A DNA stretch of 64,000 nt from Cobetia sp. cqz5-12 (lineage in GTDB: Bacteria > Pseudomonadota > Gammaproteobacteria > Pseudomonadales > Halomonadaceae). How positions within the stretch are numbered: the stretch's first letter is position 1; each line of letters begins with the position of its first letter. Below the pieces are notes generated by a model. That model saw only the letters and a program-made list of their open reading frames with translations. It searched no databases and had not been told where the DNA came from. Shown piece by piece: positions 1 through 64,000 of the stretch. Position numbers and translations under genes: made by a program. The DNA is taken from the NCBI RefSeq assembly GCF_016495405.1, contig NZ_CP044522.1, forward strand, positions 930,001 to 994,000, read 5' to 3'.

Positions 1-786
1 ATTCTCGAGGAGCACGCCTTCCTGGCCGAACTGGATGAGGCCGGTGTCCCGGGCGCCCCCGCGTGGGCGAACGAGGCCGGCGAGACGCTGCATCGATTCG
101 AAGGCTTCGACTTCGCTCTCTTCCCGCATGTGGTGGGGCGCGCGCCGGAGCTTGAATCTGCCGAGCATCTCTACCAGCTGGGTGAGCTGATCGGTCGCGT
201 GCACGCGGTGGGGCGCAAGAGCGCGTTTCGCGAGCGGGAGACACTCTCGCCGCTGCGGATTCTGGAAGAGAGCTGCGCCAGCGTGCTGGCCTCCGACTGG
301 TTGAGTGAGCGCCAGCGCGACAGCTACCAGCGCGTCATCGAGGCACTGCGTCCGTTGGTCGCGGAGCAGAGCTGGCCGGAAAGCGCCTTGATCCGCACCC
401 ACGGCGACTGCCACATCGGCAACATGCTGGGACGTGATGACAGCTTCGCGCTGGTCGACTTCGATGACTGCCTGAGCGCCCCGGCGGTGCAGGACCTGTG
501 GATGCTGTTGACCGGTCAGAGCGACCCGGAGCTGCACATGCAGCTGTCCGAGGTGCTGGAGGGCTACGAGCAGCATTGTGAGTTCAATCGCAGCGAGCTC
601 AAGTGGATCGAGACCCTGCGCACACTGCGCATGGTGCGTCACAGCGCCTGGGTGGTGCGGCGCTGGTCGGACCCCGCCTTCCCGCAGGCCTTCTCGCACG
701 TGGCGAGTCTGGGCTACTGGGACGACCACATTCGCAGCCTGGAACAGCAGCGCGTCGCGCTGTCTGCGCCGCGTTGGCTGGCCTAG
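1..786 (+). CDS. srkA: Stress response kinase A (SrkA/YihE family), 5' end outside window
   Basis: The reading frame is open from base 1 to the stop at 784-786, so 261 residues are visible and the N-terminus lies upstream of the window. The fold is the aminoglycoside-phosphotransferase-like kinase fold. The catalytic loop HGDCHIGN (Asp at visible residue 136) and the metal-binding VDFDD segment are both intact. The C-terminal helical part with the RMVRHSAWV stretch matches SrkA/RdoA proteins, cytoplasmic Ser/Thr kinases linked to the Cpx envelope stress response and to protection from stress-induced death. An internal ATG at 130 is not the start, because conserved kinase sequence continues upstream of it. 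The gene is followed by a long perfect inverted repeat at 859-893. Confidence 0.9.
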   Translation: MLEEHAFLAELDEAGVPGAPAWANEAGETLHRFEGFDFALFPHVVGRAPELESAEHLYQLGELIGRVHAVGRKSAFRERETLSPLRILEESCASVLASDWLSERQRDSYQRVIEALRPLVAEQSWPESALIRTHGDCHIGNMLGRDDSFALVDFDDCLSAPAVQDLWMLLTGQSDPELHMQLSEVLEGYEQHCEFNRSELKWIETLRTLRMVRHSAWVVRRWSDPAFPQAFSHVASLGYWDDHIRSLEQQRVALSAPRWLA

Positions 787-858
787 CGGTCGCGGCATGA
801 CCTGAAAGCTGCAGCGAGGCCTGAGCCCCCTTTGGCGAAGTGATTGACGTCGCCCCTT

Positions 859-893
859 CATGCGCCCCCAACGGTTACCGTTGGGGGCGCATG
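859..893. repeat. Perfect inverted repeat, 17-bp arms, downstream of srkA
   Basis: The arms at 859-875 and 877-893 are exact reverse complements around a single central base. The RNA would form a very stable GC-rich stem. No run of T follows on either strand, so it is not a textbook intrinsic terminator, although it could stop or protect the srkA transcript. The rest of the 297-bp srkA-folE spacer shows nothing I can assign; a TAGAAT hexamer near 950 has no well-spaced -35 partner. Confidence 0.7.
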
Positions 894-1083
894 TGTTGCA
901 TGGATACGACAATCGCGTGAACAGACCTGCGTTGACGGCATGCCTGAGGTAGAATCTGGCCCTGACATTGAACACGAAGTTATACGATTTCTTGCCATCT
1001 GATCGCTTGTGTATGACTTTTGTGCTTTACCCCTGCTATGCGTGCGCTAGTGCGCGCCCCTGACCGATACCATAGGCAGACGG

Positions 1084-1635
1084 ATGACCGAAGAGATTGC
1101 CAACCACTACCGCCAGATCATCACCGCATTGGGTGAGGATCCAGAGCGTGAGGGCCTGCTGGATACGCCCAAGCGCGCGGCCAAGGCCATGCAGTACCTG
1201 ACTCATGGCTATCATCAGTCGTTGGAGGAGATCGTCAACGGCGCTGTCTTCACCTCCGATACGGACGAGATGGTACTGGTCAAGGACATCGAGCTTTACT
1301 CGATGTGCGAGCATCACCTGCTACCGTTCATCGGCAAGTGCCACATCGCCTATCTGCCGTCTGGCAAGGTGCTCGGTCTGTCCAAGTTCGCGCGTATCGT
1401 CGACATGTATTCGCGTCGCATGCAGATCCAGGAAAACCTCACCAAGCAGATCGCCGAGGCCGTTCAGCAGGTCACCGGTGCACGTGGTGTGGCCGTCGTG
1501 GTCGAAGCGCGTCACATGTGCATGATGATGCGTGGGGTGGAAAAGCAGAATTCCAGCATGAAGACGTCCGTGATGCTGGGCGCCTTCCGCGACAATCAGC
1601 CGACCCGTCAGGAATTCCTGACGTTGATCAGCTGA
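1084..1635 (+). CDS. folE: GTP cyclohydrolase I
   Basis: A 183-residue protein that converts GTP to 7,8-dihydroneopterin triphosphate, the entry step of folate and pterin synthesis. The zinc site is complete: Cys75, with His77/His78 in the CEHH motif, and Cys146 in the RHMCMMMRG motif. The TPKRAAKAM segment near residue 28 is also typical. At 183 residues it is shorter than the 222-residue E. coli enzyme and closer in size to the short FolE of pseudomonads. The next gene is folX, so this copy may feed tetrahydromonapterin rather than, or as well as, folate. A hairpin with a weak T tract follows the stop codon. Confidence 0.95.
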
Positions 1636-1648
1636 CAGCTGAGTAAAG

Positions 1649-1676
1649 ACGCCGCCTTTCGAGGCGGCGTTCTTGT
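1649..1676 (+). terminator. Probable intrinsic terminator after folE
   Basis: A GC-rich stem (ACGCCGCC paired with GGCGGCGT, hairpin 1649-1670) is followed by the T-rich stretch TCTTGTC. The T tract is weak, so read-through into folX, 46 bp further on, is likely. Confidence 0.55.
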
Positions 1677-1721
1677 CTGGGAGTCATCTCGCGCGTTTCC
1701 CTTGATCAGGAGTCCCTGCCG

Positions 1722-2126
1722 ATGCCGATGCATGCCTTGCACGATGAACATCTCGATCACGATCTCGCCACCATTCGCATCAAGAATCTCCGTCTGCGCA
1801 CCTATATCGGGATCAATGAAGACGAGATCCAGAACCGCCAGGATGTCGTGATCAACGTGGTGATCCGCTATCGCGCGGCACGCGCCGTGCAGTTCAATCA
1901 CATCAGTGAAGCGCTCAATTACCGCACCATCACCAAGCAGTTGATCGCGCATGTCGAGGAAGGGCGTTTCGCGCTGCTCGAACGCATGACCCGTGAGGTG
2001 CTGGATATCGTGATGGCGCACGAACAGGTGCTGACGGCGCAGGTCGAGATCGACAAGCCACATGCCTTGCGCTTCTCTGACTCGGTGTCCGTCACCCTGT
2101 CGGACAGTCGCGAAGCGCATGACTAG
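1722..2126 (+). CDS. folX: Dihydroneopterin triphosphate 2'-epimerase (FolX)
   Basis: A 134-residue protein of the tunnelling-fold FolB/FolX family. The segments [32 protein letters not shown] and [15 protein letters not shown] match E. coli FolX much better than FolB. FolX epimerises dihydroneopterin triphosphate to the monapterin form, precursor of tetrahydromonapterin, the cofactor of phenylalanine hydroxylase in pseudomonads. The start is supported by AGGAG at 1708-1712, nine bases before the ATG. About 15 residues precede the usual FolX start and look like a poorly conserved tail. It lies directly downstream of folE. The usual third gene, folM, is not in the window. Confidence 0.9.
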
Positions 2127-2144
2127 TCGGCCGGGGCAGGCGTT

Positions 2145-2224
2145 GAGAAACTCATATGTCGAGAAGTTCATATGTCGTGAAAGTCAGATGTCGAGAAGCT
2201 CACATATCGAGAAAGTCAGGCGCA
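2145..2224. repeat. Five imperfect 16-bp tandem repeats
   Basis: Units start at 2145, 2161, 2177, 2193 and 2209. The consensus is approximately GAGAARNTCAYATGTC; the fifth unit diverges at its 3' end. The array fills most of the folX to 2252 spacer. No open frame of interest crosses it, and it lacks the dyad symmetry of an operator. Confidence 0.85.
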
Positions 2225-2251
2225 GAAGTCTGAAGAGTCGGGAGACATGAT

Positions 2252-2587
2252 GTGATCGGGGAAATCATCCATTTCGATGATGCAGAACAGCAGGGCACCA
2301 TTCGGGACGAGAAGGGCGGTGAGCACGCCTTCGATCTGGTCGGCTGGCGCGGGCGTGGCTTGCCGGGGCCGGGAGTGGCGGTGGACTTCGAACTTCGCGA
2401 CGGGCGTGCAGTACAGGTATTCAATGCGCGAATCAAGCAGCAGAAGGCGCGACGAGTCGTCTCGATGCCGCCCGAGAGCGAGGCCCCCGGAACCACGGCC
2501 GACACCGTCAGGCCAGCGATACGCAAGCGCTGGTGGCTCGTCGGGCTGGCCATCGTGGTACTAGTGCTGGCAGGGTTGTGGATCTAG
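2252..2587 (+). CDS. Cold-shock-fold protein with C-terminal membrane anchor
   Basis: A 111-residue protein. Residues 1-56 resemble a cold-shock (CSD/OB-fold) domain: a GEIIHFDD strand, a GTI strand, then alternating beta segments up to the RAVQVFNARI strand. A basic, Pro-rich linker follows, and residues about 93-111 form one hydrophobic segment (WWLVGLAIVVLVLAGLWI) ending at the stop. The start is GTG at 2252 with GGAG at 2241-2244; the nearby ATG at 2248 runs straight into a stop. CSD domains joined to DUF1294 membrane domains are known, but here only one helix is present. Predicted to be an inner-membrane-anchored nucleic-acid-binding protein; the function is unknown. Confidence 0.75.
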   Translation: MIGEIIHFDDAEQQGTIRDEKGGEHAFDLVGWRGRGLPGPGVAVDFELRDGRAVQVFNARIKQQKARRVVSMPPESEAPGTTADTVRPAIRKRWWLVGLAIVVLVLAGLWI

Positions 2588-2685
2588 CGCCACGCCCGCA
2601 TCTAGGCTATATCAGGTTAGTCTTGAGTAGTCTCGGTTAGCCGGGAATCACTACCTTGACCCACAAGCACGCCTCGGGAGTCTTC

Positions 2686-4143
2686 ATGGAACATCTCAAC
2701 GATACCAGTCTGTTTCGTCCATTTGCCTATATCGACGGTGGCTGGGTAGCCGCGGATTCCGGCGAGCAGATCGAGGTCGACAATCCTGCCACCGGCGAGA
2801 TCATCGGCCGCGTGCCTCGGCTGGGTTACGCCGAGACTGAACGCGCCATCGAGGCAGCGCAGCGCTCCTTTGCTGACTGGAAGGAGACGCCGGCGCTGGA
2901 GCGCGCTGACATCCTGATGAAGTGGTATGCCTTGATGCTGGAGCACAAGGATGATCTGGCGCAGATCATGACGCTGGAGCAGGGCAAGCCCCTCGCCGAA
3001 GCCGCCGGTGAAATCCAGTATGCGGCCAGCTTCCTGCGCTGGTTCGCCGAAGAAGGCCAGCGCGTGTATGGCGACACCATTCCGGCCGCCAAGCGTGACC
3101 AGCGTATCCTGGTGCTCAAGCAGCCGGTCGGGGTGGTGGGGGCGATCACGCCGTGGAACTTCCCGGCCTCGATGATCACCCGCAAGGCGGGCGCCGCACT
3201 GGCCGCGGGCTGCCCGATCGTGGTCAAGCCGGCCAGCCAGACCCCGTTCTCGGCGCTGGCGCTGGCGGTGCTGGCGGAACGCGCTGGCGTGCCGCGCGGC
3301 GTCTTCAATGTCGTGCCGGGCTCGGCCAAGGACATCGCCAGGGCGATGACCGATTCCAGCATCGTGCGCAAGGTGACCTTTACCGGCTCCACGGAAGTCG
3401 GGCGTGGCCTGATGGCAAATGCCGCGCAGCATATCCAGAAGATCTCGCTGGAGCTTGGCGGCAACGCGCCCTTCCTGGTGTTCGAAGATGCTGATCTCGA
3501 TGCGGCGGTGGAAGGCGCGATGGCAGCCAAGTTTCGCAATGCCGGCCAGACCTGCGTCTGCACCAATCGCTTCCTGGTGCAGTCCAGCGTGGTCAATGCC
3601 TTCAGCGAGAAGCTGGCTGCCGCGATGAACGCCGAGCTGACCGTTGGCAATGGTCTGGAGGAGGGCGTCAAGGTCGGCCCGTTGATCGATGGCGATGCCG
3701 TCGAGAAGGTCACCGAGCACGTGCAGGATGCTCTCGACAAGGGCGCCGAGCTGCTGCTGGGCGGCCATCCGCATCCGCTGGGGGGCAGCTTCTTCACGCC
3801 GACCCTGATCTCGCAGGTGACGCCGGAGATGAAAGTCGCCCGTGAGGAAACCTTCGGTCCGCTGGCGGCGATCTTCCCCTTCGAGAGCGAAGAAGAGGCG
3901 ATCGAGATGGCCAACGACACCGAATTCGGACTGGCCAGTTATTTCTACAGCAGCGATCTCAAGCGCGTCTGGCGTGTTTCGGAAGGTCTGGACTACGGCA
4001 TGGTCGGCATCAACACCGGCCTGATTTCCAACGCCGCGGCACCTTTCGGCGGCACCAAGGCATCGGGGCTGGGCCGTGAAGGCTCCAAGTATGGGCTCGA
4101 GGAATACATGGAAACCAAGTATCTGTGTCTCTCACTTGGCTGA
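2686..4143 (+). CDS. gabD: NAD(P)-dependent succinate-semialdehyde dehydrogenase
   Basis: A 485-residue aldehyde dehydrogenase (E. coli GabD has 482). It oxidises succinate semialdehyde to succinate at the end of the GABA shunt. The catalytic residues are Glu256 (in the LELGGNAPF motif) and Cys290 (in GQTCVC); a second Cys at 292 matches the redox-sensitive pair known in GabD. The cofactor segment GAITPWNFP and the C-terminal GREGSKYGLEEYMETKYLCL are typical of the family. The ATG at 2686 is preceded by CGGGAG at 2675-2680, which is better than the in-frame TTG at 2656. No gabT or gabP is adjacent; the gene stands alone and is closed by a strong terminator. Confidence 0.92.
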   Translation: MEHLNDTSLFRPFAYIDGGWVAADSGEQIEVDNPATGEIIGRVPRLGYAETERAIEAAQRSFADWKETPALERADILMKWYALMLEHKDDLAQIMTLEQGKPLAEAAGEIQYAASFLRWFAEEGQRVYGDTIPAAKRDQRILVLKQPVGVVGAITPWNFPASMITRKAGAALAAGCPIVVKPASQTPFSALALAVLAERAGVPRGVFNVVPGSAKDIARAMTDSSIVRKVTFTGSTEVGRGLMANAAQHIQKISLELGGNAPFLVFEDADLDAAVEGAMAAKFRNAGQTCVCTNRFLVQSSVVNAFSEKLAAAMNAELTVGNGLEEGVKVGPLIDGDAVEKVTEHVQDALDKGAELLLGGHPHPLGGSFFTPTLISQVTPEMKVAREETFGPLAAIFPFESEEEAIEMANDTEFGLASYFYSSDLKRVWRVSEGLDYGMVGINTGLISNAAAPFGGTKASGLGREGSKYGLEEYMETKYLCLSLG

Positions 4144-4197
4144 TCCATCGTCATCGGGTCCGCACTAAGGCAATGATCGGACGCGACATCAGATGGC

Positions 4198-4231
4198 AAA
4201 AAGCCCGCCCGGGAAACCGGGCGGGCTTTTT
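4198..4231 (+). terminator. Strong intrinsic terminator after gabD
   Basis: A 15-bp stem (4198-4212 with 4217-4231), GAAA loop, A-run on the 5' side and T-run on the 3' side. The A/T symmetry means it could work in both directions. Confidence 0.92.
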
Positions 4232-4493
4232 CATGCCATGTCTTTATTCCACCTGTCTGCGCCGAGCGTGCCTGCAACTTGGCCATGGAATGTTCGCCGC
4301 CGCGTTCGATGGCTTCCTGCAGGCTGATGGGAAAGTGGCATGCGCGACAGGCGGCCAATCTCGCGTCAAGAGGTGCATGAGTCATTGGTCGTAGAGACGG
4401 AGTGTCTCGAGTATCGACGGCGCTGCGCATGTCAGACCAAAGCGGTACATCGCGGTCTTTTAGCGCAGATCAGGGCCAAAGACAGGTGTGCTT

Positions 4494-4538
4494 TGTCGGC
4501 ATTCTCTTACTTGTGGATATGCTTATTTACGCTACAGT
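4494..4538 (+). promoter_or_regulatory. Candidate promoter with GacA/UvrY-like box for the small RNA
   Basis: A TTGTGG element (4511-4516) and TACAGT (4533-4538) are 16 bp apart and give a plausible sigma-70 promoter. Abutting it, 4494-4511 reads TGTCGG-N6-CTTACT. This matches the GacA/UvrY upstream activating sequence TGTAAG-N6-CTTACA at 9 of 12 specified positions. The box lies closer to the -10 than in Pseudomonas rsm genes, so the assignment is tentative. Confidence 0.4.
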
Positions 4539-4544
4539 CAAAGA

Positions 4545-4620
4545 GCGGGACCTGTGGTGATAGTCTTCAAGGATTGAAGACAGGGCGAGTGGCGTGGCGG
4601 ACGCGACTTGCCCTTTTTTA
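4545..4620 (+). ncRNA. Candidate small RNA, RsmY/RsmZ/CsrB-like
   Basis: A short transcription unit with no plausible protein. After the promoter comes a perfect 8-bp hairpin (4563-4570 with 4574-4581) whose loop is exactly GGA in the context CAAGGATTG. A 14-bp stem with one mismatch follows (4582-4595 with 4601-4614; loop GGCGG, giving another GGA at 4599-4601) and ends in TTTTTTA, an intrinsic terminator. A third GGA is at 4548-4550. GGA in hairpin loops is the binding signature of CsrA/RsmA. The predicted length of about 75 nt is shorter than known RsmX/Y/Z RNAs and carries fewer GGA motifs. It could instead be only a stand-alone terminator. The 263 bp before it (4232-4493) hold nothing I can support. 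Confidence 0.45.
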
Positions 4621-4632
4621 TTGCCGCATTCG

Positions 4633-4706
4633 GCTCTCATGCCTCAACTCTCATATCTCGATCCGCCCATCTCAGCCCTCACTTCTCGGCTCGCATATCT
4701 CACCCC
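4633..4706. repeat. Degenerate 14-15 bp tandem repeats overlapping the glsA stop
   Basis: Five CTCAT/CTC-rich units begin near 4633, 4648, 4663, 4678 and 4692. The array runs into the last codons of glsA, whose stop is the TCA at 4700-4702 on the minus strand. The copies are quite diverged. Confidence 0.55.
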
Positions 4707-5641
4707 AGTGGCGAAAGCCCCATGCCCGCCACCAGGCCTTCCAGTGCATGCCGTCCGGCGATCGAGTTGCCGTAGCCGTCCAGACGTGGCGACCAGACGC
4801 AGATGCTCATCTGTCCCGGCAGGATGGCGATGATGCCACCGCCGACCCCACTCTTGCCCGGCAGACCCACCCGCCAGGCGAAGTCACCTGCCGCGTCGTA
4901 AAGGCCGCAGGTCAGCAACAACGCATTGAGCTGGCGTGTCTCCAGCGGTGAGACCACTTCCTTGCCATCCAGCGGATTGACGCCGCGATTGGCCAGGAAG
5001 GCAAAGCTGCGTGCCAGTTCCACGCAGTTCATCGACACCGAGCAGCTGTGGAAGTAGGTATCCAGCAGGTCATCCACATCGGAATGCACATTGCCGTAGG
5101 CCTGCATCAGATAGGCGAGCGAGGCATTGCGTGCCTTGTGGTCCATTTCCGAGCGCGCGACCTTCTCATCGAAGCCGATATCGTCGCTGCCGGACAGACG
5201 CCTGAGCTGCTCGCGCAGGGTGTTCTGGATCGAGACGATGCGCGACACCAGCAGATCGGTGATCAGCAAGGCACCGGCATTGATGAAGGGATTGCGTGGA
5301 ATGCCGTTCTCGACCTCCAGCTGCATGATCGAGTTGAACGCCTGGCCGGAAGGCTCACGACCGACACGCGACCAGATCTCGTCGCTCTCAAGACGCTGCA
5401 TCGCCAGTACCAGTGCATGCACCTTGGAGATCGACTGGATCGAGAAGCGGGTATGCGCGCTGCCGGCGTACTGGACGCGGCCATCCACATGGCAGACGGC
5501 AATCCCGAACTGATCCGGGTCCACCTGCGCCAGGGCCGGGATGTAATCCGCGACCTTGCCCTCGTTGAAGCAGCGGCTGGCATCATTGGACAGGCGTTCA
5601 AGCAGCGTCTGGAGGGCATCAGAGTCGAGTGGCGGCGTCAT
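4700..5641 (-). CDS. glsA: Glutaminase
   Basis: A 313-residue serine-dependent glutaminase of the beta-lactamase-like fold, hydrolysing glutamine to glutamate and ammonia. The SxxK nucleophile motif is in the segment SIQSISKVH. The family signatures PSGQAFNS, NPFINAGAL, the GLYDAAGDFAWRVGLPGKSGVGGG block and a C-terminal DGYGNS are all present. Length is normal (about 308 in E. coli YneH). It is convergent with the small-RNA unit upstream of its 3' end and divergent from the DUF2061 gene. The only regulatory feature seen is a weak Fur-like site in the shared promoter region. Confidence 0.93.
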   Translation of the reverse strand: MTPPLDSDALQTLLERLSNDASRCFNEGKVADYIPALAQVDPDQFGIAVCHVDGRVQYAGSAHTRFSIQSISKVHALVLAMQRLESDEIWSRVGREPSGQAFNSIMQLEVENGIPRNPFINAGALLITDLLVSRIVSIQNTLREQLRRLSGSDDIGFDEKVARSEMDHKARNASLAYLMQAYGNVHSDVDDLLDTYFHSCSVSMNCVELARSFAFLANRGVNPLDGKEVVSPLETRQLNALLLTCGLYDAAGDFAWRVGLPGKSGVGGGIIAILPGQMSICVWSPRLDGYGNSIAGRHALEGLVAGMGLSPLG

Positions 5642-5788
5642 GGCGACCTTGAGGAGACAGAGTGGATGGAATGCAATCGCATGGTACGGCTGCGCATTCT
5701 ACCCAATCCTGTGGGCTGTGGCGCGTGGTGATCCGAGCGCTTGATAGCCAGCCCTTATCAGCGGGGTAGGGCAAAGTGATTTCAAGTT

Positions 5789-5807
5789 GCAGATGAGACT
5801 CACTATC
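5789..5807. promoter_or_regulatory. Weak Fur-box-like palindrome
   Basis: On the minus strand the 19-mer matches 12 of 19 positions of the classical Fur consensus (GATAATGATAATCATTATC). It lies in the divergent spacer between glsA and the DUF2061 gene. The match is modest and neither neighbour is a known Fur target. Confidence 0.25.
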
Positions 5808-5908
5808 ATTCATTACATCGAGGCAACAACAGTTTGCCCACCAAGAGACACGCGACGCGCTGGGGTTCAGCGTCTCGCTGAGCACAGACCGCCCGGAGGG
5901 CAGCCAAC

Positions 5909-6148
5909 ATGATCAAGACATTGACCTTTGCCAGCATGCACTTCTCCATCGCCTTCGGTGTCACCTACCTGCTGACCGGTGACATCGTGGTCGGCGGTCT
6001 GGTCGCCATCGTCGAGCCTGCGGTCAACACCGTCGCCTTCTTCTTCCACGAAAAAGTCTGGAACCGTGTCACCGCGCGCCGCCAGCAGGCTGCTGAGCGC
6101 GAGGCAAACTCGCGAAACGCCATGAGCGGAGCGGCGCTGGCGGGCTGA
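5909..6148 (+). CDS. DUF2061 family small membrane protein
   Basis: A 79-residue protein with two hydrophobic segments (about residues 4-24 and 27-47) and the conserved DUF2061 ending FFFHEKVWNRV. In the family this is KT-T-R followed by two helices and a Y/F-HE-xW motif. The last 25 residues are polar and Ala-rich and probably cytoplasmic. The function of DUF2061 is unknown. The ATG follows a purine-rich GGAGGG stretch at 5895-5900. The gene is 62 bp upstream of an exported amidohydrolase and may be cotranscribed with it. Confidence 0.85.
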   Translation: MIKTLTFASMHFSIAFGVTYLLTGDIVVGGLVAIVEPAVNTVAFFFHEKVWNRVTARRQQAAEREANSRNAMSGAALAG

Positions 6149-6210
6149 GGCCGCTTGCGCGTGGCAAGGATGCGCCGCAGAATCGAGCGACCTTTTCCCC
6201 GGAGCTCCTC

Positions 6211-7338
6211 ATGCTGACGCTTGCCCAATGCACCCCCCGTTCCTTTCTTCCTGCCAGTGCCTCTTGTCCTGCCGAGCCGTCTCATCCTGCCCGCTCCCGC
6301 CAACGTCCTCTCGTCCAGGGGGCGTTGGCGTTGCTGCTGGGGCTTGCCGGCAGTCTGGCTGGTCTCGAATCCGTGGCCGCCGACGAGACACGCGATTATC
6401 ACTACAGCGACGCCCATCTGCACTTCGTGGACTTCTTCCAGCAGGGCGATGGTCTGGGGGCCTTGCTGGATGCCATGGACGAGGCGCAGGTCGATCACGC
6501 CCTGGTCACGGGGATCGGCGTCGCCAAGAAATGGCAGCAGGACGCGCCCAAGAAGCCACGTTACTACATGGGCGATGATGCGCCGGTCTACTGGTATTCC
6601 GGTACCGATTACATCCTGGCCGAGGCGCTGACCCGCGCACCGGGGCCGGTACAGGCGCGTTTCTCGCCGTTCATCACCGGCTTCAACCCCACCGATCTGA
6701 ACGCCGCCGACGAGATCCGCCAGTTGATGGCGATCTATCCCGGCTTCTGGAAGGGCATCGGTGAAGTCTTCACGCGCCATGATGACCTGACGCGTCTGAC
6801 CGAGGGCGAGACGCCGCGTGCCAATCATCCTGCCTTGATGAAGGTCTATGCGCTGGCGGCGGAGAAGGGCCTGCCGGTGATGATTCATTCCAATATCACC
6901 AGCAAGCGGGAAGGGCATGAGGGCCTGTATCTCGAGGAATTCGAGAGTGCGGTGCGCGACAACCCCGAGACGACGTTCATCTGGGCACACGCCGGGACCA
7001 GCGCCGAGCTCAATCGCCGTCTGGGGCGCATGACCTGGCTACATGGCGAGATCGAGCGCATGCTCGAAACCTATCCTAACCTGAATGTCGACCTGTCCTG
7101 GTCGGTGCTGGAGCCGTACCTGCTGGATGAATCAGGTCAGCCGCGCTCGCGCTGGGTCAAGCTGGTCGAGCGCTTCCCGCAGCGCTTCGTGCTCGGCAGT
7201 GATGTGGTCGGGCGCTTCGGCTCGGTGGGCGATACCCTGGCAAGTTACACGCCCTTCCTCGATGCGCTGTCGCCACAGGCGGCGCGCAATGTCGCGCGCG
7301 ACAACTTCCTGCGCTGGGTCAACCTGCCGGTCGAATGA
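6211..7338 (+). CDS. Exported amidohydrolase-family (metal-dependent TIM-barrel) protein
   Basis: A 375-residue protein. Residues 1-58 contain a basic stretch and a hydrophobic segment (GALALLLGLAGSLAGL) ending near AA/DET, consistent with a long signal peptide and a periplasmic location. The mature part has the amidohydrolase_2 hallmarks: SDAHLHF for the first metal ligands, VMIHSNI, FIWAHAG and VLGSDVVGR, each placing His or Asp at the expected barrel strand. The substrate cannot be deduced; related proteins act on decarboxylation or hydrolysis substrates. RBS GGAG at 6200-6203. Followed by a bidirectional terminator. Confidence 0.8.
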   Translation: MLTLAQCTPRSFLPASASCPAEPSHPARSRQRPLVQGALALLLGLAGSLAGLESVAADETRDYHYSDAHLHFVDFFQQGDGLGALLDAMDEAQVDHALVTGIGVAKKWQQDAPKKPRYYMGDDAPVYWYSGTDYILAEALTRAPGPVQARFSPFITGFNPTDLNAADEIRQLMAIYPGFWKGIGEVFTRHDDLTRLTEGETPRANHPALMKVYALAAEKGLPVMIHSNITSKREGHEGLYLEEFESAVRDNPETTFIWAHAGTSAELNRRLGRMTWLHGEIERMLETYPNLNVDLSWSVLEPYLLDESGQPRSRWVKLVERFPQRFVLGSDVVGRFGSVGDTLASYTPFLDALSPQAARNVARDNFLRWVNLPVE

Positions 7339-7364
7339 CCGCTGTTATTGTCTCATGCGCATGA

Positions 7365-7401
7365 AAAAGCCCCCGTCAGCGTATCGCTGGCGGGGGCTTT
7401 T
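7365..7401. terminator. Bidirectional intrinsic terminator between the amidohydrolase gene and purH
   Basis: A 17-bp stem (7365-7381 with 7385-7401) with A-run and T-run ends, placed between two convergent genes. It can serve both. Confidence 0.9.
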
Positions 7402-7472
7402 GCGTGAGCGCTAGTCTATAAGTTCGTGCAGATCACTGCGCTCCTGCATGTCACCGAAGCACTGACATCCGA

Positions 7473-9050
7473 TCAGTGACGGAAGTGACGCATGCCGGTG
7501 AAGACCATGGCGATGCCGGCTTCGTTGGCCGCATCGATGACTTCCTGATCGCGCATGGAGCCACCCGGCTGGATGACGGCGGTGATGCCGGCCGCCGCAG
7601 CGGCGTCGATGCCGTCGCGGAACGGGAAGAAGGCATCGGAGGCCATCACGGAACCCGGCACTTTGAGCCCTTCATCGGCGGCCTTGATGCCGGCGATCTT
7701 GGCGGAATACACACGGCTCATCTGGCCGGCGCCCACACCGATGGTCTGGCCATCCTTGATGTAGACGATGGCGTTGGACTTGACGAACTTGGCCACTTTC
7801 CAGGCGAAGGTCAGGTCGTTGAGTTCCTGCTCGCTCGGCGCACGTTCGGTGACGACCTTGAGCTCGTCACGACCGACCATGCCCTGATCACGGTCCTGAA
7901 CCAGCAGGCCGCCGGTGACACGCTTGAAGTCGTGACCGCCGGTACGTTCGGCCGCCCAGGCATCCGCGACGTCGAGCAGACGCACGTTGGCCTTGGTGGC
8001 GACGATGGCAGCGGCTTCGTCGCTGATTCCCGGGGCGATGATCACCTCGACGAACTGACGCGAGACGATGGCCTGCGCCGTCTCGGCGTCCAACGGCACG
8101 TTGAAGGCGATGATGCCGCCGAAGGCGCTGGTCGGGTCGGTCTGATAGGCACGCTCGTAGGCGGCCAGGGCAGAGTCGCCGATGGCGACGCCACACGGGT
8201 TGGCGTGCTTGACGATGACACAGGCGGTCTCGTCGAAGGCCTTGACGCACTCGAAGGCGGCATCGGTGTCGGCGACGTTGTTGTAGGACAGCGCCTTGCC
8301 CTGGACCTGCACGGCCGTGGCGACGCTGGCCTCGGTGGCACCGTCCTCGACGTAGAAGGCCGCTTGCTGATGCGGGTTCTCGCCGTAACGCATGTCCTGC
8401 TTCTTGCTCAGGCTGACGTTGTACTGGCGCGGCAGGCCTTCGCTGCCACCCTCGACACGCTGGCCCAGCCAGTTGGCGATGGCGCCATCATAGGCGGCGG
8501 TGTGCTCGAAGGCGGCCACGGCCAGGTCGAAACGCGCCTCGTCGCTGACGGCGTTGTCATTGGCATCCATCTCGGCGATCACGCGGTCGTAGTCGGCCGC
8601 GTTGACGACGATGGTGGTGTGGGCGTGGTTCTTGGCGCAGGAACGCACCATGGTCGGGCCGCCGATATCGATGTTCTCGATGGCGTCTTCCAGCGAGCAA
8701 TCCGGGTTGGCCACGGTGGCGGCGAACGGATACAGATTGACGATGACCATGTCGATGGGGTCGATGCCGTGCTCGGCCATCACCGCATCATCCTGGCCGC
8801 GACGGCCGAGAATGCCACCGTGGATCTTCGGGTGCAGGGTCTTGACCCGGCCATCCATCATTTCCGGGAAACCGGTGTGCTCGGACACTTCCGTGACGGC
8901 AAGGCCGTTGTCCTTGAGCAGGCGGAAGGTACCGCCAGTGGACAGCAGGGCGACGCCGCGGGCGTCCAGGGCACGAGCGAATTCGACGATTCCAGTCTTG
9001 TCGGAAACACTCAGGAGGGCGCGACGGATGGCTTGGGGCTTGGCTTGCAT
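7473..9050 (-). CDS. purH: Bifunctional AICAR transformylase / IMP cyclohydrolase
   Basis: A 525-residue protein (E. coli 529) for the last two steps of de novo purine synthesis: formylation of AICAR, then ring closure to IMP. The N-terminal IMP cyclohydrolase (MGS-like) domain starts at [17 protein letters not shown], with [20 protein letters not shown]. The C-terminal transformylase part has the [16 protein letters not shown] and AFGGIIAFN signatures. The ATG at 9050 has GGAG four bases upstream and matches known PurH starts; a TTG 24 bases further upstream is less likely. It follows fis but is separated from it by a terminator, so it probably has its own promoter or depends on read-through. 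Confidence 0.95.
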
Positions 9051-9080
9051 GATGCTCCACTCGTGGATCAACAAAAAGAC

Positions 9081-9108
9081 GCCGGGGCACCTGTCAAGGT
9101 GCCCCGGC
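9081..9108 (-). terminator. Intrinsic terminator after fis
   Basis: An 11-bp GC-rich stem (9081-9091 with 9098-9108) begins 4 bp past the fis stop. On the minus strand it is followed by GTCTTTTTGTTG. It would limit transcription from dusB-fis into purH. Confidence 0.8.
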
Positions 9109-9112
9109 GGGG

Positions 9113-9409
9113 TCAGATCAGATCAAACTGCTTGAGCTTCTTGCGCAGTGTGCCTCGGTTGAGGCCCAGCATGTCGGCGGCGCGGGTCTGGTTGCCCTGC
9201 GCGTGGGCCATCACCGCCTCCAGCAGCGGCGCCTCGACCTCGGCCATCACCATGGCATGCAGGTCGGTGACCTGCTCGCCATCCAGGTGGGCGAAGTAGC
9301 GCGCCATGGAATGCTCGACGGCCTCGCGCAGGGTCTGATGGTGCCGCACGGGCGTCATCAGGGTGGCCTGGCTTGCGTCGTCGGGTGAAAGAGGGTGCCT
9401 GCTGGTCAT
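9113..9409 (-). CDS. fis: DNA-binding protein Fis
   Basis: A 98-residue nucleoid-associated factor (also 98 in E. coli). The C-terminal helix-turn-helix [20 protein letters not shown] is essentially the family consensus. The N-terminal region is divergent, as is usual outside enterics. The start overlaps the dusB stop by 4 bp (ATGA, 9406-9409), so fis is translationally coupled to dusB, the conserved dusB-fis operon that responds to growth phase in E. coli. A terminator follows immediately. Confidence 0.95.
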
Positions 9410-10440
9410 GCTGCGTGACTTCCTTGCGTCTCGGTGCGGGCGATGCCTTCCGGCTCGCCGAACAGGCGGGTCAGGAACTGGCGCTGTTGTTCCGGCTCCT
9501 CGAGGGGATTGAAGTGGCGCTTGAGCTCACTGCCATCCTCGCGTGTCGCCAGATACCAGCCCACATGCTTGCGCGCGATGCGCGCTCCCATGTAGTCACC
9601 GTAGAATTCATACAGGGCCTCGAGGTGGGTGCGCATCACGAGGGCGCGCTCCGCATCGCTCGGGCCACAGGCTACCTGGCCGGTGGCCAGGTAGTGATTG
9701 ATCTCGCGGAAGATCCAGGGATTGCCCTGGGCCGCACGGCCGATCATCACGGCGTCGGCGCCCGTATAGTCAAGCACATGTCGCGCCTTCTCGCCGCTGT
9801 CGATATCGCCATTGGCAAAGACCGGAATCGACACCGCGGCCTTCACGGCGGCGATGGTGTCGTATTCGGCCTCACCGGTATATTTCTGCTGGCGAGTGCG
9901 ACCATGCACGGACAGCGCCTGGATGCCGGCACTCTCGGCCATGCGCGCGATGGCGATGGCGTTGCGCGTCTCTTCGCACCAGCCGGTGCGCATCTTGAGC
10001 GTGACCGGCACGTCCACGGCGCCCACCACGGCATCGAGAATCTCGCCGACGAGCTTCTCGTCGCGCATCAGGGCAGAGCCGGCGGCCTTGTTGCAGACCT
10101 TCTTGGCCGGGCAGCCCATGTTGATGTCGATGATCTCGGCACCCATCTCGGCGTTGAGCGCCGCGGCCTCGGCCAGCATGGCGGCATCACCGCCGGCGAT
10201 CTGCACGGCACGCGGGCCGGGTTCGCCGGCATGGTTCATGCGCGTGCGGGACTTGACGGTATTCCACAGCCGCTTGTCACTGGTCACCATCTCCGATACC
10301 ACCAGTCCGGCGCCCAGCTCACGACATTGCTGCCGGAACGGGCGATCGGTGACACCGGCCATCGGGGCCAGAATCACGCGATTGGGAAGCTGATGTACGC
10401 CGATGCGGGGCAGGTCGGCGGGAAGCGGGGTATCGGTCAT
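9406..10440 (-). CDS. dusB: tRNA-dihydrouridine synthase B
   Basis: A 344-residue flavin-dependent enzyme reducing U17 of tRNA. Visible motifs: APMAGVTDRPFR at the N-terminus, MGCPAKKVCNKAAGSALM with the catalytic Cys, LKMRTGW, HGRTRQQKYTG, ANGDI and the FMN phosphate-binding IGRAAQGNPWIF. First gene of the dusB-fis operon. The 166-bp spacer upstream contains a widely spaced 11-bp inverted repeat (10520-10530 with 10586-10596), probably the end of the prmA transcript. Confidence 0.94.
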   Translation of the reverse strand: MTDTPLPADLPRIGVHQLPNRVILAPMAGVTDRPFRQQCRELGAGLVVSEMVTSDKRLWNTVKSRTRMNHAGEPGPRAVQIAGGDAAMLAEAAALNAEMGAEIIDINMGCPAKKVCNKAAGSALMRDEKLVGEILDAVVGAVDVPVTLKMRTGWCEETRNAIAIARMAESAGIQALSVHGRTRQQKYTGEAEYDTIAAVKAAVSIPVFANGDIDSGEKARHVLDYTGADAVMIGRAAQGNPWIFREINHYLATGQVACGPSDAERALVMRTHLEALYEFYGDYMGARIARKHVGWYLATREDGSELKRHFNPLEEPEQQRQFLTRLFGEPEGIARTETQGSHAA

Positions 10441-10606
10441 GGGTCTCGTGTCATGCGAGTGGTGTCAGGCGCGCGAGCCGCTGTCGTGTCAGGGATTCGC
10501 GGGGGCGTCATGATACCTAGAGCGCCGCAGGGTTTGAAGGGCTATTTCATCCACAATGCGTCCTGGATGCGTTCTCCCTGCGCGGCTGCGGCGCTCATGG
10601 CGTGGC

Positions 10607-11521
10607 TCAGCCCATCAGTGGACGCTGACCATTGAGGCGAACCCAGCCTTCACGCTCGGTGGGCTCTTCCATGATCAGACCGGCCTCACGATAGGCGTCG
10701 AGCACCTCTCCCGCCTGGGGCGCGAGAATGCCGGAGAGCGCCAGCAGGCCACCCGGCGCGACGCTGCCCGCGATCTGCGGAGCCAGCTCGACCAGCGGGC
10801 CGGCCAGGATGTTGGCGACCACGATCTGATAGCCCGCCTCCGGCAGGCGGTCCGGGTAGCACAGGGTCAGCTGGTCACTGACCTCATTGCGCTGGGCGTT
10901 CTCACGCGAGGCCTGCAGCGCCTGCGGGTCGATATCGGTGCCCAGCGCATCCACCGCGCCGAGCTTGAGGGCGGCGATGGCGAGAATCCCGGAGCCGCAA
11001 CCGAAGTCGAGCACGCTGTGCTGGGCGAGCTTGCCATCGACGGCCAGCCCATCGAGCCATTCCAGGCACAGGGCAGTGGTCGGGTGGGTGCCGGTACCGA
11101 AGGCCAGGCCCGGGTCGAGCATCAGGTTGACGGCGTCCTGCTCCGGCGCATCGTGCCAGCTGGGCACGATCCACAGGCGCTGGCCCATCTTGAGCGGCTC
11201 GAAGCCATCCATCCATTCACGGGCCCAGTCACGATCCTCGAGGATCTCGACCTCGATCTCCGGGCAGGGCTCATCGGGAATCAGCGCCGCCCAGCCGGCC
11301 TTGACCCGCTCGCGCATGGCGTCGATGCCTTCGGTGCCATCCCACAGGCCAGTGAGGACAGTCTCGCTCCACAGCGGCGTGCTGCCGAGGTCCGGTTCGA
11401 ACAGCGGTTGGTCTTCAGCATCCTGCAGCGTGATGGCGCAGGCGCCTTCTTCCATCAGCAGATGCTCGAGAATCTCGGCGTGGTCGGGGGCGATACGCGC
11501 CTTGAGTTGCAGCCAGGACAT
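10607..11521 (-). CDS. prmA: Ribosomal protein L11 methyltransferase
   Basis: A 304-residue SAM-dependent methyltransferase that trimethylates L11. The N-terminal substrate-recognition domain ([10 protein letters not shown]..., acidic) is followed by the Rossmann core: [12 protein letters not shown], the SAM loop [18 protein letters not shown], the acidic GTDIDPQAL and the catalytic-region VANILAGPL. Length is like E. coli PrmA (293). It lies downstream of accC with a 123-bp gap holding a hairpin, the common accBC-prmA-dusB-fis order of gammaproteobacteria. Confidence 0.95.
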
Positions 11522-11566
11522 GGTGACTCCTGTCGATGGGCGATAAGAAAGGGGAGGAGGGCACAG

Positions 11567-11602
11567 ACGACAGAAGGGCAGCCGAGGCCACCCTTCTGTC
11601 GT
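11567..11602 (-). terminator. Hairpin between accC and prmA
   Basis: Perfect 12-bp arms (11567-11578 and 11591-11602) with a 12-nt loop. No strong T tract on the minus strand, so it may be an attenuator or processing site rather than a full terminator. Confidence 0.5.
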
Positions 11603-11644
11603 GCGTCCATCGGCAACGGCGTTACCGAACTCAAGCGGGGCGTC

Positions 11645-12985
<1,341 letters not shown>

Positions 12986-13004
12986 GGTGACGTGTCCGTT
13001 GGGA

Positions 13005-13478
13005 TCAGGAAATGACGATCATGGGCTGGTCGAATTCAACCGGCTCGCCGTCTTCGATCAGAATGGCTTCGACGACGCCATCCTTGTCGGCTTCGATCTG
13101 GTTCATCATCTTCATGGCTTCGACGATGCAGACGGTATCACCTTTCTTGACGCTCTGGCCGACTTCGATGAAGGCCTTGGAGCCCGGCGCCGGAGAACGA
13201 TAGAAGGAACCGACCATCGGGGAATTGATGGTGTGACCCTGCGGAGCAGCCGGTGCTGCCGGAGCGGCCGGTGCTTCAGCGGCGCCAGCGGCTGCCGGAG
13301 CGGCCTGCTGCATCGGCTGCTGCTGCATCATCATCGGGGCCTGCATCATCGGCTGCTGGGCGAAGCCCTGCGGATGGCGGCTGATGCGAACGGACTCTTC
13401 GCCTTCCTGGATCTCGATTTCGCTGATGTTGGACTCTTCGAGCAGCTCGATCAGCTTCTTGACCTTGCGGATATCCAT
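13005..13478 (-). CDS. accB: Acetyl-CoA carboxylase, biotin carboxyl carrier protein
   Basis: A 157-residue protein (E. coli 156). N-terminal dimerisation region [16 protein letters not shown], a Met/Gln/Pro/Ala-rich flexible linker at about 50-85, and the C-terminal biotinyl domain with the EAMKMM biotinylation site and the thumb region. The ATG at 13478 is the family start; the open frame extends about 32 codons further upstream without conservation. GGGA precedes the ATG. Operon order is aroQ-accB-accC. Confidence 0.95.
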
Positions 13479-13543
13479 GAAATTAATCCCGATGTAAATG
13501 TGGCTGGAAATGGGGGGTGTGCAGCCGTGATAGTGGCGGCTGC

Positions 13544-13620
13544 GGGCGACAGCCCTGACGGCTGTCCCGACCATGGCGTTGGTCGGTGAATCCTGGTATC
13601 AGGCAGTGATGAGGCCTGAT
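13544..13620 (-). other. Two hairpins in the aroQ-accB spacer
   Basis: The 174-bp spacer contains a bulged stem (13544-13554 with 13560-13568) and a 7-bp stem (13598-13604 with 13614-13620). Transcribed toward accB they would lie in its leader. accB is autoregulated in E. coli; whether these structures take part is inference. Confidence 0.3.
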
Positions 13621-13652
13621 GGCGGTGCGTGAACACCGCTCTGGACGTACCC

Positions 13653-14093
13653 TTACTGCGCGAGATCGTCCAGGGCGGCGTCAAGCGCCATGTCATAACT
13701 TCGAGCGCCAAAGCCCATGATCACGCCGCGTGCCACATCGGAAAGATACGAATGGTGGCGGAACGGCTCGCGGGCATGGGTGTTGGACAGGTGCAACTCG
13801 ATGAACGGGAGTGCGACGCCGAGTAGCGCATCGCGCAGCGCAACGCTGGTATGGGTAAAGGCCGCCGGATTGATCAGGATGATGGCGGTGCCATCTTCAC
13901 GGGCAAGGTGGATACGTTCGATCAGCACATGCTCGGCATTGGACTGCAGCCAGTCCAGCTGATGGCCGGCCGCGCTGGCGCGCTGGACCAGACGCTGGTG
14001 GATATCCTCCAGCGTGGTGGTGCCATACACCTCGGGTTCACGGGTCCCCAGAAGATTGAGATTGGGGCCGTTGAGTACCAGGATGCGCGCCAT
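13653..14093 (-). CDS. aroQ: 3-dehydroquinate dehydratase, type II
   Basis: A 146-residue dodecameric enzyme of the shikimate pathway (3-dehydroquinate to 3-dehydroshikimate). The signature [17 protein letters not shown] with the catalytic Tyr, NPAAFTHTS in the middle, and [17 protein letters not shown] near the end are all present. Typical length. First gene of the aroQ-accB-accC cluster found in many gammaproteobacteria. Its upstream 256-bp spacer to dsbD holds no feature I can support. Confidence 0.95.
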
Positions 14094-14349
14094 GAATGTC
14101 CCTTGTGTCAGCCGTGCTCGAGCACCAGGCTCATTGAGCTGTTAACCCATGAAGAAAATGCAAAGATACCGTCACTATCCACGACGTTTACCTATTGAGC
14201 GTAGGCTGTTGCCGTAGTGACGCGGATTCTGCCGAAATTCTCGAACGCTGTCCAGTTTGGCACTGAACCGAAGATTTTGCTGCATTCTTCGTCCTTGCGT
14301 GCGTCTCGTCAGCAACGGCCCCACACCGGGCATGGGGCAGACACGCCGC

Positions 14350-16398
14350 TCAGTTCGCGCGTTGTGACGTGGCGCGCTGCTGATCCAGCACCGCTGTCAG
14401 GTGCTGGTCGAGCTGACTGGCGTCGACTTCCCCCTGGATGCGCGCCTCCACAAGCTCGCGTTCATCGGCGAAGAACAGCAGACTTGGGGGGCCGAACAGG
14501 CCGAATTGCTTGAGCAGCGCCTGGGTCGCGGTCCCGGTACTGGTGACGTCGGCGCGAATCAGGTGGAACTGGCGCAACTGGCTGGCGACCCTGGGAAATA
14601 CCTCGCGCTCCATCACCTTGCACGAGATGCACCAGTCGGCGTAGTAGTCGACGAAGACCGGCTGGCCACGGCTGGCGGCAACTGCCAGCTCATGTTCGAG
14701 CTCGCTCATGTCGCTGACGGTGGTGAAGTCCAGTGACGTCTCGGTAGCCTGCCCGGATGATGTTCCGCCGGTGAAGGGGGCCAGTGGGCGCAGCGGGTCG
14801 CTTGCGCCGCCTGCCACGCCCAGCAGGCTGATCATGCCCCAGCCCAGCGCCACCAGTCCCAGTGCCTGACGGGCACGCCCCCAGCCTCGGGTCTGTGTGC
14901 TGAGCGCCCCCAGCGCCACGCCGGTGCCAATGGCCAGAATGGCCCAGCCCAGCACTGCCAGCGAGGCCGGCAGCAAGCGCTCCACCAGCCACAGCGCCAC
15001 CCCCAGCAGCAGGATGCCGAAGGCCTGCTTGATGCCCTCCATCCAGCCGCCTGCCCTGGGCAGCAGGCTGGCGCCGAAGGTGCCGACCAGAATCAACGGC
15101 ACGCCCATGCCCAGCCCCAGCGCGAAGAGTGCCAGACCGCCTGTCATGGCATCGCCACTGGCGGAAAGATAGACCAGCGCACCGGCCAGCGGTGCCGAGA
15201 CACAGGGCGATACCACAAGTACCGATAGCGCGCCCGCCAGTGCCAATCCGCCGGGACCCGCATTCATCAGGCGCCCTTGCAGCGTGTCGAGCCGTGAATG
15301 CATGCCGCTGGGCAGGCGTAGATTGAAGGCGCCGAACATGGCCAGCGCGAACAGCACGAACAAGGCAGCGAAGGGAATCAGTACCGCCGGCGCCTGCAGA
15401 TGCGCCTGTAGGTTGAGTCCCGCGCCGAACAGGCCCATCAAGGTGCCGGCCGCGGCGTAGGTCAGGGCCATGCCCAGGGCGTAGCTCGTGGACAGCAGCA
15501 AGGCGCGCGGGCGGCTGGGGCGCTGACCGACGATGATCGAGCTCAGGATCGGAATCATCGGCAGCACGCAGGGCGTGAAGGTCAGGCCGAGCCCGGCGAG
15601 GAAGAACAGCCCCAGAGCCGTCAGCAGGCTGGCATCCGTGAACAGTGCGCTGAAGCCGGCATCGGTGCCGCTGATCGGGGCTTTAGTGGTGCGGCTGACC
15701 GTCGATGCCGTCGTGTCGCTCGACGGGCTGGCGGTTGGCATCAGCTTCGCGAACTGGGCAGGGGCGCTCTGCTCACCGGCCTCGAGGGTGACGGTCTCCG
15801 GCGGATAGCAGAGCCCGGCATCGGCGCAGCCCTGGAAGGTGATGGAGAGCGGGATCGGGCCGCTGGCCGGTGTGTCGTCACGCACTGCCTTGCCAGAGGA
15901 GGCGCTGGTCAGCGGGATGCGAATGACCAGCGCATCATGGAAGACATGCACCTCGCCCATGTAGGGGTCGTTCTTCAGCTCTCCCGGCGGCAGGTCGGCG
16001 TCGCCCAGCACGACCTGGTCGCTGGTGGTCGAGAAGCTGAACTGATGACGATAGAGGTAATAGCCTTCGGCGCTGGTGAAGCCGACATACAGGGTGTCGC
16101 CCTCGCGCCAGCTGCGCGGCGTGAAGGCTTCACTGACCGGCAGGAAATCGCCCTGATTGCCGCCGCCGAACAGGCTGGACGCCGCACTGCTTGAGCCGCT
16201 GCCGGCGTTTGAACTTGAGCCTGAGCCTGAGCTGAACAGGCCGGCATTGGCGGGCAGCGCCGTCATCGCCTGGGCGACAACCAGAGCGACCGCGAGCAGG
16301 GTTGCCAGCAACGCAGGGCCCAGCAGGCGTGAGAACGCGGAGGGGCGTGCGCGGCCCGTTGGCAGCGCCATGCTGACTTTCAAGAACGAACGAAGCAC
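14350..16398 (-). CDS. dsbD: Thiol:disulfide interchange protein DsbD
   Basis: A 682-residue inner-membrane electron conveyor from cytoplasmic thioredoxin to periplasmic DsbC/DsbG and cytochrome c maturation. N-terminal hydrophobic signal (about 26-45), then a Ser/Gly-rich linker at 54-80 that is unusually long for the family. Periplasmic alpha domain with Cys191/Cys197, eight-helix beta domain with Cys277 (TPCVLP) and Cys399 (SPCVSAP), and C-terminal thioredoxin-like gamma domain with Cys590-x2-Cys593 (DWCISCK). All six redox cysteines are present. It is about 100 residues longer than E. coli DsbD. Confidence 0.93.
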   Translation of the reverse strand: MLRSFLKVSMALPTGRARPSAFSRLLGPALLATLLAVALVVAQAMTALPANAGLFSSGSGSSSNAGSGSSSAASSLFGGGNQGDFLPVSEAFTPRSWREGDTLYVGFTSAEGYYLYRHQFSFSTTSDQVVLGDADLPPGELKNDPYMGEVHVFHDALVIRIPLTSASSGKAVRDDTPASGPIPLSITFQGCADAGLCYPPETVTLEAGEQSAPAQFAKLMPTASPSSDTTASTVSRTTKAPISGTDAGFSALFTDASLLTALGLFFLAGLGLTFTPCVLPMIPILSSIIVGQRPSRPRALLLSTSYALGMALTYAAAGTLMGLFGAGLNLQAHLQAPAVLIPFAALFVLFALAMFGAFNLRLPSGMHSRLDTLQGRLMNAGPGGLALAGALSVLVVSPCVSAPLAGALVYLSASGDAMTGGLALFALGLGMGVPLILVGTFGASLLPRAGGWMEGIKQAFGILLLGVALWLVERLLPASLAVLGWAILAIGTGVALGALSTQTRGWGRARQALGLVALGWGMISLLGVAGGASDPLRPLAPFTGGTSSGQATETSLDFTTVSDMSELEHELAVAASRGQPVFVDYYADWCISCKVMEREVFPRVASQLRQFHLIRADVTSTGTATQALLKQFGLFGPPSLLFFADERELVEARIQGEVDASQLDQHLTAVLDQQRATSQRAN

Positions 16399-16839
16399 GA
16401 AAGCATCCTTATACAGTGCCGAAAGAACATCCTGCAGGCCTCAAGGCACCGCAGTGTCTCGCCGCCATCATCCTGCTCGGGGGCGAGCGCTGGATCGAGG
16501 GCAAGCCCATCATCGCCGCGCACGACTTGCACGCGGATGAATGTGCCACCATGTAGCAGACATCCCCGCTCGTGTGAGGACGTGTGAAAGCGTGTTGGGC
16601 CGTCCGTGCGGGCGACAGCCTGGCCCGTGACCCGGTCCGCGACCCGAAGTACATCGCACCTTGCGGCAGAACCGGCACTTCACCGAGTGCGACTGGCACG
16701 TGCAGGGGCGCATGATAGGATAGGACGTACGTCATGAGTACCGGCGCTGGATGCATCGGCGCGGCTCACCTGCGTTCAGGCAGGTCTGACTCGTCTCTCA
16801 CACGGCTTTTTCTACAAGGCTTCATACAAGGAAGAACGC
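16399..16839. other. 441-bp spacer between dsbD and the DUF2333 gene
   Basis: A divergent promoter region. I see no recognisable gene. A 46-codon frame on the plus strand (GTG 16416 to TAG 16556) has high GC at third positions in its middle, but it has no Shine-Dalgarno sequence and overlaps the dsbD leader. The remaining 280 bp hold no convincing repeat or terminator. GGAAGA precedes the ATG at 16840. Confidence 0.4.
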
Positions 16840-17943
16840 ATGGCCCTATTCGGTAAAGGCAGCAAGCGCGGCGCCAATCGCGATGTGCTGGAAACGCCTC
16901 AGTATGGCTGGATCTGGAAACCACTGATCGGGCTGTTCGTCATTTACCTGCTGGTCTGCGTTGGCCTTGGGATCTACTGGAGCAGTGAGCCGGACGAGTT
17001 CAACATCGATCAGGCCACGCGCACCGAGCTGGCTCGCGTGCATGGTCTGGCCGCGCCGGTGGCCAAGGTCGAGGGCGAAGAGCCGGCACCGGCTTTCGAG
17101 ACCTTGCCGACAGGCACCGCGACCGTCGCCACCCTGATGACACTCAACGATACCCTGCTGCACAAGCCGGGCGGTTATCTCAAGAATGATGTGGCGCCGC
17201 CGGGGCTGATGCTCGACAACATGCCCAACTGGGAATATGGCGTGCTGGTGCAGGTGCGTGACATGACACGTGAGCTGCGCAAGGAATTCAGTCGTTCGCA
17301 GTCCCAGTCCAGCGATGACAAGGCACTGGGCAAGGCCGAATCGCTGCTGTTCATCGATGCCAATGCCTGGATGCTGCCGGAAGCCGAGCACGAATATGCC
17401 GACGCCAACCGTGAGCTGGGCGACTACCTCAAGCGTCTGAGCGATGACACCCAGAACAATGGCCAGTTCTATGCGCGCGCCGACAATCTGGTGGCCTGGC
17501 TGTCCGATGTCGAGAATCGTCTCGGCTCCCTGTCCCAGCGCCTGTCGGCCAGTGTCGGCAAGTCGCAGCTCAACCTGAGTCTGGCTGGCGACAAGAGCGC
17601 CACCTCGGCCAAGAGCACCCACACGGAAGAAGAGATCAAGACACCGTGGCTCGAGATCGATGATGTCTTCTATCAGGCGCGCGGTACTTCCTGGGCGTTG
17701 ATCCATCTGCTCAAGGCGGTTCGCCATGACTTCCAGGGGGTGCTGGAAGACAAGAACGCGCTGACCTCCATCGATCAGATCATCCGTGAGCTGGAATCCA
17801 CCCAGACGGATATCGGCAGTCCGGTGATTCTCAATGGCTCCGGTTTCGGCTTCTTCGCCAACCATTCGCTGGTGATGGCCAACTACATCGCGCGTGCCAA
17901 CTCCGCGATCAGTGACCTGCGCAGCCTGCTCGAGAAGGGCTGA
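16840..17943 (+). CDS. DUF2333 family membrane protein
   Basis: A 367-residue protein. One transmembrane segment near residues 29-50 (LIGLFVIYLLVCVGLGIYW) follows a short basic N-terminus; the remainder is a large periplasmic, mostly helical domain. The sequence around DNMPNWEYGVLVQVRD and the Arg/Asp-rich helices are typical of DUF2333, found in Pseudomonas and halomonads; no biochemical role is established. Single-gene unit with RBS GGAAG and a strong terminator. Confidence 0.85.
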   Translation: MALFGKGSKRGANRDVLETPQYGWIWKPLIGLFVIYLLVCVGLGIYWSSEPDEFNIDQATRTELARVHGLAAPVAKVEGEEPAPAFETLPTGTATVATLMTLNDTLLHKPGGYLKNDVAPPGLMLDNMPNWEYGVLVQVRDMTRELRKEFSRSQSQSSDDKALGKAESLLFIDANAWMLPEAEHEYADANRELGDYLKRLSDDTQNNGQFYARADNLVAWLSDVENRLGSLSQRLSASVGKSQLNLSLAGDKSATSAKSTHTEEEIKTPWLEIDDVFYQARGTSWALIHLLKAVRHDFQGVLEDKNALTSIDQIIRELESTQTDIGSPVILNGSGFGFFANHSLVMANYIARANSAISDLRSLLEKG

Positions 17944-18005
17944 TCCGTGACGTCCGATACCGCCTGAGGGGGCTCCTCATCGGTGTCGGGCGTGAGCCGG
18001 AAACG

Positions 18006-18036
18006 AAAAAGCCCCCGTCATTGACGGGGGCTTTTT
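18006..18036. terminator. Bidirectional terminator between the DUF2333 gene and ppa
   Basis: A GC-rich stem (AAAAAGCCCCCGTCA with its complement, 18006-18036) flanked by A and T runs, between convergent genes. Confidence 0.92.
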
Positions 18037-18075
18037 GCATCGTGATGCAGGAATCGCGCATCACTTCAGAAGAAC

Positions 18076-18606
18076 TCAGTCCTTCTGGTAGGCAGCGGCT
18101 GCCTTCTCGATCGCGGCACGGGCTGCATCAGCACCGTCCCAGGAATCGATCTTGACCCACTTGCCTTTCTCGAGATCCTTGTAGTTCTCGAAGAAGTGCG
18201 CGATCTGCTGACGCAGCAGTTCCGGCAGATCAGTGACTTCCTGGACGTCGTCGTACAGGGAGGTCAGCTTCTGATGCGGGACGCAGACCAGCTTGGCGTC
18301 TTCACCGGCTTCGTCGCTCATGTTGAGCACACCGACCGGGCGCGCACGGATGACGCTGCCCGGTGCGACCGGATACGGGGTCACGACCAGCGCGTCGAGG
18401 GCATCGCCATCGTCGGCCAGGGTGTTCGGGATGTAGCCGTAGTTGGCCGGGTAGAACATCGGGGTGGCCATGAAACGATCCACCATGAGCGCATCGATGT
18501 CCTTGTCGATCTCGTACTTGATCGGCGCGTGATTGGCCGGAATCTCGATCGCTACGTAGACGTCGTTCGGCAATTCCTTGCCAGCGGGGATCTTGTCGAA
18601 ACTCAT
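18076..18606 (-). CDS. ppa: Inorganic pyrophosphatase, family I
   Basis: A 176-residue soluble hexameric pyrophosphatase, the same size as the E. coli enzyme. The active-site Asp cluster is visible in [10 protein letters not shown], with KYEIDKD upstream and the C-terminal [10 protein letters not shown]. The ATG at 18606 is preceded by AAGGAC and matches the family start; the frame remains open a little further upstream without conservation. It is divergent from the kinase/phosphatase fusion and 3 kb from pfp, an enzyme that consumes the same PPi pool. Confidence 0.95.
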
Positions 18607-18872
18607 TGTCGAGTCCTTGGGTTTGCGGGTTGAAGGCCTGCGGGTCAAAATTCCGCTGAATTATACGAACTGGCAGACCGTTTTGCCATTATGCCACGCT
18701 CGATCGCCTTGCGTTGCACCAACGAGTGGTGGCACTGCAGGCTGACTCGGGTAACACTTGGGGCCGCCCAGCGTGGCGCAACGGCGATTGCGCGTTTCAG
18801 CGTCGGGCTGGGGCTGCGTCACCACCGCATGCATGAAACGTAACGGCAGGATCGAGACGCAAGGAGACCGCC

Positions 18873-20600
18873 TTGGCGGATGCAGAGCTTTCACTCAGTT
18901 ACGGTCAGGCCTTCGTGGCTCCCGACCGCAAGCGTCATCGCAGCTCGATGTCGCTGGAGATACCGCTGGAGCGCGGCCCGCTGGCGGCCAAGGGCGGCTG
19001 TGCGCTGATCGCCGACACCACCAGCAAGAACGCGATCGCCAAGCAGGCCGGTGACCTTGCCGTGCGTGGCTTTCTGGCCGATTACTTCGCCACGCCCGAC
19101 AACTGGAGCGTCAAGTATTCCGCGACCCGCGTGCTGCGGGCGCTGAACAGCTGGTGTTACAGCCAGAGCCGCTTCGTGCGGGGCGGCAGTTACGTGACCT
19201 CGATTTCCGCGGTCGTCTTCCGGGGCCAGTCGGCGCATCTGTTCCATGCCGGCGACACGGTGGTTTTCCGTCTGCGTGGCGGCGAGTTCGAGCAGATCTC
19301 GCGCGATCATGTCACCGATCTCGGCGGCTATCGTTATCCGTCGCGGGCACTGGGCATGGATGTCAGCCTCGACATCGACTACATCGAGCTGCCGCTCAAG
19401 CAAGGCGATATCTTCCTGTTCACGACCCAGGCGGTGCGCGGCACCTTGCTGCCTTCCGATTTCGTCTCACTGATTCGCGATGACGTCTCGGATCTCGACG
19501 CCGCCAGTGAGCGCCTGGCGCATGCCGCGGCGGACCGCGCCGATGAGCGCGGCTACACGGCCGACCAGTTCTGCTTCCAGCTGGTGCGCATCGATCGCCT
19601 GGCGACTGCCTCTGACGATACGCCGGGGCGCGTCTATGGCGACCTGCCGGTACCGCGTGAACTGGAGCCGGGCGACCGTATCGATGGCCTGGAAGTGATG
19701 GAAGTCATGTCGCGCAGCGCGCGGGTGCGCGTCTACAAGGTGCGTGACCTCAAGAGCCGCCGCGTAATGGTGATGAAGGCGCCCAGCCCGGAGCTGTCGC
19801 TCAAGAATGCCTATCTCGAGCACTTCCTGCTCCAGCAGTGGGTGGTGGACCGTGTCAGCTCGCCCTTCGTGGTCAAGGTGGTGGAGCCGTCACGCCCGCG
19901 TGATCATCTCTACTACCTGCTCGAACATCTGGAGGCGCAGACACTGACCGAATGGGCGCGCATGCACCCGCAGGCCAATCTCGAGCAGCGTCTCGACATC
20001 GCGCGCCAGCTTGGCAAGGCCGTGCATGCTCTCAATCGTCGTGAGGTGCTGCACCAGCTGATTCACCCCGACAACGTGATGATCGACCGGCATGGCAAGG
20101 TGGTGCTGGTCGATTTCGGCGCCTGCCATCTGCGTGAAGGGGATGGCCATGAGAGCGCCGGTCCGCTGGCACGACAGGTCGGCCTCACCGAGCACAGCGC
20201 GCCGGAATATGCCCTTGGCGCCGATGTCAGTCGTCGCAGCGATCAATACGGCCTGGCCTCGGTGATCTACTGGCTGCTGACCGGCATGCAGCCCTATGCC
20301 CAGTCGATGGAGCAGCTGCGCACCCATACCGACCTCGAACTGCTGGAATATCAGCCAGCCCGCATGCGCAATCCCCAGGTGCCACAGATACTGGATGACG
20401 CCCTCAGGCGCGCCCTGGACCCGCAGCGCACCCTGCGCTATCGCCGCCTGTCTGAGCTGCTCTACGCGCTGCGCCTGCCGCAGCAGGACCCCGGCAAGGC
20501 GCTGACGCCCTCGGAGGCGATCCGTGAACCGGCCAATTTCTGGCAGGGCGTCGCCGGCATCCTGCTGTTGCTGCTGGTGCTGTCCTGGCTACTGAAATGA
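18873..20600 (+). CDS. PP2C-phosphatase/Ser-Thr kinase fusion, probable pseudoenzyme, tail-anchored
   Basis: A 575-residue protein. Residues about 25-242 are a PP2C-type phosphatase domain, about 265-535 a Hanks-type kinase domain, and the last 20 residues (GILLLLLVLSWLLK) a tail anchor. Both domains are eroded. PP2C keeps Asp48, GD127-128 and Asp231, but the metal-binding TDG motif reads TTQA at 184-187 (Asp to Gln). The kinase keeps Lys302, Asn401 and DFG (Asp414), but the HRD/HQD catalytic Asp is Leu396 (motif HQL-IHPDN). Start is TTG at 18873 with AAGGAG at 18861-18866. It overlaps the next gene by 4 bp (ATGA). Proteins of this architecture are usually annotated as bifunctional kinase/phosphatase; here a scaffold or sensor role seems more likely. 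Confidence 0.85.
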   Translation: MADAELSLSYGQAFVAPDRKRHRSSMSLEIPLERGPLAAKGGCALIADTTSKNAIAKQAGDLAVRGFLADYFATPDNWSVKYSATRVLRALNSWCYSQSRFVRGGSYVTSISAVVFRGQSAHLFHAGDTVVFRLRGGEFEQISRDHVTDLGGYRYPSRALGMDVSLDIDYIELPLKQGDIFLFTTQAVRGTLLPSDFVSLIRDDVSDLDAASERLAHAAADRADERGYTADQFCFQLVRIDRLATASDDTPGRVYGDLPVPRELEPGDRIDGLEVMEVMSRSARVRVYKVRDLKSRRVMVMKAPSPELSLKNAYLEHFLLQQWVVDRVSSPFVVKVVEPSRPRDHLYYLLEHLEAQTLTEWARMHPQANLEQRLDIARQLGKAVHALNRREVLHQLIHPDNVMIDRHGKVVLVDFGACHLREGDGHESAGPLARQVGLTEHSAPEYALGADVSRRSDQYGLASVIYWLLTGMQPYAQSMEQLRTHTDLELLEYQPARMRNPQVPQILDDALRRALDPQRTLRYRRLSELLYALRLPQQDPGKALTPSEAIREPANFWQGVAGILLLLLVLSWLLK

Positions 20601-21304
20601 GCGCAGAGACTGATGGGGTTCAAGGCCATGGTGGAGGGAAGAGGGGGATGGGGCAGACCGCGATCGTGATCGGGGCGACCGGCGTGGTGGGGCGCGAGGT
20701 GGTGGCTGAGCTCAGCGCCTGTGAGGCCATCGCCCGAGTCGTCACGCTGACGCGCCGGCCGGCGCCGAGCGATTGCGGCAAGGTCGAGAACCATGTGGTC
20801 GACTTCGCGCGATTGGAAGACTGGGCCCACTGTTTCCAGGCGGACCTGCTGTTCTCGTGCCTGGGCACCACACTCAAGCAGGCGGGGTCGCTCGAGGCCC
20901 AGCGGCGTGTCGACATCGATCATCAACTGAGTGCCGCCCGGCTGGCGGCCGCCCAGGGAGTGACGCACTACCTGCTGGTTTCCTCCAGCGGCGCCAATCA
21001 TGCGAGCCGCAATGGCTATCTCAGGATGAAGGGCGAACTGGAAGTGGCCATCAAGGCGCTGCCCTTTGCGCGTATCAGTGTCTTCCAGCCGTCATTGCTG
21101 GTGGGGGAGCGCCGCGAGTTCCGCCTGGGTGAGACGCTGGCGCGCTATCTGTTGCCGGTGCTCACCCGCTCGCCGGGCTTGCAGCGCTATCGACCGATCC
21201 GTGGCGCTCAGGTAGCGGCGCGTATGGTCGAAGTCAGTCAGCGTCAGCAGCAGGCGCATGTGGTTTACCGGCTGGAGGAGGTATTCCCCTCTACATCTGC
21301 ATGA
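20597..21304 (+). CDS. NAD(P)-binding atypical SDR, HTATIP2/TIP30-like
   Basis: A 235-residue Rossmann protein. The nucleotide-binding GATGVVGREVV lies at about 26-36 and is preceded by a poorly conserved 18-residue tail; an internal ATG at 20648 (MGQTAIVIGATG) could be the true start. LFSCLGTTLKQAGS and YLLVSSSGANHASRNGYLRMKGELE, with the YLxxKGE variant of YxxxK, place it in the HTATIP2-like subgroup; the reaction is unknown. The 4-bp ATGA overlap at 20597-20600 couples it to the kinase/phosphatase fusion if the upstream ATG is used. Confidence 0.8.
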   Translation: MSAETDGVQGHGGGKRGMGQTAIVIGATGVVGREVVAELSACEAIARVVTLTRRPAPSDCGKVENHVVDFARLEDWAHCFQADLLFSCLGTTLKQAGSLEAQRRVDIDHQLSAARLAAAQGVTHYLLVSSSGANHASRNGYLRMKGELEVAIKALPFARISVFQPSLLVGERREFRLGETLARYLLPVLTRSPGLQRYRPIRGAQVAARMVEVSQRQQQAHVVYRLEEVFPSTSA

Positions 21305-21319
21305 CAACTGACAGCCATC

Positions 21320-21355
21320 AAAAAGCCCCGCACAGTCGCCTGTGCGGGGCTTTTT
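21320..21355. terminator. Intrinsic terminator after the SDR gene
   Basis: A 16-bp stem (21320-21335 with 21340-21355), TCGC loop, A-run and T-run. Lies between convergent genes and can serve pfp too. Confidence 0.92.
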
Positions 21356-21369
21356 TACACTGGCTTCAC

Positions 21370-21417
21370 TGTCAACGACCGGCTCTGTCAGCAACTGGCC
21401 GTGTCAGCGACGGATCG
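21370..21417. repeat. Three imperfect 16-bp tandem repeats near the pfp 3' end
   Basis: Units at 21370-21385, 21386-21401 and 21402-21417 share TGTCARC at the start and CGRC in the middle. The array lies between the terminator and the pfp stop at 21442. Confidence 0.65.
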
Positions 21418-21441
21418 CTCAGGCGCGTCAACGCCAGGCGA

Positions 21442-22704
21442 TCAGATCGTGAACGGTGTCAGCTTCTTCTCGACCTTGGCCAGCGTGAGCTTGGCGACTG
21501 CCGGCAGACCATTGACGAACGGCGGGAAGTCCTCGCCCTGGATCAGCGGTGACAGGTACTGGCGGCAGGCGTCAGTGATGTAGAAGCCGTCTTCGGTGAT
21601 GAACTCCAGCGGCATGAACTTCTCATGGTTGGCGATCTGCTCCAGCGGTGCCTCGATGATGTCCCAGGCGTAGTCAGCGCCATCGCCGAGGCGACGGATC
21701 GCCGGCATCACGGCATTCTTGCCGGCCAGCGCCATCTCGACGGCGGCACGGCCAGTGGCATAGGCCTGCTCGACGTCGGTCTTCGAGGCGATGTGGCGTG
21801 CCGCGCGCTGCAGGTAATCGGCCACCGCCCAGTGATACTTGTAGCCCAGGTCCTGCTTGACCATGCCGGCCAGTGTCGGCGCGACGCCGCCCAGCTGACG
21901 GTGGCCGAAGGCGTCGGTATTGCCGGCATCGGCCAGGAAGGTGCCATCTTCGTACCGCGCCCCTTCGGAGACCACCACCACGCAGTAGCCGTGTTCCTTG
22001 ACGCAGGCATCGACGCGCGCCATGAATTCCTTGCGGTGGAAGGCGACTTCCGGGAAGACGACGATGTGCGGCGGCTGGGTGGCATCTTCACCGGCCAGGG
22101 CGCCGGCGGCGGCGATCCAGCCCGCGTGACGCCCCATGACTTCCAGGATGAACACCTTGGTGGAGGTGGCGCACATGGAGGCGATGTCGAGACCGGCTTC
22201 ACGGGTGGAGGTGGCGATGTACTTGGCCACGCTGCCAAAGCCCGGCGAGTTGTCGGTGATCGGCAGGTCGTTGTCCACGGTCTTCGGCACGTGGATGGCC
22301 TGGATCGGGTAGCCCATGGTCTCGGCCAGCTGAGAGACCTTCAGGCAGGTATCGGCGCTGTCGCCGCCACCGTTGTAGAAGAAGTAACGGATATCGTGGG
22401 CCTTGAACACCTCGATCAGACGCTCGTACTGGGTACGGTGGTCCTCGATGCTCTTGAGCTTGTAGCGGCAGGAGCCGAAGGCACCGCCCGGCGTGTGGCG
22501 CAGCGCGGCGATGTTCTCGTCGCTTTCCTGGCTGACGTCGATCAGGTCTTCGGTCAGGGCACCGATGATGCCGTTATGACCGGCATACAGCTTGCCGATC
22601 TGGTCGCCGTTTTCACGAGCGGCTTCGATGACGCCACAGGCACTGGCGTTGATGACGGCGGTAACGCCACCGGACTGGGCGTAGAAGGCATTGTGCTGGG
22701 GCAT
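21442..22704 (-). CDS. pfp: PPi-dependent 6-phosphofructokinase
   Basis: A 420-residue enzyme phosphorylating fructose 6-phosphate with pyrophosphate, reversibly. It matches the methylotroph-type Pfp: N-terminal NAFYAQSGGVTAVINASA, GAFGSCRYKLK, YNGGGDSADT and PKTVDNDLP. The GGGDS motif puts Asp where ATP-dependent enzymes have the second Gly of GGDG, the known determinant of PPi use. MGRHAGW and the TDVEQAY segment complete the active site. I see no ATP-type pfkA in the window. It uses the PPi that Ppa (encoded 3 kb away) would otherwise hydrolyse. Confidence 0.92.
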   Translation of the reverse strand: MPQHNAFYAQSGGVTAVINASACGVIEAARENGDQIGKLYAGHNGIIGALTEDLIDVSQESDENIAALRHTPGGAFGSCRYKLKSIEDHRTQYERLIEVFKAHDIRYFFYNGGGDSADTCLKVSQLAETMGYPIQAIHVPKTVDNDLPITDNSPGFGSVAKYIATSTREAGLDIASMCATSTKVFILEVMGRHAGWIAAAGALAGEDATQPPHIVVFPEVAFHRKEFMARVDACVKEHGYCVVVVSEGARYEDGTFLADAGNTDAFGHRQLGGVAPTLAGMVKQDLGYKYHWAVADYLQRAARHIASKTDVEQAYATGRAAVEMALAGKNAVMPAIRRLGDGADYAWDIIEAPLEQIANHEKFMPLEFITEDGFYITDACRQYLSPLIQGEDFPPFVNGLPAVAKLTLAKVEKKLTPFTI

Positions 22705-22898
22705 GGGCTTCTCGTCTCTGCTTCCTTGTCATGGTCTTGAACGGGCTGGCGCTTACCCGCCGCATCATATCCGAAAGACATGACCCCTGCACGACGCCCG
22801 AATGCCACTGGGGGTGTCGTCCATCCCTGACAGGCCGCGCGCTACTCGCCGCCTGGCGGGCATGCTAGTCTGCTCGGGCTTCCGGATTGGAGAAACAG

Positions 22899-24341
22899 AT
22901 GCACCTTCACGTCATCGGTATTTGCGGTACCTTCATGGGCTCTCTGGCGCTGCTGGCGCGCGCGCGCGGTCATCGCGTCACGGGGAGCGATGCCAACGTC
23001 TATCCGCCCATGAGCACACAGCTGGCCGAGGCCGGTATCACCCTGATGGAGGGCTATGCGGCCGACAATCTCGTCCCCGCGCCTGACCTTACGGTGGTCG
23101 GCAATGCCGTCTCGCGCGGCAACCCCGAAGTCGAGACGCTGCTCGAGCGCGGCCTGGCCTACACCTCCGGCCCGCAATGGCTGTGTGACGAGGTGCTGAC
23201 CGGTCGTCCGGTGATCGCCATCGCCGGCACCCACGGCAAGACCACCACCGCGACCATGACTGCCTGGATTCTCGAATGTGCGGGTCGCACGCCGGGCTAT
23301 CTGATCGGTGGCGTGCCGCCGCAGCTGGGGGATTCCGCGCGTATCGGCGACCCGCAGGCGCCCTTCGTGGTTGAGGCCGATGAGTACGACACGGCCTTCT
23401 TCGACAAGCGCTCCAAGTTCGTGCATTACCGTCCGCGCATCGCCGTGCTCAACAATCTCGAGTTCGACCACGCCGACATCTTCCCGGATCTCGCCGCCAT
23501 CGAGCGTCAGTTCCACCATCTGGTGCGCACCGTGCCGGCTGGCGGCAAGCTGGTGGTCGCAGCGGACGCCGTCGCCGGTGCCGAGGCGCTGGAACGCGTG
23601 CTGGATCAAGGCTGCTGGACGCCGGTGGCGCGCTTCGGCGATGAGAGCGGTATCGAGAACGCCGGTGGCGACTGGCGCTATCGTCTGATCAGTGCCGATG
23701 GCAGCCACTTCGCGCTGGCGGCGCCGGCCGCCGTGTCCGGCGAGGCGGACCGCTTCGTCGAGTGCCAGTGGGCGATGCGCGGACGCCACAACGTGGCCAA
23801 TGCCTGTGCCGCGGTGGCCGCTGCCGTCGAGTGCGGCGTGAGTGTCGAGGCGGCGCTGCAGGCACTCGCGCGCTTCGCGCCGCCCAGGCGTCGGCAGGAG
23901 CTGCGCGGTGAGGTAGCGGGCGTCAAGGTCATCGATGACTTCGCGCACCACCCGACCGCCATCGCCACCACGCTCGAGGGCCTGGCGCCGGGCGTGGCGG
24001 CCGAAGGGCAAGGCGGTCGCCTGTGGGCGGTGATCGAACCGCGCTCCAATACCATGAAGCTTGGCACCATGAAGGCGCGTCTGCCGGCTTCGGTGACCGC
24101 GGCCGACCGCGTCAGCTGGTTCGCGGGCCCCAGCCTCGGCTGGTCATTGGACGAGACGGTCAGTGAGTGCCGCGCGCTCGGCGTGGAAGCTGAGGTGGAG
24201 CAGGACCTCGACGCCCTGATCGCGAAGATCGCCAATCAATCCCGCGCCGGCGACTGGGTGGTGGTGATGTCCAATGGCGGCTTCGGCGGTATTCACGAGC
24301 GCCTTCTGGCGGCGCTGGCAGCACGTGAAGGTGAAGCATGA
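22899..24341 (+). CDS. mpl: UDP-N-acetylmuramate:L-alanyl-gamma-D-glutamyl-meso-diaminopimelate ligase
   Basis: A 480-residue Mur-ligase-family enzyme that reattaches recycled murein tripeptide to UDP-MurNAc. N-terminal HVIGICGTFMGSLALLA, GSDANVYPPMSTQL, the ATP loop GTHGKTTTA, EADEYDTAFFDKRSKFVHY, NNLEFDHADIFPD and the late EPRSNTMKLG are all diagnostic of Mpl over MurC. The ATG at 22899 with GGAG at 22889-22892 is preferred to a TTG four codons upstream. The ubiX start overlaps the stop by 4 bp. The window also encodes nagZ, another murein recycling enzyme. Confidence 0.95.
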   Translation: MHLHVIGICGTFMGSLALLARARGHRVTGSDANVYPPMSTQLAEAGITLMEGYAADNLVPAPDLTVVGNAVSRGNPEVETLLERGLAYTSGPQWLCDEVLTGRPVIAIAGTHGKTTTATMTAWILECAGRTPGYLIGGVPPQLGDSARIGDPQAPFVVEADEYDTAFFDKRSKFVHYRPRIAVLNNLEFDHADIFPDLAAIERQFHHLVRTVPAGGKLVVAADAVAGAEALERVLDQGCWTPVARFGDESGIENAGGDWRYRLISADGSHFALAAPAAVSGEADRFVECQWAMRGRHNVANACAAVAAAVECGVSVEAALQALARFAPPRRRQELRGEVAGVKVIDDFAHHPTAIATTLEGLAPGVAAEGQGGRLWAVIEPRSNTMKLGTMKARLPASVTAADRVSWFAGPSLGWSLDETVSECRALGVEAEVEQDLDALIAKIANQSRAGDWVVVMSNGGFGGIHERLLAALAAREGEA

Positions 24342-24991
24342 AAGCGCAAGCGACAGCCCCTGAGGGCGAGTTCAAGTCGGCGGTTACCGTCGCGCTGACC
24401 GGGGCCTCCGGCGCCCAGTACGGCCTGCGCCTGATCGAGTGTCTGGTCGCGGCCGGTCATGAAGTGATGGTGATGGTCTCCAAGGCGGCGCACATGGTGA
24501 TCGCCACCGAGACCGATGAGGAGCTGCCGGCACGTCCGGCGCGCCTCGCCGAGGTGCTCACCCAGCGCTACGCCGCAAGGCCCGGTCAGATTCGTTGCTT
24601 CGGGCGCGAGGACTGGATGGCCCCGGTGGCCTCCGGCTCCGGCGCGCCGAGTGCCATGGTGGTGTGCCCGTGTTCCACCGGCTCGCTGTCCGCGATCGCG
24701 ACCGGGGCCAGCAACAACCTGATCGAGCGCGCCGCCGATGTGGCCCTCAAGGAGCGTCGCACGCTGATTCTGGTGCCGCGCGAGACACCGTTCTCGGCCA
24801 TTCACCTCGAGCATATGCTCACGCTGACGCGCATGGGCGCCGTCATCCTGCCCGCTGCGCCCGGTTTCTATCATCGCCCGCAGTCCCTCGATGACATGAT
24901 CGACTTCATCGTCGCACGCATTCTCAACCAGCTGGGTATCGCGCATGCGCTGATGCCGCGCTGGGGCGAGGGGCATGTCAGCGGCGATTGA
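24338..24991 (+). CDS. ubiX: Flavin prenyltransferase UbiX
   Basis: A 217-residue flavoprotein that makes prenylated FMN, the cofactor of the UbiD decarboxylase in ubiquinone synthesis. TGASGAQYGLRLIE at the N-terminus binds FMN. The central CSTGSLSAIATGASNNLIERAADV and PRETPFSAIHLEHM are family hallmarks. Coupled to mpl by an ATGA overlap, the same mpl-ubiX order as in Pseudomonas. The first 14 residues (KAQATAPEGEFKS) are a non-conserved extension. Confidence 0.94.
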   Translation: MKAQATAPEGEFKSAVTVALTGASGAQYGLRLIECLVAAGHEVMVMVSKAAHMVIATETDEELPARPARLAEVLTQRYAARPGQIRCFGREDWMAPVASGSGAPSAMVVCPCSTGSLSAIATGASNNLIERAADVALKERRTLILVPRETPFSAIHLEHMLTLTRMGAVILPAAPGFYHRPQSLDDMIDFIVARILNQLGIAHALMPRWGEGHVSGD

Positions 24992-25090
24992 AGGGCGATC
25001 GGTCGATCCGCTCAGGAGAGAGTTCGTCGGTGAGAGCTTGTCAGAGACATCCCTCTGGCACTGCATCAGATTGCGCAAGGAGAGCAGGGA

Positions 25091-25720
25091 ATGCTGAATT
25101 GGTCGTTGTTGTCGGTGTTCGTGCCGACGTTCTTTCTGGTCTCGCTGACACCGGGCATGTGCATGACGCTGGCGATGACCCTGGGCATGACCCAGGGCGT
25201 CAAGCGCACGCTGTGGATGATGGTGGGCGAACTGCTGGGCGTCGGGCTGGTGGCGGTGTCGGCGGTGATCGGCGTCGCGACCATCATGCTGCGCTATCCG
25301 ATGGTGTTCTCGGCCTTCAAGCTGGCGGGGGGCGCCTACCTAGCCTGGCTGGGGATCCAGATGTGGCGTTCACGTGGCCGCCTGGCCCTGGGGGTAGCAG
25401 GGGAGGATGCGACGGCACCGCGCGCCTCGCGCCGTGCATTGGCCGCACAGGGCTTCGTCACCGCGATTGCCAACCCCAAGGGCTGGGCGTTCTTCATCGC
25501 GCTGTTGCCGCCGTTTCTGGATGCCAGCCTGCCGCTGGCGCCGCAGCTGATCGCGCTGGTCGGCATCATCCTGACGCTGGAATTCACCTGCCTGCTGCTC
25601 TACGCCGGTGGTGGCAGCAGCCTGGCGCGCTGGCTGGGGCGGGGTTCGCGAGTGCGGCTGATGAACCGCGTGGCCGGCACGCTGATGATCGGCGTGGGCA
25701 TCTGGCTCGCGACCGGTTGA
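25091..25720 (+). CDS. LysE/RhtB family amino-acid exporter
   Basis: A 209-residue membrane protein with about six hydrophobic segments. The family pattern is clear: PGMCMTLAMTLGMTQGVKR near residue 20 and NPKGWAFFIALLPPF around 123-137. Substrates of such proteins (homoserine, threonine, leucine and others) cannot be told from sequence alone. Weak RBS AGCAGGGA. It follows ubiX after 99 bp and ends before a long hairpin shared with the convergent EamA gene. Confidence 0.85.
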   Translation: MLNWSLLSVFVPTFFLVSLTPGMCMTLAMTLGMTQGVKRTLWMMVGELLGVGLVAVSAVIGVATIMLRYPMVFSAFKLAGGAYLAWLGIQMWRSRGRLALGVAGEDATAPRASRRALAAQGFVTAIANPKGWAFFIALLPPFLDASLPLAPQLIALVGIILTLEFTCLLLYAGGGSSLARWLGRGSRVRLMNRVAGTLMIGVGIWLATG

Positions 25721-25754
25721 TGTCGGCATGACCGAGCGAAGAATGTCAGCTTGT

Positions 25755-25795
25755 GAACACACTCAGGCCCGCCAATGGCGGGCCTGAGTGTGTTC
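25755..25795. terminator. Long perfect hairpin between the LysE and EamA genes
   Basis: Perfect 19-bp arms (25755-25773 with 25777-25795) and a 3-nt loop. No T tract of note on either side, but its position between convergent genes fits a bidirectional terminator or 3'-end stabiliser. Confidence 0.7.
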
Positions 25796-25809
25796 AGGGG
25801 CGCGGTGCT

Positions 25810-25843
25810 GATTCAGCTGCGACTTCGGTTCAGCTGCGGCGCA
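25810..25843. repeat. Two 17-bp tandem copies spanning the EamA stop codon
   Basis: Units 25810-25826 and 25827-25843 share RTTCAGCTGCG. The EamA stop (TCA on the plus strand, 25830-25832) lies in the second unit, and the first unit sits just beyond the stop. Confidence 0.6.
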
Positions 25844-26708
25844 GGGTCTCAAGTGCTGCCGCCGCCACGATGAAGCTACCGCCGACCAGTGTCAGCCAGG
25901 TGGGCACCTCGCCGAGAATCAGCCACGCCAGCAATACGCCGTAGACGGGTTGCAGGCAGCCGATCATGCCGACGGTCTTGGCCTTGAGGCCACCGAGGGC
26001 AAAGGTCATCAGGGCATGCGGTGCTGCCGTGAAGACGATGGCCAGCACCAGCATGGCGATCCCCGTCGAGGGGCTGGCATCCATGATCTCGCCGGAGACG
26101 AATGGCAGCGTCAGCACCACGACGCCCAGCGCCTGCAGGCTCATCGATAGTACCGGGTTGAGGTGGCTGAGACGGTAGCGCACCAGCAGATTGCGCGCCG
26201 CGAACAACAGGCCCGAGAACACGCCCCATAACACCCCCGCCAGGCTGTCGCCCTGCGCGCTGCTGTCGCCGCCTGGGACAAGCAGCCAGATGCCGATGCA
26301 GACCAGCCCCGCTGCCGCCAGGTCCTTCGCTTTCAGGCGCGTGCCTTCCACCCATGGCTCCAGCAGCACGATGAAGATGGGGTAGGTGAACAGCGCCAGC
26401 ATGCCGGTGGCCACGGAAGACACCTGCATCGAGTGAAAGTAGCTCACCCAGTGCGCGGCCATCAGCGCGGCGGCGATGCCCAGCAAGAGCCAGTCACGCC
26501 CGCTCAGACGTAGCGAGACATGCCACTTCAGGCGTGCCAGCCACAGCAGGAACAGTCCCGCCAGCAGGCTGCGCCAGGTGGTGATGTCGAGCGCCGAGAG
26601 AGGCACGCCTTTCGAGAACAGCGCCGTACCGCCAAGCAGCGCGATGCCGAGATGAATCGACATCAGCGCCTGGGGCTGGTTGGAGGGAGGGGCAGCAGGG
26701 CCGGGCAT
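25830..26708 (-). CDS. EamA/DMT-family permease
   Basis: A 292-residue protein with about ten hydrophobic helices and two EamA repeats; the second begins at SLAGVLWGVFSGLLFAARN. Typical segments are ITTWRSLLAGLFLLWLARL, FTYPIFIVLLEP and GLKAKTVGMIGCLQPVYGVLLAWLILGE. Substrate not predictable. The ATG at 26708 (MPGPAAPP) has GAGG at 26714-26717 and is preferred to upstream in-frame starts. It lies downstream of the DedA-PAP2 gene on the same strand, with 123 bp between. Confidence 0.82.
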   Translation of the reverse strand: MPGPAAPPSNQPQALMSIHLGIALLGGTALFSKGVPLSALDITTWRSLLAGLFLLWLARLKWHVSLRLSGRDWLLLGIAAALMAAHWVSYFHSMQVSSVATGMLALFTYPIFIVLLEPWVEGTRLKAKDLAAAGLVCIGIWLLVPGGDSSAQGDSLAGVLWGVFSGLLFAARNLLVRYRLSHLNPVLSMSLQALGVVVLTLPFVSGEIMDASPSTGIAMLVLAIVFTAAPHALMTFALGGLKAKTVGMIGCLQPVYGVLLAWLILGEVPTWLTLVGGSFIVAAAALETLRRS

Positions 26709-26773
26709 GAGGTTCCTCGTCATCAGGGGGGAGTGATAAAGCCGCCATCTCAGGCGGCTCATCGGTTTACAGC

Positions 26774-26849
26774 GTTATCACGGTAACGTTATCGCGACGG
26801 CCTGAGCGGCAGCAGTCTGATCGCGACAGCCTATAGCGGCAGCCAGGCG
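26774..26849. repeat. Tandem duplications crossing the DedA-PAP2 stop codon
   Basis: Two 14-bp copies (26774-26787, 26788-26801) sharing GTTATC run into two 29-30 bp copies (26791-26819, 26820-26849) sharing ATCGCGAC-GCCT and GCGGCAGC. The gene's stop (CTA on the plus strand, 26831-26833) lies within the last copy. Confidence 0.65.
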
Positions 26850-28303
26850 AAGCGTGCCGTCAACAGCAACAGGCTCGCCATACTCAACCACAGCAGCGGG
26901 GCTGGCGAGTCGAGGGGGCGCGAGGGCTGACGCACGAAGGCGGGATAGCTGATGCGCACCAGTGCACAGACCAGCAGCCCCAGGCAGGCACCGCCCAGCA
27001 CATCGCTGAGGTAGTGGACGCCAAGCGTGATACGTGACAGGCCGACAAGCGTACAGGCGGCGATGGCCGCCCAGTAGATCCAGCGACGTCGTGAGGATGG
27101 CTGGCGCTCGGCAATGAAGGCGGCGGCCAATCCGAACACTGCCACGCTGCCGGCGGCATGGGCGCTAGGAAACGACATCGAGCCTTCCAGGAAGGCGGGG
27201 GTATCCGGGCGCGGGCGCTGGATCAGATGCTTGAGCACGGTATTGGCACTGGCGATCCCCAGCCAGGCGGCCGTCAGATGCAGCCACACCGCGTGGCGGC
27301 CCTTGAGCAGCAGCCACACCAGCCACGGAGCCACGAGCGCCGCCAGGCCGGTGCCATCGGCGAGGCGAGACAGCACCAGGCTTGCCTCGCGCAGCCAGTC
27401 CTGGGGCATCAGTGAGGCGAGGCTTGCGGCCAGCGAGGCGGCCACGCGGTCGATCCACCACGGCTCGGGATGGGCCAGCACCGCCAGGCTCATGGCGGGC
27501 ACGCTGATCACCGCGAAGATCAGCAGTGCCATCGAGGCGAGCGGGAATTCGCCCTCGGGGTCGGGATGACGCAGCTGCCACCACAGACGCCGCCCGGAGG
27601 GGCTGCGACGCATGCGGCGAGCCAGCCAATGATAGAGGCGGCCCTCGCGGCCCAGCTGGCGGCGCAGGAAGGAGAAGGCGAAGGCACAGGCGATCAGTCC
27701 GCTGGCCAGGCCGACCAGCAGGCCATCGGCCCCTTCCGGCAGGGTGAACAGTGACTGCCAGGTCTGGCCCAGCAGATAGCCCGGCAGCAGGTAGGCCGGT
27801 GCCCAGGCCAGTGCCGAGAGACCATTGACCAGGAAGAAGCGTGCCGGCGGCATGTCGAGCATGCCGGCGACCAGCGGGATGATCGGGCGCACCGGACCGA
27901 CGAAGCGTCCGAAGGCGATCGACCAGCTGCCGTGGCGATGAAAGAACTGCTGACCGTGCTCGATCCACTCGGGATGGCGCGAGAAAGGCCAGCGGCCGGG
28001 CAGTTGGTCGCGATAGCGGATGCCCAGCCAGAAACTCACGCCATCGCCGATGATGGCGCCCAGCGCACCGGCGGCCAGCAGTATCGGCAGCGAGAGTTCA
28101 AGATGGCCGGCCAGTGAGGCACCGGCGGTGAGAATGACCACGCCCGGCACCAATAAGCCGATGATGGCGAGAGATTCAAGCAGTGAGACCAGGCCGATGA
28201 CGGCGACAAGGGCTGCCGGGTGATCGCTCAGCGTGGTCATCAGGGTGTCGATCATCACGCTGGGGTTCAGCCAATGCAGCAGTGACGCAAGGGTGTCGCT
28301 CAT
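26831..28303 (-). CDS. DedA-PAP2 fusion: putative undecaprenyl-phosphate flippase/phosphatase
   Basis: A 490-residue polytopic protein. Residues 1-215 form a DedA/VTT domain: Glu43 in LLESLAIIGLLVPG, a GDGVSFWLG segment at 86-94 and the FGRFVGPVRPIIPLVAG motif at 131-147. Residues 255-490 are a PAP2 phosphatase with a complete site: K358-x6-RP(365-366), PSAH 379-382, and SR423-424-x5-His430-x3-Asp434. DedA proteins have been shown to flip undecaprenyl phosphate, and PAP2 enzymes such as PgpB dephosphorylate undecaprenyl diphosphate, so the fusion could do consecutive recycling steps (inference). The start overlaps the preceding gene by 4 bp. Confidence 0.87.
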   Translation of the reverse strand: MSDTLASLLHWLNPSVMIDTLMTTLSDHPAALVAVIGLVSLLESLAIIGLLVPGVVILTAGASLAGHLELSLPILLAAGALGAIIGDGVSFWLGIRYRDQLPGRWPFSRHPEWIEHGQQFFHRHGSWSIAFGRFVGPVRPIIPLVAGMLDMPPARFFLVNGLSALAWAPAYLLPGYLLGQTWQSLFTLPEGADGLLVGLASGLIACAFAFSFLRRQLGREGRLYHWLARRMRRSPSGRRLWWQLRHPDPEGEFPLASMALLIFAVISVPAMSLAVLAHPEPWWIDRVAASLAASLASLMPQDWLREASLVLSRLADGTGLAALVAPWLVWLLLKGRHAVWLHLTAAWLGIASANTVLKHLIQRPRPDTPAFLEGSMSFPSAHAAGSVAVFGLAAAFIAERQPSSRRRWIYWAAIAACTLVGLSRITLGVHYLSDVLGGACLGLLVCALVRISYPAFVRQPSRPLDSPAPLLWLSMASLLLLTARFAWLPL

Positions 28304-29259
28304 TCATTGAGATCCATCAGGGCAAGCTGGCTGGCCAGCAGGCGTTGCTCGAGTTTCTGGGTGGTGTCATCGGCCTTGTACGTCACCAGGCGTGCGCGGG
28401 CAATGATGGAGCCGGTTTCCGGCTGTGTGGCCGCTGCCAGCGCCGCGGTCAGGCGCTCACGCATGATCAGTGCTCCTGCCTCGCCGGTATTGGGCAGCAT
28501 CAGCCAGAAGGACGACTTGTCGCTGCGACACAGCAGGTCGCCCTGGCGCGAGACCTCCTGCATCACGTCGCAGGCCATCGCCAGGCACTCGACGCGCCGG
28601 TCTTCGCCGAACTGCTCGCCGAGCATGTCCAGTTGCGGCAGATAGACGACCAGAATGCTGAATGGTTGATCCAGTGCCCGTGCACGCGCTGCCTCACTGA
28701 TCAGTCGTTGCTGACCGGTGCGCGCATTGAAGGCATTGCATTCGGTTTCCTCGCTGGCGGTCAGGCTCATGACACCCGCCTGCAGGCTGTTGATGACGAA
28801 CGGCTGGCTGGCCACCAGCAGCAGACACAGGTAACGCAGTATCTCGCCGAAGTTGTCTTCCTGCTGACCCAATAGCCATAGCCAAAGTGGCGCCAGCACC
28901 AGATTGAGCAGCATCGCCGGTGCCAGGGGCAACAGCAGCAGTGTCAGCACGCTGGGCAGCCCCAGCCACAGCGACATGCCCGGATAGGTACCCGGCGCCT
29001 CGAGTGCCAGCATCAGATAGCTGGCGATCAGCGTCAGGTAGGAAGGCAGCGGCTGCTCATCATCGAGGTGATTGAGGCCGGCGGCAATCGCCATCAGCAG
29101 GGTAGCCAGCACGGGGGTCAGGATATGATCGAAATCGCCGACCAGATAGCGCCACAGGGCATAGGTGGCTATCACCGCGGCGGCCAGCAGCATGATCAGT
29201 GTCTTGCGATTGGCGAGTTCCCGACGCTCGCGATGGGCCAGACTGTGCAGAGGAGACAT
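28300..29259 (-). CDS. Membrane protein with degenerate GGDEF-like domain (B)
   Basis: A 319-residue protein. Five or six hydrophobic helices lie between residues 20 and 160, then a cytoplasmic domain at about 170-310 laid out like GGDEF: ARTGQQRLISEAARARALDQPFSILVVYLPQLD corresponds to the GGDEF N-terminal helix and first strand. The active-site turn reads RSDKSSF (245-251) where RxGGDEF is expected, so diguanylate cyclase activity is most unlikely. The middle gene of three: it overlaps the upstream gene by 1 bp (TGATG) and the downstream DedA-PAP2 gene by 4 bp (ATGA), implying translational coupling. Confidence 0.75.
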   Translation of the reverse strand: MSPLHSLAHRERRELANRKTLIMLLAAAVIATYALWRYLVGDFDHILTPVLATLLMAIAAGLNHLDDEQPLPSYLTLIASYLMLALEAPGTYPGMSLWLGLPSVLTLLLLPLAPAMLLNLVLAPLWLWLLGQQEDNFGEILRYLCLLLVASQPFVINSLQAGVMSLTASEETECNAFNARTGQQRLISEAARARALDQPFSILVVYLPQLDMLGEQFGEDRRVECLAMACDVMQEVSRQGDLLCRSDKSSFWLMLPNTGEAGALIMRERLTAALAAATQPETGSIIARARLVTYKADDTTQKLEQRLLASQLALMDLNE

Positions 29260-30284
29260 CAGTGATCATTCCCCCGTGACGGTGCCACGGCGATCTTGTC
29301 TGCCTCGCTGGCCTGTTTGAGGGTGCCTCGCCCGGCATCTGACGAGACGTTGTCTGTCGAGGTTTCGTCTGATGAGGCATCGGCAGGCTTGCGAGGCAGT
29401 GGCGCCAGCAGGGTGATCGGCTGCGGTTCATCACTCAAGTGGGCGCTGAGGCGCTTGAGGTCCAGCGCGCTGGGATCACTGTCGTTGAGGGGTTGCACGC
29501 GGGCACGGACCGGCATCGCGAGATGCTCGATCAACTGGCGACGGCGCAGACTTGTCATGCGCTCGCCGCGGGTGACCAGCAAGACGGCCAGTGCCCCGTC
29601 ATCGAGCTGGTAGCGGGTCTCATGCGGCAGCGCGGCACTGTCGAGGGTGTTCATCAGGCGACGGTTGGCCAGACGACCGGTCTTGACCGGTGCGAGCAGG
29701 ATCAATTCGATATGGATCTCCTCGCGATCGGCACGGGCAATTTCCCGCGGCAGGTCGCGCATCAGCTGGTATTGTGACCAGATCGCGCGGCTGGAATCAC
29801 GCCGGCCACGACGTTCCAGCTGCATCCAGACCTGCTGCTGGCGTCGCCCACCGATGGCACCGAGCGCCATCAGAGTCGCGGTGATGCCGATGCCCAGACT
29901 CAGCCAGTCGCTGCCCAGCTGGCTGAGCGCCAGCCAGGTGGTGACCAGTCCGATCAGTGCGCAGGCCGGGGCCAGCCAGCGCGGGCGCGGATAGAGCAGC
30001 AGGACGGCGAAGCCCCACAGCCACATCAGGTGCTGTTGCGGGGCCAGCAACACCAGTGCACTCATGATCAGCGCGACGCTGAGCATCACCAGCGTGCGGA
30101 ACCAGCGTAGGGTAAACAGCTCGTGGGCGAGAGAGACCACCAGCAACATCGTGCCGCCCACCGCCAGCAACAGGGCAGTGAGCGTCAGGCCGATACTGAT
30201 CTGTCGTGCCGCTTCCAGCAGCAGCAATACAGAGCCGAGCAGACAGACGAACTGACTGAGACGGACTTTGAACTTGATCTCCAT
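29259..30284 (-). CDS. Membrane protein with degenerate GGDEF-like domain (A)
   Basis: A 341-residue protein with the same plan as its downstream neighbour. Six hydrophobic segments (about 12-30, 33-52, 63-82, 86-98, 103-121, 126-145) are followed by a soluble domain at about 165-275 whose strand order (IHIELILLAPV, YQLDDGALAVLLVTRG) recalls a GGDEF core. No GGDEF, I-site RxxD or metal ligands can be recognised. The last 60 residues are Ser/Asp/Thr-rich and probably disordered. First gene of the three-gene operon, divergent from proA. The GGDEF assignment rests on layout and on the neighbour, so it is weaker than for protein B. Confidence 0.6.
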   Translation of the reverse strand: MEIKFKVRLSQFVCLLGSVLLLLEAARQISIGLTLTALLLAVGGTMLLVVSLAHELFTLRWFRTLVMLSVALIMSALVLLAPQQHLMWLWGFAVLLLYPRPRWLAPACALIGLVTTWLALSQLGSDWLSLGIGITATLMALGAIGGRRQQQVWMQLERRGRRDSSRAIWSQYQLMRDLPREIARADREEIHIELILLAPVKTGRLANRRLMNTLDSAALPHETRYQLDDGALAVLLVTRGERMTSLRRRQLIEHLAMPVRARVQPLNDSDPSALDLKRLSAHLSDEPQPITLLAPLPRKPADASSDETSTDNVSSDAGRGTLKQASEADKIAVAPSRGNDH

Positions 30285-30595
30285 GGTGACTTATATTGGC
30301 ACCTTTGCCGTGGATGGCGCGAAATCGGCCGAATTCCCTGGCCGAACGGTCTGTGACGTGGGCATTGCCGACACATTTGCAAGATGCGACGGTGCTCCGA
30401 TCATGCAACGTCGCCTGCAATAATGGCAGCATACCCCAAACGGCGAGTGACACTAGTGTCTACGCCTCCAAGGCCTATACGGCTGGCCTTCACATCAGGC
30501 CTTCACGTCAGGGCTTCATGGCGAAATGTCCCCCGCGGCGCGCGGCTGATGATGTAATGAGCACGTGGACACTGACAACCAGCGAGATTAGGCAC
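30285..30595. other. 311-bp divergent spacer upstream of proA, with 13-bp tandem repeats
   Basis: Promoters for the minus-strand operon and for proA must lie here, but no clear -35/-10 pair stands out. The notable item is a run of three 13-bp units at 30485-30497, 30498-30510 and 30511-30523 (GGCCTTCACRTCA type, the third diverged). Open reading continues upstream of the proA start but is not conserved. Confidence 0.55.
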
Positions 30596-31879
30596 ATGAG
30601 TGAGCAGGGCAAGCACGACACCACGGACGTCGTGGCGTACATGAATCGTCTGGGGCATGCAGCGCGCGCGGCAAGCGTCGTGATGCGTCGCGTCGACAGC
30701 GGCATCAAGAATCGTGCTCTGCAGACCATGGCGCGTCTGATCGATGAGCGTCGCGAGGCACTGGCAGAGGCCAACGCCGAGGACCTGACGCGTGCACGCG
30801 CCAATGGGCTATCGGAGGCGATGGTCGATCGTCTCGCGCTGACGCCGGCGCGTATCGACGGCATGATCGAGGGGCTCGAGCAGGTCGCGGCGCTGCCGGA
30901 CCCGGTCGGCGAGGTCGATGGTCTGCGCTCTCGTCCGAGCGGCATTCAGGTCGGCCACATGCGCGTGCCGCTGGGCGTGATCGGCATCATCTTCGAGTCA
31001 CGTCCCAACGTGACCATCGAGGCGGCCAGCCTGTGTCTGAAGTCCGGCAATGCCTGCATCCTGCGCGGTGGCTCCGAGGCCGCGTCCAGCAACCGTGCGC
31101 TGAGCGAGATCATCAGCGAGGCATTGGTGCTCTCCGGGCTGCCAGCCACGGCAGTCCAGGTCGTCGCCACCACGGACCGCGCCGCGGTCGGTGAGCTGAT
31201 CGCGATGCCCGAGTTCGTCGATGTCATCATCCCGCGCGGTGGCAAGAGCCTCATCTCGCGTATCTCGCGTGATGCGCGCGTGCCGGTCATCAAGCACCTC
31301 GATGGCATCTGTCACGTCTATATCGATGCCACGGCTGACCTGGCGATGGCGGTCCGGATCGCCGAGAACGCCAAGACCCACCGCTACGGCACCTGCAACA
31401 CCATGGAGACTTTACTGGTCGATGCGCCGGTTGCCGCCGAGGTCCTGCCGCGTATCGCCGAGCGTCTGGCGGCACATGAGGTCGAGATTCGCGGTTGCGA
31501 GCGCACCCGTGAAGTGCTGCCGCAGGCCGTGGCCGCCAGTGCGGAAGACTGGGATACCGAATATCTCGCGCCGATTCTGGCGATTCGTGTCGTGGATGGC
31601 GTGGATGAGGCGATGGCGCATATCGAGCGTCACAGCTCCGGGCATACCGAGGCCATCATCACCGAGAACTATGCGCTGGCGCGCCGCTTCATGGCGGAAG
31701 TCGATTCCAGCTCGGTGATGGTCAACGCCTCCACCCGCTTCGCCGATGGCTTCGAATATGGCCTGGGCGCCGAGATCGGCATCTCCACCGACAAGCTGCA
31801 TGCGCGTGGTCCGGTCGGGCTTGAGGGCCTGACGACCCGCAAGTACATCGTGTTCGGTGATGGGCAGATTCGCCAGTGA
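30596..31879 (+). CDS. proA: Gamma-glutamyl phosphate reductase
   Basis: A 427-residue NADPH-dependent enzyme for the second step of proline synthesis, and so of interest in an organism that may live in saline habitats. Visible family motifs: [52 protein letters not shown] and the catalytic Cys in [12 protein letters not shown]. The ATG at 30596 gives the usual N-terminus (about 417 residues in E. coli); its RBS is weak. proB is not adjacent. nadD starts with a GTG overlapping the stop. Confidence 0.94.
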
Positions 31880-32754
31880 AGGACCATGTCTCACCCGCCA
31901 AGGGGCAGGTCGCGCCCGAGCAGACCTTGACGAACGAGCAGGCCCTGTCGCCCGAGGCGCTGGAGGACACCCAGCGCCCCTTGAATGCCGATGGTCTCGC
32001 GCAGGAGCGTGAGGCCGTGCATCACGACACCGAGTCGGCACATGACTCGCGTTCAAGGACTGACACGGCAGCGGAGCCGAGCTTCGAGGGCTGTCTCGGC
32101 CCGGTGCCGCGTGTCGCCATGCTCGGCGGTACCTTCGATCCCATCCATCACGGCCATCTGCGCAGTGCCATCGAGCTGCGCGAAGCGCTGGGGCTGGACC
32201 ATGTACTGCTGGTTCCTTCGCATCAGCCGCCGCATCGCGCCGCGCCCGGCGTCAGCAGTGATCAGCGTCTGGCGATGCTGGAAGCCGCGATAGAGGGAGA
32301 GCCGGGTCTCAAGGCCGATGGGCGTGAGTTACTGCGCGATGGCCCCTCCTACAGTGCCGACACCCTGGCCAGTCTACGTGCCGAATATGGCCCGCAGGCG
32401 CGGCTGGTGATGGCGATCGGCCATGACGCCTTCCTCAAGCTCGGGGACTGGCATGCTGCCGATCGTCTGTTCGATGAAGCCCACGTGGTGGTGATCGAGC
32501 GGCCGGACCATGATGCACCGCTGCCCCGGGCGCTCGAAGCGCTGATCCAGGGGCGCGAGGTCGACTCGGTGGCGGCCTTGATGGCGCGTCCGGGCGGCCA
32601 CCTGTTGCGCCTGTCATTGCCGACGCGCATGGCCATCAGTGCCACCTTCGTGCGTGAGCGCCTCGCGCTGGGTGACAGCGTGCGCTACCTGTTGCCGGAA
32701 GCGGTGATCCGTCATATCGAGGCGCATGGCCTCTATTGTCCGTCCTCGTCCTGA
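31876..32754 (+). CDS. nadD: Nicotinate-nucleotide adenylyltransferase with long N-terminal extension
   Basis: A 292-residue reading; the enzyme core of about 217 residues begins at [19 protein letters not shown] (nucleotidyltransferase HxGH-type motif) and ends with [16 protein letters not shown] (ISxTxxR motif). It adenylates NaMN to deamido-NAD. The GTG start overlaps the proA stop by 4 bp (GTGA), and no good alternative start lies between it and the core. The first 74 residues are acidic, Glu/Thr/Ala-rich, low in hydrophobics and probably disordered. The same proA-nadD-rsfS-rlmH-mrdA order is found in Pseudomonas. Confidence 0.88.
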
Positions 32755-32762
32755 AGTGTCCG

Positions 32763-32830
32763 TCATCGACCTGAGCCCGTAATCGAACTGAACCCATCAC
32801 TGAGCTGAGCCCATCATCAAGCTGGGCGTT
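32763..32830. repeat. Four imperfect 17-bp tandem repeats downstream of nadD
   Basis: Units begin at 32763, 32780, 32797 and 32814, with consensus near TCATCGARCTGAGCCCA; a weaker copy may begin at 32746 and include the nadD stop. The array occupies the first part of the 251-bp nadD-rsfS spacer. A TAGAAT hexamer, a possible -10, is further on at about 32969. Confidence 0.8.
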
Positions 32831-33005
32831 GTGGCTCTGAACGTCATGTCGCGTGCGAGCGTGGCATCATGAGAAGGTGCGCCGGCGCAGTGATCCCGCA
32901 TCGCCGTGCGTGGCGCCACTTTGGCGAGTAAATGACGATGCCCATAGGCGCGCGCATCGCCAACGGGTAGAATGCGCCCCCTGCCGAACAAACTCCCGAG
33001 GAATC

Positions 33006-33365
33006 ATGCAGACCGAAGCTCTTAAAAACCTGGTTGTCGACGCCCTTGAAGAACTCAAGGCCCAGGAAATCAGCGAGATCAATGTCTCCAAGCTGACCAG
33101 CGTCACCGATGTGATGGTGATCGCGACCGGTACGTCCAGCCGCCATATCTCCGCGTTGGCCAACAACGTGCAGGTCACCGTGAAAGAAGCCGGCGTCAAG
33201 CCGCTGGGCTGTGAAGGTGACAACGGTTCCGACTGGGTGCTGCTGGATCTGGGCGATGTCGTCGTCCACGTCATGCTGGCCGAAACCCGTGCCCTGTACG
33301 ACCTCGAGCGCCTGTGGAGCGATCTGCCCCGCGAAACGCGTGAAGAGTACGAGCAGAGCCATTGA
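33006..33365 (+). CDS. rsfS: Ribosome silencing factor RsfS
   Basis: A 119-residue protein of the YbeB/Iojap family that binds L14 and blocks subunit joining on starvation. The [34 protein letters not shown] block and the C-terminal [31 protein letters not shown] are nearly invariant family segments. Start ATG 33006 with GAGG just upstream. It begins the conserved rsfS-rlmH-mrdA-rodA cluster. Confidence 0.95.
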
Positions 33366-33510
33366 TCCTGCCAGCCTGACCCGACGGGTTGCTCGTCGGG
33401 GCATGCCAACCGCGCGTTGTGTCCTTGCCGGTCGCGATGTCGCGGGCAGGGAGTATCCGATGGAAGGACCGCGGGCTTGCCCGTCGTTCTGACACAGCAC
33501 GGGACAGGAC

Positions 33511-33978
33511 ATGAAGATCCGAGTTTTGGCGGTCGGGCAGAAGATGCCGGACTGGGTGGAGAAGGGTAGCCGGGAATATCTCAAGCGCATGCCGCGGGAT
33601 TTTTCGCTTGAGTTCATCGAGCTGGCGCCCGGCAATCGCGGCAAGAATGCGGACATCGCCCGTGCCATGGCCAGTGAAGGCGATCGGATGCTTGAAAAAC
33701 TCAAGGGAAATGAACATGTTGTCGCCCTTGATGTCCTAGGTAAGGCCTGGAGTACCGAGCAGCTTGCCCAGCATGCCGATGATTGGCGGCTGGGAGGGCG
33801 AGACGTGGCCATCCTCATCGGTGGTCCGGATGGGCTCGACCCACGCCTGCTGGCACGTGCCGATCAGCGCTGGTCGCTCTCGGCACTGACGCTGCCGCAC
33901 CCCCTGGTGCGCATCGTGCTGGCGGAACAGCTTTACCGCGCCTGGACATTGCTGGTCGGGCACCCCTATCACCGGTAA
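33511..33978 (+). CDS. rlmH: 23S rRNA (pseudouridine1915-N3)-methyltransferase
   Basis: A 155-residue SPOUT methyltransferase, the same length as E. coli Rlm[17 protein letters not shown] opens the protein. The SAM-binding knot is seen in [25 protein letters not shown]-type [10 protein letters not shown] and the C-terminal [24 protein letters not shown]. It follows rsfS after 145 bp and precedes mrdA by 42 bp. Confidence 0.96.
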
Positions 33979-34020
33979 GCGCCTGCCGCTTGCGACACGA
34001 CACTGGTTGCGAGACCCGCC

Positions 34021-35967
34021 ATGCGCCAACGCCGGGCGACGATAAAGAATCCTCAACAGGAAGTGCGGATCTTTCGCCTTCGCAGCATCGTGGCTGCCGG
34101 CCTTGTGCTGGTGCTGGCCGGGTGTCTGCTGGCGCGGCTGCTCTTCCTGCAGGTCGTGGAACACGACATCTATACGACGCGCTCGGACAAGAACCGTGTG
34201 CGTGTCGAGCCCTTGCCGCCTACGCGCGGCTTGATCTATGACCGCAATGGTCAGCTGCTCGCCGAAAACCGCCCCAACTACAATCTCACCATCGTGCGCG
34301 AACGCGCCGGTGATCTCGAGACGACGCTTGAGCGCCTGGTCGAGATTCTCGATCTGCCGCCCGATGAAGTCGAAGACTTCAAGGAACGCTCGCGTCAGCG
34401 TCAACGTCCCTATCAGCCCGCCCTGTTGATGAGTGAGTTGAGTCAGGAGCAGATCGCGCGTCTGGCCGTCAATCGCTATCGTCTGCCTGGCGTCGAGGTC
34501 GAGGCGCAGCTGCTGCGCTACTACCCGGATGCCAAGCCGTTGTCGCATACCCTGGGGTATGTGGGGCGCATCAATCAGGCTGAGCTCAAGACCCTCGACA
34601 AGGGCAACTATTCGGGCACCCACTTCATCGGCAAGACCGGTATCGAGCGCTTCTATGAAGAGGCGCTGCACGGTCAGGCGGGCCTGCGCAAGGTGGAAAC
34701 CAATGCGCGGGGTCGCGTGCTGCGTGAGCTGTCGCGGATCGATCCGGTGCCGGGCAAGGACCTGACGCTGACCATCGACCGCGGTCTGCAGGATCTCGCC
34801 TATCGGCTGCTCAAGGGGCGACGTGGTGCCATCGTGGCCATCGAGCCCGAGACGGGCGACATTCTGGCGATGGCCTCCGTGCCGGGCTTCAACTCCAACG
34901 AGTTCGTCACCGGCATCAGCGTCAAGAGCTATCGCGCGCTGCAGAATGATATCGACCTGCCGCTGTTCAACCGTGCCATTCGCGGCCAGTACCCGCCAGC
35001 CTCGACCGTGAAGCCCTTCATGTCGCTGGCAGGGCTGGAGAACGGTGCCATCACCACCAACACCACCTTCTACGATCCCGGCTATTTCCAGCTGCCCAAT
35101 GACAGCCACAAGTATCGCAACTGGCTGCGCTGGGGGCATGGGCGCGTCAACATGCGGCGTGGCATTGCGGTGTCCAATGACACCTTCTTCTACAACGTTG
35201 CCTACCGTCTGGGGATCGATCGCATCAGCGAGTACATGCACAAGTTCGGCTTCGGTGAGCAGACGGCGCTGGACGTGCAGGGTGCGCTGCCCGGCCTGAT
35301 GCCGTCCAAGGAATGGAAGCGCAATCGCTACGACAAGCCCTGGTACCCCGGCGAGACCATCTCCATCGGTATCGGTCAGGGCTACTGGCTTGCCACGCCG
35401 TTGCAGCTCGCCTCGGCGGAGGCCGTGCTGGCCAATCGTGGCCGACACGTGACGCCTCACCTGGCCAAGCGCATCGGTGACGAGACGGTGTTGCTGCCCC
35501 GAAGCGAGGAAAAGCCGGATGTAGTGCTGGACAACCCGGCGTGGTGGGACGATGTCATCGCCGCGCTCGAGGACGTGGTCAGCGGGCGAGAAGGTACGGC
35601 GCGCAAGTATGTCGGCCCCGGGCTCAAGTATCGCATGGCCGGCAAGTCCGGTACCGCGCAGGTCTTCACCCTCGGTCAGGACCAGAAATACAACGGCAAG
35701 GAGCTCGCGGAGCGTCTGCGAGACCACGCCCTGTTCGCCGCCTTTGCGCCGGTCGAGCACCCGGAAATAGCCGTTTCCGTGGTGATCGAGAACGGTCAGG
35801 GTGGCAGCTCCGTGGCAGGTCCGATGGCGCGCGCCGTCACCGATTACTGGCTGTTGCCGCGCATTGATCCCGAGGCGCGTGAGGCGGCGCTCACGCTGGC
35901 TGCCGCTCTGGCACCCCCGGAGGTACCGGCGGGCGAGGGTGAGCAAGGAGAGAATGATGCCGACTGA
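34021..35967 (+). CDS. mrdA: Penicillin-binding protein 2, elongasome transpeptidase
   Basis: A 648-residue class B PBP that crosslinks murein during cell elongation with RodA. One N-terminal membrane helix (about 23-45), a dimerisation/pedestal domain, and the transpeptidase domain. Catalytic motifs: Ser328-TV-Lys331, Ser385-Asn386-Asp387 and Lys542-Ser-Gly-Thr545. Length is near E. coli MrdA (633). It overlaps the rodA start by 11 bp. Ends in an acidic Ala/Gly/Glu tail. Confidence 0.96.
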   Translation: MRQRRATIKNPQQEVRIFRLRSIVAAGLVLVLAGCLLARLLFLQVVEHDIYTTRSDKNRVRVEPLPPTRGLIYDRNGQLLAENRPNYNLTIVRERAGDLETTLERLVEILDLPPDEVEDFKERSRQRQRPYQPALLMSELSQEQIARLAVNRYRLPGVEVEAQLLRYYPDAKPLSHTLGYVGRINQAELKTLDKGNYSGTHFIGKTGIERFYEEALHGQAGLRKVETNARGRVLRELSRIDPVPGKDLTLTIDRGLQDLAYRLLKGRRGAIVAIEPETGDILAMASVPGFNSNEFVTGISVKSYRALQNDIDLPLFNRAIRGQYPPASTVKPFMSLAGLENGAITTNTTFYDPGYFQLPNDSHKYRNWLRWGHGRVNMRRGIAVSNDTFFYNVAYRLGIDRISEYMHKFGFGEQTALDVQGALPGLMPSKEWKRNRYDKPWYPGETISIGIGQGYWLATPLQLASAEAVLANRGRHVTPHLAKRIGDETVLLPRSEEKPDVVLDNPAWWDDVIAALEDVVSGREGTARKYVGPGLKYRMAGKSGTAQVFTLGQDQKYNGKELAERLRDHALFAAFAPVEHPEIAVSVVIENGQGGSSVAGPMARAVTDYWLLPRIDPEAREAALTLAAALAPPEVPAGEGEQGENDAD

Positions 35968-37105
35968 TTATCAGCGCTCGATGCGTGGTGTAGGGGGAGA
36001 TCTCAGTCATCGCCGCCGCACCAGTCTGTGGGAGCGTATCCACCTCGACCCCTGGCTGTTGCTGTTGCTGCTGGCCGTGCTCGGCTGCGGGCTGATCGTG
36101 CTCTACAGTGCCAGCGGCCAAGATATCGACTTCACGCTGCGCCAGGCCTCACGCCAGGCGCTGGCACTGGTGATCATGATCGGGCTTGCCCAGCTGTCAC
36201 CCGCGACGCTTTATCGCTGGGCGCCGGTCGTCTATGGCGCCGGCTTCCTGATGCTGGTGGCGGTGGAGGTGCTGGGGGATGTCGGCATGGGCGCCCAGCG
36301 CTGGCTGGTCATTCCCGGGGTAGTGCGCTTTCAGCCCTCTGAACTGATGAAGCTGGCAATGCCGATGATGGTGGCCTGCTGGCTCGGGCAGCGCCCGTTG
36401 CCCCCTCGCTGGCGAGACCTGGCCATCTGCGCCGTGATCATCGTCGCGCCGGTGCTGCTGATCGCGCGCCAGCCTGACCTCGGCACCTCGTTGCTGGTCG
36501 CCGCGGCGGGGGTGTTCGTGATCCTGCTGGCGGGGCTTTCCTGGAAGCTGATCGCCTTCTTCGGCGCCTTGATCGCCTCGGCATTGCCGCTTCTGTGGAT
36601 GGTCATGCACGACTATCAACGCCGCCGTGTGCTGACATTCCTCAATCCGGAGTCTGACCCGCTTGGCGCGGGCTGGAACATCATCCAGTCCAAGACGGCC
36701 ATCGGCTCGGGCGGCATCTTCGGCAAGGGCTATACCCTGGGGACCCAGTCCCAGCTCGAGTTCCTGCCGGAGCGCCATACCGACTTCATCGTCGCGGTCA
36801 TCGGGGAGGAGTTCGGCCTGATCGGCATGAGCTTCTTCCTGGGGCTCTACGTGCTGATCGTGCTGCGCGGGCTGGTGATGTCCAACAATGGCCAGGACAG
36901 TTTTGCACGGCTGACGGGGGGCGCGATCATCCTGACGTTCTTCGTCTACGTATTCGTCAACATCGGCATGGTATCGGGTATCTTGCCGGTCGTTGGCGTC
37001 CCGTTGCCGCTGGTCAGTTATGGTGGGACCTCCAGCGTGACCTTGTTGGCAGGCTTCGGTATTCTCATGAGCATTCATACCCACCGGCGCCTATTGTCGC
37101 GATGA
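35957..37105 (+). CDS. rodA: Peptidoglycan glycosyltransferase RodA
   Basis: A 382-residue SEDS-family membrane glycosyltransferase, the polymerase partner of PBP2. About ten helices; conserved QPSELMKLAMP, RQPDLGTSLLV with the catalytic-region Asp, GWNIIQSKTAIGSGG, LPERHTDFIVAVIGEEFG and the C-terminal GVPLPLVSYGGTSS. Start ATG 35957 is six bases after AAGGAG (35945-35950); the ATG at 35954 is too close. The start lies within the 3' end of mrdA, so the two are translationally linked. Confidence 0.95.
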   Translation: MPTDYQRSMRGVGGDLSHRRRTSLWERIHLDPWLLLLLLAVLGCGLIVLYSASGQDIDFTLRQASRQALALVIMIGLAQLSPATLYRWAPVVYGAGFLMLVAVEVLGDVGMGAQRWLVIPGVVRFQPSELMKLAMPMMVACWLGQRPLPPRWRDLAICAVIIVAPVLLIARQPDLGTSLLVAAAGVFVILLAGLSWKLIAFFGALIASALPLLWMVMHDYQRRRVLTFLNPESDPLGAGWNIIQSKTAIGSGGIFGKGYTLGTQSQLEFLPERHTDFIVAVIGEEFGLIGMSFFLGLYVLIVLRGLVMSNNGQDSFARLTGGAIILTFFVYVFVNIGMVSGILPVVGVPLPLVSYGGTSSVTLLAGFGILMSIHTHRRLLSR

Positions 37106-37175
37106 CGTGGCGGCCAGTTGCCGAGTGGCAAGGACATTCGCGAGCCAAGCTCGCAGACAGGCAAGGAGAGAGTCG

Positions 37176-38219
37176 ATGACGGTGATCAATGCGCGTGGGC
37201 GACGTCTGAAGCACTGGGGCGCAGCCCTGGTGATGGTGGCACCGCTGCTGGGAATGTCAGGCATGGCCAAGGCGGCGCCTGATGGCTTCGCCCCGGCGAC
37301 TCACCCGGAAACGGCCAAGCTGGTCGACGAACTGGTGGCCAAGGGGCTGGATCGCGATCGCGTGACCGAGCTGATGAACCAGGCCGATTACAGCCAGAAA
37401 GTGCTGGATGCCATGTCGCGCCCGGCGGAAGGTCATCTGCGCTGGGACCAGTACCGCGCCATCTTCATGAAGGAATCCCGCATCGAGGCCGGGGTGAAGT
37501 TCATCGCCGAGCATCGCGAGACCTTCGACCGTGCCCAGGCCGAGTATGGCGTGCCACCGGAAGTCATCGCCGCGATCATCGGCGTCGAGACCTTCTTCGG
37601 CAAGCACACCGGCACCCATCGGGTGATCGATTCGCTCTCCACGCTGGCCTTCGATCATCCGCGACGTGGCACCTTCTTCCGGGGTGAACTGGCCGCCTTC
37701 CTGCAGCTGACCCTGGAGCAGGGCATCGACCCGCTCTCGATCAAGGGCTCCTATGCCGGCGCGATGGGCTATCCGCAGTTCATCCCCACCAGTTATCAGG
37801 CCTATGCGGTCGATTTCGATGGTGATGGCGTGCGGGATCTGTGGCATAACCCGGTCGATGCCATCGGCAGTGTCGGCAACTACTTCGCGCGTCATGGCTG
37901 GAAGGCCGGTGCGCCGGTGGTCAGCGCCGCGGATGGCCCCGGCACTCCGCCGTCCTCCGTCACCTTCAACAAGACCAAAAAGCCGTACATGAGCGTTTCC
38001 GCGCTCGAGGCGGCCGGTGTCCAGGTGGCAGTCGACGTGGCCGGCAATACCCAGGTGATTCCGTTGGCGCTGGACCTGAAGCAGGGCTATCGCTACGCCG
38101 TCGGCTACGACAACTTCTACGTCATCACGCGCTACAACCACAGCCACATGTATGCGATGGCCGTGGATGAGCTGTCCCGGGCGATCAAGCGTCGTCTCGA
38201 GGACGGAGGTGCGGGATGA
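37176..38219 (+). CDS. mltB: Lytic murein transglycosylase B
   Basis: A 347-residue periplasmic enzyme cutting glycan strands to 1,6-anhydro ends. Signal sequence at about 9-33 with an AKAA cleavage region and no lipobox Cys, so it seems soluble, unlike lipoprotein MltB of E. coli. The catalytic Glu138 is in IIGVETFFGKHTGTHRV. FDHPRRGTFFRGELAAFL, SYAGAMGYPQFIPTSYQ and the DFDGDGVRDLW calcium-site-like loop follow. ATG 37176 is chosen over the longer open frame because AAGGAG lies at 37163-37168. It overlaps rlpA by 4 bp. Confidence 0.93.
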   Translation: MTVINARGRRLKHWGAALVMVAPLLGMSGMAKAAPDGFAPATHPETAKLVDELVAKGLDRDRVTELMNQADYSQKVLDAMSRPAEGHLRWDQYRAIFMKESRIEAGVKFIAEHRETFDRAQAEYGVPPEVIAAIIGVETFFGKHTGTHRVIDSLSTLAFDHPRRGTFFRGELAAFLQLTLEQGIDPLSIKGSYAGAMGYPQFIPTSYQAYAVDFDGDGVRDLWHNPVDAIGSVGNYFARHGWKAGAPVVSAADGPGTPPSSVTFNKTKKPYMSVSALEAAGVQVAVDVAGNTQVIPLALDLKQGYRYAVGYDNFYVITRYNHSHMYAMAVDELSRAIKRRLEDGGAG

Positions 38220-39247
38220 GCTGGTCACGCGCGCTACCGCTGACCCTTGCGCTTGCCCTGCTGGCCGGGTGTGCCAGCAGTGGGGGTGGCACCCAGGTCA
38301 GTGATGGTGCCTCGGCGAGCACGGGCAAGAAGGCCGGCAAGAATGGGCGTTACGAGATGGACAGCGATGCCTATCCCGATGATGCGCCGGATGTCTCGGC
38401 AGTGCCCGATGAAGTGCCCCGTGTCGAACCCTATACCCGCAGCGGCAACCGCAGCGAGTATGAGGTATGGGGCAAGACGTATCACGTGATGGATGATCCG
38501 CGCGGTTACGTGGCCGAGGGCACTGCTTCCTGGTACGGCAAGAAGTTTCATGGCTACGCCACCGCCAGTGGCGAGATCTATGACATGTACACCATGACGG
38601 CGGCTCACAAGTCGCTGCCATTGCCGACCTATGCGCGTGTCACCAATCTGGACAACGGCAAGCAGGTCATCGTCAAGGTCAACGATCGCGGCCCCTTCCA
38701 TGAAGACCGTCTGATCGACCTGTCCTACAGCGCGGCGTGGCGACTGGACATGCTGGGCCATGGCACCGGGCATGTGCGTGTCGAGACCCTCGATGCCACG
38801 ACCTGGAAGCCGGGCCCGAGCCCGACCCAGGGCACGGCTGAATCCGAGCGCCTGCTGGCGCGCAGCCAGGCGGTACGCCGCGAGCAGGGCATTGCCGGAC
38901 TTGACGAGATGGAGGCAACTGCCGGTTCCGTGGCCTCGAGCGCTTCTGGCGCGAGCGTTGCCGCCAAGCCCGTGGTAGCCTCTGCTGCGTCGAGCAGCAC
39001 GTCCTCCGTGGCGAACGGGGAAGCTACCTTCCTGCAGGTCGCGGCGGTCAGTGATCTGAGCAAGGCCGACAGCATTCGCGCCAGCGTCAGCTCCCGTCTG
39101 GGACGACCGACCCGCGTGCTGGGTAGCGGCGACCTCTACAAGGTTCAGGTCGGCCCGCTGGAAGACAATGTCCGTATTGAATCGCTCAAGTCGGCGCTGG
39201 CCGATGCTGGCTATGCCGGGGCCTTCAGCGTCACGGCAGAGCGATAA
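38216..39247 (+). CDS. rlpA: Endolytic peptidoglycan transglycosylase RlpA (lipoprotein)
   Basis: A 343-residue outer-membrane lipoprotein with lipobox LLAGC (Cys19). After a polar linker, the double-psi beta-barrel domain runs from about 95 to 190 (EGTASWYGKKFHGYATASGEIYDM, VKVNDRGPFHEDRLIDLSY). A Ser/Ala-rich linker and a C-terminal SPOR domain (about 265-343, FLQVAAVSDLSKADSI and VQVGPLEDN) that binds denuded glycan follow. In P. aeruginosa RlpA cleaves such glycans at septa. ATGA overlap with mltB. Confidence 0.94.
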   Translation: MSWSRALPLTLALALLAGCASSGGGTQVSDGASASTGKKAGKNGRYEMDSDAYPDDAPDVSAVPDEVPRVEPYTRSGNRSEYEVWGKTYHVMDDPRGYVAEGTASWYGKKFHGYATASGEIYDMYTMTAAHKSLPLPTYARVTNLDNGKQVIVKVNDRGPFHEDRLIDLSYSAAWRLDMLGHGTGHVRVETLDATTWKPGPSPTQGTAESERLLARSQAVRREQGIAGLDEMEATAGSVASSASGASVAAKPVVASAASSSTSSVANGEATFLQVAAVSDLSKADSIRASVSSRLGRPTRVLGSGDLYKVQVGPLEDNVRIESLKSALADAGYAGAFSVTAER

Positions 39248-39300
39248 GGGCCGCAGGCCCGTTTTCATCCATCATGCGCTTCGTGAAGAGGCGCAACATG

Positions 39301-39320
39301 GCCGAGGCGCAAGCCTCGGC
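39301..39320 (+). other. Short hairpin in the rlpA-dacA spacer
   Basis: An 8-bp GC-rich stem (39301-39308 with 39313-39320) with a GCAA tetraloop, 29 bp before the dacA ATG. No T tract, so a leader structure or weak attenuator rather than a terminator. Confidence 0.4.
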
Positions 39321-39349
39321 TTATGCATGAGTGTCAAAGAGATTCCAAC

Positions 39350-40552
39350 ATGTCCCTGAAAGCCCGACTTCTTCCTCTTCGGCGTCGATTCTCCGCGCTG
39401 ATGGCGGCCAGCGGCATTGCGCTGTTCGCAGGCGTTGCCGCCACCCCGGCCCATGCCATCGAGACGGATACCCTGATTCCGGCGGCACCGCAGCTGGCGG
39501 CATCTTCCTGGATCCTGATGGATGCCAATTCCGGGCGCATCCTGGTCGAGCACAACGCCGACAAGCGCCTGCCGCCGGCCAGCCTGACCAAGATGATGAC
39601 GGCCTACCTGGTCGAGAGCGAGATCGACGACGGCAAGCTGAGCCCGGACGAAGACGTACGCATCAGCGTCAATGCCTGGAAGACGGGTGGCTCGCGCATG
39701 TTCATCCGCGAAGGCACCAGTGTCACCGTCGATGACCTGCTGCACGGTGTCATCATCCAGTCCGGCAACGACGCCAGCGTCGCTCTGGCCGAGCGCATCG
39801 GCGGCAGCGAGGGCTCCTTTGCCGACCTGATGAACCAGCATGCCAAGCGTCTGGGCATGAAGAACACCCACTACATGAACGCTACTGGCCTTCCGCACGC
39901 GGAGCATTACTCCACGGCGCACGACCTGGCGATTCTGGCGCGTCGCATCATCAAGGACTATCCGGATCACTACGAGATCTATTCCCAGAAGTACTTCACC
40001 TGGAATGGCATCAAGCAGCCGAACCGCAACAAGCTGCTGTGGCGTGACAAGGACGTCGATGGCCTGAAGACCGGCCACACCGAAGAAGCCGGCTACTGCC
40101 TGGTGGCATCCGCCAAGAAGGAAGATACTCGCCTGATCAGTGTCGTGATGGGGACCAAGTCCGAAGAGGCGCGTGCGCAGGAATCCCAGAAGCTTCTGAC
40201 CTACGGCTTCCGCTACTTCGAGAGCAAGAAGCTCTATGACAAGGGCGCGGTGCTCAATCAGGCGCGTGTCTGGGGTGGCGAGAAGGACCAGGTGCGTCTG
40301 GGCATGGCTCAGGACGTCTTCCTGACCGTGCCGAGTGGCCAGGCTGACAAGCTGACCGCGCGCCTTGATCTCAAGGACACCATCAAGGCCCCGGTTCAGG
40401 CCGGCGAGCAGTACGGTACCCTGCAGATCAAGCTGGACGACAAGGTGCTGGCCGAAGAGCCGCTGGTCGCACTGGAGCCGGTGGAGCAGGGCGGCCTGTT
40501 CAAGCGTCTGTGGGATGCCCTGATGCTGTTCTTCCACGGCCTGTTCAACTGA
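39350..40552 (+). CDS. dacA: D-alanyl-D-alanine carboxypeptidase (PBP5/6 type)
   Basis: A 400-residue periplasmic enzyme that trims the terminal D-Ala of murein pentapeptides. Signal peptide up to the AHA site near residue 36. Active-site motifs Ser78-LT-Lys81, Ser138-Gly-Asn140 and Lys240-Thr-Gly242. C-terminal PBP5_C beta domain and an amphipathic membrane anchor at the end (RLWDALMLFFHGLF). The ATG at 39350 starts the signal peptide; the frame upstream is not conserved and the RBS is weak. Last wall gene of the cluster, followed by two hairpins. Confidence 0.95.
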   Translation: MSLKARLLPLRRRFSALMAASGIALFAGVAATPAHAIETDTLIPAAPQLAASSWILMDANSGRILVEHNADKRLPPASLTKMMTAYLVESEIDDGKLSPDEDVRISVNAWKTGGSRMFIREGTSVTVDDLLHGVIIQSGNDASVALAERIGGSEGSFADLMNQHAKRLGMKNTHYMNATGLPHAEHYSTAHDLAILARRIIKDYPDHYEIYSQKYFTWNGIKQPNRNKLLWRDKDVDGLKTGHTEEAGYCLVASAKKEDTRLISVVMGTKSEEARAQESQKLLTYGFRYFESKKLYDKGAVLNQARVWGGEKDQVRLGMAQDVFLTVPSGQADKLTARLDLKDTIKAPVQAGEQYGTLQIKLDDKVLAEEPLVALEPVEQGGLFKRLWDALMLFFHGLFN

Positions 40553-40610
40553 GTCAGTCGTCTGGTTGCGTGAAGTGACGCGGCCGATGACATGATTCAG
40601 TGATGGAAGT

Positions 40611-40708
40611 GGGGCGCGCGCTGGCGGTGCCAGGCGCGCGCCCCTGAATATCGCGGTCGTGTACTCAACAAAGGGCGATCCGGCTGACGGATCGCCCTTT
40701 GTTGAGTA
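40611..40708 (+). terminator. Two consecutive hairpins after dacA
   Basis: First a GC-rich stem 40611-40624 with 40630-40644 (one bulge). Then a perfect 21-bp inverted repeat, 40662-40682 with 40688-40708, whose 3' side reads CCCTTTGTTGAG. Together they probably end the rlpA-dacA transcript before ybeD, although the T tract is interrupted. Confidence 0.65.
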
Positions 40709-40746
40709 GAATGGTCGGAAATAGAGTTACCTGAAGGGCTATCCCC

Positions 40747-41034
40747 ATGGCCAAGACGCCAGCAGCTGGTGGGCAGACGCCCCCGAAGATTGAATTCCCG
40801 TGTGATTTCTCCCTCAAGATCGTCGGCACCGCCGCAGAAGATCTCGTCGAAGTGGTCTGCAATATCCTGGAAGTGCATGCGCCGGGCTTCGATGCGACGG
40901 CCATCACCTGGCAGGACAGCAAGAACGGCAATTATCGCAGCATCCGTGTGGTGATCCGTGCCACCGGTACCGATCAGCTGGATGCGCTGCACCGTGACCT
41001 CAAGGCCACCGGTCGCATCCATATGGTGCTGTGA
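40747..41034 (+). CDS. ybeD: DUF493 family protein YbeD
   Basis: A 95-residue ferredoxin-fold protein. IEFPCDFSLKIVGTAAEDLVEVVCNILEVHAP and the late LDALHRDLKATGRIHMVL are typical of DUF493. The family is conserved between dacA and lipB, as here, and a role near lipoate metabolism has been proposed but not proven. The first 15 residues (Lys/Pro/Ala/Gly) are a variable tail. lipB follows after 57 bp. Confidence 0.93.
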   Translation: MAKTPAAGGQTPPKIEFPCDFSLKIVGTAAEDLVEVVCNILEVHAPGFDATAITWQDSKNGNYRSIRVVIRATGTDQLDALHRDLKATGRIHMVL

Positions 41035-41091
41035 TCCAGGCATGAAACGCTGGATTTCCTTGTCTTGCGCCTTGATGACAGGAGCGCATGC

Positions 41092-41817
41092 ATGAACACG
41101 ATTCACGTCTACCACCTCGGCCTCAAGGCCTATGATGAGGTGTGGTCGGCCATGCGCCACTTCACTGATACGCGTGCGGCCGATGCGCCTGACGAGCTGT
41201 GGGTGGTGGAGCACCCGCCCGTCTTTACCCAGGGCCAGGCGGGCAAGCCGGAGCATCTGTTGATGCCGGGCAACATTCCGGTGGTGCAGACCGACCGTGG
41301 CGGGCAGGTGACCTATCATGGGCCCGGCCAGCTGGTGCTCTACCCGCTGCTCAACGTCAAGCGAGGTGGCATCGGCGTTCGCCAGCTGGTGACGGCGCTG
41401 GAAGAGACGGTAGTGGCGGCGATGGCCGAGCATGGCATCGAGGCCTATCCACGTCCGGACGCGCCTGGCGTCTATGTGAAGAAGTCGGCGCAGCGTGGCG
41501 ATGACCCGCGTCGTTCGATGGAAGAGGCCAAGATCGCCTCGCTGGGACTGCGCATCCGGCGTGGTTGCAGCTTCCATGGCGTGGCGATCAATCTGGACAT
41601 GGACCTCGCGCCCTTCGGGCGCATCAATCCCTGCGGCTATGCCGGCATGGCGATGACCCAGCTGCGCGATCTCGTTCGCGCACCGGTGGATCTCGCCAGC
41701 GAGCGTGACCGCCTGGTGCGTTGTCTGGGCGCAAGCCTGGGCGATGTGACCCTGACTCCGGTGAGCGGCCTGCCCGCGGCACTGGCTGACATTTCTCGAA
41801 CAGCAGGACAGAACTGA
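41092..41817 (+). CDS. lipB: Octanoyl-[ACP]:protein N-octanoyltransferase
   Basis: A 241-residue enzyme moving octanoyl from ACP to lipoyl domains. Conserved [35 protein letters not shown], the [21 protein letters not shown] lysine region and the active-site Cys in [10 protein letters not shown]. The ATG at 41092 follows CAGGAGCG. Its stop overlaps the lipA start (TGATG). Confidence 0.96.
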
Positions 41818-42809
41818 TGACCGAGACCATCGCTACCACGAAGCCCGCTCCCTCCGCTGCTCCTGCCCGCAAGGAGCGTGGCGTGAAGCTGCGCGGCGCC
41901 GAGAAGGTTGCCCGCATTCCGGTCAAGGTGATTCCCACCGAGACCTTGCCCAAGAAGCCTGACTGGCTGCGTGTGCGCATGCCGGCCTCGCCGGAAGTCA
42001 CGCGCATCAAGCAGACGCTGCGCAAGCACGGCCTGCACACGGTCTGTGAAGAAGCCTCGTGCCCGAACTTGGGCGAGTGCTTCAGCGGCGGCACCGCAAC
42101 CTTCATGATCATGGGTGACATCTGCACCCGTCGTTGCCCATTCTGCGACGTGGCCCACGGTCGTCCCAACGCGCTGAACGCCGACGAGCCGCGCGAGCTG
42201 GCCGAGGCCATCGCCGAGATGCGCCTGAATTACGTCGTCGTGACCTCCGTCGACCGTGATGACTTGCGCGACGGTGGCTCCAACCACATCGCCGAGTGCA
42301 TCCGCGAGATTCGCGAGAAGTGCGATGGCACCGAGATCGAAGTGCTGGTACCGGACTTCCGTGGCCGCATGCAGGTCGCGCTGGACGTGCTCGAGCAGAC
42401 GCCGCCGGACGTCTTCAACCACAACCTGGAAACCGTGCCGAGCCTTTACCGTCGCGTGCGTCCGGGTGCCGACTACCAGTGGTCGCTGGATCTGCTCAAG
42501 GGCTACAAGGAGCGTCGTCCGGAAGTGAAGACCAAGTCCGGTCTGATGCTGGGTGTCGGCGAGACTGACGAGCAGGTGCTCGAGGTCATGCAGGACCTGC
42601 GCAACCACGGCGTCGACATGCTGACCCTGGGTCAGTACATGCAGCCGTCGCGCAACCACCTGCCCATCGACCGCTGGGTGCACCCGGACACCTTCGATTG
42701 GCTCGGCCAGAAGGCGCGCGAGATGGGCTTCTCGCATGTCGCCTCCGGCCCGCTGGTGCGCTCTTCCTACCACGCCGACAAGCAGGCGCACGGTGTGGAA
42801 GTGAAGTAA
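41817..42809 (+). CDS. lipA: Lipoyl synthase
   Basis: A 330-residue radical-SAM enzyme inserting two sulfurs into octanoyl groups. The auxiliary cluster motif C-x4-C-x5-C is seen in [12 protein letters not shown], the radical-SAM C-x3-C-x2-C in CTRRCPFC, and the C-terminal RSSYHADKQ supplies the RSSY cluster Ser. [14 protein letters not shown] and [12 protein letters not shown] are also present. Coupled to lipB by a 1-bp overlap and closed by a strong terminator. Confidence 0.97.
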
Positions 42810-42844
42810 GCCGCACTGCTGACATGCCGTCAGCTGCCTTAACG

Positions 42845-42885
42845 AAAAAAAACCGCCATGGAGCTCGTCTCCATGGCGGTTTTTT
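42845..42885. terminator. Bidirectional terminator between lipA and pycR
   Basis: A 17-bp stem (42845-42861 or slightly longer, with 42869-42885) with A and T runs, between convergent genes. Confidence 0.93.
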
Positions 42886-42915
42886 CATGTGGCTTGCGCC
42901 GTCAGGAGGCTATGT

Positions 42916-43905
42916 TCATTGCTCGGTTGCCAGCGGCAGGCAGGCCACGCTGTGTCCGGGGATGGGCTCCATCGGCGCGCTGAAGTGCGCATTGAGCTCC
43001 GGCAGCAGCTCGCGCACGAAGCGCAGGAACAGCTCGGTGACCGGCGTGGGGTAGCGGTCCTTGGGGTAGACGGTGCACCAGCTGCGCCTGAGCGGGAAGC
43101 CCGGCAGCGAGGGCGAGGCCAGCAGGCCTGAGGCCAGCTCGAGCTGAACCGACAGTCGCGGCAGGATCGCCACGCCCAGGTGCGCCATCACGCCTTGCTT
43201 GATGGCCTCATTGGAGCCCAACTCCAGCGTGTGGCGCAGCGAGACGCGCTCGCGTGCGGCGAACTCCTCGAAGGCGGTACGCGTGCCGGAACCGGGTTCA
43301 CGCATCAGCATGTAGTACTGAGCGAGGTCTTCCAGGGTGATGCCCTTGACCTCCAGCAGCGGATGACCGGGCCAGACCACGGGGATCAACTCGTTGTCGA
43401 GAATCGGCATGAAGGCCAGGTTGGCGTCATCCGGCACCATGCCCATGATCACCAGGTCATCGCGCCGCTCGGCGAGGCGCTCGAGTGCCTGACCGCGATT
43501 GCAGACGCGCAGGCGCACCGACACTTCCGGATACCGCGCCCGAAAGCGCGCCAGGATATGCGGCACCACGTACTGTGCGGTTGAGACGGCCGCCAGATTC
43601 AGCTCACCGCGGATGGTGCCGGCAATCTCCGACAGCTCCATCTGCAGGCTCGAGACCTCGCCGAAGATCGACTGCACCGAGTTCGCCAGGGCATCAGCCG
43701 CCGGCAGGATATGCAGCGTCTTGCCGGCATATTTGAACAGCGATTGCTCGAGTGCCTGCTCCAATTGACGAATCTGGGCACTGACGGCGGGTTGCGTCAG
43801 GCCAAGTTGCTCGGCCGCACGGGAGTAGGACTGCTGGCGATGAACCGCTTGGAACACCTGTAACTGTCTGAAAGTTAAGCGATTCAACAAGTTTGGACGC
43901 GACAT
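42916..43905 (-). CDS. pycR: LysR-family regulator of pyruvate carboxylase (PycR-like)
   Basis: A 329-residue LysR protein. N-terminal winged helix (LTFRQLQVFQAVHRQQSYSRAAEQLGLTQPAVSAQIRQLE), then an effector domain starting near LNLAAVSTAQYVVPHIL. It resembles CbbR-type members and is divergent from pycA-pycB, as PycR is in P. aeruginosa; the symbol rests on that context. I chose ATG 43905 over 43920, because an ATAAG-N6-CTTAT inverted repeat covers 43920 and would sit inside the gene otherwise. No good RBS precedes either start. Confidence 0.82.
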   Translation of the reverse strand: MSRPNLLNRLTFRQLQVFQAVHRQQSYSRAAEQLGLTQPAVSAQIRQLEQALEQSLFKYAGKTLHILPAADALANSVQSIFGEVSSLQMELSEIAGTIRGELNLAAVSTAQYVVPHILARFRARYPEVSVRLRVCNRGQALERLAERRDDLVIMGMVPDDANLAFMPILDNELIPVVWPGHPLLEVKGITLEDLAQYYMLMREPGSGTRTAFEEFAARERVSLRHTLELGSNEAIKQGVMAHLGVAILPRLSVQLELASGLLASPSLPGFPLRRSWCTVYPKDRYPTPVTELFLRFVRELLPELNAHFSAPMEPIPGHSVACLPLATEQ

Positions 43906-43918
43906 GACACACCCAGTC

Positions 43919-43934
43919 ATAAGGTTTTACTTAT
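43919..43934. promoter_or_regulatory. Candidate LysR operator between pycR and pycA
   Basis: The perfect inverted repeat ATAAG-N6-CTTAT contains the T-N11-A core expected of LysR sites. It lies in the AT-rich part of the divergent spacer. A possible pycA promoter (TTGGCA at 43938-43943, TATTGG at 43962-43967, 18 bp apart) begins 4 bp downstream. Confidence 0.5.
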
Positions 43935-44098
43935 AGATTGGCAAAAAAATATCAACTTTTCTATTGGTCTCTCGCTGGGTAGCGTGGAACGCATGCTACC
44001 TCGTGTCTGTCAGCGCCGTTGTCGCGTCTGGCGGTCAATGACAAGCGCACGACCAGAGCACCACAACAAGATCACGCGTCACGTCCGGGAGAGTCACC

Positions 44099-45514
44099 AT
44101 GTTTCGCAAGTTGCTGATTGCCAACCGAGGGGAAATCGCAGTGCGCATTGTACGCGCCTGTGCCGAGATGGACATCCGCTCAGTCGCTGTCTACACCGAA
44201 CCTGACCGTTTCTCCTTGCACGTCAAACGCGCCGATGAAGCGCATTTCATCGGCGAAGACCCGCTGGCCGGCTATCTGGATGCCCGCCGCCTGGTCGATC
44301 TCGCGCGCGAGACCGGCTGTGACGCCATCCATCCGGGCTACGGATTCCTGTCGGAGAACGCCGAATTCGCGGCCATCTGTGAGGCGGCGGGTATCGCCTT
44401 CGTGGGGCCGGCCAGCAGTGTCATCGCCCGCATGGGTGACAAGACCCAGGCCCGCGATGCCATGAAGGCGGCCGGCGTGCCGGTGACGCCGGGCTCGGCC
44501 GGCAATCTGGCCGATGTCGAGGAAGCGCTGAGTGTCGCCGAGCAGGTCGGCTACCCCGTCATGCTCAAGGCTACCTCAGGCGGTGGGGGGCGCGGTATCC
44601 GGCGTTGTGATGATGCTCATCAGCTTGAGCAGGCCTGGGGGCGCGTGATCTCGGAAGCCACCAAGGCCTTCGGCAGTGCCGATGTGTTCCTCGAGCGCTG
44701 TGTGGTCGACCCGCTGCATATCGAGGTGCAGATTCTGGCTGACAATCACGACAACGTGATTCATCTGTTCGAGCGTGACTGCTCTATCCAGCGTCGCAAC
44801 CAGAAGCTGATCGAGATCGCCCCCAGCCCGCAGCTGACACCGGAGCAGCGCTCCTACGTCGGCGAGATGGCGGTACGTGCCGCCCGCGCCGTCGGCTATC
44901 GCAACGCCGGTACCGTGGAGTTTCTGGTCAAGGGCAACGAGATCTACTTCATGGAGATGAACACTCGCGTGCAGGTGGAGCACACCATCAGCGAGGCCAT
45001 CACCGGCGTGGACATCGTGCGTGAGCAGATCCGCATCGCCTGGGGCCACAAGCTGGCATTCCGTCAGGAAGACATTCGCCATCACGGCTATGCGATCCAG
45101 TTCCGCATCAATGCCGAGGACCCCAAGAACGACTTCCTGCCAAGCTTCGGACGCATCACGCGCTACTACGCGCCGGGCGGGCCTGGCGTGCGTACCGATA
45201 CCGCGATCTATACCGGCTACACCATCCCGCCGTATTTCGATTCCATGTGTCTGAAGCTCATCGTGTGGGGGCTGACCTGGGAAGAGGTCATCAACCGTGG
45301 TTCACGTGCCCTCAATGACATGCGTCTGCAGGGCGTCAAGACCACGGCGCCTTACTATCAGGAAATCCTCAAGCACCCTGATTTCCGCAACGCACACTTT
45401 GATACCGGTTTCGTGGCCGCTCACCCGGAATTGACCCAGTACTCGGTCAAGCGCCTGCCGGAGCAGACAGCGCTGGCGATCGCGGCGGCCATCGCGGCCC
45501 ATGCCGGTCTCTGA
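44099..45514 (+). CDS. pycA: Pyruvate carboxylase subunit A (biotin carboxylase)
   Basis: A 471-residue ATP-grasp biotin carboxylase. [34 protein letters not shown], the ATP lid KATSGGGGRGIRR, and [14 protein letters not shown] are complete. It differs from accC at 11.6 kb (for instance SKRLPEQT at the C-terminus) and precedes the carboxyltransferase subunit, so it is assigned to two-subunit pyruvate carboxylase (pyruvate plus bicarbonate to oxaloacetate). RBS GGGAG at 44087-44091. Divergent from the LysR gene. Confidence 0.93.
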   Translation: MFRKLLIANRGEIAVRIVRACAEMDIRSVAVYTEPDRFSLHVKRADEAHFIGEDPLAGYLDARRLVDLARETGCDAIHPGYGFLSENAEFAAICEAAGIAFVGPASSVIARMGDKTQARDAMKAAGVPVTPGSAGNLADVEEALSVAEQVGYPVMLKATSGGGGRGIRRCDDAHQLEQAWGRVISEATKAFGSADVFLERCVVDPLHIEVQILADNHDNVIHLFERDCSIQRRNQKLIEIAPSPQLTPEQRSYVGEMAVRAARAVGYRNAGTVEFLVKGNEIYFMEMNTRVQVEHTISEAITGVDIVREQIRIAWGHKLAFRQEDIRHHGYAIQFRINAEDPKNDFLPSFGRITRYYAPGGPGVRTDTAIYTGYTIPPYFDSMCLKLIVWGLTWEEVINRGSRALNDMRLQGVKTTAPYYQEILKHPDFRNAHFDTGFVAAHPELTQYSVKRLPEQTALAIAAAIAAHAGL

Positions 45515-45597
45515 TGCGCACCTGATGCCCCTGATGTCGTGAATCTTCCCTGAGCTTCCCCCGGTTCACGTAGCCAACAATTAGAAGGACCCCAGAC

Positions 45598-47430
45598 ATG
45601 ACAGCTGCAACCCCCAACACCAACACCGTCGATCATGCCGATCGCGTCAAGGTCACCGAAGTCGTGCTGCGCGATGGCCACCAGTCATTGATCGCGACCC
45701 GCATGCGCACCGAAGACATGCTGCCGATTGCCGCGCGCCTCGATCAGGCCGGTTTCTACAGCCTCGAAGTGTGGGGCGGCGCGACCTTCGATGCCTGCGT
45801 GCGTTTCTTGAAGGAAGACCCCTGGGCGCGCCTGAAGGCGCTCAAGGAAGCCATGCCGAATACCCCGCTGCAGATGCTGCTGCGCGGCCAGAACCTGCTC
45901 GGCTATCGTCACTACGCCGATGATGTGGTGGAGGCCTTCGTCGAGCGCGCCGCGGCAGGTGGCATCGACATCTTCCGTGTCTTCGATGCACTGAATGACC
46001 TGCGCAACATGGAAACCGCCATGCGCGCGGTCAAGAAGGCCGGCAAGCACGCCCAGGGCACCATCTGCTACACCGTAAGCCCGGTGCATACGCTGGAGAT
46101 GTATGTCGAGCAGGCGCGCAGGCTGGTCGAGATGGGGGCCGATTCCATCGCCATCAAGGACATGGCCGGCCTGCTGACGCCGTACGCCACCTATGACCTG
46201 GTCAGCGCGCTGGTCGAGGCGGTCGAGGTGCCGATCCACCTGCACAGCCACGCCACGGCAGGCCTGGCGCCGCAGTGCCAGATAAAGGCCGTCGAGGCGG
46301 GCTGTCGCCACATTGACACCTGCATCTCGGCCTTCGCCGGTGGCACCAGCCATCCGGCCACCGAATCCTTCGTGGCCTCGCTGCGCGGTACCCAGTGGGA
46401 TACCGGCCTTGAGCTGGAGTCGCTGCGCGAGATCGGCGATTACTTCCACGAGGTGCGCCGCAAGTATTCGGCCTTCGAGAGCGAATTCACCCGTGAGGAT
46501 GTCTCGGTCCAGATCAGTCAGATCCCCGGCGGCATGATGTCGAACCTGGCCAGCCAGTTGAAGGAGCAGAACGCCCTGGAGCGCATCCGCGAGGTCTTCG
46601 ATGAGATTCCGCGTGTGCGTGCCGATCTCGGCTATCCCCCGCTGGTCACCCCGACCTCGCAGATCGTCGGCACCCAGGCGGTACTCAACGTGCTGACCGG
46701 CGAGCGCTACAAGAGCATCACCAATGAAGTGAAGCGCTACCTGCAGGGCGGCTATGGCCAGGCGCCGGCACCCGTCAATGAAGAAGTCCGCTCGCGTGCC
46801 ATCGGCAACGCGCCGGTGGAAGTCGGGCGCCCGGCCGACCTGCTCGCGCCGGAGATGACGCGTCTCACCGAGGAGCTGGGCGAGCTGGCCGAGTCCCCCG
46901 AGGACGTGCTGACCTTCGCCATGTTCCCGGAGCTGGGACGTGACTTCCTCAGTGAGCGTCGCGCCGGCACCCTCACGCCGGAAGTCATCCCCCAGGGCGA
47001 GGCGGAGCGTCCGGTGTCCTCTGGCGTGCCGACCGAGTTCGTCATCGACGTGCACGGCGAGTCCTACGCGGTGCAGATCACCGGCGTCGGCGGTGCCAAG
47101 GGCAGCAAGCGTCACGTCTACCTGACCCTGGACGGCATGCCGGAAGAGGTGGTGTTCGAGGCCAAGGACGATTACGTGGCGGGTGGCCATAGCGGCGGAC
47201 GCGCCAGCGCCTCGGCGCCGGGCCATGTCACCACCGCGATGCCGGGCAACATCGTCGAGGTGCTGGTCGCGGTCGGTGACAGTGTCACGGCGGGTCAGTC
47301 GGTGCTGATCAGTGAGGCGATGAAGATGGAAACCGAGATCGCCGCGCGGGTCGATGGCACCGTCAAGGCCATTCATGTCGCGCGTGGCGATCGTGTCACG
47401 CCGGGGGAAGTGCTGATCGAGATCGCGTGA
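45598..47430 (+). CDS. pycB: Pyruvate carboxylase subunit B (carboxyltransferase and biotin carrier)
   Basis: A 610-residue protein: HMGL-like TIM barrel ([21 protein letters not shown] at the N-terminus, metal-binding [19 protein letters not shown]), a conserved carboxylase domain, a Gly/Ser/Ala-rich linker at about 530-545 and a C-terminal biotinyl domain with [10 protein letters not shown]. The same architecture occurs in the alpha subunit of oxaloacetate decarboxylase (OadA). No oadB or oadG membrane subunits are nearby and a biotin carboxylase is adjacent, so pyruvate carboxylase is preferred. AGAAGGA precedes the ATG. Confidence 0.92.
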
Positions 47431-47498
47431 TGCCAGCGGCGGCGAGGTTGCAAAATCTGGCCGCCGTCACCATCTGACAGCTATACGATCACCAGGGG

Positions 47499-47536
47499 CG
47501 GTCGGGCACCTTCGAGGCCCTGCCGTCCTTTTTTGC
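47499..47536 (+). terminator. Probable terminator of the pyc operon
   Basis: An imperfect GC-rich stem (47499-47511 with 47515-47525, TCG loop, one or two bulges) followed by TCCTTTTTTGC. It ends only a few bases before the gloA RBS (GGAAGG). Confidence 0.55.
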
Positions 47537-47548
47537 GGAAGGACAGAC

Positions 47549-48100
47549 ATGGCAACACATTTCGAGCAGGTTCCCGGCCTGAGTGAGCAGATCGACCCGG
47601 CCACCCGTGGTTACGTCTTCAACCAGACCATGCTGCGCATCAAGGACCCCGAGCGCAGCCTGGATTTCTACACCCGCGTGCTGGGCATGCGTCTGGTACG
47701 CAAGCTCGACTTCCCGGAGATGCAGTTCAGTCTTTATTTCCTTGCCTATCTGGATGACGTTCAGGCCAGCGAAGTGCCCGGTGATGATCTGAAGCGCACC
47801 ACCTACACCTTCGGGCGTGAGGCGATGCTGGAGCTGACTCATAACTGGGGTACCGAGAACGACCCGGACTTCGCCTACCATGACGGCAATGCCCAACCGC
47901 AGGGCTTTGGGCATATCGGGGTCAGCGTGCCGGATGTCTACGCGGCTGCCGAGCGTTTCGAGTCGCTGGGCGTCGAGTTCGTCAAGCGCCCCGACGATGG
48001 CAAGATGAAGGGCCTTGCCTTCGTGAAGGACCCCGATGGCTACTGGATCGAGATCCTGCGCGCCGATACCTTCGAGCGTCAGGCCAACGGCGAAGCCTGA
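47549..48100 (+). CDS. gloA: Lactoylglutathione lyase (glyoxalase I)
   Basis: A 183-residue enzyme converting the methylglyoxal-glutathione adduct to S-lactoylglutathione. [26 protein letters not shown] opens the first betaalphabetabetabeta unit; [11 protein letters not shown] and [12 protein letters not shown] carry metal ligands, with Glu in YWIEIL. The length and N-terminal [14 protein letters not shown] extension are those of the longer, eukaryote-like (zinc-type) form rather than the 135-residue nickel-type E. coli enzyme. RBS GGAAGGAC. mgsA, the source of methylglyoxal, is 3 kb away. Confidence 0.94.
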
Positions 48101-48121
48101 AGCAGGCCGCTGCCGTAAGAG

Positions 48122-48158
48122 AACCGCCACCATCGGCATGCCCGGGGTGGCGGTTTTC
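48122..48158 (+). terminator. Intrinsic terminator after gloA
   Basis: A 10-bp stem (48122-48131 with 48146-48155) followed by TTTTC. Confidence 0.8.
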
Positions 48159-48295
48159 GTCTATACGAAACCATACGTTGCAGGGGTGTCAGCGGCATCC
48201 GCTTGCTGCAATGATGATGTCTGACTGACACTCGCAAGGCGTTCATCATTGATGGCCTTCGAGATCGATCGCCCATGACGAAAGAGGAGACAGCT

Positions 48296-49048
48296 ATGTC
48301 GGAGAATGCACAGCGGTTGAGCGGCAAGGTGGCGGTAGTCAGTGGGGCTTCACGCGGGATCGGTGCCGGGATCGCGCAGCGCCTGGCGGCGGACGGCGCT
48401 CTCGTCATCGTCAACTATCGCAGCGACAGTGATGGCGCCTTGCAGGTCGTGAAGGATATCGAGTCACGGGGTGGCAAGGCGACCGCCGTACAGGCCGATG
48501 TCGGTGTCAGCAGCGACGCGGCACAATTGTTCACGCAAGCCCTGCACCTGTATGGCGGGGTGGATATCCTGGTCAACAATGCCGGCATGAGCATCTACAA
48601 GCCCATCGCCGAATTCACGGATGACGACTTCGCCAACCTGATGCAGGCCAATCTGACCGGTTCCTTCAATCTGATGCGTGAGGCGGCGCAGCACCTGCGT
48701 GATGGCGGACGCGTGATCAACATGTCCACCTCGGTGACGCGGCAGATGTTCGCGACCTACGGGCCCTATGCGGCTTCCAAGGCCGCGGTGGACCAGCTGA
48801 CGCGGGTGCTGGCCAAGGAAGTCGGTGAGCGAGGCATCACGGTCAATGCCGTGGCGCCGGGCCCGACCGATACTGGCCTGTTTCGTCATGGCAAGAGTGA
48901 AGAGACCATTGAGCGCCTCAAGGGCATGGCGGCGCTGGGGCGCATTGCGGACCCGCAGGATGTTGCAGCCGTCGTGGCCTGGCTTGCCAGCGAAGATGCC
49001 GGCTGGGTGAGTGGCCAGGTCATCGGTGCCAATGGCGGCTTTGCCTGA
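48296..49048 (+). CDS. SDR-family oxidoreductase (classical, FabG-like)
   Basis: A 250-residue short-chain dehydrogenase. GASRGIGAGIA binds the cofactor, NNAGMS is the structural NNAG, and the catalytic triad is Ser (MSTSVTRQ), Tyr and Lys in GPYAASKAA. PGPTDTGLF follows. The Arg in NYRSDS after the second strand suggests NADPH. Substrate unknown. ATG 48296 is preceded by GAGGAGA; the upstream ATG at 48275 has no RBS. Stands alone, with its own spacer of 195 bp. Confidence 0.85.
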   Translation: MSENAQRLSGKVAVVSGASRGIGAGIAQRLAADGALVIVNYRSDSDGALQVVKDIESRGGKATAVQADVGVSSDAAQLFTQALHLYGGVDILVNNAGMSIYKPIAEFTDDDFANLMQANLTGSFNLMREAAQHLRDGGRVINMSTSVTRQMFATYGPYAASKAAVDQLTRVLAKEVGERGITVNAVAPGPTDTGLFRHGKSEETIERLKGMAALGRIADPQDVAAVVAWLASEDAGWVSGQVIGANGGFA

Positions 49049-49143
49049 GGTCACCTGGGAGGGTTTTGCCTAACACCGTCCATGTTTGCGGCTATGCTGT
49101 TGTCAGGATGAGGTTTGTTCAGACATTGGCATGAGGGGCTGGT

Positions 49144-49851
49144 ATGAAGGTGACAGCTAGCGAAGTCCACGGCGATATCTCGCCGCAGGGCGTGATCCCG
49201 GCTCCCGATGGGTTGCGTGTGGGTTACCCCGGGCACCTTGGGGGGTACTCGCGCGAGTGTGCGCTCAAGCTCTATGCCAACGACGCCCAGCTCAAGGCCT
49301 ACGCAGGTATCGACGAGGTCATCAGGGCGCTGGCGGAAGGTGAGATCGATACTGCCGTGGTGCCCTGGTCACGTGGGCATCAGCGTCCGGTACGCGCCAC
49401 GCATCAGGCCCTGGCCTTCTGGACGGGTATCTGCGTCGAGCGGCGTGTCTTCCGTGCCATCAGCCTCAGTCTACTCGGGCCGCCCGGGGCTTCGCCGTCG
49501 GCGGTGAGGCGTATCGTGGCGCGGGAGGCCCTGTTCGAAGAGTGCGATGCCTGGCTGCAGCAGAACCTGCCGGAGGTCGAGCGGGTGGAGTGTCTGCACA
49601 TGGCGGATGCACTGGACATGGCAGAGAGTCGCAGCGATACGCTGGCCATCGCGCCGCCATCACTGGCACGTCGCCCGGGCCTTGTGTGCCTCGCGCAGCG
49701 CATCGAGGATGATCCCGGTCGTGTGGCGCAATTCGCGGTATTGAGGCGTGATCACGCGCGGGTGCGCGGCCAGTGCTTTTCCTGTGATACCACGGTAGAT
49801 GAAGGGCAGGGCAACGCGGTGCTGTCCGGGACCAGCGAGCCCACCGGGTGA
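49144..49851 (+). CDS. Prephenate dehydratase-like protein lacking catalytic motifs
   Basis: A 235-residue protein whose order of elements resembles the prephenate dehydratase (PheA) domain: VGYPGHLGGYSRECALKLY corresponds to the opening GPEGTFS region, IDEVIRALAEGEIDTAVVPW to the FxxVFxAVExGxADxGVVPIENS region, then a second lobe ending in CLAQRIEDDPGRVAQF. The essential ENS motif reads WSRG (75-78) and the catalytic TRF reads VAQF (194-197). No chorismate mutase or ACT domain is attached. So it probably does not dehydrate prephenate; a ligand-binding role on the same fold is possible. The family call rests on pattern only. Confidence 0.55.
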   Translation: MKVTASEVHGDISPQGVIPAPDGLRVGYPGHLGGYSRECALKLYANDAQLKAYAGIDEVIRALAEGEIDTAVVPWSRGHQRPVRATHQALAFWTGICVERRVFRAISLSLLGPPGASPSAVRRIVAREALFEECDAWLQQNLPEVERVECLHMADALDMAESRSDTLAIAPPSLARRPGLVCLAQRIEDDPGRVAQFAVLRRDHARVRGQCFSCDTTVDEGQGNAVLSGTSEPTG

Positions 49852-49885
49852 AGGTCGCCGCTCGGCCCTGAGTTCCGTTATGCTG

Positions 49886-49912
49886 AAGGCCATTCGTCAT
49901 CAGAGGCCTTTT
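49886..49912 (+). terminator. Weak hairpin with T-run between the PheA-like and nicotinamidase genes
   Basis: A 6-bp stem (49886-49891 with 49905-49910), 13-nt loop, ending in TTTT. It finishes 3 bp before the ATG at 49915, so that ATG would have little room for an RBS. Confidence 0.35.
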
Positions 49913-49914
49913 GC

Positions 49915-50769
49915 ATGGTGTCTTTCGAGCAGCGCTTCTGCGCATCCTCCGCACTCTCTAGATCAGAGACGCAAGACGCCGCGACTTCACCCGATGTCGC
50001 GGCGTCTTGCGTGGTGCAACGCATTCCTGCCACTCCCGCCGAATGGGTTCCCCCCGGCGAGCTTGACGCCCGCCTGCCGGTGCGGCCTGACGTGGTGCCG
50101 GTGTCGCTACCGACGGCCGGACTGATCATCGTCGATGAGATCAACGGCTTCTGTCAGGTCGCAGGCGGTGCGTTGGCGCCTCAGGCGCCCAATGCCCAGG
50201 TCAGCAGGATGATCGCCCTCAGCGATACGCTGGCGCGGACCTTCAGTGAGCGTAGACGCCCGCTGCTGGTCTTCATTGATTCCCATGCGCCGGGCAAGCC
50301 GGAGCCGCCCTATCCCGCCCATTGTGAGCAGGGCAGCGGCGAGGATGAGCTGGTGGCGGAACTTGCCTGGCTGGAAGAGGATCCGCAGGCCACGCTGGTA
50401 CGCAAGGACTGCATCAATGGCTATGTCGGCGCGATTGATCTCGATACCCAGGTCAATGCGCTACAGGAGTGGGTGAGCGACGAAGGGCTGGAAACCCTGG
50501 TCGTGGTAGGCATCTGCACCGATATCTGCGTGATGGACCTGGTATTGACGTTGCTGTCGGCGCGCAATCACGGCCTGCTGGGCAAGGTGCGTGACATCGT
50601 GGTACTGGAGCCCGGCTGTGCCACCTACGACCTGCCAGCCGAGGTGGTCGCGCAGCTGGGTTTCCCCGATACGGCGACGCATCCCCAGGCAGACAGTCAT
50701 CACATCGGACTTTACTGCATGGCGGCGCGTGGGGCGGTGATCGCCAGTCAGCTTGAGCTGACCTCTTGA
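49915..50769 (+). CDS. Isochorismatase-family hydrolase, plant-type nicotinamidase-like
   Basis: A 284-residue reading. The cysteine hydrolase triad is intact: Asp74 (IIVDEINGF), Lys164 (VRKDCINGY) and Cys205 (GICTDICV). FIDSHAPGKPEPPYPAHC, LLSARNHG and DSHHIGLY resemble, from memory, plant nicotinamidase NIC1 more than the short bacterial PncA. Such an enzyme would turn nicotinamide into nicotinate for NAD salvage. The start is uncertain: the first 30 codons contain a perfect 17-bp hairpin and no RBS is seen, so GTG at 50011 or 50014 (followed by QRIPATPAEW) may be the true start. Confidence 0.78.
   Translation: MVSFEQRFCASSALSRSETQDAATSPDVAASCVVQRIPATPAEWVPPGELDARLPVRPDVVPVSLPTAGLIIVDEINGFCQVAGGALAPQAPNAQVSRMIALSDTLARTFSERRRPLLVFIDSHAPGKPEPPYPAHCEQGSGEDELVAELAWLEEDPQATLVRKDCINGYVGAIDLDTQVNALQEWVSDEGLETLVVVGICTDICVMDLVLTLLSARNHGLLGKVRDIVVLEPGCATYDLPAEVVAQLGFPDTATHPQADSHHIGLYCMAARGAVIASQLELTS
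49969..50012. repeat. Perfect 17-bp inverted repeat at the 5' end of the nicotinamidase-like gene
   Basis: Arms 49969-49985 and 49996-50012 are exact complements with a 10-nt loop. It reads in frame through the N-terminal region if translation starts at 49915. No T tract follows. It may be a leader structure, or the remains of a terminator or repetitive palindrome. Confidence 0.75.
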
Positions 50770-50784
50770 GTTGACCTATTGAGT
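50759..50784. repeat. 13-bp tandem duplication spanning a stop codon
   Basis: Units TGACCTCTTGAGT (50759-50771) and TGACCTATTGAGT (50772-50784) differ at one base. The stop TGA of the preceding gene (50767-50769) lies inside the first copy. Confidence 0.75.
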
Positions 50785-50976
50785 AGATGTCCTGATCTGC
50801 TGTCATGGACTGAGCTGCGTCTCTCGTAGCGTCGCCGGAGAGAGGGGTAGACGATTAGAGAGTAATTGAAGAGAGAGGAAGAGCAGGGGTGGTGGCAGGA
50901 AGGCAGAAATTTCGCCAGATGCCGCACAGACAATACTGCCTGTCTGCGCAAAAGGTAGTTTGATTACAACATCTGG

Positions 50977-51021
50977 CCATGAAAACGCCGCCTCTCTTGC
51001 GAGCAGGCGGCGTTTTCATGG
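50977..51021. terminator. Bidirectional terminator between the nicotinamidase-like gene and mgsA
   Basis: Perfect 17-bp stem (50977-50993 with 51005-51021), 11-nt loop, with AAAA and TTTT near the ends of the arms. The rest of the 270-bp spacer is AT-richer than its surroundings and holds no gene I can support. Confidence 0.8.
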
Positions 51022-51039
51022 GGCGACATCCAGCGTCAT

Positions 51040-51513
51040 TCAGGCGCGGGTGCTGACCCAGTCGTTGGCGTCCGGCACGGCCACTTCGACTTCCTCGGAG
51101 ATCAACTTCGAGTGGAAGAGGAAGTCCGCGCTGGCCGCATTGCTGGCGACCGGCACGTTCCACAATGCCGCCAGGCGCAGCAGCGCCTTGACGTCAGGGT
51201 CGTGCGGCATCGGCGCAAACGGGTCCCACAGGAAGACCAGCAGGTCCAGATTGCCTTCGGCGATGCGCGCGCCGATCTGCTGATCACCGCCCAGCGGGCC
51301 GCTCAGCAGGCCCTCGACCTCGAGGCCCAGCTCCTTGCTGATGCGGCGAGCAGTGGTGCCTGTGCCCAGCAGCTGGTGGCGGGACAGCTCATCGCGCCAG
51401 CGATTGGCCCACGCCAGCATTTCATCCTTCTTGCCATCGTGCGCCACCAGCGCAATGCGCTTGCGTGCTGGCAAGGTGCGCCGTGCCTGGCGCTTGGGTC
51501 GTTGTTCGCTCAT
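51040..51513 (-). CDS. mgsA: Methylglyoxal synthase
   Basis: A 157-residue enzyme (E. coli 152) turning dihydroxyacetone phosphate into methylglyoxal, a glycolytic overflow valve. RIALVAHDGKKDEML, GTGTTARRI with phosphate contacts, GLEVEGLLSGPLGGDQQIGA and FLWDPFAPMPHDPDVKALLR with the catalytic Asp are all conserved. The first 16 residues are basic and variable. It is downstream of pykA on the same strand, 79 bp away, with a hairpin between. gloA, which starts removal of the product, is 3 kb away. Confidence 0.95.
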   Translation of the reverse strand: MSEQRPKRQARRTLPARKRIALVAHDGKKDEMLAWANRWRDELSRHQLLGTGTTARRISKELGLEVEGLLSGPLGGDQQIGARIAEGNLDLLVFLWDPFAPMPHDPDVKALLRLAALWNVPVASNAASADFLFHSKLISEEVEVAVPDANDWVSTRA

Positions 51514-51542
51514 TCCCTGACCTCCTGAGGATGGGGCAATGT

Positions 51543-51585
51543 CGCTGACCCTCCGCCCCGAAAGGCCCGGGGCGGAGGGTCAGCG
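51543..51585 (-). terminator. Long GC-rich hairpin between pykA and mgsA
   Basis: Perfect 18-bp arms (51543-51560 with 51568-51585), 7-nt loop, no T tract. It starts 8 bp after the pykA stop. Could give partial termination or a stable pykA 3' end. Confidence 0.65.
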
Positions 51586-51592
51586 AGGCCGA

Positions 51593-53062
51593 TCAGTCGA
51601 TGGTGCTGCCGACAGTGACGATCTTCATGGTGTTGGTGCCGCCATGTGCGTTCATCTGGTCACCACGAGTCAGGATCACCAGGTCACCGCGAGTCGCGAT
51701 GCCGCGGGCTTCCAGCTCCGCGATGGCGCGACGATTGATTTCCGCCGCCGGCAATTCGCTGGAATCGAAGGGCAGTGACACCACGCCGCGGTAGAGCGCC
51801 ATGCGGCGCTGGGTCTTCTGGTCCTGCGCGAGGCCGACGATGGGCAGGCCGGAGCGGATGCGCGAGGCGATCAGCGGGGTATAGCCGGATTCCGTCATGC
51901 AGACGATGGCCACGACACCGGTCAGGTGGTTGGCGGCATACATCGCGGACAGCGCGATGGTCTCGTCGGTCTTGCTGAAGCCTTCGTGGATGCGGTGCTG
52001 GGATTCCTGCGCGGCACGTTCACGTTCGGCGCCCAGGCAGACGCGATCCATGGTCTCGATGGTCTCGACCGGGAAGTCGCCGGCGGCGGTCTCGGCCGAC
52101 AGCATCACGGCGTCGGTGCCGTCGAGCACGGCATTGGCGACGTCGAAGACTTCGGCGCGGGTCGGCAGCGGCGCGCTGATCATGGATTCCATCATCTGGG
52201 TGGCCGTGATGACCACGCGGTTGAGGCTGCGCGCGCGGCGGATCATGCGCTTCTGCACGCCGATCAGCTGGGCATCGCCAATCTCGACGCCCAGGTCACC
52301 ACGCGCCACCATCACGCCTTCACTGGCGAGAATGATGCCGTCCAGTACGGCGTCGTCGGCCACGGCTTCGGCGCGCTCGACCTTGGCGATCAGGCCGATG
52401 TCACGACCTTCCTCGCCCAGCAGCTCACGTGCCAGCTGCATGTCGGCGCCGCTGCGCGGGAAGGACACGGCCAGATAGTCGACACCGATATCGATGGCGG
52501 TCTTCAGGTCTGCCTTGTCCTTGTCGGTCAGGGCTTCGGCAGACAGACCGCCGCCTTGCTTGTTGATGCCCTTGTTGTTGGACAGCTTGCCGCCGACCTT
52601 GACGGTGGTGTGGATCTCGTTGCCCTTGAGCTCATTGACCTCAAGCACCACGCGGCCATCGTCGAGCAGCAGCACGTCGCCCGCGACCACGTCATCGGCC
52701 AGTTCCTGGTAGTCACAGCCGACGCGCTCGACGGTACCTTCATCACGGCCCAGGCCGATATCGAGGATGAACGGCTGGCCTTCGCTCAGCTTGACGGCGG
52801 TATCCTTGAAGCGCGCGATGCGGATCTTCGGACCCTGCAGGTCACCCAGCACGGCGACGCTGCGGCCCTGGGCGGCAGCGGCCTGTCGTACGGCCTCGGC
52901 GCGCATGCGGTGATCTTCGGGGCTACCGTGGGAGAAGTTGAGGCGTACCACATCGACTCCGGCACGAATCATCGCGTCGAGCACACCCGGCTTGTCACTG
53001 GCAGGGCCGAGAGTGGCGACAATCTTGGTGCGGCGGATCGGGCCGTTGAACGCGTGCGGCAT
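51593..53062 (-). CDS. pykA: Pyruvate kinase, PykA (type II) like
   Basis: A 489-residue enzyme (E. coli PykA 480) making pyruvate and ATP from [40 protein letters not shown] opens the barrel. [13 protein letters not shown], the active-site [21 protein letters not shown] and [39 protein letters not shown] are intact. C-terminal domain with [12 protein letters not shown] 53062 is nine bases after AAGGAG; the GTG seven codons upstream overlaps that RBS and is rejected. Confidence 0.94.
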
Positions 53063-53821
53063 GAAAGCATACTCCTTGAACACTGGCGTGATGGACTGGC
53101 TGAAAACGCAAACCAGGTTGTTGTCATTTTACTACATTGAAGGCTGAAAGGGAGCCTGTCGAGTATCGTCGGCTGTCGTTGTCCATTCTCGTGATCACGA
53201 TCGGGACTGCAAGGGGGGACGTGAAGTCTGCCGCGCGATTGTTGCGAATACGTTGTCGCGGGTACGCGGACGTGGACTCTCGCTTGAGGGTTTGCCGCGC
53301 TACGCCATGCGGGGGCGGCCGGCCATTTCGACGCCTGACAGCCAGGCGTCGCATGCCCTTTGCGTCGGCGTCGGGGTGATCGCCCCATCACGCCAATGTT
53401 CGCTGGCTGGCTTTCACAGGCAGCCATTTCACTGCTACCTATATAGTGGCAATAGCCTGCTGAGCGACATTTCCGCTCATCGAGCCGGCGCAGACCGTGT
53501 ACCGGCCCCGTTGACCGCTGCCATGCGCTGATGACCTATGCTCAAGTCCGGCTCGGAGGCCGGAATGCCACGCCCCCATGCATGACGGCTGTCGATGTCA
53601 TCTGACGCAAGCCGCACGCTGGCATGGCAGGTGGCATGGCATGTCTCGAGGCTGTCGCAGAGGCGTCATCTTGAGCCGCCTTGACGAGGTGCCAGTCTCA
53701 ACATTGCTGGTCAGCGCTGAAATGCTGGGGTAGGGTAGGCGCATTTTTCGGCTGGGACAAAACCCAGCGCGACGAGTCATTCGCCGGCGCAATCAGTGCC
53801 GGCCAGGAGATGCGAGCAACC
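53063..53821. other. 759-bp spacer between pykA and topA
   Basis: The longest non-coding stretch in the window. I find no frame with coding-like composition or recognisable product on either strand. It contains a perfect 9-bp hairpin (53329-53337 with 53343-53351), an AT-rich TATATAGTG patch near 53442 with no clear -35, and the topA leader. Promoters for both divergent genes must be here. A small gene or RNA cannot be excluded. Confidence 0.5.
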
Positions 53822-56464
53822 ATGGGCAAGTCACTGGTGATCGTCGAGTCGCCCGCCAAGGCCAAGACCATCAACAAGTATCTCGGCAACGACTTCGTGG
53901 TGAAGTCGAGTGTCGGGCACATCCGCGACCTGCCGACCAGCGGTAGCGGCAAGCAGGCCACCGACCCCAAGGAACGTGCCCGTCAGGCGGCGGAGACCCG
54001 CAAGATGTCGCCCGAGGTCAAGGCGGCTCACAAGGCGCAGAAGGCCAAGACCCAGTTGATCCGCCGCATGGGGGTCGACCCGGAGAATGGCTGGGAGGCG
54101 CATTACGAGATCCTGCCCGGCAAGGAAAAGGTCGTTTCCGAGCTGACGCGCCTGGCCGAGAAAGCCGACACCATCTATCTCGCGACGGATCTGGACCGCG
54201 AAGGTGAGGCGATTGCCTGGCACCTGCGCGAGACCATCGGTGGCGACGATTCGCGTTACAAGCGTGTGGTCTTCAACGAGATCACCAAGAAGGCGATCAC
54301 GGCGGCCTTCGATGAGCCGGGCGAGCTGAAGATGGATCGCGTGCATGCCCAGCAGGCACGCCGCTATCTGGATCGCGTCGTCGGCTTCATGGTCTCGCCG
54401 CTGCTGTGGGCCAAGGTCGCTCGTGGCCTGTCCGCCGGTCGCGTGCAGTCGGTTGCCGTGCGGCTGATCGTCGAACGTGAGCGCGAGATCCGCGCCTTCA
54501 TCCCCGAAGAGTTCTGGGATGTCCACGCTGAGCTGGCCGCCGCCAGTGGTGAAGCGATCCGTTTCGAGCTGGCGCGTCAGGATGGCAAGGCCTTCCGTCC
54601 GACCAGCGAGAAGGAGACGATGGATCGCATCGCGGCGCTGCGCACGGCCAAGCTCGCGATCACCAATCGTGAAGACAAGCCGACGCGCTCCAAGCCGAAC
54701 GCGCCGTTCATCACCTCGACCCTGCAGCAGGCGGCCAGTGGTCGTCTCGGCTTCTCGGTCAAGAAGACCATGATGATGGCCCAGCGTCTCTACGAGGCGG
54801 GTTACATCACCTACATGCGTACCGACTCGACCAATCTGTCGGCGGACGCGGTGGCCACGGCGCGTGACTTCATCAGCGAAGAATACGGCAGCAACTACCT
54901 GCCGGAAGCGGCCAACGTCTACTCCAGCAAGGAGGGCGCCCAGGAAGCGCACGAAGCGATTCGTCCTTCCGAAGTGTCGCGCCGCGCCACCGATCTCGCC
55001 GGTATGGAGCGTGACGCCGAGCGTCTGTATGAGTTGATCTGGCGTCAGTTCGTGGCCTGTCAGATGCTGCCGGCCGAATACCTGTCCTCCACGCTGACCA
55101 TCGAAGTGGATGGCTACGAGCTGCGTGCCAAGGGCCGTGTGCTCAAGTTCGACGGCTACACGCGTGTCATGAAGCCGATGGGCAAGAAGGAAGAGGATCA
55201 GTCGCTGCCGGATCTTGCCATCGGCGAGAAGCTGGACCTTGTCGAGCTGCAGCCGCTGCAGCACTTCACCAAGCCCACGGCGCGATACACCGAGGCCAGC
55301 CTGGTCAAGGAGCTGGAGAAGCGCGGTATCGGCCGTCCGTCCACCTATGCCGCCATCATCTCCACCATCCAGGACCGTGGCTACGTGGCGCTGGAAAACC
55401 GTCGCTTCTATGCCGAGAAGCTGGGCGACATCGTCACCGATCGCCTCAGCGAGTCCTTCAAGGACCTGATGGACTTCGGCTTCACGGCGCGCATGGAAGA
55501 CTATCTCGATGAGGTGGCCAATGGCGGGCGCAACTGGCGCGAGCTGCTGGACACCTTCTACGCCGAGTTCAAGGCCGAGCTGGACCACGCCCAGTCCGAA
55601 GAGGGCATGCGTCCGAACCAGCCGGTGCCGACGGACATCGCCTGCCCGACCTGTGGGCGCGAGATGCAGATCCGTACCGCCTCCACCGGGGTCTTCCTGG
55701 GTTGTTCCGGCTACAACCTGCCGCCCAAGGAGCGCTGCAAGACCACCATCGATCTGCTGCCGGGCGATGAAGCCGTGGCGGCCGATGCCGGTGAAGATGC
55801 CGAGACGGATGCGCTGCGCGCCAAGCGTCGCTGCCCGATCTGCGCCACCGCGATGGACAGCTACCTGATCGATGAGCAGCGCAAGCTGCACGTCTGCGGC
55901 AATAGCCCGGACTGTGTCGGTCACGAGGTCGAGGAAGGACAGTTCCGCATCAAGGGTTACGATGGCCCGGTGATCGAGTGCGACAAGTGCGGCTCCGACA
56001 TGCAGCTCAAGACCGGGCGTTTCGGCAAGTACTTCGGCTGCACCAACGAGAATTGCAAGAACACCCGCAAGCTGCTCAAGTCCGGTGAGGTAGCGCCGCC
56101 GAAGATGGACCCGATTCCGATGCCGGAACTTGCCTGCGTCAAGGTCGAGGACCACTACGTACTGCGCGATGGCGCCAGTGGCCTGTTCCTGGCGGCCAGT
56201 CAGTTCCCGAAGAATCGCGAGACGCGTCCGCCGCTGGTCAAGGAGCTCAAGGCGCATGCCGACGAGCTGCCGGAGAAGTATCACTTCATTCTTGATGCCC
56301 CGGATCAGGACCCGGACGGACGTCCGGCGCAGATTCGCTTCTCGCGCAAGGTCAAGGCTCAATACGTCATGACCGATGAGGAAGGCAAGGCGACCGGTTG
56401 GAAGGCGACCTATGACAACGGCCGCTGGGTCGTCGAGGACAAGCGCAAGGGAGCCAAGAGCTGA
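53822..56464 (+). CDS. topA: DNA topoisomerase I
   Basis: An 880-residue type IA topoisomerase relaxing negative supercoils. N-terminal TOPRIM domain ([34 protein letters not shown]), active-site Tyr331 in [10 protein letters not shown], then C-terminal zinc-ribbon domains: CPTCGREM...[10 protein letters not shown]...C and [10 protein letters not shown]...C. ATG 53822 gives the family N-terminus [17 protein letters not shown] lies 12 bases upstream, a long spacing, and an in-frame ATG at 53810 overlaps that RBS. Coupled to the DUF6586 gene by 1 bp. Confidence 0.95.
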
Positions 56465-56943
56465 TGAGCCAGCGTGCCCGTACCAATCAGCTGCTGTATC
56501 AGGCCGAGTTGCTGCTGGCCCAGTCAGCAGCCTCTGGCGACGATGAGCATGCCGTGGCACGACGCATGGCCGGTGAGGAGGGCGCGCTCGCCCTACTGGA
56601 GCTTGCGCTGGCGTCATTGCTGGAAGAGTGTGCCGTGACAGCGCGCTGGCCGCAGGGTGGCTGGCGTGAGCGCCTTTCCACCCCGCCGACGCCCATTGCC
56701 GAGGTCGAGCAGCTGCGCAGCCTGCTGGAGCGTCCCGACAGCTGGTTGTCTGAGCTGGTCGCGGATGTGACCCGCCTGCATGAAGAGGACGGTGCCGCTC
56801 GCCGCGAGGAATCGCGCTCGCGTGGTGATGGCCTGATCATCGCGGCAGCTTCGAACGCCTCGCTGGCCGAGCGGCTCAGCGCTGCCATCACGGCATTCAA
56901 GGCGCTGCTGCCGCAGCTGCGCGAGTCGAGTGTCGAGTGGTAG
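56464..56943 (+). CDS. DUF6586 family protein
   Basis: A 159-residue, helix-rich cytoplasmic protein, acidic and Leu/Ala-rich. It begins [20 protein letters not shown], the conserved opening of the small protein that follows topA in Pseudomonas (PA3010-like). No catalytic motif is visible and the function is unknown. The ATG overlaps the topA stop (TGATG), so expression should follow topA. Confidence 0.8.
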   Translation: MSQRARTNQLLYQAELLLAQSAASGDDEHAVARRMAGEEGALALLELALASLLEECAVTARWPQGGWRERLSTPPTPIAEVEQLRSLLERPDSWLSELVADVTRLHEEDGAARREESRSRGDGLIIAAASNASLAERLSAAITAFKALLPQLRESSVEW

Positions 56944-57022
56944 GTTCAGGCGTTGATCTGGTGCTGCACGCTGGTGATGACTGGCGGATGGCAATCGGGT
57001 GACGTTTCGCCTTCACGGGTGC

Positions 57023-57096
57023 TAGACTGATCGCATTGTGGCAAGCCCTGCATTCTCCGGTACGACCATGGCTCTGGCTGTGGTCGTACTTTTTTC
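57023..57096 (+). terminator. Intrinsic terminator after the topA-DUF6586 operon, with a possible small transcript
   Basis: A 9-bp stem (57060-57068 with 57081-57089) followed by TTTTTTT-C. A possible promoter lies just upstream (GTGACG 56999-57004, TAGACT 57023-57028, 18 bp apart), which would give a transcript of about 60 nt. More simply, it ends the topA operon. Confidence 0.7.
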
Positions 57097-57195
57097 TGCG
57101 TCGCTGATGGCAGCGCGGTGCCGGGCTTGCCAGCCGTCGCGCTGACGATTACAACGACGCCGGTATCTCGCGAGATGCCGTGCAGGAGGAATGAC

Positions 57196-57435
57196 GTGTC
57201 CGATCCCGCCGTACTTGAAATTGTGCAAATGGAAGATGGTGAAGTGATTCTGCGCGCCGCGGAAAGCGAAGGTGAGCCGCTGCTCAGCATTCGCATTTCG
57301 GACGAGGCCGCTGATCTGCTGCGTGACAATCGTTTCGAGGTCGCGCGTGAGATGATCGACCACGCCATCACCCGGACTCGCCTCTGGGATGGCGAAGAAG
57401 ACGAGGACGAGCAGTCAGAAGGCATCGTGCACTGA
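57196..57435 (+). CDS. Small acidic conserved protein (PA3009-like)
   Basis: A 79-residue protein with a compact alpha/beta part (VLEIVQMEDGEVILRAAE, LLSIRISDEAADLL, FEVAREMIDHAI) and an acidic tail (DGEEDEDEQSE). It is the counterpart of the conserved hypothetical gene between topA and lexA in pseudomonads. Function unknown. The start is GTG at 57196 with AGGAGGA at 57184-57190; the frame upstream is open but not conserved. Confidence 0.8.
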   Translation: MSDPAVLEIVQMEDGEVILRAAESEGEPLLSIRISDEAADLLRDNRFEVAREMIDHAITRTRLWDGEEDEDEQSEGIVH

Positions 57436-57453
57436 TTCATCGCTCATGCTTCG

Positions 57454-57493
57454 CGCACAAAAAAACCCGCCTCGAGGCGGGTTTTTTTGTGCG
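57454..57493. terminator. Strong bidirectional terminator between the PA3009-like gene and lexA
   Basis: A perfect 20-bp palindrome (57454-57473 with 57474-57493) with A7 and T7 runs, between convergent genes. No room remains for a sulA gene in this interval. Confidence 0.95.
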
Positions 57494-57538
57494 ATGCGTG
57501 CGGCTTTTCTGCTGGGCAAAGCGCTGCTGGTCAAGGCC

Positions 57539-58168
57539 TCAGTGCAGGCCACCATCGCGGATGACGCCCACCCCGAGACCCTCGATCTCCAGACTGTCCG
57601 TGCGCAGGTCGACCTTGATCGGCGAGAAGTCCTCGTTTTCGGCTTCCAGCCATACGTAGTGCCCGTCACGGCGGAAGCGCTTGACGGTGACTTCATCCCC
57701 CAGGCGGGCCACCACGATCTGGCCGTCACGCACGCTGGTGGTGCGGTGTACGGCCAGCAGGTCGCCTTCCAGAATCCCCACATCCTTCATCGACACGCCG
57801 CGCACACGCAGCAGGTAGTCGGCAGCCGGCGAGAAGTAGTCACTCGGCAGCGGACAGTGGCGGTCGATATGCTCGCTGGCAAGAATCGGGCTGCCGGCAG
57901 CCACTTCCCCGATCACCGGCAGGCCATCGTTGGCGCTGTCGTCGACGTCAGCCAGCGACGGCACGCGAATGCCGCGTGAGGTGCCCGGCACCATCTCGAT
58001 GGCGCCCTTGCGCTTGAGGGCGCGCAGATGCTCCTCGGCGGCATTCGGCGAGCGGAAGCCCAGCGCCTGGGCGATTTCGGCCCGCGTCGGCGGGTAGCCA
58101 GAGGACTTGATGGTCTTGATGATGAAGTCGAAGACATCCTGCTGGCGCGGAGTAAGCGGCTGGGTCAT
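57539..58168 (-). CDS. lexA: SOS repressor LexA
   Basis: A 209-residue repressor/autoprotease. N-terminal winged helix ([44 protein letters not shown]), cleavage site Ala91-Gly92, catalytic Ser126 and Lys163. ATG 58168 gives [10 protein letters not shown], with AAAGG upstream; a longer open frame is not conserved. A CTG-N10-CAG operator lies 62-77 bp upstream, consistent with autoregulation. In Pseudomonas sulA is divergent from or next to lexA; here it is absent. Confidence 0.96.
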
Positions 58169-58229
58169 GGCATTGCCTTTGGCCTGGGCGGCATCTTGAG
58201 CTGACGGCACGGGGTGTGCATCCATACAA

Positions 58230-58245
58230 CTGTCATTGTATCCAG
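58230..58245. promoter_or_regulatory. LexA operator (SOS box) upstream of lexA
   Basis: A 16-mer of the form CTG-N10-CAG, flanked by A and T to give ACTGT...CAGT. It matches the gammaproteobacterial LexA box half-sites and lies at the expected place before lexA. Confidence 0.7.
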
Positions 58246-58454
58246 TCATGGCGGTCATGCAAGGCATCGTGGCTTGCGTGGTGGCCTCAAAGGGCAGGTA
58301 GTCGTCGAGAGATCGCTGTCTGGTGACCTTGCTTGCCCGATGTCAAAGGCTCTGCTGATGAGGTCAGGCGGGCTGTCTGGGAGGGACGGATATTGCGAGT
58401 CCTTGGATCGCCACGGTCAGCGTTCAGCGAATATCAGTCTTGGCTAAACCTCTG

Positions 58455-58527
58455 GCGTTTGAAACGCGAGAGAATTGTCAGTCATGGCATGGCGCGCTAG
58501 AATCAAAGTGTTTCAAACGAATGTTCG
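58455..58527 (+). promoter_or_regulatory. psrA: psrA promoter bracketed by GTTT-N-AAAC palindromes
   Basis: A strong sigma-70 promoter: TTGTCA (58475-58480), 17-bp spacer, TAGAAT (58498-58503). GCGTTTGAAACGC (58455-58467) lies upstream and GTTTCAAAC (58510-58518) covers the expected start site. The latter overlaps CAAAC-N4-GTTCG (58514-58527), one base from the PsrA motif [GC]AAAC-N2-4-GTTT[GC]. Autorepression by PsrA is known in P. aeruginosa. The leader to the psrA ATG is about 200 nt. Confidence 0.65.
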
Positions 58528-58563
58528 TCGATGGCGGTGGCCGGTCGAGGCATGATCAAACAT

Positions 58564-58593
58564 GCCGTGCTCGAGCGGGCCGTGTTCGAACAT
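58564..58593. repeat. 15-bp tandem duplication in the psrA leader
   Basis: Units 58564-58578 and 58579-58593 share GCCGTG-TCGA. A looser third relative may precede at about 58549. No reading frame explains it. Confidence 0.5.
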
Positions 58594-58711
58594 GCCTTGA
58601 TCGTACGCGGCCTTGCCGTGAACCAGCACCACCTCATGAGAGAGTCGCCGTGCGGGGCTTGCGCCGTGACCTACGACTCCAGTCCTTTTCTACCTGACAA
58701 GGGTTCCGCCC

Positions 58712-59389
58712 ATGGCCCAGACCGATACCGTTACCCGCATCCTCGATACTGCCGAGGTGCTGTTCGCCGAGCGCGGCTTCGCCGAGACCTCACTGCGCAA
58801 CATCACCAGCAAGGCCAAGGTCAATCTGGCGGCGGTGAACTACCACTTCGGCTCCAAGAAATCGCTGATCCAGGCGGTCTTCGCGCGCTATCTCGATCCG
58901 TTCAGTGAGCGTTTCCACGCGGCACTCGACAGCGTCGAGCAGCAATACGCCGGGCGTCAGGTGCCGCTGGAGGTCCTGCTGGAGGTGATGGCGCGCACCG
59001 TGCTGGAGGTGCCGGCCGAGCGCAACAGCCTGCGTACCTTCATGCGCCTGCTTGGGCTGGCCTATACCCAGGGGCAGGGCCACATGCGGCGCTATATCCG
59101 CGAGCATTACGGCACGGTCTTCAGCCGCTTCGCCGAGCTTCTGAAGCTGGCGACGCCTGATCTGCCGGACAACGAGCGCTTCTGGCGCCTGCACTTCATG
59201 CTCGGCAGCGTGATCTTCACCTTCTCGGGCCTGGATGCACTGCGCGATATCGAGGAGGCCGAATACGGCCATCACACCACGGTGCGTGAGCTGATTCAGC
59301 ACATGCGGCCGGTGGTGGTCGCGGCGATGGCAGCGCCGTTGCCGGCCTCGCTCGGGGATGGTGAGGCGGTCACCCAGGCGGCCAGCTGA
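58712..59389 (+). CDS. psrA: TetR-family regulator PsrA
   Basis: A 225-residue regulator. The N-terminal helix-turn-helix region (ILDTAEVLFAERGFAETSLRNITSKAKVNLAAVNYHFGSKKSLIQAVF) is almost identical to P. aeruginosa PsrA, a sensor of long-chain fatty acids that controls beta-oxidation and rpoS. The ligand domain keeps FMRLLGLAYTQGQGHMRRYI and FWRLHFMLGSVIF. Palindromes around its promoter suggest autoregulation. The stop overlaps the start of the L,D-transpeptidase gene (TGATG). Confidence 0.92.
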   Translation: MAQTDTVTRILDTAEVLFAERGFAETSLRNITSKAKVNLAAVNYHFGSKKSLIQAVFARYLDPFSERFHAALDSVEQQYAGRQVPLEVLLEVMARTVLEVPAERNSLRTFMRLLGLAYTQGQGHMRRYIREHYGTVFSRFAELLKLATPDLPDNERFWRLHFMLGSVIFTFSGLDALRDIEEAEYGHHTTVRELIQHMRPVVVAAMAAPLPASLGDGEAVTQAAS

Positions 59390-59931
59390 TGGCCTGCTGG
59401 GTCGCGGTGGATCTCTCACGCCAGAGCCTCGAGATACGCAATGACGCGCCGAGTGGCAGTCGTGATGCGCCGCCCCCCGCGGCCGGCCCTGACGCGCTGG
59501 TGCACGCCTGCGCGATCTCCAGCGGCCTCAACGGTATCGGCGAGCTCGACGGCAGCGGTTGCACGCCAACCGGCTGGCATGTGATTCGTGCCGCCATCGG
59601 GGCGGGCAATCCGCGTGGCGCCGTCTATCGCGGACGGCGCTTCACGGGTGAGGTGTTCACGCCTGAGCTTGCCTTAGAGCATCCTGAGCGTGACTGGATC
59701 CTGACGCGCATTCTGTGGCTCAGCGGCCGCGAGCCCGGCCTCAATCGCGGTCGCAATGCCCGCGGTGAGCGGGTCGATAGTCTGCGCCGCTACATCTATT
59801 TTCATGGCACGCCCAGCACGGAACCCATGGGCGTCGCGGCGTCCCACGGCTGCATTCGCTTGCGTGATGACGACCTGCTGCGACTCTTTGCCGAGGCCGT
59901 GCCCGGCACACCGGTGCTGCTGCATGTCTGA
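59389..59931 (+). CDS. L,D-transpeptidase (YkuD domain) without signal peptide
   Basis: A 180-residue protein. The YkuD motif is complete: IYFHGTP followed by SHGCIRLRDDDLL with the catalytic Cys near residue 160. CTPTGWHVIRAAIG and GRRFTGEVFTPE are also typical of the ErfK/YcfS/YnhG-like group. No signal peptide or membrane helix is visible, which suggests action in the cytoplasm on murein peptides. Cytoplasmic L,D-transpeptidase-fold carboxypeptidases acting on recycled tripeptide/tetrapeptide are known (LdtA/Ldc-like); this is inference. Coupled to psrA by a 1-bp overlap; nagZ follows. Confidence 0.85.
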   Translation: MACWVAVDLSRQSLEIRNDAPSGSRDAPPPAAGPDALVHACAISSGLNGIGELDGSGCTPTGWHVIRAAIGAGNPRGAVYRGRRFTGEVFTPELALEHPERDWILTRILWLSGREPGLNRGRNARGERVDSLRRYIYFHGTPSTEPMGVAASHGCIRLRDDDLLRLFAEAVPGTPVLLHV

Positions 59932-60190
59932 AGGCGTTGGTGTCCGAGTCTGATACCCTCCATGAGCCGTCACCGAAATCCGTGTGGCAGTCCCTTGCCG
60001 GGGTGCAGCTGGTCGCGACTGTTCGATAGGGGTTCAGTCGGCTAGAATTGCGCCTTTCCTCGCGCTGGCAGCCTGATTCATCACGTTTCTTCCAGGCTGC
60101 CAAGCCCCGTAAAAGACATGAAGTCCTGGCGGTCGTGATTCCTCTCTACACGGGACATCACTGCCGCAGGCCATGGACAGGAAGGATGAC

Positions 60191-61336
60191 ATGACACAGC
60201 CACTGGGCTCCGTAATGGTCGATGTTGCGGGGCTGACCCTCGCCCGCGACGAACGTGAACTGCTGGCACGCCCTGCCGTCGGGGGCGTCATCCTGTTTGC
60301 GCGCAACTGCGCTTCTCCTGAGCAGGTGCTGGAGCTGAGCCGCGAGATTCGCAGCGTGAATCCCCACCTGCTGATCGCCATCGATCAGGAGGGCGGGCGC
60401 GTCCAGCGTCTGCGCGAGGGCGTGACACGCCTGCCATCGATGCGCAGCCTGGCACAGTGCTGTCTCGGCCGTGACTGTGATGGTTGCGGCGAAGACGCCC
60501 AGGCCGCAGGCCTGGGTCTGGCACGCGATGCCGGCTGGCTGCTGGGCATGGAAATGGCAGCCATCGGCTGTGATATCACCTTTGCGCCGGTGCTGGATAT
60601 CGATGTGGCGGGCTCGACCATCATTGGTGATCGCAGCTTCGGCGCCACGCCGGAAGACGTCATCGCGGTGGGCGGCGCCTTCATCGATGGGCTGCAGGAG
60701 GCGGGCATGTCCGCCGTCGGCAAGCATTACCCGGGGCATGGTGGCATCTCGGCCGATACCCATCTGGAGCGCGTGGTCGACCCGCGTCCGTTCCGCGAGC
60801 TGCGCGAACATGATCTCAAGCCCTTCGCGGCCCTCGCCGAGCGTCTGGGCGGCGTGATGCCGGCGCATGTGGTCTATCCGGATTTCGATGCACGTCCCGC
60901 GGGTTTCTCGCCCAGCTGGTTGGGCCTGCTGCGCGAAGAGTTCGGCTTCAAGGGCGCCATCTTCTCCGATGATCTGGGCATGGCGGCGGCAGTCGCGGAA
61001 GGTGGCCCGGCAGAGCGTGCGCGCCTGGCGCTGGACGCCGGCTGTGACATGGCGCTGGTCTGCAATGACCCGGCCGCCGCGCGCGAAGTGCTCGACAGCC
61101 TCGATGACGATGAGCAGCGCCACCGAGGCAAGCGCCAGGCGCGGTTGCGCTATGCGCGGGCTCGCCCGACGCTGGATGGCCTGGTGGGGCTGGCACGCTG
61201 GCGGCGCACCCACGCGCGGCTCGAATCGATGGCGGCCAGCCAGGCATCACAGCAGGTTGCCATGCCCTCGGGCACGCTTGGCAGTGCCGAGGCGTCTGAC
61301 ACGTCGTCGGCCTCTGAGTCCGGTAGCGCGCAATAA
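60191..61336 (+). CDS. nagZ: Beta-N-acetylhexosaminidase NagZ
   Basis: A 381-residue cytoplasmic glycoside hydrolase family 3 enzyme that removes GlcNAc from anhydro-muropeptides. IDQEGGRVQRLREG (Asp65), the catalytic loop KHYPGHG at 178-184 with Asp189, and the nucleophile in FSDDLGM. A Cys-rich stretch at 90-99 (CC-x4-C-x2-C) replaces the usual short loop, and the last 35 residues are a Ser/Ala-rich tail. ATG 60191 is preferred (AAGGAT upstream) over an ATG six codons earlier. Confidence 0.93.
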   Translation: MTQPLGSVMVDVAGLTLARDERELLARPAVGGVILFARNCASPEQVLELSREIRSVNPHLLIAIDQEGGRVQRLREGVTRLPSMRSLAQCCLGRDCDGCGEDAQAAGLGLARDAGWLLGMEMAAIGCDITFAPVLDIDVAGSTIIGDRSFGATPEDVIAVGGAFIDGLQEAGMSAVGKHYPGHGGISADTHLERVVDPRPFRELREHDLKPFAALAERLGGVMPAHVVYPDFDARPAGFSPSWLGLLREEFGFKGAIFSDDLGMAAAVAEGGPAERARLALDAGCDMALVCNDPAAAREVLDSLDDDEQRHRGKRQARLRYARARPTLDGLVGLARWRRTHARLESMAASQASQQVAMPSGTLGSAEASDTSSASESGSAQ

Positions 61337-61384
61337 TCAGGCACGCGGTGTCTTTTTCGAGTCGAAGACTGGCAAGGAATTCCC

Positions 61385-62731
61385 ATGGCTGAGCAATCCG
61401 CCACCGAGGCTGCTGCCGACAAGCTGGCAGCGCCTGCCGAAGAGATGATCAATCAATGGGTCGAGCCGCTGCGCCAATGGGTCGAGCAGACCTTTGGTCT
61501 GCCGCTGTGGGGCATCAATCTGGCTCTGCTGCTGCTGGCGGTGCTGTTGCTGCACCTCATCGAACGAGTGGTGCTCACTCGCCTGGCGGCGCATGCCGAG
61601 AAGAGCCGCAACCTGTGGGATGACGCCCTGGTGCATGGCCTGCGTCATCCCTTGTCATTCTGGCTCTACAGTATGGGGGTGTTGCTGGCGCTCGGCATCA
61701 TCGCCGGCCAGTTCAGCCTCAGCGGGGCCGAGAAGTACCTGGGCACGGCGCGCCAGATCGTGACCCTGCTGGCGCTGGCCTGGGCGTTGATTCGCATGGT
61801 CAAGCGCTTCGAGGCGCTGCGCACCATGCCGCCGCCCGGCACCAACGTCAACGCGATGGATGCCACCACGGCCTCGGCGATCAGCAAGTTGCTGCGTGCG
61901 GTCGTGGTCGTGCTGGTGGGGCTGGCCATCCTGCAGAATCTCGGCGTCTCGCTGTCAGGGGTGCTGGCCTTCGGGGGTGTCGGCGGTATCGCGGTCGGCT
62001 TTGCGGCGCGGGATCTGCTGGCCAACTTCTTCGGTGCCCTGATGATCCATCTCGACCGGCCCTTCAAGGTCGGCGACTGGATCCGCTCCCCGGACCGCGA
62101 GATCGAGGGCACCGTCGAGGATATCGGTTGGCGCCTGACGCGCATCCGCACCTTCGACATGCGGCCCCTCTACGTGCCGAACGCCATCTTTACCAGCATC
62201 TCGGTGGAGAATCCGTCGCGCATGTACAACCGCCGCATCTTCGAGACCGTGGGGCTGCGCTATGAGGATGCCGCCCAGGTCGGCCCCATCGTTGCCGCGG
62301 TACGCGAGATGCTGGAAGGCCATGACGAGATCGACCAGACGCGCACCCAGATCGTGAACTTCACCACCTACGGTGAGCATTCGCTGAACTTCTTCGTCTA
62401 TGTCTTCACGCGCACCACCGACTGGGTGAAGTACCACGCGATCAAGCAGGATGTCCTGCTCAAGGTGCACGACATCATCCGTGAGCATGATGCCCAGGTG
62501 GCGCTGCCGGGGCAGCGTCTGCACTTTGCCGATGTACTGTCCTTCGAAGGACGCCACCATGAACACGACGCCGAGGCAGAGAACGCCGCGGCGTCATCAG
62601 ACACGCAGACGCGCGGGTCCCGCCGCCGTTCTGATTCAACCGCCGCTGCTACATCCTCTTCTGCGCCTGTCCGGCGTGGAGATGAGGCCAGTGACACCCA
62701 GGAAACTCCCGATGCTGACTCCGACGCCTGA
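61385..62731 (+). CDS. MscS-family mechanosensitive channel
   Basis: A 448-residue membrane protein. Helices at about 37-58, 82-102, 118-136 and a pore helix at about 165-210 with the Gly/Ala-rich packing LSGVLAFGGVGGIAVGFAARDLLANFFGALMI; then the beta domain (FKVGDWIRSPDREIEGTVEDIGWRLTRIRTFDMRPLYVPN). It should open under hypo-osmotic shock. The C-terminal 60 residues are Ala/Ser/Glu-rich and probably disordered. It overlaps the hpt start by 20 bp. The gene is an addition relative to the Pseudomonas nagZ region. Confidence 0.9.
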   Translation: MAEQSATEAAADKLAAPAEEMINQWVEPLRQWVEQTFGLPLWGINLALLLLAVLLLHLIERVVLTRLAAHAEKSRNLWDDALVHGLRHPLSFWLYSMGVLLALGIIAGQFSLSGAEKYLGTARQIVTLLALAWALIRMVKRFEALRTMPPPGTNVNAMDATTASAISKLLRAVVVVLVGLAILQNLGVSLSGVLAFGGVGGIAVGFAARDLLANFFGALMIHLDRPFKVGDWIRSPDREIEGTVEDIGWRLTRIRTFDMRPLYVPNAIFTSISVENPSRMYNRRIFETVGLRYEDAAQVGPIVAAVREMLEGHDEIDQTRTQIVNFTTYGEHSLNFFVYVFTRTTDWVKYHAIKQDVLLKVHDIIREHDAQVALPGQRLHFADVLSFEGRHHEHDAEAENAAASSDTQTRGSRRRSDSTAAATSSSAPVRRGDEASDTQETPDADSDA

Positions 62732-63293
62732 GACTCTCACCGCCCTGCATGACGAAATGCGTGAGGTGATGGACAACGCCGATTGCCTGATCCCGCAAGC
62801 TGACCTTGAAGTGGCACTCGACCGCATGGCCGTTGAGCTGACGGAACACCTCGGCGATCGCATGCCGATCTTCTATTGCGTGATGAACGGCGGCCTGATC
62901 ACCGCCGGCCAGCTGCTGACCCGTCTCGACTTCCCGCTGGAAGTCGATTATCTGCACGCCACTCGCTATCGTGGCGCGATGCGCGGCGGCGAGCTGTTCT
63001 GGCGCGTCAACCCGGAACTGCCGATGGCCGGCCGCGACGTGGTGATCGTCGATGACATCCTCGATGAAGGAGGCACCCTGGCCGCGATCCTCGAGTATTG
63101 CCGTGAAGCCGGCGCGCGCAGCGTGTCCAGCTGCGTGCTGGTCGACAAGAAGCATGACCGCAAGGCCTTCCCGGGCTTCAAGGCCGACTTCTGTGGGTTG
63201 GACGTCGAAGACCGCTTTCTGTTCGGCTTCGGCATGGACTACAAGGGTTACTGGCGTAACGCGCCGGGCATCTACGCGCCCAAGGGTCTGTAG
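62712..63293 (+). CDS. hpt: Hypoxanthine-guanine phosphoribosyltransferase
   Basis: A 193-residue purine salvage enzyme. The PRPP loop VVIVDDILDEGGTL, FYCVMNGGLITAGQLLTRL, and the C-terminal KADFCGLDVEDRFLFGFGMDYKGYWRNAPGIY are typical of the pseudomonad HGPRT group. ATG 62712 has AGGAAAC upstream and lies inside the 3' end of the MscS gene. Next comes an MTAP-family phosphorylase, so two purine salvage genes are adjacent. Confidence 0.9.
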   Translation: MLTPTPETLTALHDEMREVMDNADCLIPQADLEVALDRMAVELTEHLGDRMPIFYCVMNGGLITAGQLLTRLDFPLEVDYLHATRYRGAMRGGELFWRVNPELPMAGRDVVIVDDILDEGGTLAAILEYCREAGARSVSSCVLVDKKHDRKAFPGFKADFCGLDVEDRFLFGFGMDYKGYWRNAPGIYAPKGL

Positions 63294-63390
63294 ACCAGAG
63301 ATCTGTAGCCCAAGGAGCTGCATCAGGACCTGCCCGATGGCAGTCGCCATCGCCGGCTGACATCGCCATCGCGTGCGATAGCCATCGTCA
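63287..63390. repeat. Two short tandem-repeat blocks at the hpt 3' end
   Basis: Block 1: 15-bp units at 63287-63301 and 63302-63316 (TCTGTAGMCC type); the hpt stop TAG (63291-63293) is inside the first unit. Block 2: 17-18 bp units at 63339-63355, 63356-63373 and 63374-63390, each with RCCATCG. Confidence 0.65.
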
Positions 63391-63405
63391 ACGCTGGCAT
63401 TCAAT

Positions 63406-63445
63406 CACCACCCGCCCGGGCAACCGCGGCGGGTGGTGTCGTTTT
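63406..63445 (+). terminator. Intrinsic terminator after hpt
   Basis: An 11-bp stem (63406-63416 with 63428-63438) followed by TCGTTTTCG. Confidence 0.75.
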
Positions 63446-63526
63446 CGGGGCCTTTTCTGTTCTCTTGACGCAAGACATGACGATTGTGCTTGTCGTTGTC
63501 GGTTGGCTCGGAGTAGCGTTCGCTGA

Positions 63527-63536
63527 GGGGGGGGGG
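63527..63536. repeat. Run of ten G upstream of the MTAP-family gene
   Basis: An uninterrupted G10 tract, 54 bp before the start codon and within the likely promoter or leader. Long homopolymers like this are prone to slipped-strand length change. Confidence 0.85.
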
Positions 63537-63589
63537 CGGAGGGTCCGGTCCCGAGAGGTTCCTGCACACGGGTGGCAAGGAGGCGGGCG

Positions 63590-64000
63590 ATGCTGGCGGT
63601 GATCGGTGGGACGGGGTTCGGCAGTTGGGTGGGGATGGAAGTGCTCAAGCGCGGCGGTCAGGAAACGCCCCTGGGGGCGGCCTCCTGTGGTGTCGTGGAG
63701 GGGCGTCTGAATGGGCAGCCGCTGCTGTTCCTGGCTCGTCATGGTCAGCCGCACAAGGTGCCACCGCATCGCATCAACTATCGCGCCAATCTATGGGCGC
63801 TCAAACAAGCGGGCGCAACCCATGTGGTGGGAGTCAACTGCGTGTCCGGTATCGACCCGACGCTGACCCCGGGCACGCTGGTGGTGCCGGACCAACTGAT
63901 CGATTACACCACCGGTCGCGAGGGCTCGTTCTTCGATGGGCGTTTCAAGCCGTTTCAGCATGTGTCGTTCGCCTGGCCGTATCATCGGGTCTGGCGCGAG
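63590..64000 (+). CDS. MTAP-family nucleoside phosphorylase, 3' end outside window
   Basis: 137 residues are visible. MLAVIGGTGF opens the protein; LARHGQPHKVPPHRINYRANLWAL and VVGVNCVSGIDPTLTPGTLVVPDQLIDYT are diagnostic of the methylthioadenosine phosphorylase family. In P. aeruginosa the gene at this locus (PA3004) encodes S-methyl-5'-thioinosine phosphorylase; which substrate is used here cannot be decided from this part. RBS AAGGAGG at 63578-63584. Confidence 0.88.
   Translation, partial: MLAVIGGTGFGSWVGMEVLKRGGQETPLGAASCGVVEGRLNGQPLLFLARHGQPHKVPPHRINYRANLWALKQAGATHVVGVNCVSGIDPTLTPGTLVVPDQLIDYTTGREGSFFDGRFKPFQHVSFAWPYHRVWRE

Follow-up and report, generated by a model that had tools for sequence, protein, structure and literature searches.

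A PP2C-kinase fusion protein of Cobetia, which belongs by taxonomic placement to the Halomonadaceae, lacks catalytic residues in both of its halves, and the same losses recur in the orthologues that we aligned. We propose that the Halomonadaceae protein, an orthologue of an intact PP2C-kinase fusion, is probably a non-catalytic, membrane-bound scaffold or allosteric regulator that binds a nucleotide and a protein. We also lean, a little less firmly, toward the view that the whole family turned a nitrate-linked kinase/phosphatase, in place, into a doubly inactive membrane scaffold that joined the core gene set and no longer depends on nitrate, writer and eraser of a phosphorylation system having died together in one protein whose body was retained for a new role in regulation. 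To judge by the residues at the active centers, kinase and phosphatase activity both appear to have been lost, and the protein very likely performs a function that depends on neither reaction.

The window, that is, the whole stretch of 64,000 nucleotides of Cobetia DNA that was analyzed, contains the gene with the following domains.

18873..20600, + strand: double pseudoenzyme gene of Cobetia (pseudo-PP2C, pseudokinase and a hydrophobic helix at the C-terminus), encoding 575 aa from a TTG start that follows AAGGAG
18888..19598, + strand: pseudo-PP2C domain, residues 6-242 (fold match to PppA, PstP and tPphA; conservation)
19671..20492, + strand: pseudokinase domain, residues 267-540 (PF00069, 79 bits; PknB fold, Z 24.4)
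20541..20594, + strand: hydrophobic helix at the C-terminus, residues 557-574, presumably a membrane anchor (hydrophobic tail in aligned members; model helix 553-574)

The open reading frame and the residue numbering of the original prediction (Lys302, Leu396, Asn401, DFG at 414-416 and Gln186-Ala187) were all correct, and the C-terminal tail that it had taken for an anchor was recovered as a hydrophobic helix both in aligned members and in the model, its role in anchoring being presumed. Pfam returned kinase-type families only, with no match for the PP2C half of the 575-aa protein, and the PP2C match in NCBIfam was weak. An AlphaFold2 model computed with 44 family sequences as input had a mean pLDDT of 80.5, with values below 50 at residues 416-427, in the activation-segment loop. 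In a fold search, which is evidence on fold and not on function, the PP2C half of the model resembled the PP2C phosphatases PppA (6jkv, Z 26.4 over 221 residues) and PstP (1txo, Z 25.3), and the kinase half resembled PknB (5u94, over 252 residues). A 100% identical protein is present in a C. amphilecti genome. A promoter and terminator scan stayed near the means for shuffled sequence, with two terminator-like matches and a single promoter-like match that lies on the opposite strand.

We compared 117 orthologue rows, which include the query and a locus identical to it over 400 residues (L031), with 85 other relatives that were drawn from the higher-scoring portion of an order-level sample, were chosen blind to the motifs and include 8 sequences from Halomonadaceae. 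Alignments shorter than 420 residues and rows identical over the first 400 residues were left out of the counts; orthologues beyond the aligned rows were assigned by score, and the residue-level reading applies to the aligned rows. All 14 checked motif residues were kept in 85/85 other relatives, whereas D24, D186, E321 and D396 were all absent in 117/117 orthologue rows. The alignment that the original prediction had proposed as a check thus shows the loss to be lineage-wide, with variation in the exact residues that stand at its HQL and TTQ motifs. In the PP2C half, the motif residues were distributed as follows.

18942..18944, + strand: Ser24, at the site of the first metal-binding Asp of PP2C (motif NED/NQD); S in 116/117 orthologues versus D in 85/85 relatives
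19014..19019, + strand: Asp48 kept, the Gly after it gone (ADG to ADT, Thr49); D48 in 117/117, position 49 S in 84, T in 29 and A in 4 versus G in 85/85
19254..19262, + strand: Asp128 kept (GD motif), GDxR Arg replaced by Val130; D128 in 117/117, R130 in 2/117 versus 85/85
19428..19433, + strand: Gln186-Ala187, replacing the TDG Asp-Gly; position 186 Q in 99, R in 15 and P in 3 versus D in 85/85
19563..19568, + strand: Asp231-Gln232, replacing DN; position 231 D in 78, E in 26 and others in 13, position 232 N in 4/117; DN in 85/85 relatives

The register is anchored by the ADG, GDSR, TDG and DN motifs of an intact relative, which align to those of the phosphatase tPphA. The Cobetia protein lacks the full PP2C metal-binding set (NED/NQD, ADG, TDG and DN), and the predicted loss of the TDG Asp and Gly holds throughout the orthologues as far as the Asp is concerned. 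Since Asp48, Asp128 and, in the Cobetia protein, Asp231 remain, some metal binding by the pseudo-PP2C half is possible. The corresponding positions of the kinase half are listed below.

19776..19778, + strand: Lys302, the beta-3 ATP lysine, kept; K in 116/117
19833..19835, + strand: Gln321, replacing the alpha-C Glu; Q in 117/117 versus E in 85/85 relatives
20058..20060, + strand: Leu396, replacing the HRD catalytic Asp; Q in 47, R in 45, L in 7, G in 5, A in 5, N in 3, H in 2 and K, I and S in 1 each, never D, versus D in 85/85
20064..20066, + strand: His398, replacing the catalytic-loop Lys; K in 0/117 and R in 7/117, relatives K in 61, R in 23 and N in 1
20073..20075, + strand: Asn401, metal-binding, kept; N in 113/117
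20112..20120, + strand: Asp414-Phe-Gly416, DFG in Cobetia and DFS in most orthologues; D in 116/117, position 416 S in 90/117

The Cobetia protein reads HQL where relatives read HQD, so that the catalytic Asp is gone while Lys302, Asn401 and DFG are kept, as had been predicted. The prediction understated the losses, which also include those marked by Ser24, Thr49, Val130, Gln232, Gln321 and His398. Gln321 aligns to the PknB Glu that lies 19 residues past the ATP Lys of PknB, and neither D396 nor E321 occurs in any orthologue row (0/117). Nor was position 396 ever Asp in an earlier alignment of the query with 110 loci (111 rows), where it was R in 56, Q in 40, L in 10, A in 2, and otherwise G, K or I; deep-branching genera show the same loss there. 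D400 was rejected as a replacement catalytic Asp because intact relatives have it too (KPDN). The residue losses are fixed in the orthologue rows examined and are thus not a matter of chance, and the replacements Ser24 and Gln321 are themselves fixed. With the trait columns masked, a 63-row unrooted tree placed its 14 orthologue rows in one group with support of 100/100. Pseudokinases are defined, in a section of a review, as lacking at least one of the beta-3 Lys, the HRD Asp and the DFG Asp (PMC12599244). By its residues, the protein is a bacterial pseudokinase with a Hanks fold as well as a PP2C pseudophosphatase with a PP2C fold.

Lys302, Asn401 and Asp414 are jointly present in 112/117 orthologue rows, which suggests nucleotide binding without phosphotransfer. 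The same three residues could instead serve another chemistry gained by the kinase half, for example, nucleotide transfer of the SelO kind, and part of the same review describes SelO and SidJ as pseudokinases with new chemistries (PMC12599244). We consider such a gain unlikely, as the alpha-C position is Gln in every row and ten different residues occur at position 396, which is not the pattern of a newly gained catalytic residue. Moreover, Asn401 is gone in 4/117 rows (L143, L171, L173 and L174), one of which, L174, has also lost Lys302, and these genes stay open; L171, L173 and L174 cluster at 100/99 in the 63-row tree. Nucleotide binding is therefore not required in all members, or is not the whole function, and the reading that we prefer, a non-catalytic scaffold or regulator, has to accommodate this.

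We then compared the surroundings of the gene in the best 80 of 103 Halomonadaceae loci found, plus 13 further ones. The neighbors in the window are the following.

18076..18648, - strand: inorganic pyrophosphatase (PPase, ppa) gene, divergent neighbor (PF00719; in 80/80 loci, 127-443 bp away)
20597..21304, + strand: SDR-type gene with a 4-nt ATGA overlap with the pseudoenzyme gene, local to some Cobetia and outside the conserved unit
21442..22704, - strand: PPi-dependent phosphofructokinase (PFP) gene, convergent neighbor (NF010675; in 74/80 loci, less than 1 kb away in 71)

PFP was not found in 6/80 loci, 3 of which had less than 1.3 kb of flank, and Mpl and UbiX often lie beyond it. Such a constant pairing would fit a regulator of pyrophosphate metabolism that acts through its neighbors PPase and PFP. 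This alternative is distinctly unlikely, because some deep genera (L169, L171, L172 and L174) have one of the two genes, PFP or PPase, far away or not at all and because some intact, nitrate-linked relatives are also flanked by PPase or PFP, so that the gene order may be merely inherited and the link is weak. Beyond this general gene order, no partner gene was tied to the pseudoenzyme in the loci compared. The SDR was ruled out as a partner: the translational coupling to it, which had been offered as an argument for a role, is real as an overlap, but the SDR matched in only 4/11 Cobetia loci, which amount to 3/6 genomes (duplicates judged by equal coordinates), and in 1/80 Halomonadaceae loci. 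It was not found in three Cobetia genomes whose pseudoenzyme is 94-97% identical.

The intact relatives, which we take to be PA1782-like, are annotated as bifunctional protein-serine/threonine kinase/phosphatase and are 32-39% identical over most of their length. They have the same layout of PP2C, kinase and C-terminal hydrophobic helix that the Cobetia protein combines in one chain, and part of the family occupies the same locus. PA1782 is named among the P. aeruginosa Ser/Thr kinases in a passage of an earlier paper (PMC8560001). An intact relative (KIN) stands in the order PPase-NirD-NirB-NarK-KIN-Porin-Mpl-UbiX at three loci (L189, L220 and L239), DUF2333-PPase-NirD-NirB-KIN at one (L232) and NarK-KIN-PFP-Mpl at two (L225 and L243). 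Another locus (L266, contig 37 of G290) reads AroQ-DsbD-DUF2333-PPase-KIN; its 17.6 kb contain no nitrate marker and the motifs of its relative are intact, so that a copy without nitrate neighbors can still be intact. Because some intact relatives in other families occupy this locus, the gene has probably come down by inheritance at this site; as a counterpoint, the shared locus is seen in no more than a minority of intact relatives, PPase, DUF2333, PFP, Mpl or UbiX being neighbors at 11/32 NED-type versus 1/32 NQD-type loci (Fisher p 0.003). That count omits L181-L189, whose proteins were entered under other locus ids and of which 5/9 (L181, L182, L183, L188 and L189) have a neighbor of these types. 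Gene order thus favors placing the Halomonadaceae clade nearer to the NED than to the NQD intact group, a position that the unrooted tree itself does not settle.

Genes for nitrate assimilation (nirB, narK or nasA) adjoin the relatives at 26/32 NED-type and 12/32 NQD-type loci, whereas nitrate markers were found at 0/93 Halomonadaceae pseudoenzyme loci (80 named and 13 others). The new element here is this combination of nitrate-linked intact relatives at the same place and a Halomonadaceae locus free of nitrate genes, where the enzyme is dead by sequence. Cobetia has nirB and nasA elsewhere in its genome, and eight rows represent intact-looking second copies in some Halomonadaceae, so the protein might still act in trans, as a regulator of nitrate assimilation or of a paralogue with intact catalysis. 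We regard either as very unlikely. With strict thresholds and 3 candidates scored per genome, 58 of the 254 good genomes lacked a NirB match and 59 a NasA match (196 and 195, respectively, had one), and at least 15 good genomes have the pseudoenzyme with neither NirB nor NasA detected (among them G005, G014, G027, G028, G032, G037, G038, G054, G059, G060, G064, G080, G085, G092 and G094). Such genomes make a nitrate function unlikely as the reason for retention. As for a paralogue, 202/272 genomes with a match show a single one (counted by eye, with up to 4 candidates scored per genome), and no second family member was found in the Cobetia genome. That genome does encode a second Hanks-type kinase of 629 aa (L214, 1360-3249, near 2.05 Mb of G000:C1) with HGDIKPSN and IDWG motifs, which lies, as read by eye, directly 3' of an apparent 2-oxo acid dehydrogenase E2 gene.

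Acidic residues are newly conserved at eleven positions of the kinase half. Two of them, at positions 422 (91% of rows) and 424 (87%), follow closely after DFG, in the low-confidence loop of the model. Lying in the activation segment, they might conceivably take over the part of the base and, with the ATP-site residues kept, would allow a weak protein-kinase activity. We hold this to be highly improbable, given that the catalytic Asp and the alpha-C Glu are gone in every orthologue and that the catalytic-loop Lys is never Lys.

The gene is retained across the family. A match was found in 272/275 Halomonadaceae genomes and 24/24 genera, in 254/254 good genomes at an E value of 6e-161 or better, and the three genomes without a match are 71-88% complete. 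Whole-gene dN/dS was 0.021-0.030 in four Cobetia pairs (PP2C half, 0.010-0.015; kinase half, 0.024-0.043); for comparison, the neighboring PFP gene gave 0.035-0.056 and DsbD 0.12-0.29. Over ten pairs, the pseudoenzyme gave 0.012-0.085 in nine and 0.218 in the tenth; these are NG86 estimates, and some of the ratios are rough because several dS values exceed 1. Near-invariant columns (entropy below 0.1 bit) numbered 52/237 in the PP2C half and 29/274 in the kinase half. The original prediction that selection, and not decay, has shaped the protein for a non-catalytic role is supported by the presence in all good genomes, the low dN/dS, the fixed replacement residues and the intact folds. A decaying relic, to which the many lost catalytic residues and one orthologue whose frame appears to be broken by a frameshift around codon 435 (L146/L162, in the single-contig genome G030) might point, can be dismissed on the strong purifying selection, the match in every good genome and the lack of internal stops among the matches listed from Halomonadaceae genomes.

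The history and mechanism that we propose for the non-catalytic scaffold or regulator run as follows. The ancestor would have been an intact, membrane-tethered PP2C-kinase fusion, often beside assimilatory nitrate genes in other gammaproteobacterial families. Along the stem of the Halomonadaceae, the gene would have kept its place between ppa and mpl-ubiX while both active centers were lost; nirB and narK probably left the site, or else never lay there. The present protein would sit at the inner membrane, facing the cytoplasm, where its pseudokinase half may bind ATP or a similar nucleotide through Lys302, Asn401 and Asp414 as a conformational switch. The pseudo-PP2C half, the better candidate for partner binding because it is the more conserved, would hold a partner protein, and the whole would serve at the membrane as a scaffold or allosteric regulator that responds to a ligand.

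Several known systems resemble the Halomonadaceae protein in part. PP2C pseudophosphatases of the TAB1 type have a PP2C fold without catalysis and bind a partner, as proposed for the pseudo-PP2C half, but they are eukaryotic and not fused to a pseudokinase. EssB/YukC of T7SSb is a membrane-bound bacterial pseudokinase that serves as a scaffold, although the relevant section of the review describes no PP2C half for it and the Halomonadaceae protein shows no sign of such a secretion role (PMC12599244). GLW pseudokinases, as outlined there, are likewise proteobacterial, with HRD replaced and a membrane segment after the kinase domain (PMC12599244). They have GLW for HRD and have lost the beta-3 Lys, features absent from the Halomonadaceae protein, which keeps K302, reads HQ followed by Q, R, L, G, A or others, and carries a fused dead PP2C. 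One Leptospira CP1 member in Table 1 of the review matches the Cobetia kinase pattern, with Lys, Asn and DFS kept and the HRD Asp lost; CP1 kinases are described as lacking membrane segments and CP1 pseudokinases as having a COG3899 domain (PMC12599244), whereas the Cobetia protein combines a PP2C half with a membrane helix and shows no linked COG3899 ATPase domain among its Pfam matches. Neither "PP2C" nor "Halomonas" occurs in the main text of that review (PMC12599244), and nothing on the Halomonadaceae clade appeared among the titles found in a literature search.

A known function is rare among bacterial pseudokinases. In the present system, intact relatives, some of which share the locus, can be viewed next to a single clade that has lost both catalytic halves. 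Because it occurs in culturable bacteria and the Cobetia protein is the sole family member found in its genome, a purely non-catalytic role is open to a direct genetic test. The label "bifunctional kinase/phosphatase" that the relatives carry would mislead if transferred to the Halomonadaceae clade.

Follow-up and report, generated by a model that had tools for sequence, protein, structure and literature searches.

Organization of the locus

Within the window, the whole stretch of 64,000 nucleotides of Cobetia sp. cqz5-12 DNA that was analysed, three consecutive minus-strand genes encode membrane proteins: P1 (29259..30284, 341 aa) and P2 (28300..29259, 319 aa), each carrying a degenerate GGDEF domain, and P3 (26831..28303, 490 aa), a DedA-PAP2 fusion. 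The overlaps of 1 bp between P1 and P2 (TGATG) and of 4 bp between P2 and P3 (ATGA), reported in a preliminary description of this DNA, are borne out by both the ORF coordinates and the junction sequences. Comparison with Cobetia crustatorum gave dN/dS values of 0.12, 0.08, and 0.08 for P1, P2, and P3, respectively, which reflect purifying selection and indicate that each gene is being maintained. The P2 of Cobetia amphilecti N-80 shows full identity to the one here, and that of C. crustatorum shares 85% identity with it. An EamA-family transporter gene on the same strand (25830..26762), located 68 bp downstream, is a possible fourth gene of the operon; an EamA-family gene frequently adjoins the set in relatives. 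A scan of the region found no terminators, no RNA families, and one weak promoter-like match on the minus strand upstream of the set (two matches were found in the region, with 0.7 expected).

The assignment of P3 as a DedA domain joined to a PAP2 phosphatase with a complete catalytic set holds by both Pfam matches and motif inspection. The VTT/DedA domain (4e-18) covers residues 52-176 by its Pfam span (27776..28150, minus strand), with R133 and R139 inside and E43 just upstream. The PAP2 domain (2e-20; 26942..27262, minus strand) contains all three catalytic motifs, KxxxxxxRP, PSxH, and SRxxxxxHxxxD, in the form of KHLIQRPRP, PSAH, and SRITLGVHYLSD.

GGDEF ancestry of P1 and P2

Profile comparison, Pfam matches of orthologues, structural matches, and alignments agree with the earlier proposal that P1 and P2 both derive from GGDEF proteins and lack the catalytic motif. 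The GGDEF-fold domain of P2 comprises residues 178-319 (28303..28728, minus strand), as assigned by a Pfam GGDEF match (E 8.8e-10), a match of the P2 family profile to cyclases in the PDB (1e-20), and a Foldseek match to the GGDEF fold (2.9e-7). A P2 orthologue of the same order outside the family matches Pfam GGDEF at 1.7e-19. Some relatives of P2 display a weak resemblance to MASE6.

The fold of P1 was the weakest link of the preliminary description. P1 alone matched no Pfam or NCBIfam family, and a search of its profile against PDB sequences returned nothing relevant. The P1 profile aligns with the P2 profile over 264 columns with 97% probability, P1 orthologues found in the order outside this family hit Pfam GGDEF (2.1e-16 and 7.5e-10), and structural matches of a low-confidence model (VIA-align) place the GGDEF-fold domain at residues 160-293 (29406..29807, minus strand); the three lines of evidence now secure the fold. 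Among the 50 entries listed by VIA-align for the P1 model, the best 49 all contain a GGDEF domain, PelD included, and the best match of this low-confidence model has a Z of 10.8 and an rmsd of 3.2 over 123 residues. The AlphaFold models, predicted from an input of three near-identical sequences, are of low confidence (pLDDT 56 and 50) and were used solely to compare the folds of the cytoplasmic domains, for which GGDEF domains and not an unrelated fold were the best matches. Hydropathy and these low-confidence models indicate about six membrane helices ahead of the GGDEF domain in each protein.

In a joint tree, P1 (n=54) and P2 (n=52) form two fully separate clades with a support of 0.994, and because the split is complete, the duplication predates the sampled families. 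By sequence comparison, P1 and P2 are established as paralogues with GGDEF-derived cytoplasmic domains.

Inhibitory-site residues in P2 and P1

At the RxGGDEF position, P2 carries the degenerate active site RSDKSSF (28507..28527, minus strand), and GG(D/E)EF occurs in 0/52 P2 sequences from four bacterial families; P1 is equally degenerate. The preliminary description had recognized this loss in P2 correctly, while it missed that the I-site of the same protein is intact and that the DedA domain of P3 has lost a conserved acidic residue. The I-site of PleD combines R359, D362, and R390 of a single subunit with R313 of the adjoining one (PMC7288161). Alignment to the PleD sequence, which was checked against 1W25, pairs these four residues with R238, D241, R269, and R192 of P2. 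The RxxD motif R238-Q-G-D241 (28537..28548, minus strand) is invariant (52/52), R192 (28684..28686, minus strand), the equivalent of PleD R313 in the secondary I-site, is likewise present in 52/52, and R269 (28453..28455, minus strand), the equivalent of R390, is present in 50/52. The full quartet is found in 50 of the 52 P2 sequences versus 1 of the 22 catalytic GGDEF domains encoded by the same genome, 11 of which have an RxxD. Two caveats apply to the conservation of the P2 I-site: an RxxD motif may be kept for structural reasons, and the aligned sequences are related by descent. Judged from these alignments, P2 retains a complete PleD-type inhibitory site despite the loss of its catalytic motif, and it probably binds c-di-GMP through this conserved site.

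The pattern in P1 is a different one. Its RxxD is present in 17/54 sequences, being kept in other families and mostly lost within the Halomonas family. R184 and R187 of P1 match the two published secondary I-site positions, PleD R313 and DgcR R163, which are known to give a partner-side arginine (PMC8041772), and each is an arginine in 53/54 P1 sequences. P1 thus keeps the partner-side arginines but, in the Halomonas family, mostly not the primary site.

Distribution and genomic neighbourhood

Far from being a rare association, the three genes lie side by side in 105 of 151 family genomes. The P1-P2 pair alone was detected in 13 genomes, P3 alone in 20, P2-P3 with P1 undetected in 7, P2 with neither P1 nor P3 detected in 5, and none of the genes in 1; the P1 counts are lower bounds, as divergent P1 genes (e.g., L101 and L102) fall below the threshold. 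Wherever any two members are present in these genomes, they are adjacent and run in the same direction. With P1-P2 adjacent in 118/118 genomes that have both, P2-P3 adjacent in 112/112, and the whole set in 105/151, the side-by-side arrangement is not a matter of chance. The 4-bp overlap of the P2 stop with an in-frame start was found in 37 of the 56 distinct P2 junctions examined. The locus is flanked by mpl and pbp2 and is positioned among peptidoglycan genes.

In three more families of the order, the P1-P2 pair is divergent from proA-nadD-rsfS-rlmH-pbp2. The set including the DedA-PAP2 fusion recurs at this proA locus in two other families, while in a third an unfused DedA gene lies directly downstream of the pair (L164) or further along (L158, L166), and in some pair-containing loci of the third family no DedA gene was detected nearby. 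Further families that lack the P1-P2 pair also have a DedA-PAP2 fusion at proA, which makes it probable that the fusion settled there first and that the pair was added later or repeatedly lost. In at least one relative (L021), the PAP2 motifs are lost and the DedA domain is kept, which, together with the unfused DedA of one family, is a hint that the pair relies more on DedA than on PAP2.

The number of GGDEF genes was also compared with the presence of the pair. Genomes without the pair have a median of 22 GGDEF genes versus 29 in those with it (p 5e-5, uncorrected for relatedness), an association that is confounded by genus. The sole genome without any GGDEF match lacks the pair and keeps P3. 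This pattern fits a c-di-GMP-dependent pair and a P3 that is able to work alone, but the whole set is also retained in three genomes where the GGDEF candidates number eight or fewer.

Proposed mechanism and alternative explanations

In the mechanism proposed here, P1 and P2 go back to the ancient tandem duplication of one membrane-anchored GGDEF protein, after which both lost the catalytic motif, a history that the sequences show. P2, with its complete inhibitory site, would be the c-di-GMP receptor, and because P1 retains the arginines that the neighbouring subunit gives in PleD and DgcR, c-di-GMP would clamp P2 to P1 through these partner-side residues; such a c-di-GMP-dependent heterodimer is put forward tentatively, its likelihood lying a little below even. 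The c-di-GMP-dependent state of the pair would then change the activity, assembly, or inner-membrane location of the DedA-PAP2 protein, and may thereby adapt the handling of a polyprenyl phosphate or a phospholipid (its dephosphorylation, its flipping, or both) to a sessile or motile way of life. P3 is taken as the most likely point of action because the genes are translationally coupled. Control of P3 by the pair falls just short of being probable, and the whole model, with P1-P2 as a c-di-GMP receptor that adjusts the DedA-PAP2 protein, is likewise a nearly balanced proposition. An asymmetric receptor in which one subunit holds the primary site and its paralogue only partner-side arginines, and which directly gates a lipid phosphatase/flippase, is considered fairly unlikely.

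Alternatively, P1-P2 may be a c-di-GMP receptor that acts elsewhere, for example on the nearby genes for cell elongation or on machinery for exopolysaccharide, with P3 being a neighbour through shared locus ancestry. The pair persists at proA without P3 in 18/151 genomes and P3 without the pair in 20/151; since each is kept without the other, their phylogenetic profiles carry no above-chance signal, with 112 joint occurrences seen versus 113.6 expected in the 151 genomes. The wide joint occurrence of the genes stands, whereas the earlier suggestion that the pair controls P3 is not established, the lack of excess counting against it. In line with this alternative, families without P1-P2 also have DedA-PAP2 at proA, a sign that the pair may have been inserted into a locus already in place, and mpl and pbp2 flank it. 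However, the 4-bp P2/P3 stop/start overlap recurs in separate families, and genomes with both P2 and P3 never have them apart. A separate target is regarded as rather unlikely.

The preliminary description had proposed a narrower role, in which the pair regulates the recycling of undecaprenyl phosphate (Und-P) and diphosphate (Und-PP) carried out by P3. P3 has a COG0586-type DedA domain in which R133 and R139 match the phosphate-binding arginine pair of the second re-entrant helix (YghB Arg130 and Arg136) and E43 matches YghB Glu39; its PAP2 motifs are complete, the locus lies among peptidoglycan genes, and DedA-PAP2 fusion has been suggested as a means of linking the dephosphorylation of Und-PP with flipping (PMC10127716). 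However, the acidic pair of the first re-entrant helix (YghB Glu39 and Asp51), two residues described as conserved in COG0586 flippases and indispensable to them (PMC10127716), is incomplete in P3, where V55 (28139..28141, minus strand) takes the Asp51 position, a site that is non-acidic in 48/48 relatives aligned. DUF368, another Und-P flippase family, is present in 148/151 genomes including this one, which rules out P3 as the genome's only Und-P flippase candidate, and BacA and two other PAP2 proteins are encoded here as well. In Pseudomonas aeruginosa, the fusion PA4011 failed to stand in for the flippase PA4029, and the role of PA4011 was described as elusive (PMC12893004). The closest solved PAP2 relative of P3 is B. 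subtilis YodM/PgpB, annotated as a phosphatidylglycerophosphate phosphatase. Owing to the missing Asp51 equivalent, the near-universal DUF368, and the PA4011 result, Und-P recycling is weakened as the target, and its regulation by the pair is deemed improbable. P3 likely has a lipid role for which Und-P is not the default substrate; that it acts on Und-P is fairly doubtful.

A further explanation, the least credible and quite improbable, is that the degenerate domains serve as protein scaffolds and bind either no ligand or a nucleotide, GTP or another. Degenerate GGDEF domains with GTP-sensing or ATP-hydrolysing activity have been described (PMC7288161), and most P1 proteins of the family lack the primary I-site; P2, however, keeps its I-site residues while its GTP-site motif is gone.

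Comparison with known systems

The preliminary description had not recognized the combination as a described system, and in agreement, the literature searched yielded no account of this operon, in which a DedA-PAP2 fusion is coupled to two paralogous degenerate-GGDEF proteins. c-di-GMP controls polysaccharide synthases, and the same searches found no paper linking it to DedA and PAP2 proteins of lipid-carrier recycling or phospholipid handling. The translational coupling of a conserved, receptor-like pair to DedA-PAP2 makes a link between c-di-GMP and lipids testable, and such a link, if true, would provide a route for c-di-GMP control of lipid-carrier or phospholipid turnover.

Membrane operons with degenerate GGDEF receptors have precedents in PelD and BcsE, which bind c-di-GMP through degenerate GGDEF domains with an RxxD (PMC2170427, PMC7439463), and P1-P2 resembles such a c-di-GMP receptor built from two subunits. 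P2 has the hallmarks of these receptors, combining RxxD with a lost active site in 52/52 sequences and adding the R390 and R313 equivalents in 50/52 and 52/52, respectively. Like P2, PelD of the P. aeruginosa Pel system is an inner membrane protein with a dead GGDEF domain, an RxxD-type c-di-GMP site, a further arginine beside the RxxD, and an operon shared with the process it controls (PMC2170427), c-di-GMP binding and control being proposed for P2. PelD differs in having four TM helices and in serving exopolysaccharide secretion, whereas here a tandem pair is linked to a DedA-PAP2 protein; Pfam PelD_GGDEF was matched by 1/35 P2 members, at an E of 0.036 only. The GGDEF* domain of BcsE, from Escherichia coli cellulose secretion, is also degenerate, carries an RxxD I-site, and binds c-di-GMP as well as a partner protein (PMC7439463), but BcsE is cytosolic, has a degenerate receiver domain, binds BcsQ, and belongs to another operon. 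PleD, WspR, and DgcR share with P1-P2 the fold and the I-site residues, including the neighbour-subunit arginine, but are active cyclases with GG(D/E)EF, which P1 and P2 are not.

For P3, the nearest counterparts are PA4011 and other COG0586 DedA-PAP2 fusions, which have the same domain order and a similar length (PMC12893004, PMC10127716). No GGDEF pair has been described with PA4011. The P1-P2 pair gives such fusions a context. P3 and all relatives examined differ from YghB in the absence of its second acidic residue, a position that may separate DedA-PAP2 fusions from Und-P flippases.

Genomic context of the set

The genes for P1 and P2 (the pair of membrane proteins with degenerate GGDEF domains) and for P3 (the DedA-PAP2 fusion) lie, together with their flanks, at window positions 22887-35967, with mpl-ubiX on one side and proA-nadD-rsfS-rlmH-pbp2 on the other. 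This flanking gene order is conserved in several families of the order to which the Halomonas family belongs, and it is at this single site that the pair and the fusion are variously present or absent. An EamA transporter gene (25830-26762) is located 3′ of P3 on the same strand and also comes next after P2 or P3 in several relatives, on the basis of which it may represent a fourth member of the set.

Variation within the set itself was also observed. The C-terminal tail of Cobetia P1, about 45 residues long (29259-29400), is missing from most relatives and weakly conserved inside the genus. At locus L021 of another genome (G113:C25:81492-85376), the P3 relative retains intact DedA motifs and an adjoining P2 but carries none of the three PAP2 catalytic motifs. 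A decayed set is present in a genome with few GGDEF genes (G145:C1:2079585-2081017), where P1 contains three in-frame stops, P2 is split over frames, and no full-length P3 match was found.

Outside the window, the Cobetia genome encodes a second PAP2 protein (244 aa) and a GGEEF cyclase, their genes lying about 300 bp apart on opposite strands (G000:C1:293494-294631). In one family, an unfused DedA gene near the pair is surrounded by a DUF3549 gene and, on the opposite strand, an LCM-type methyltransferase gene (L158:7710-10730).
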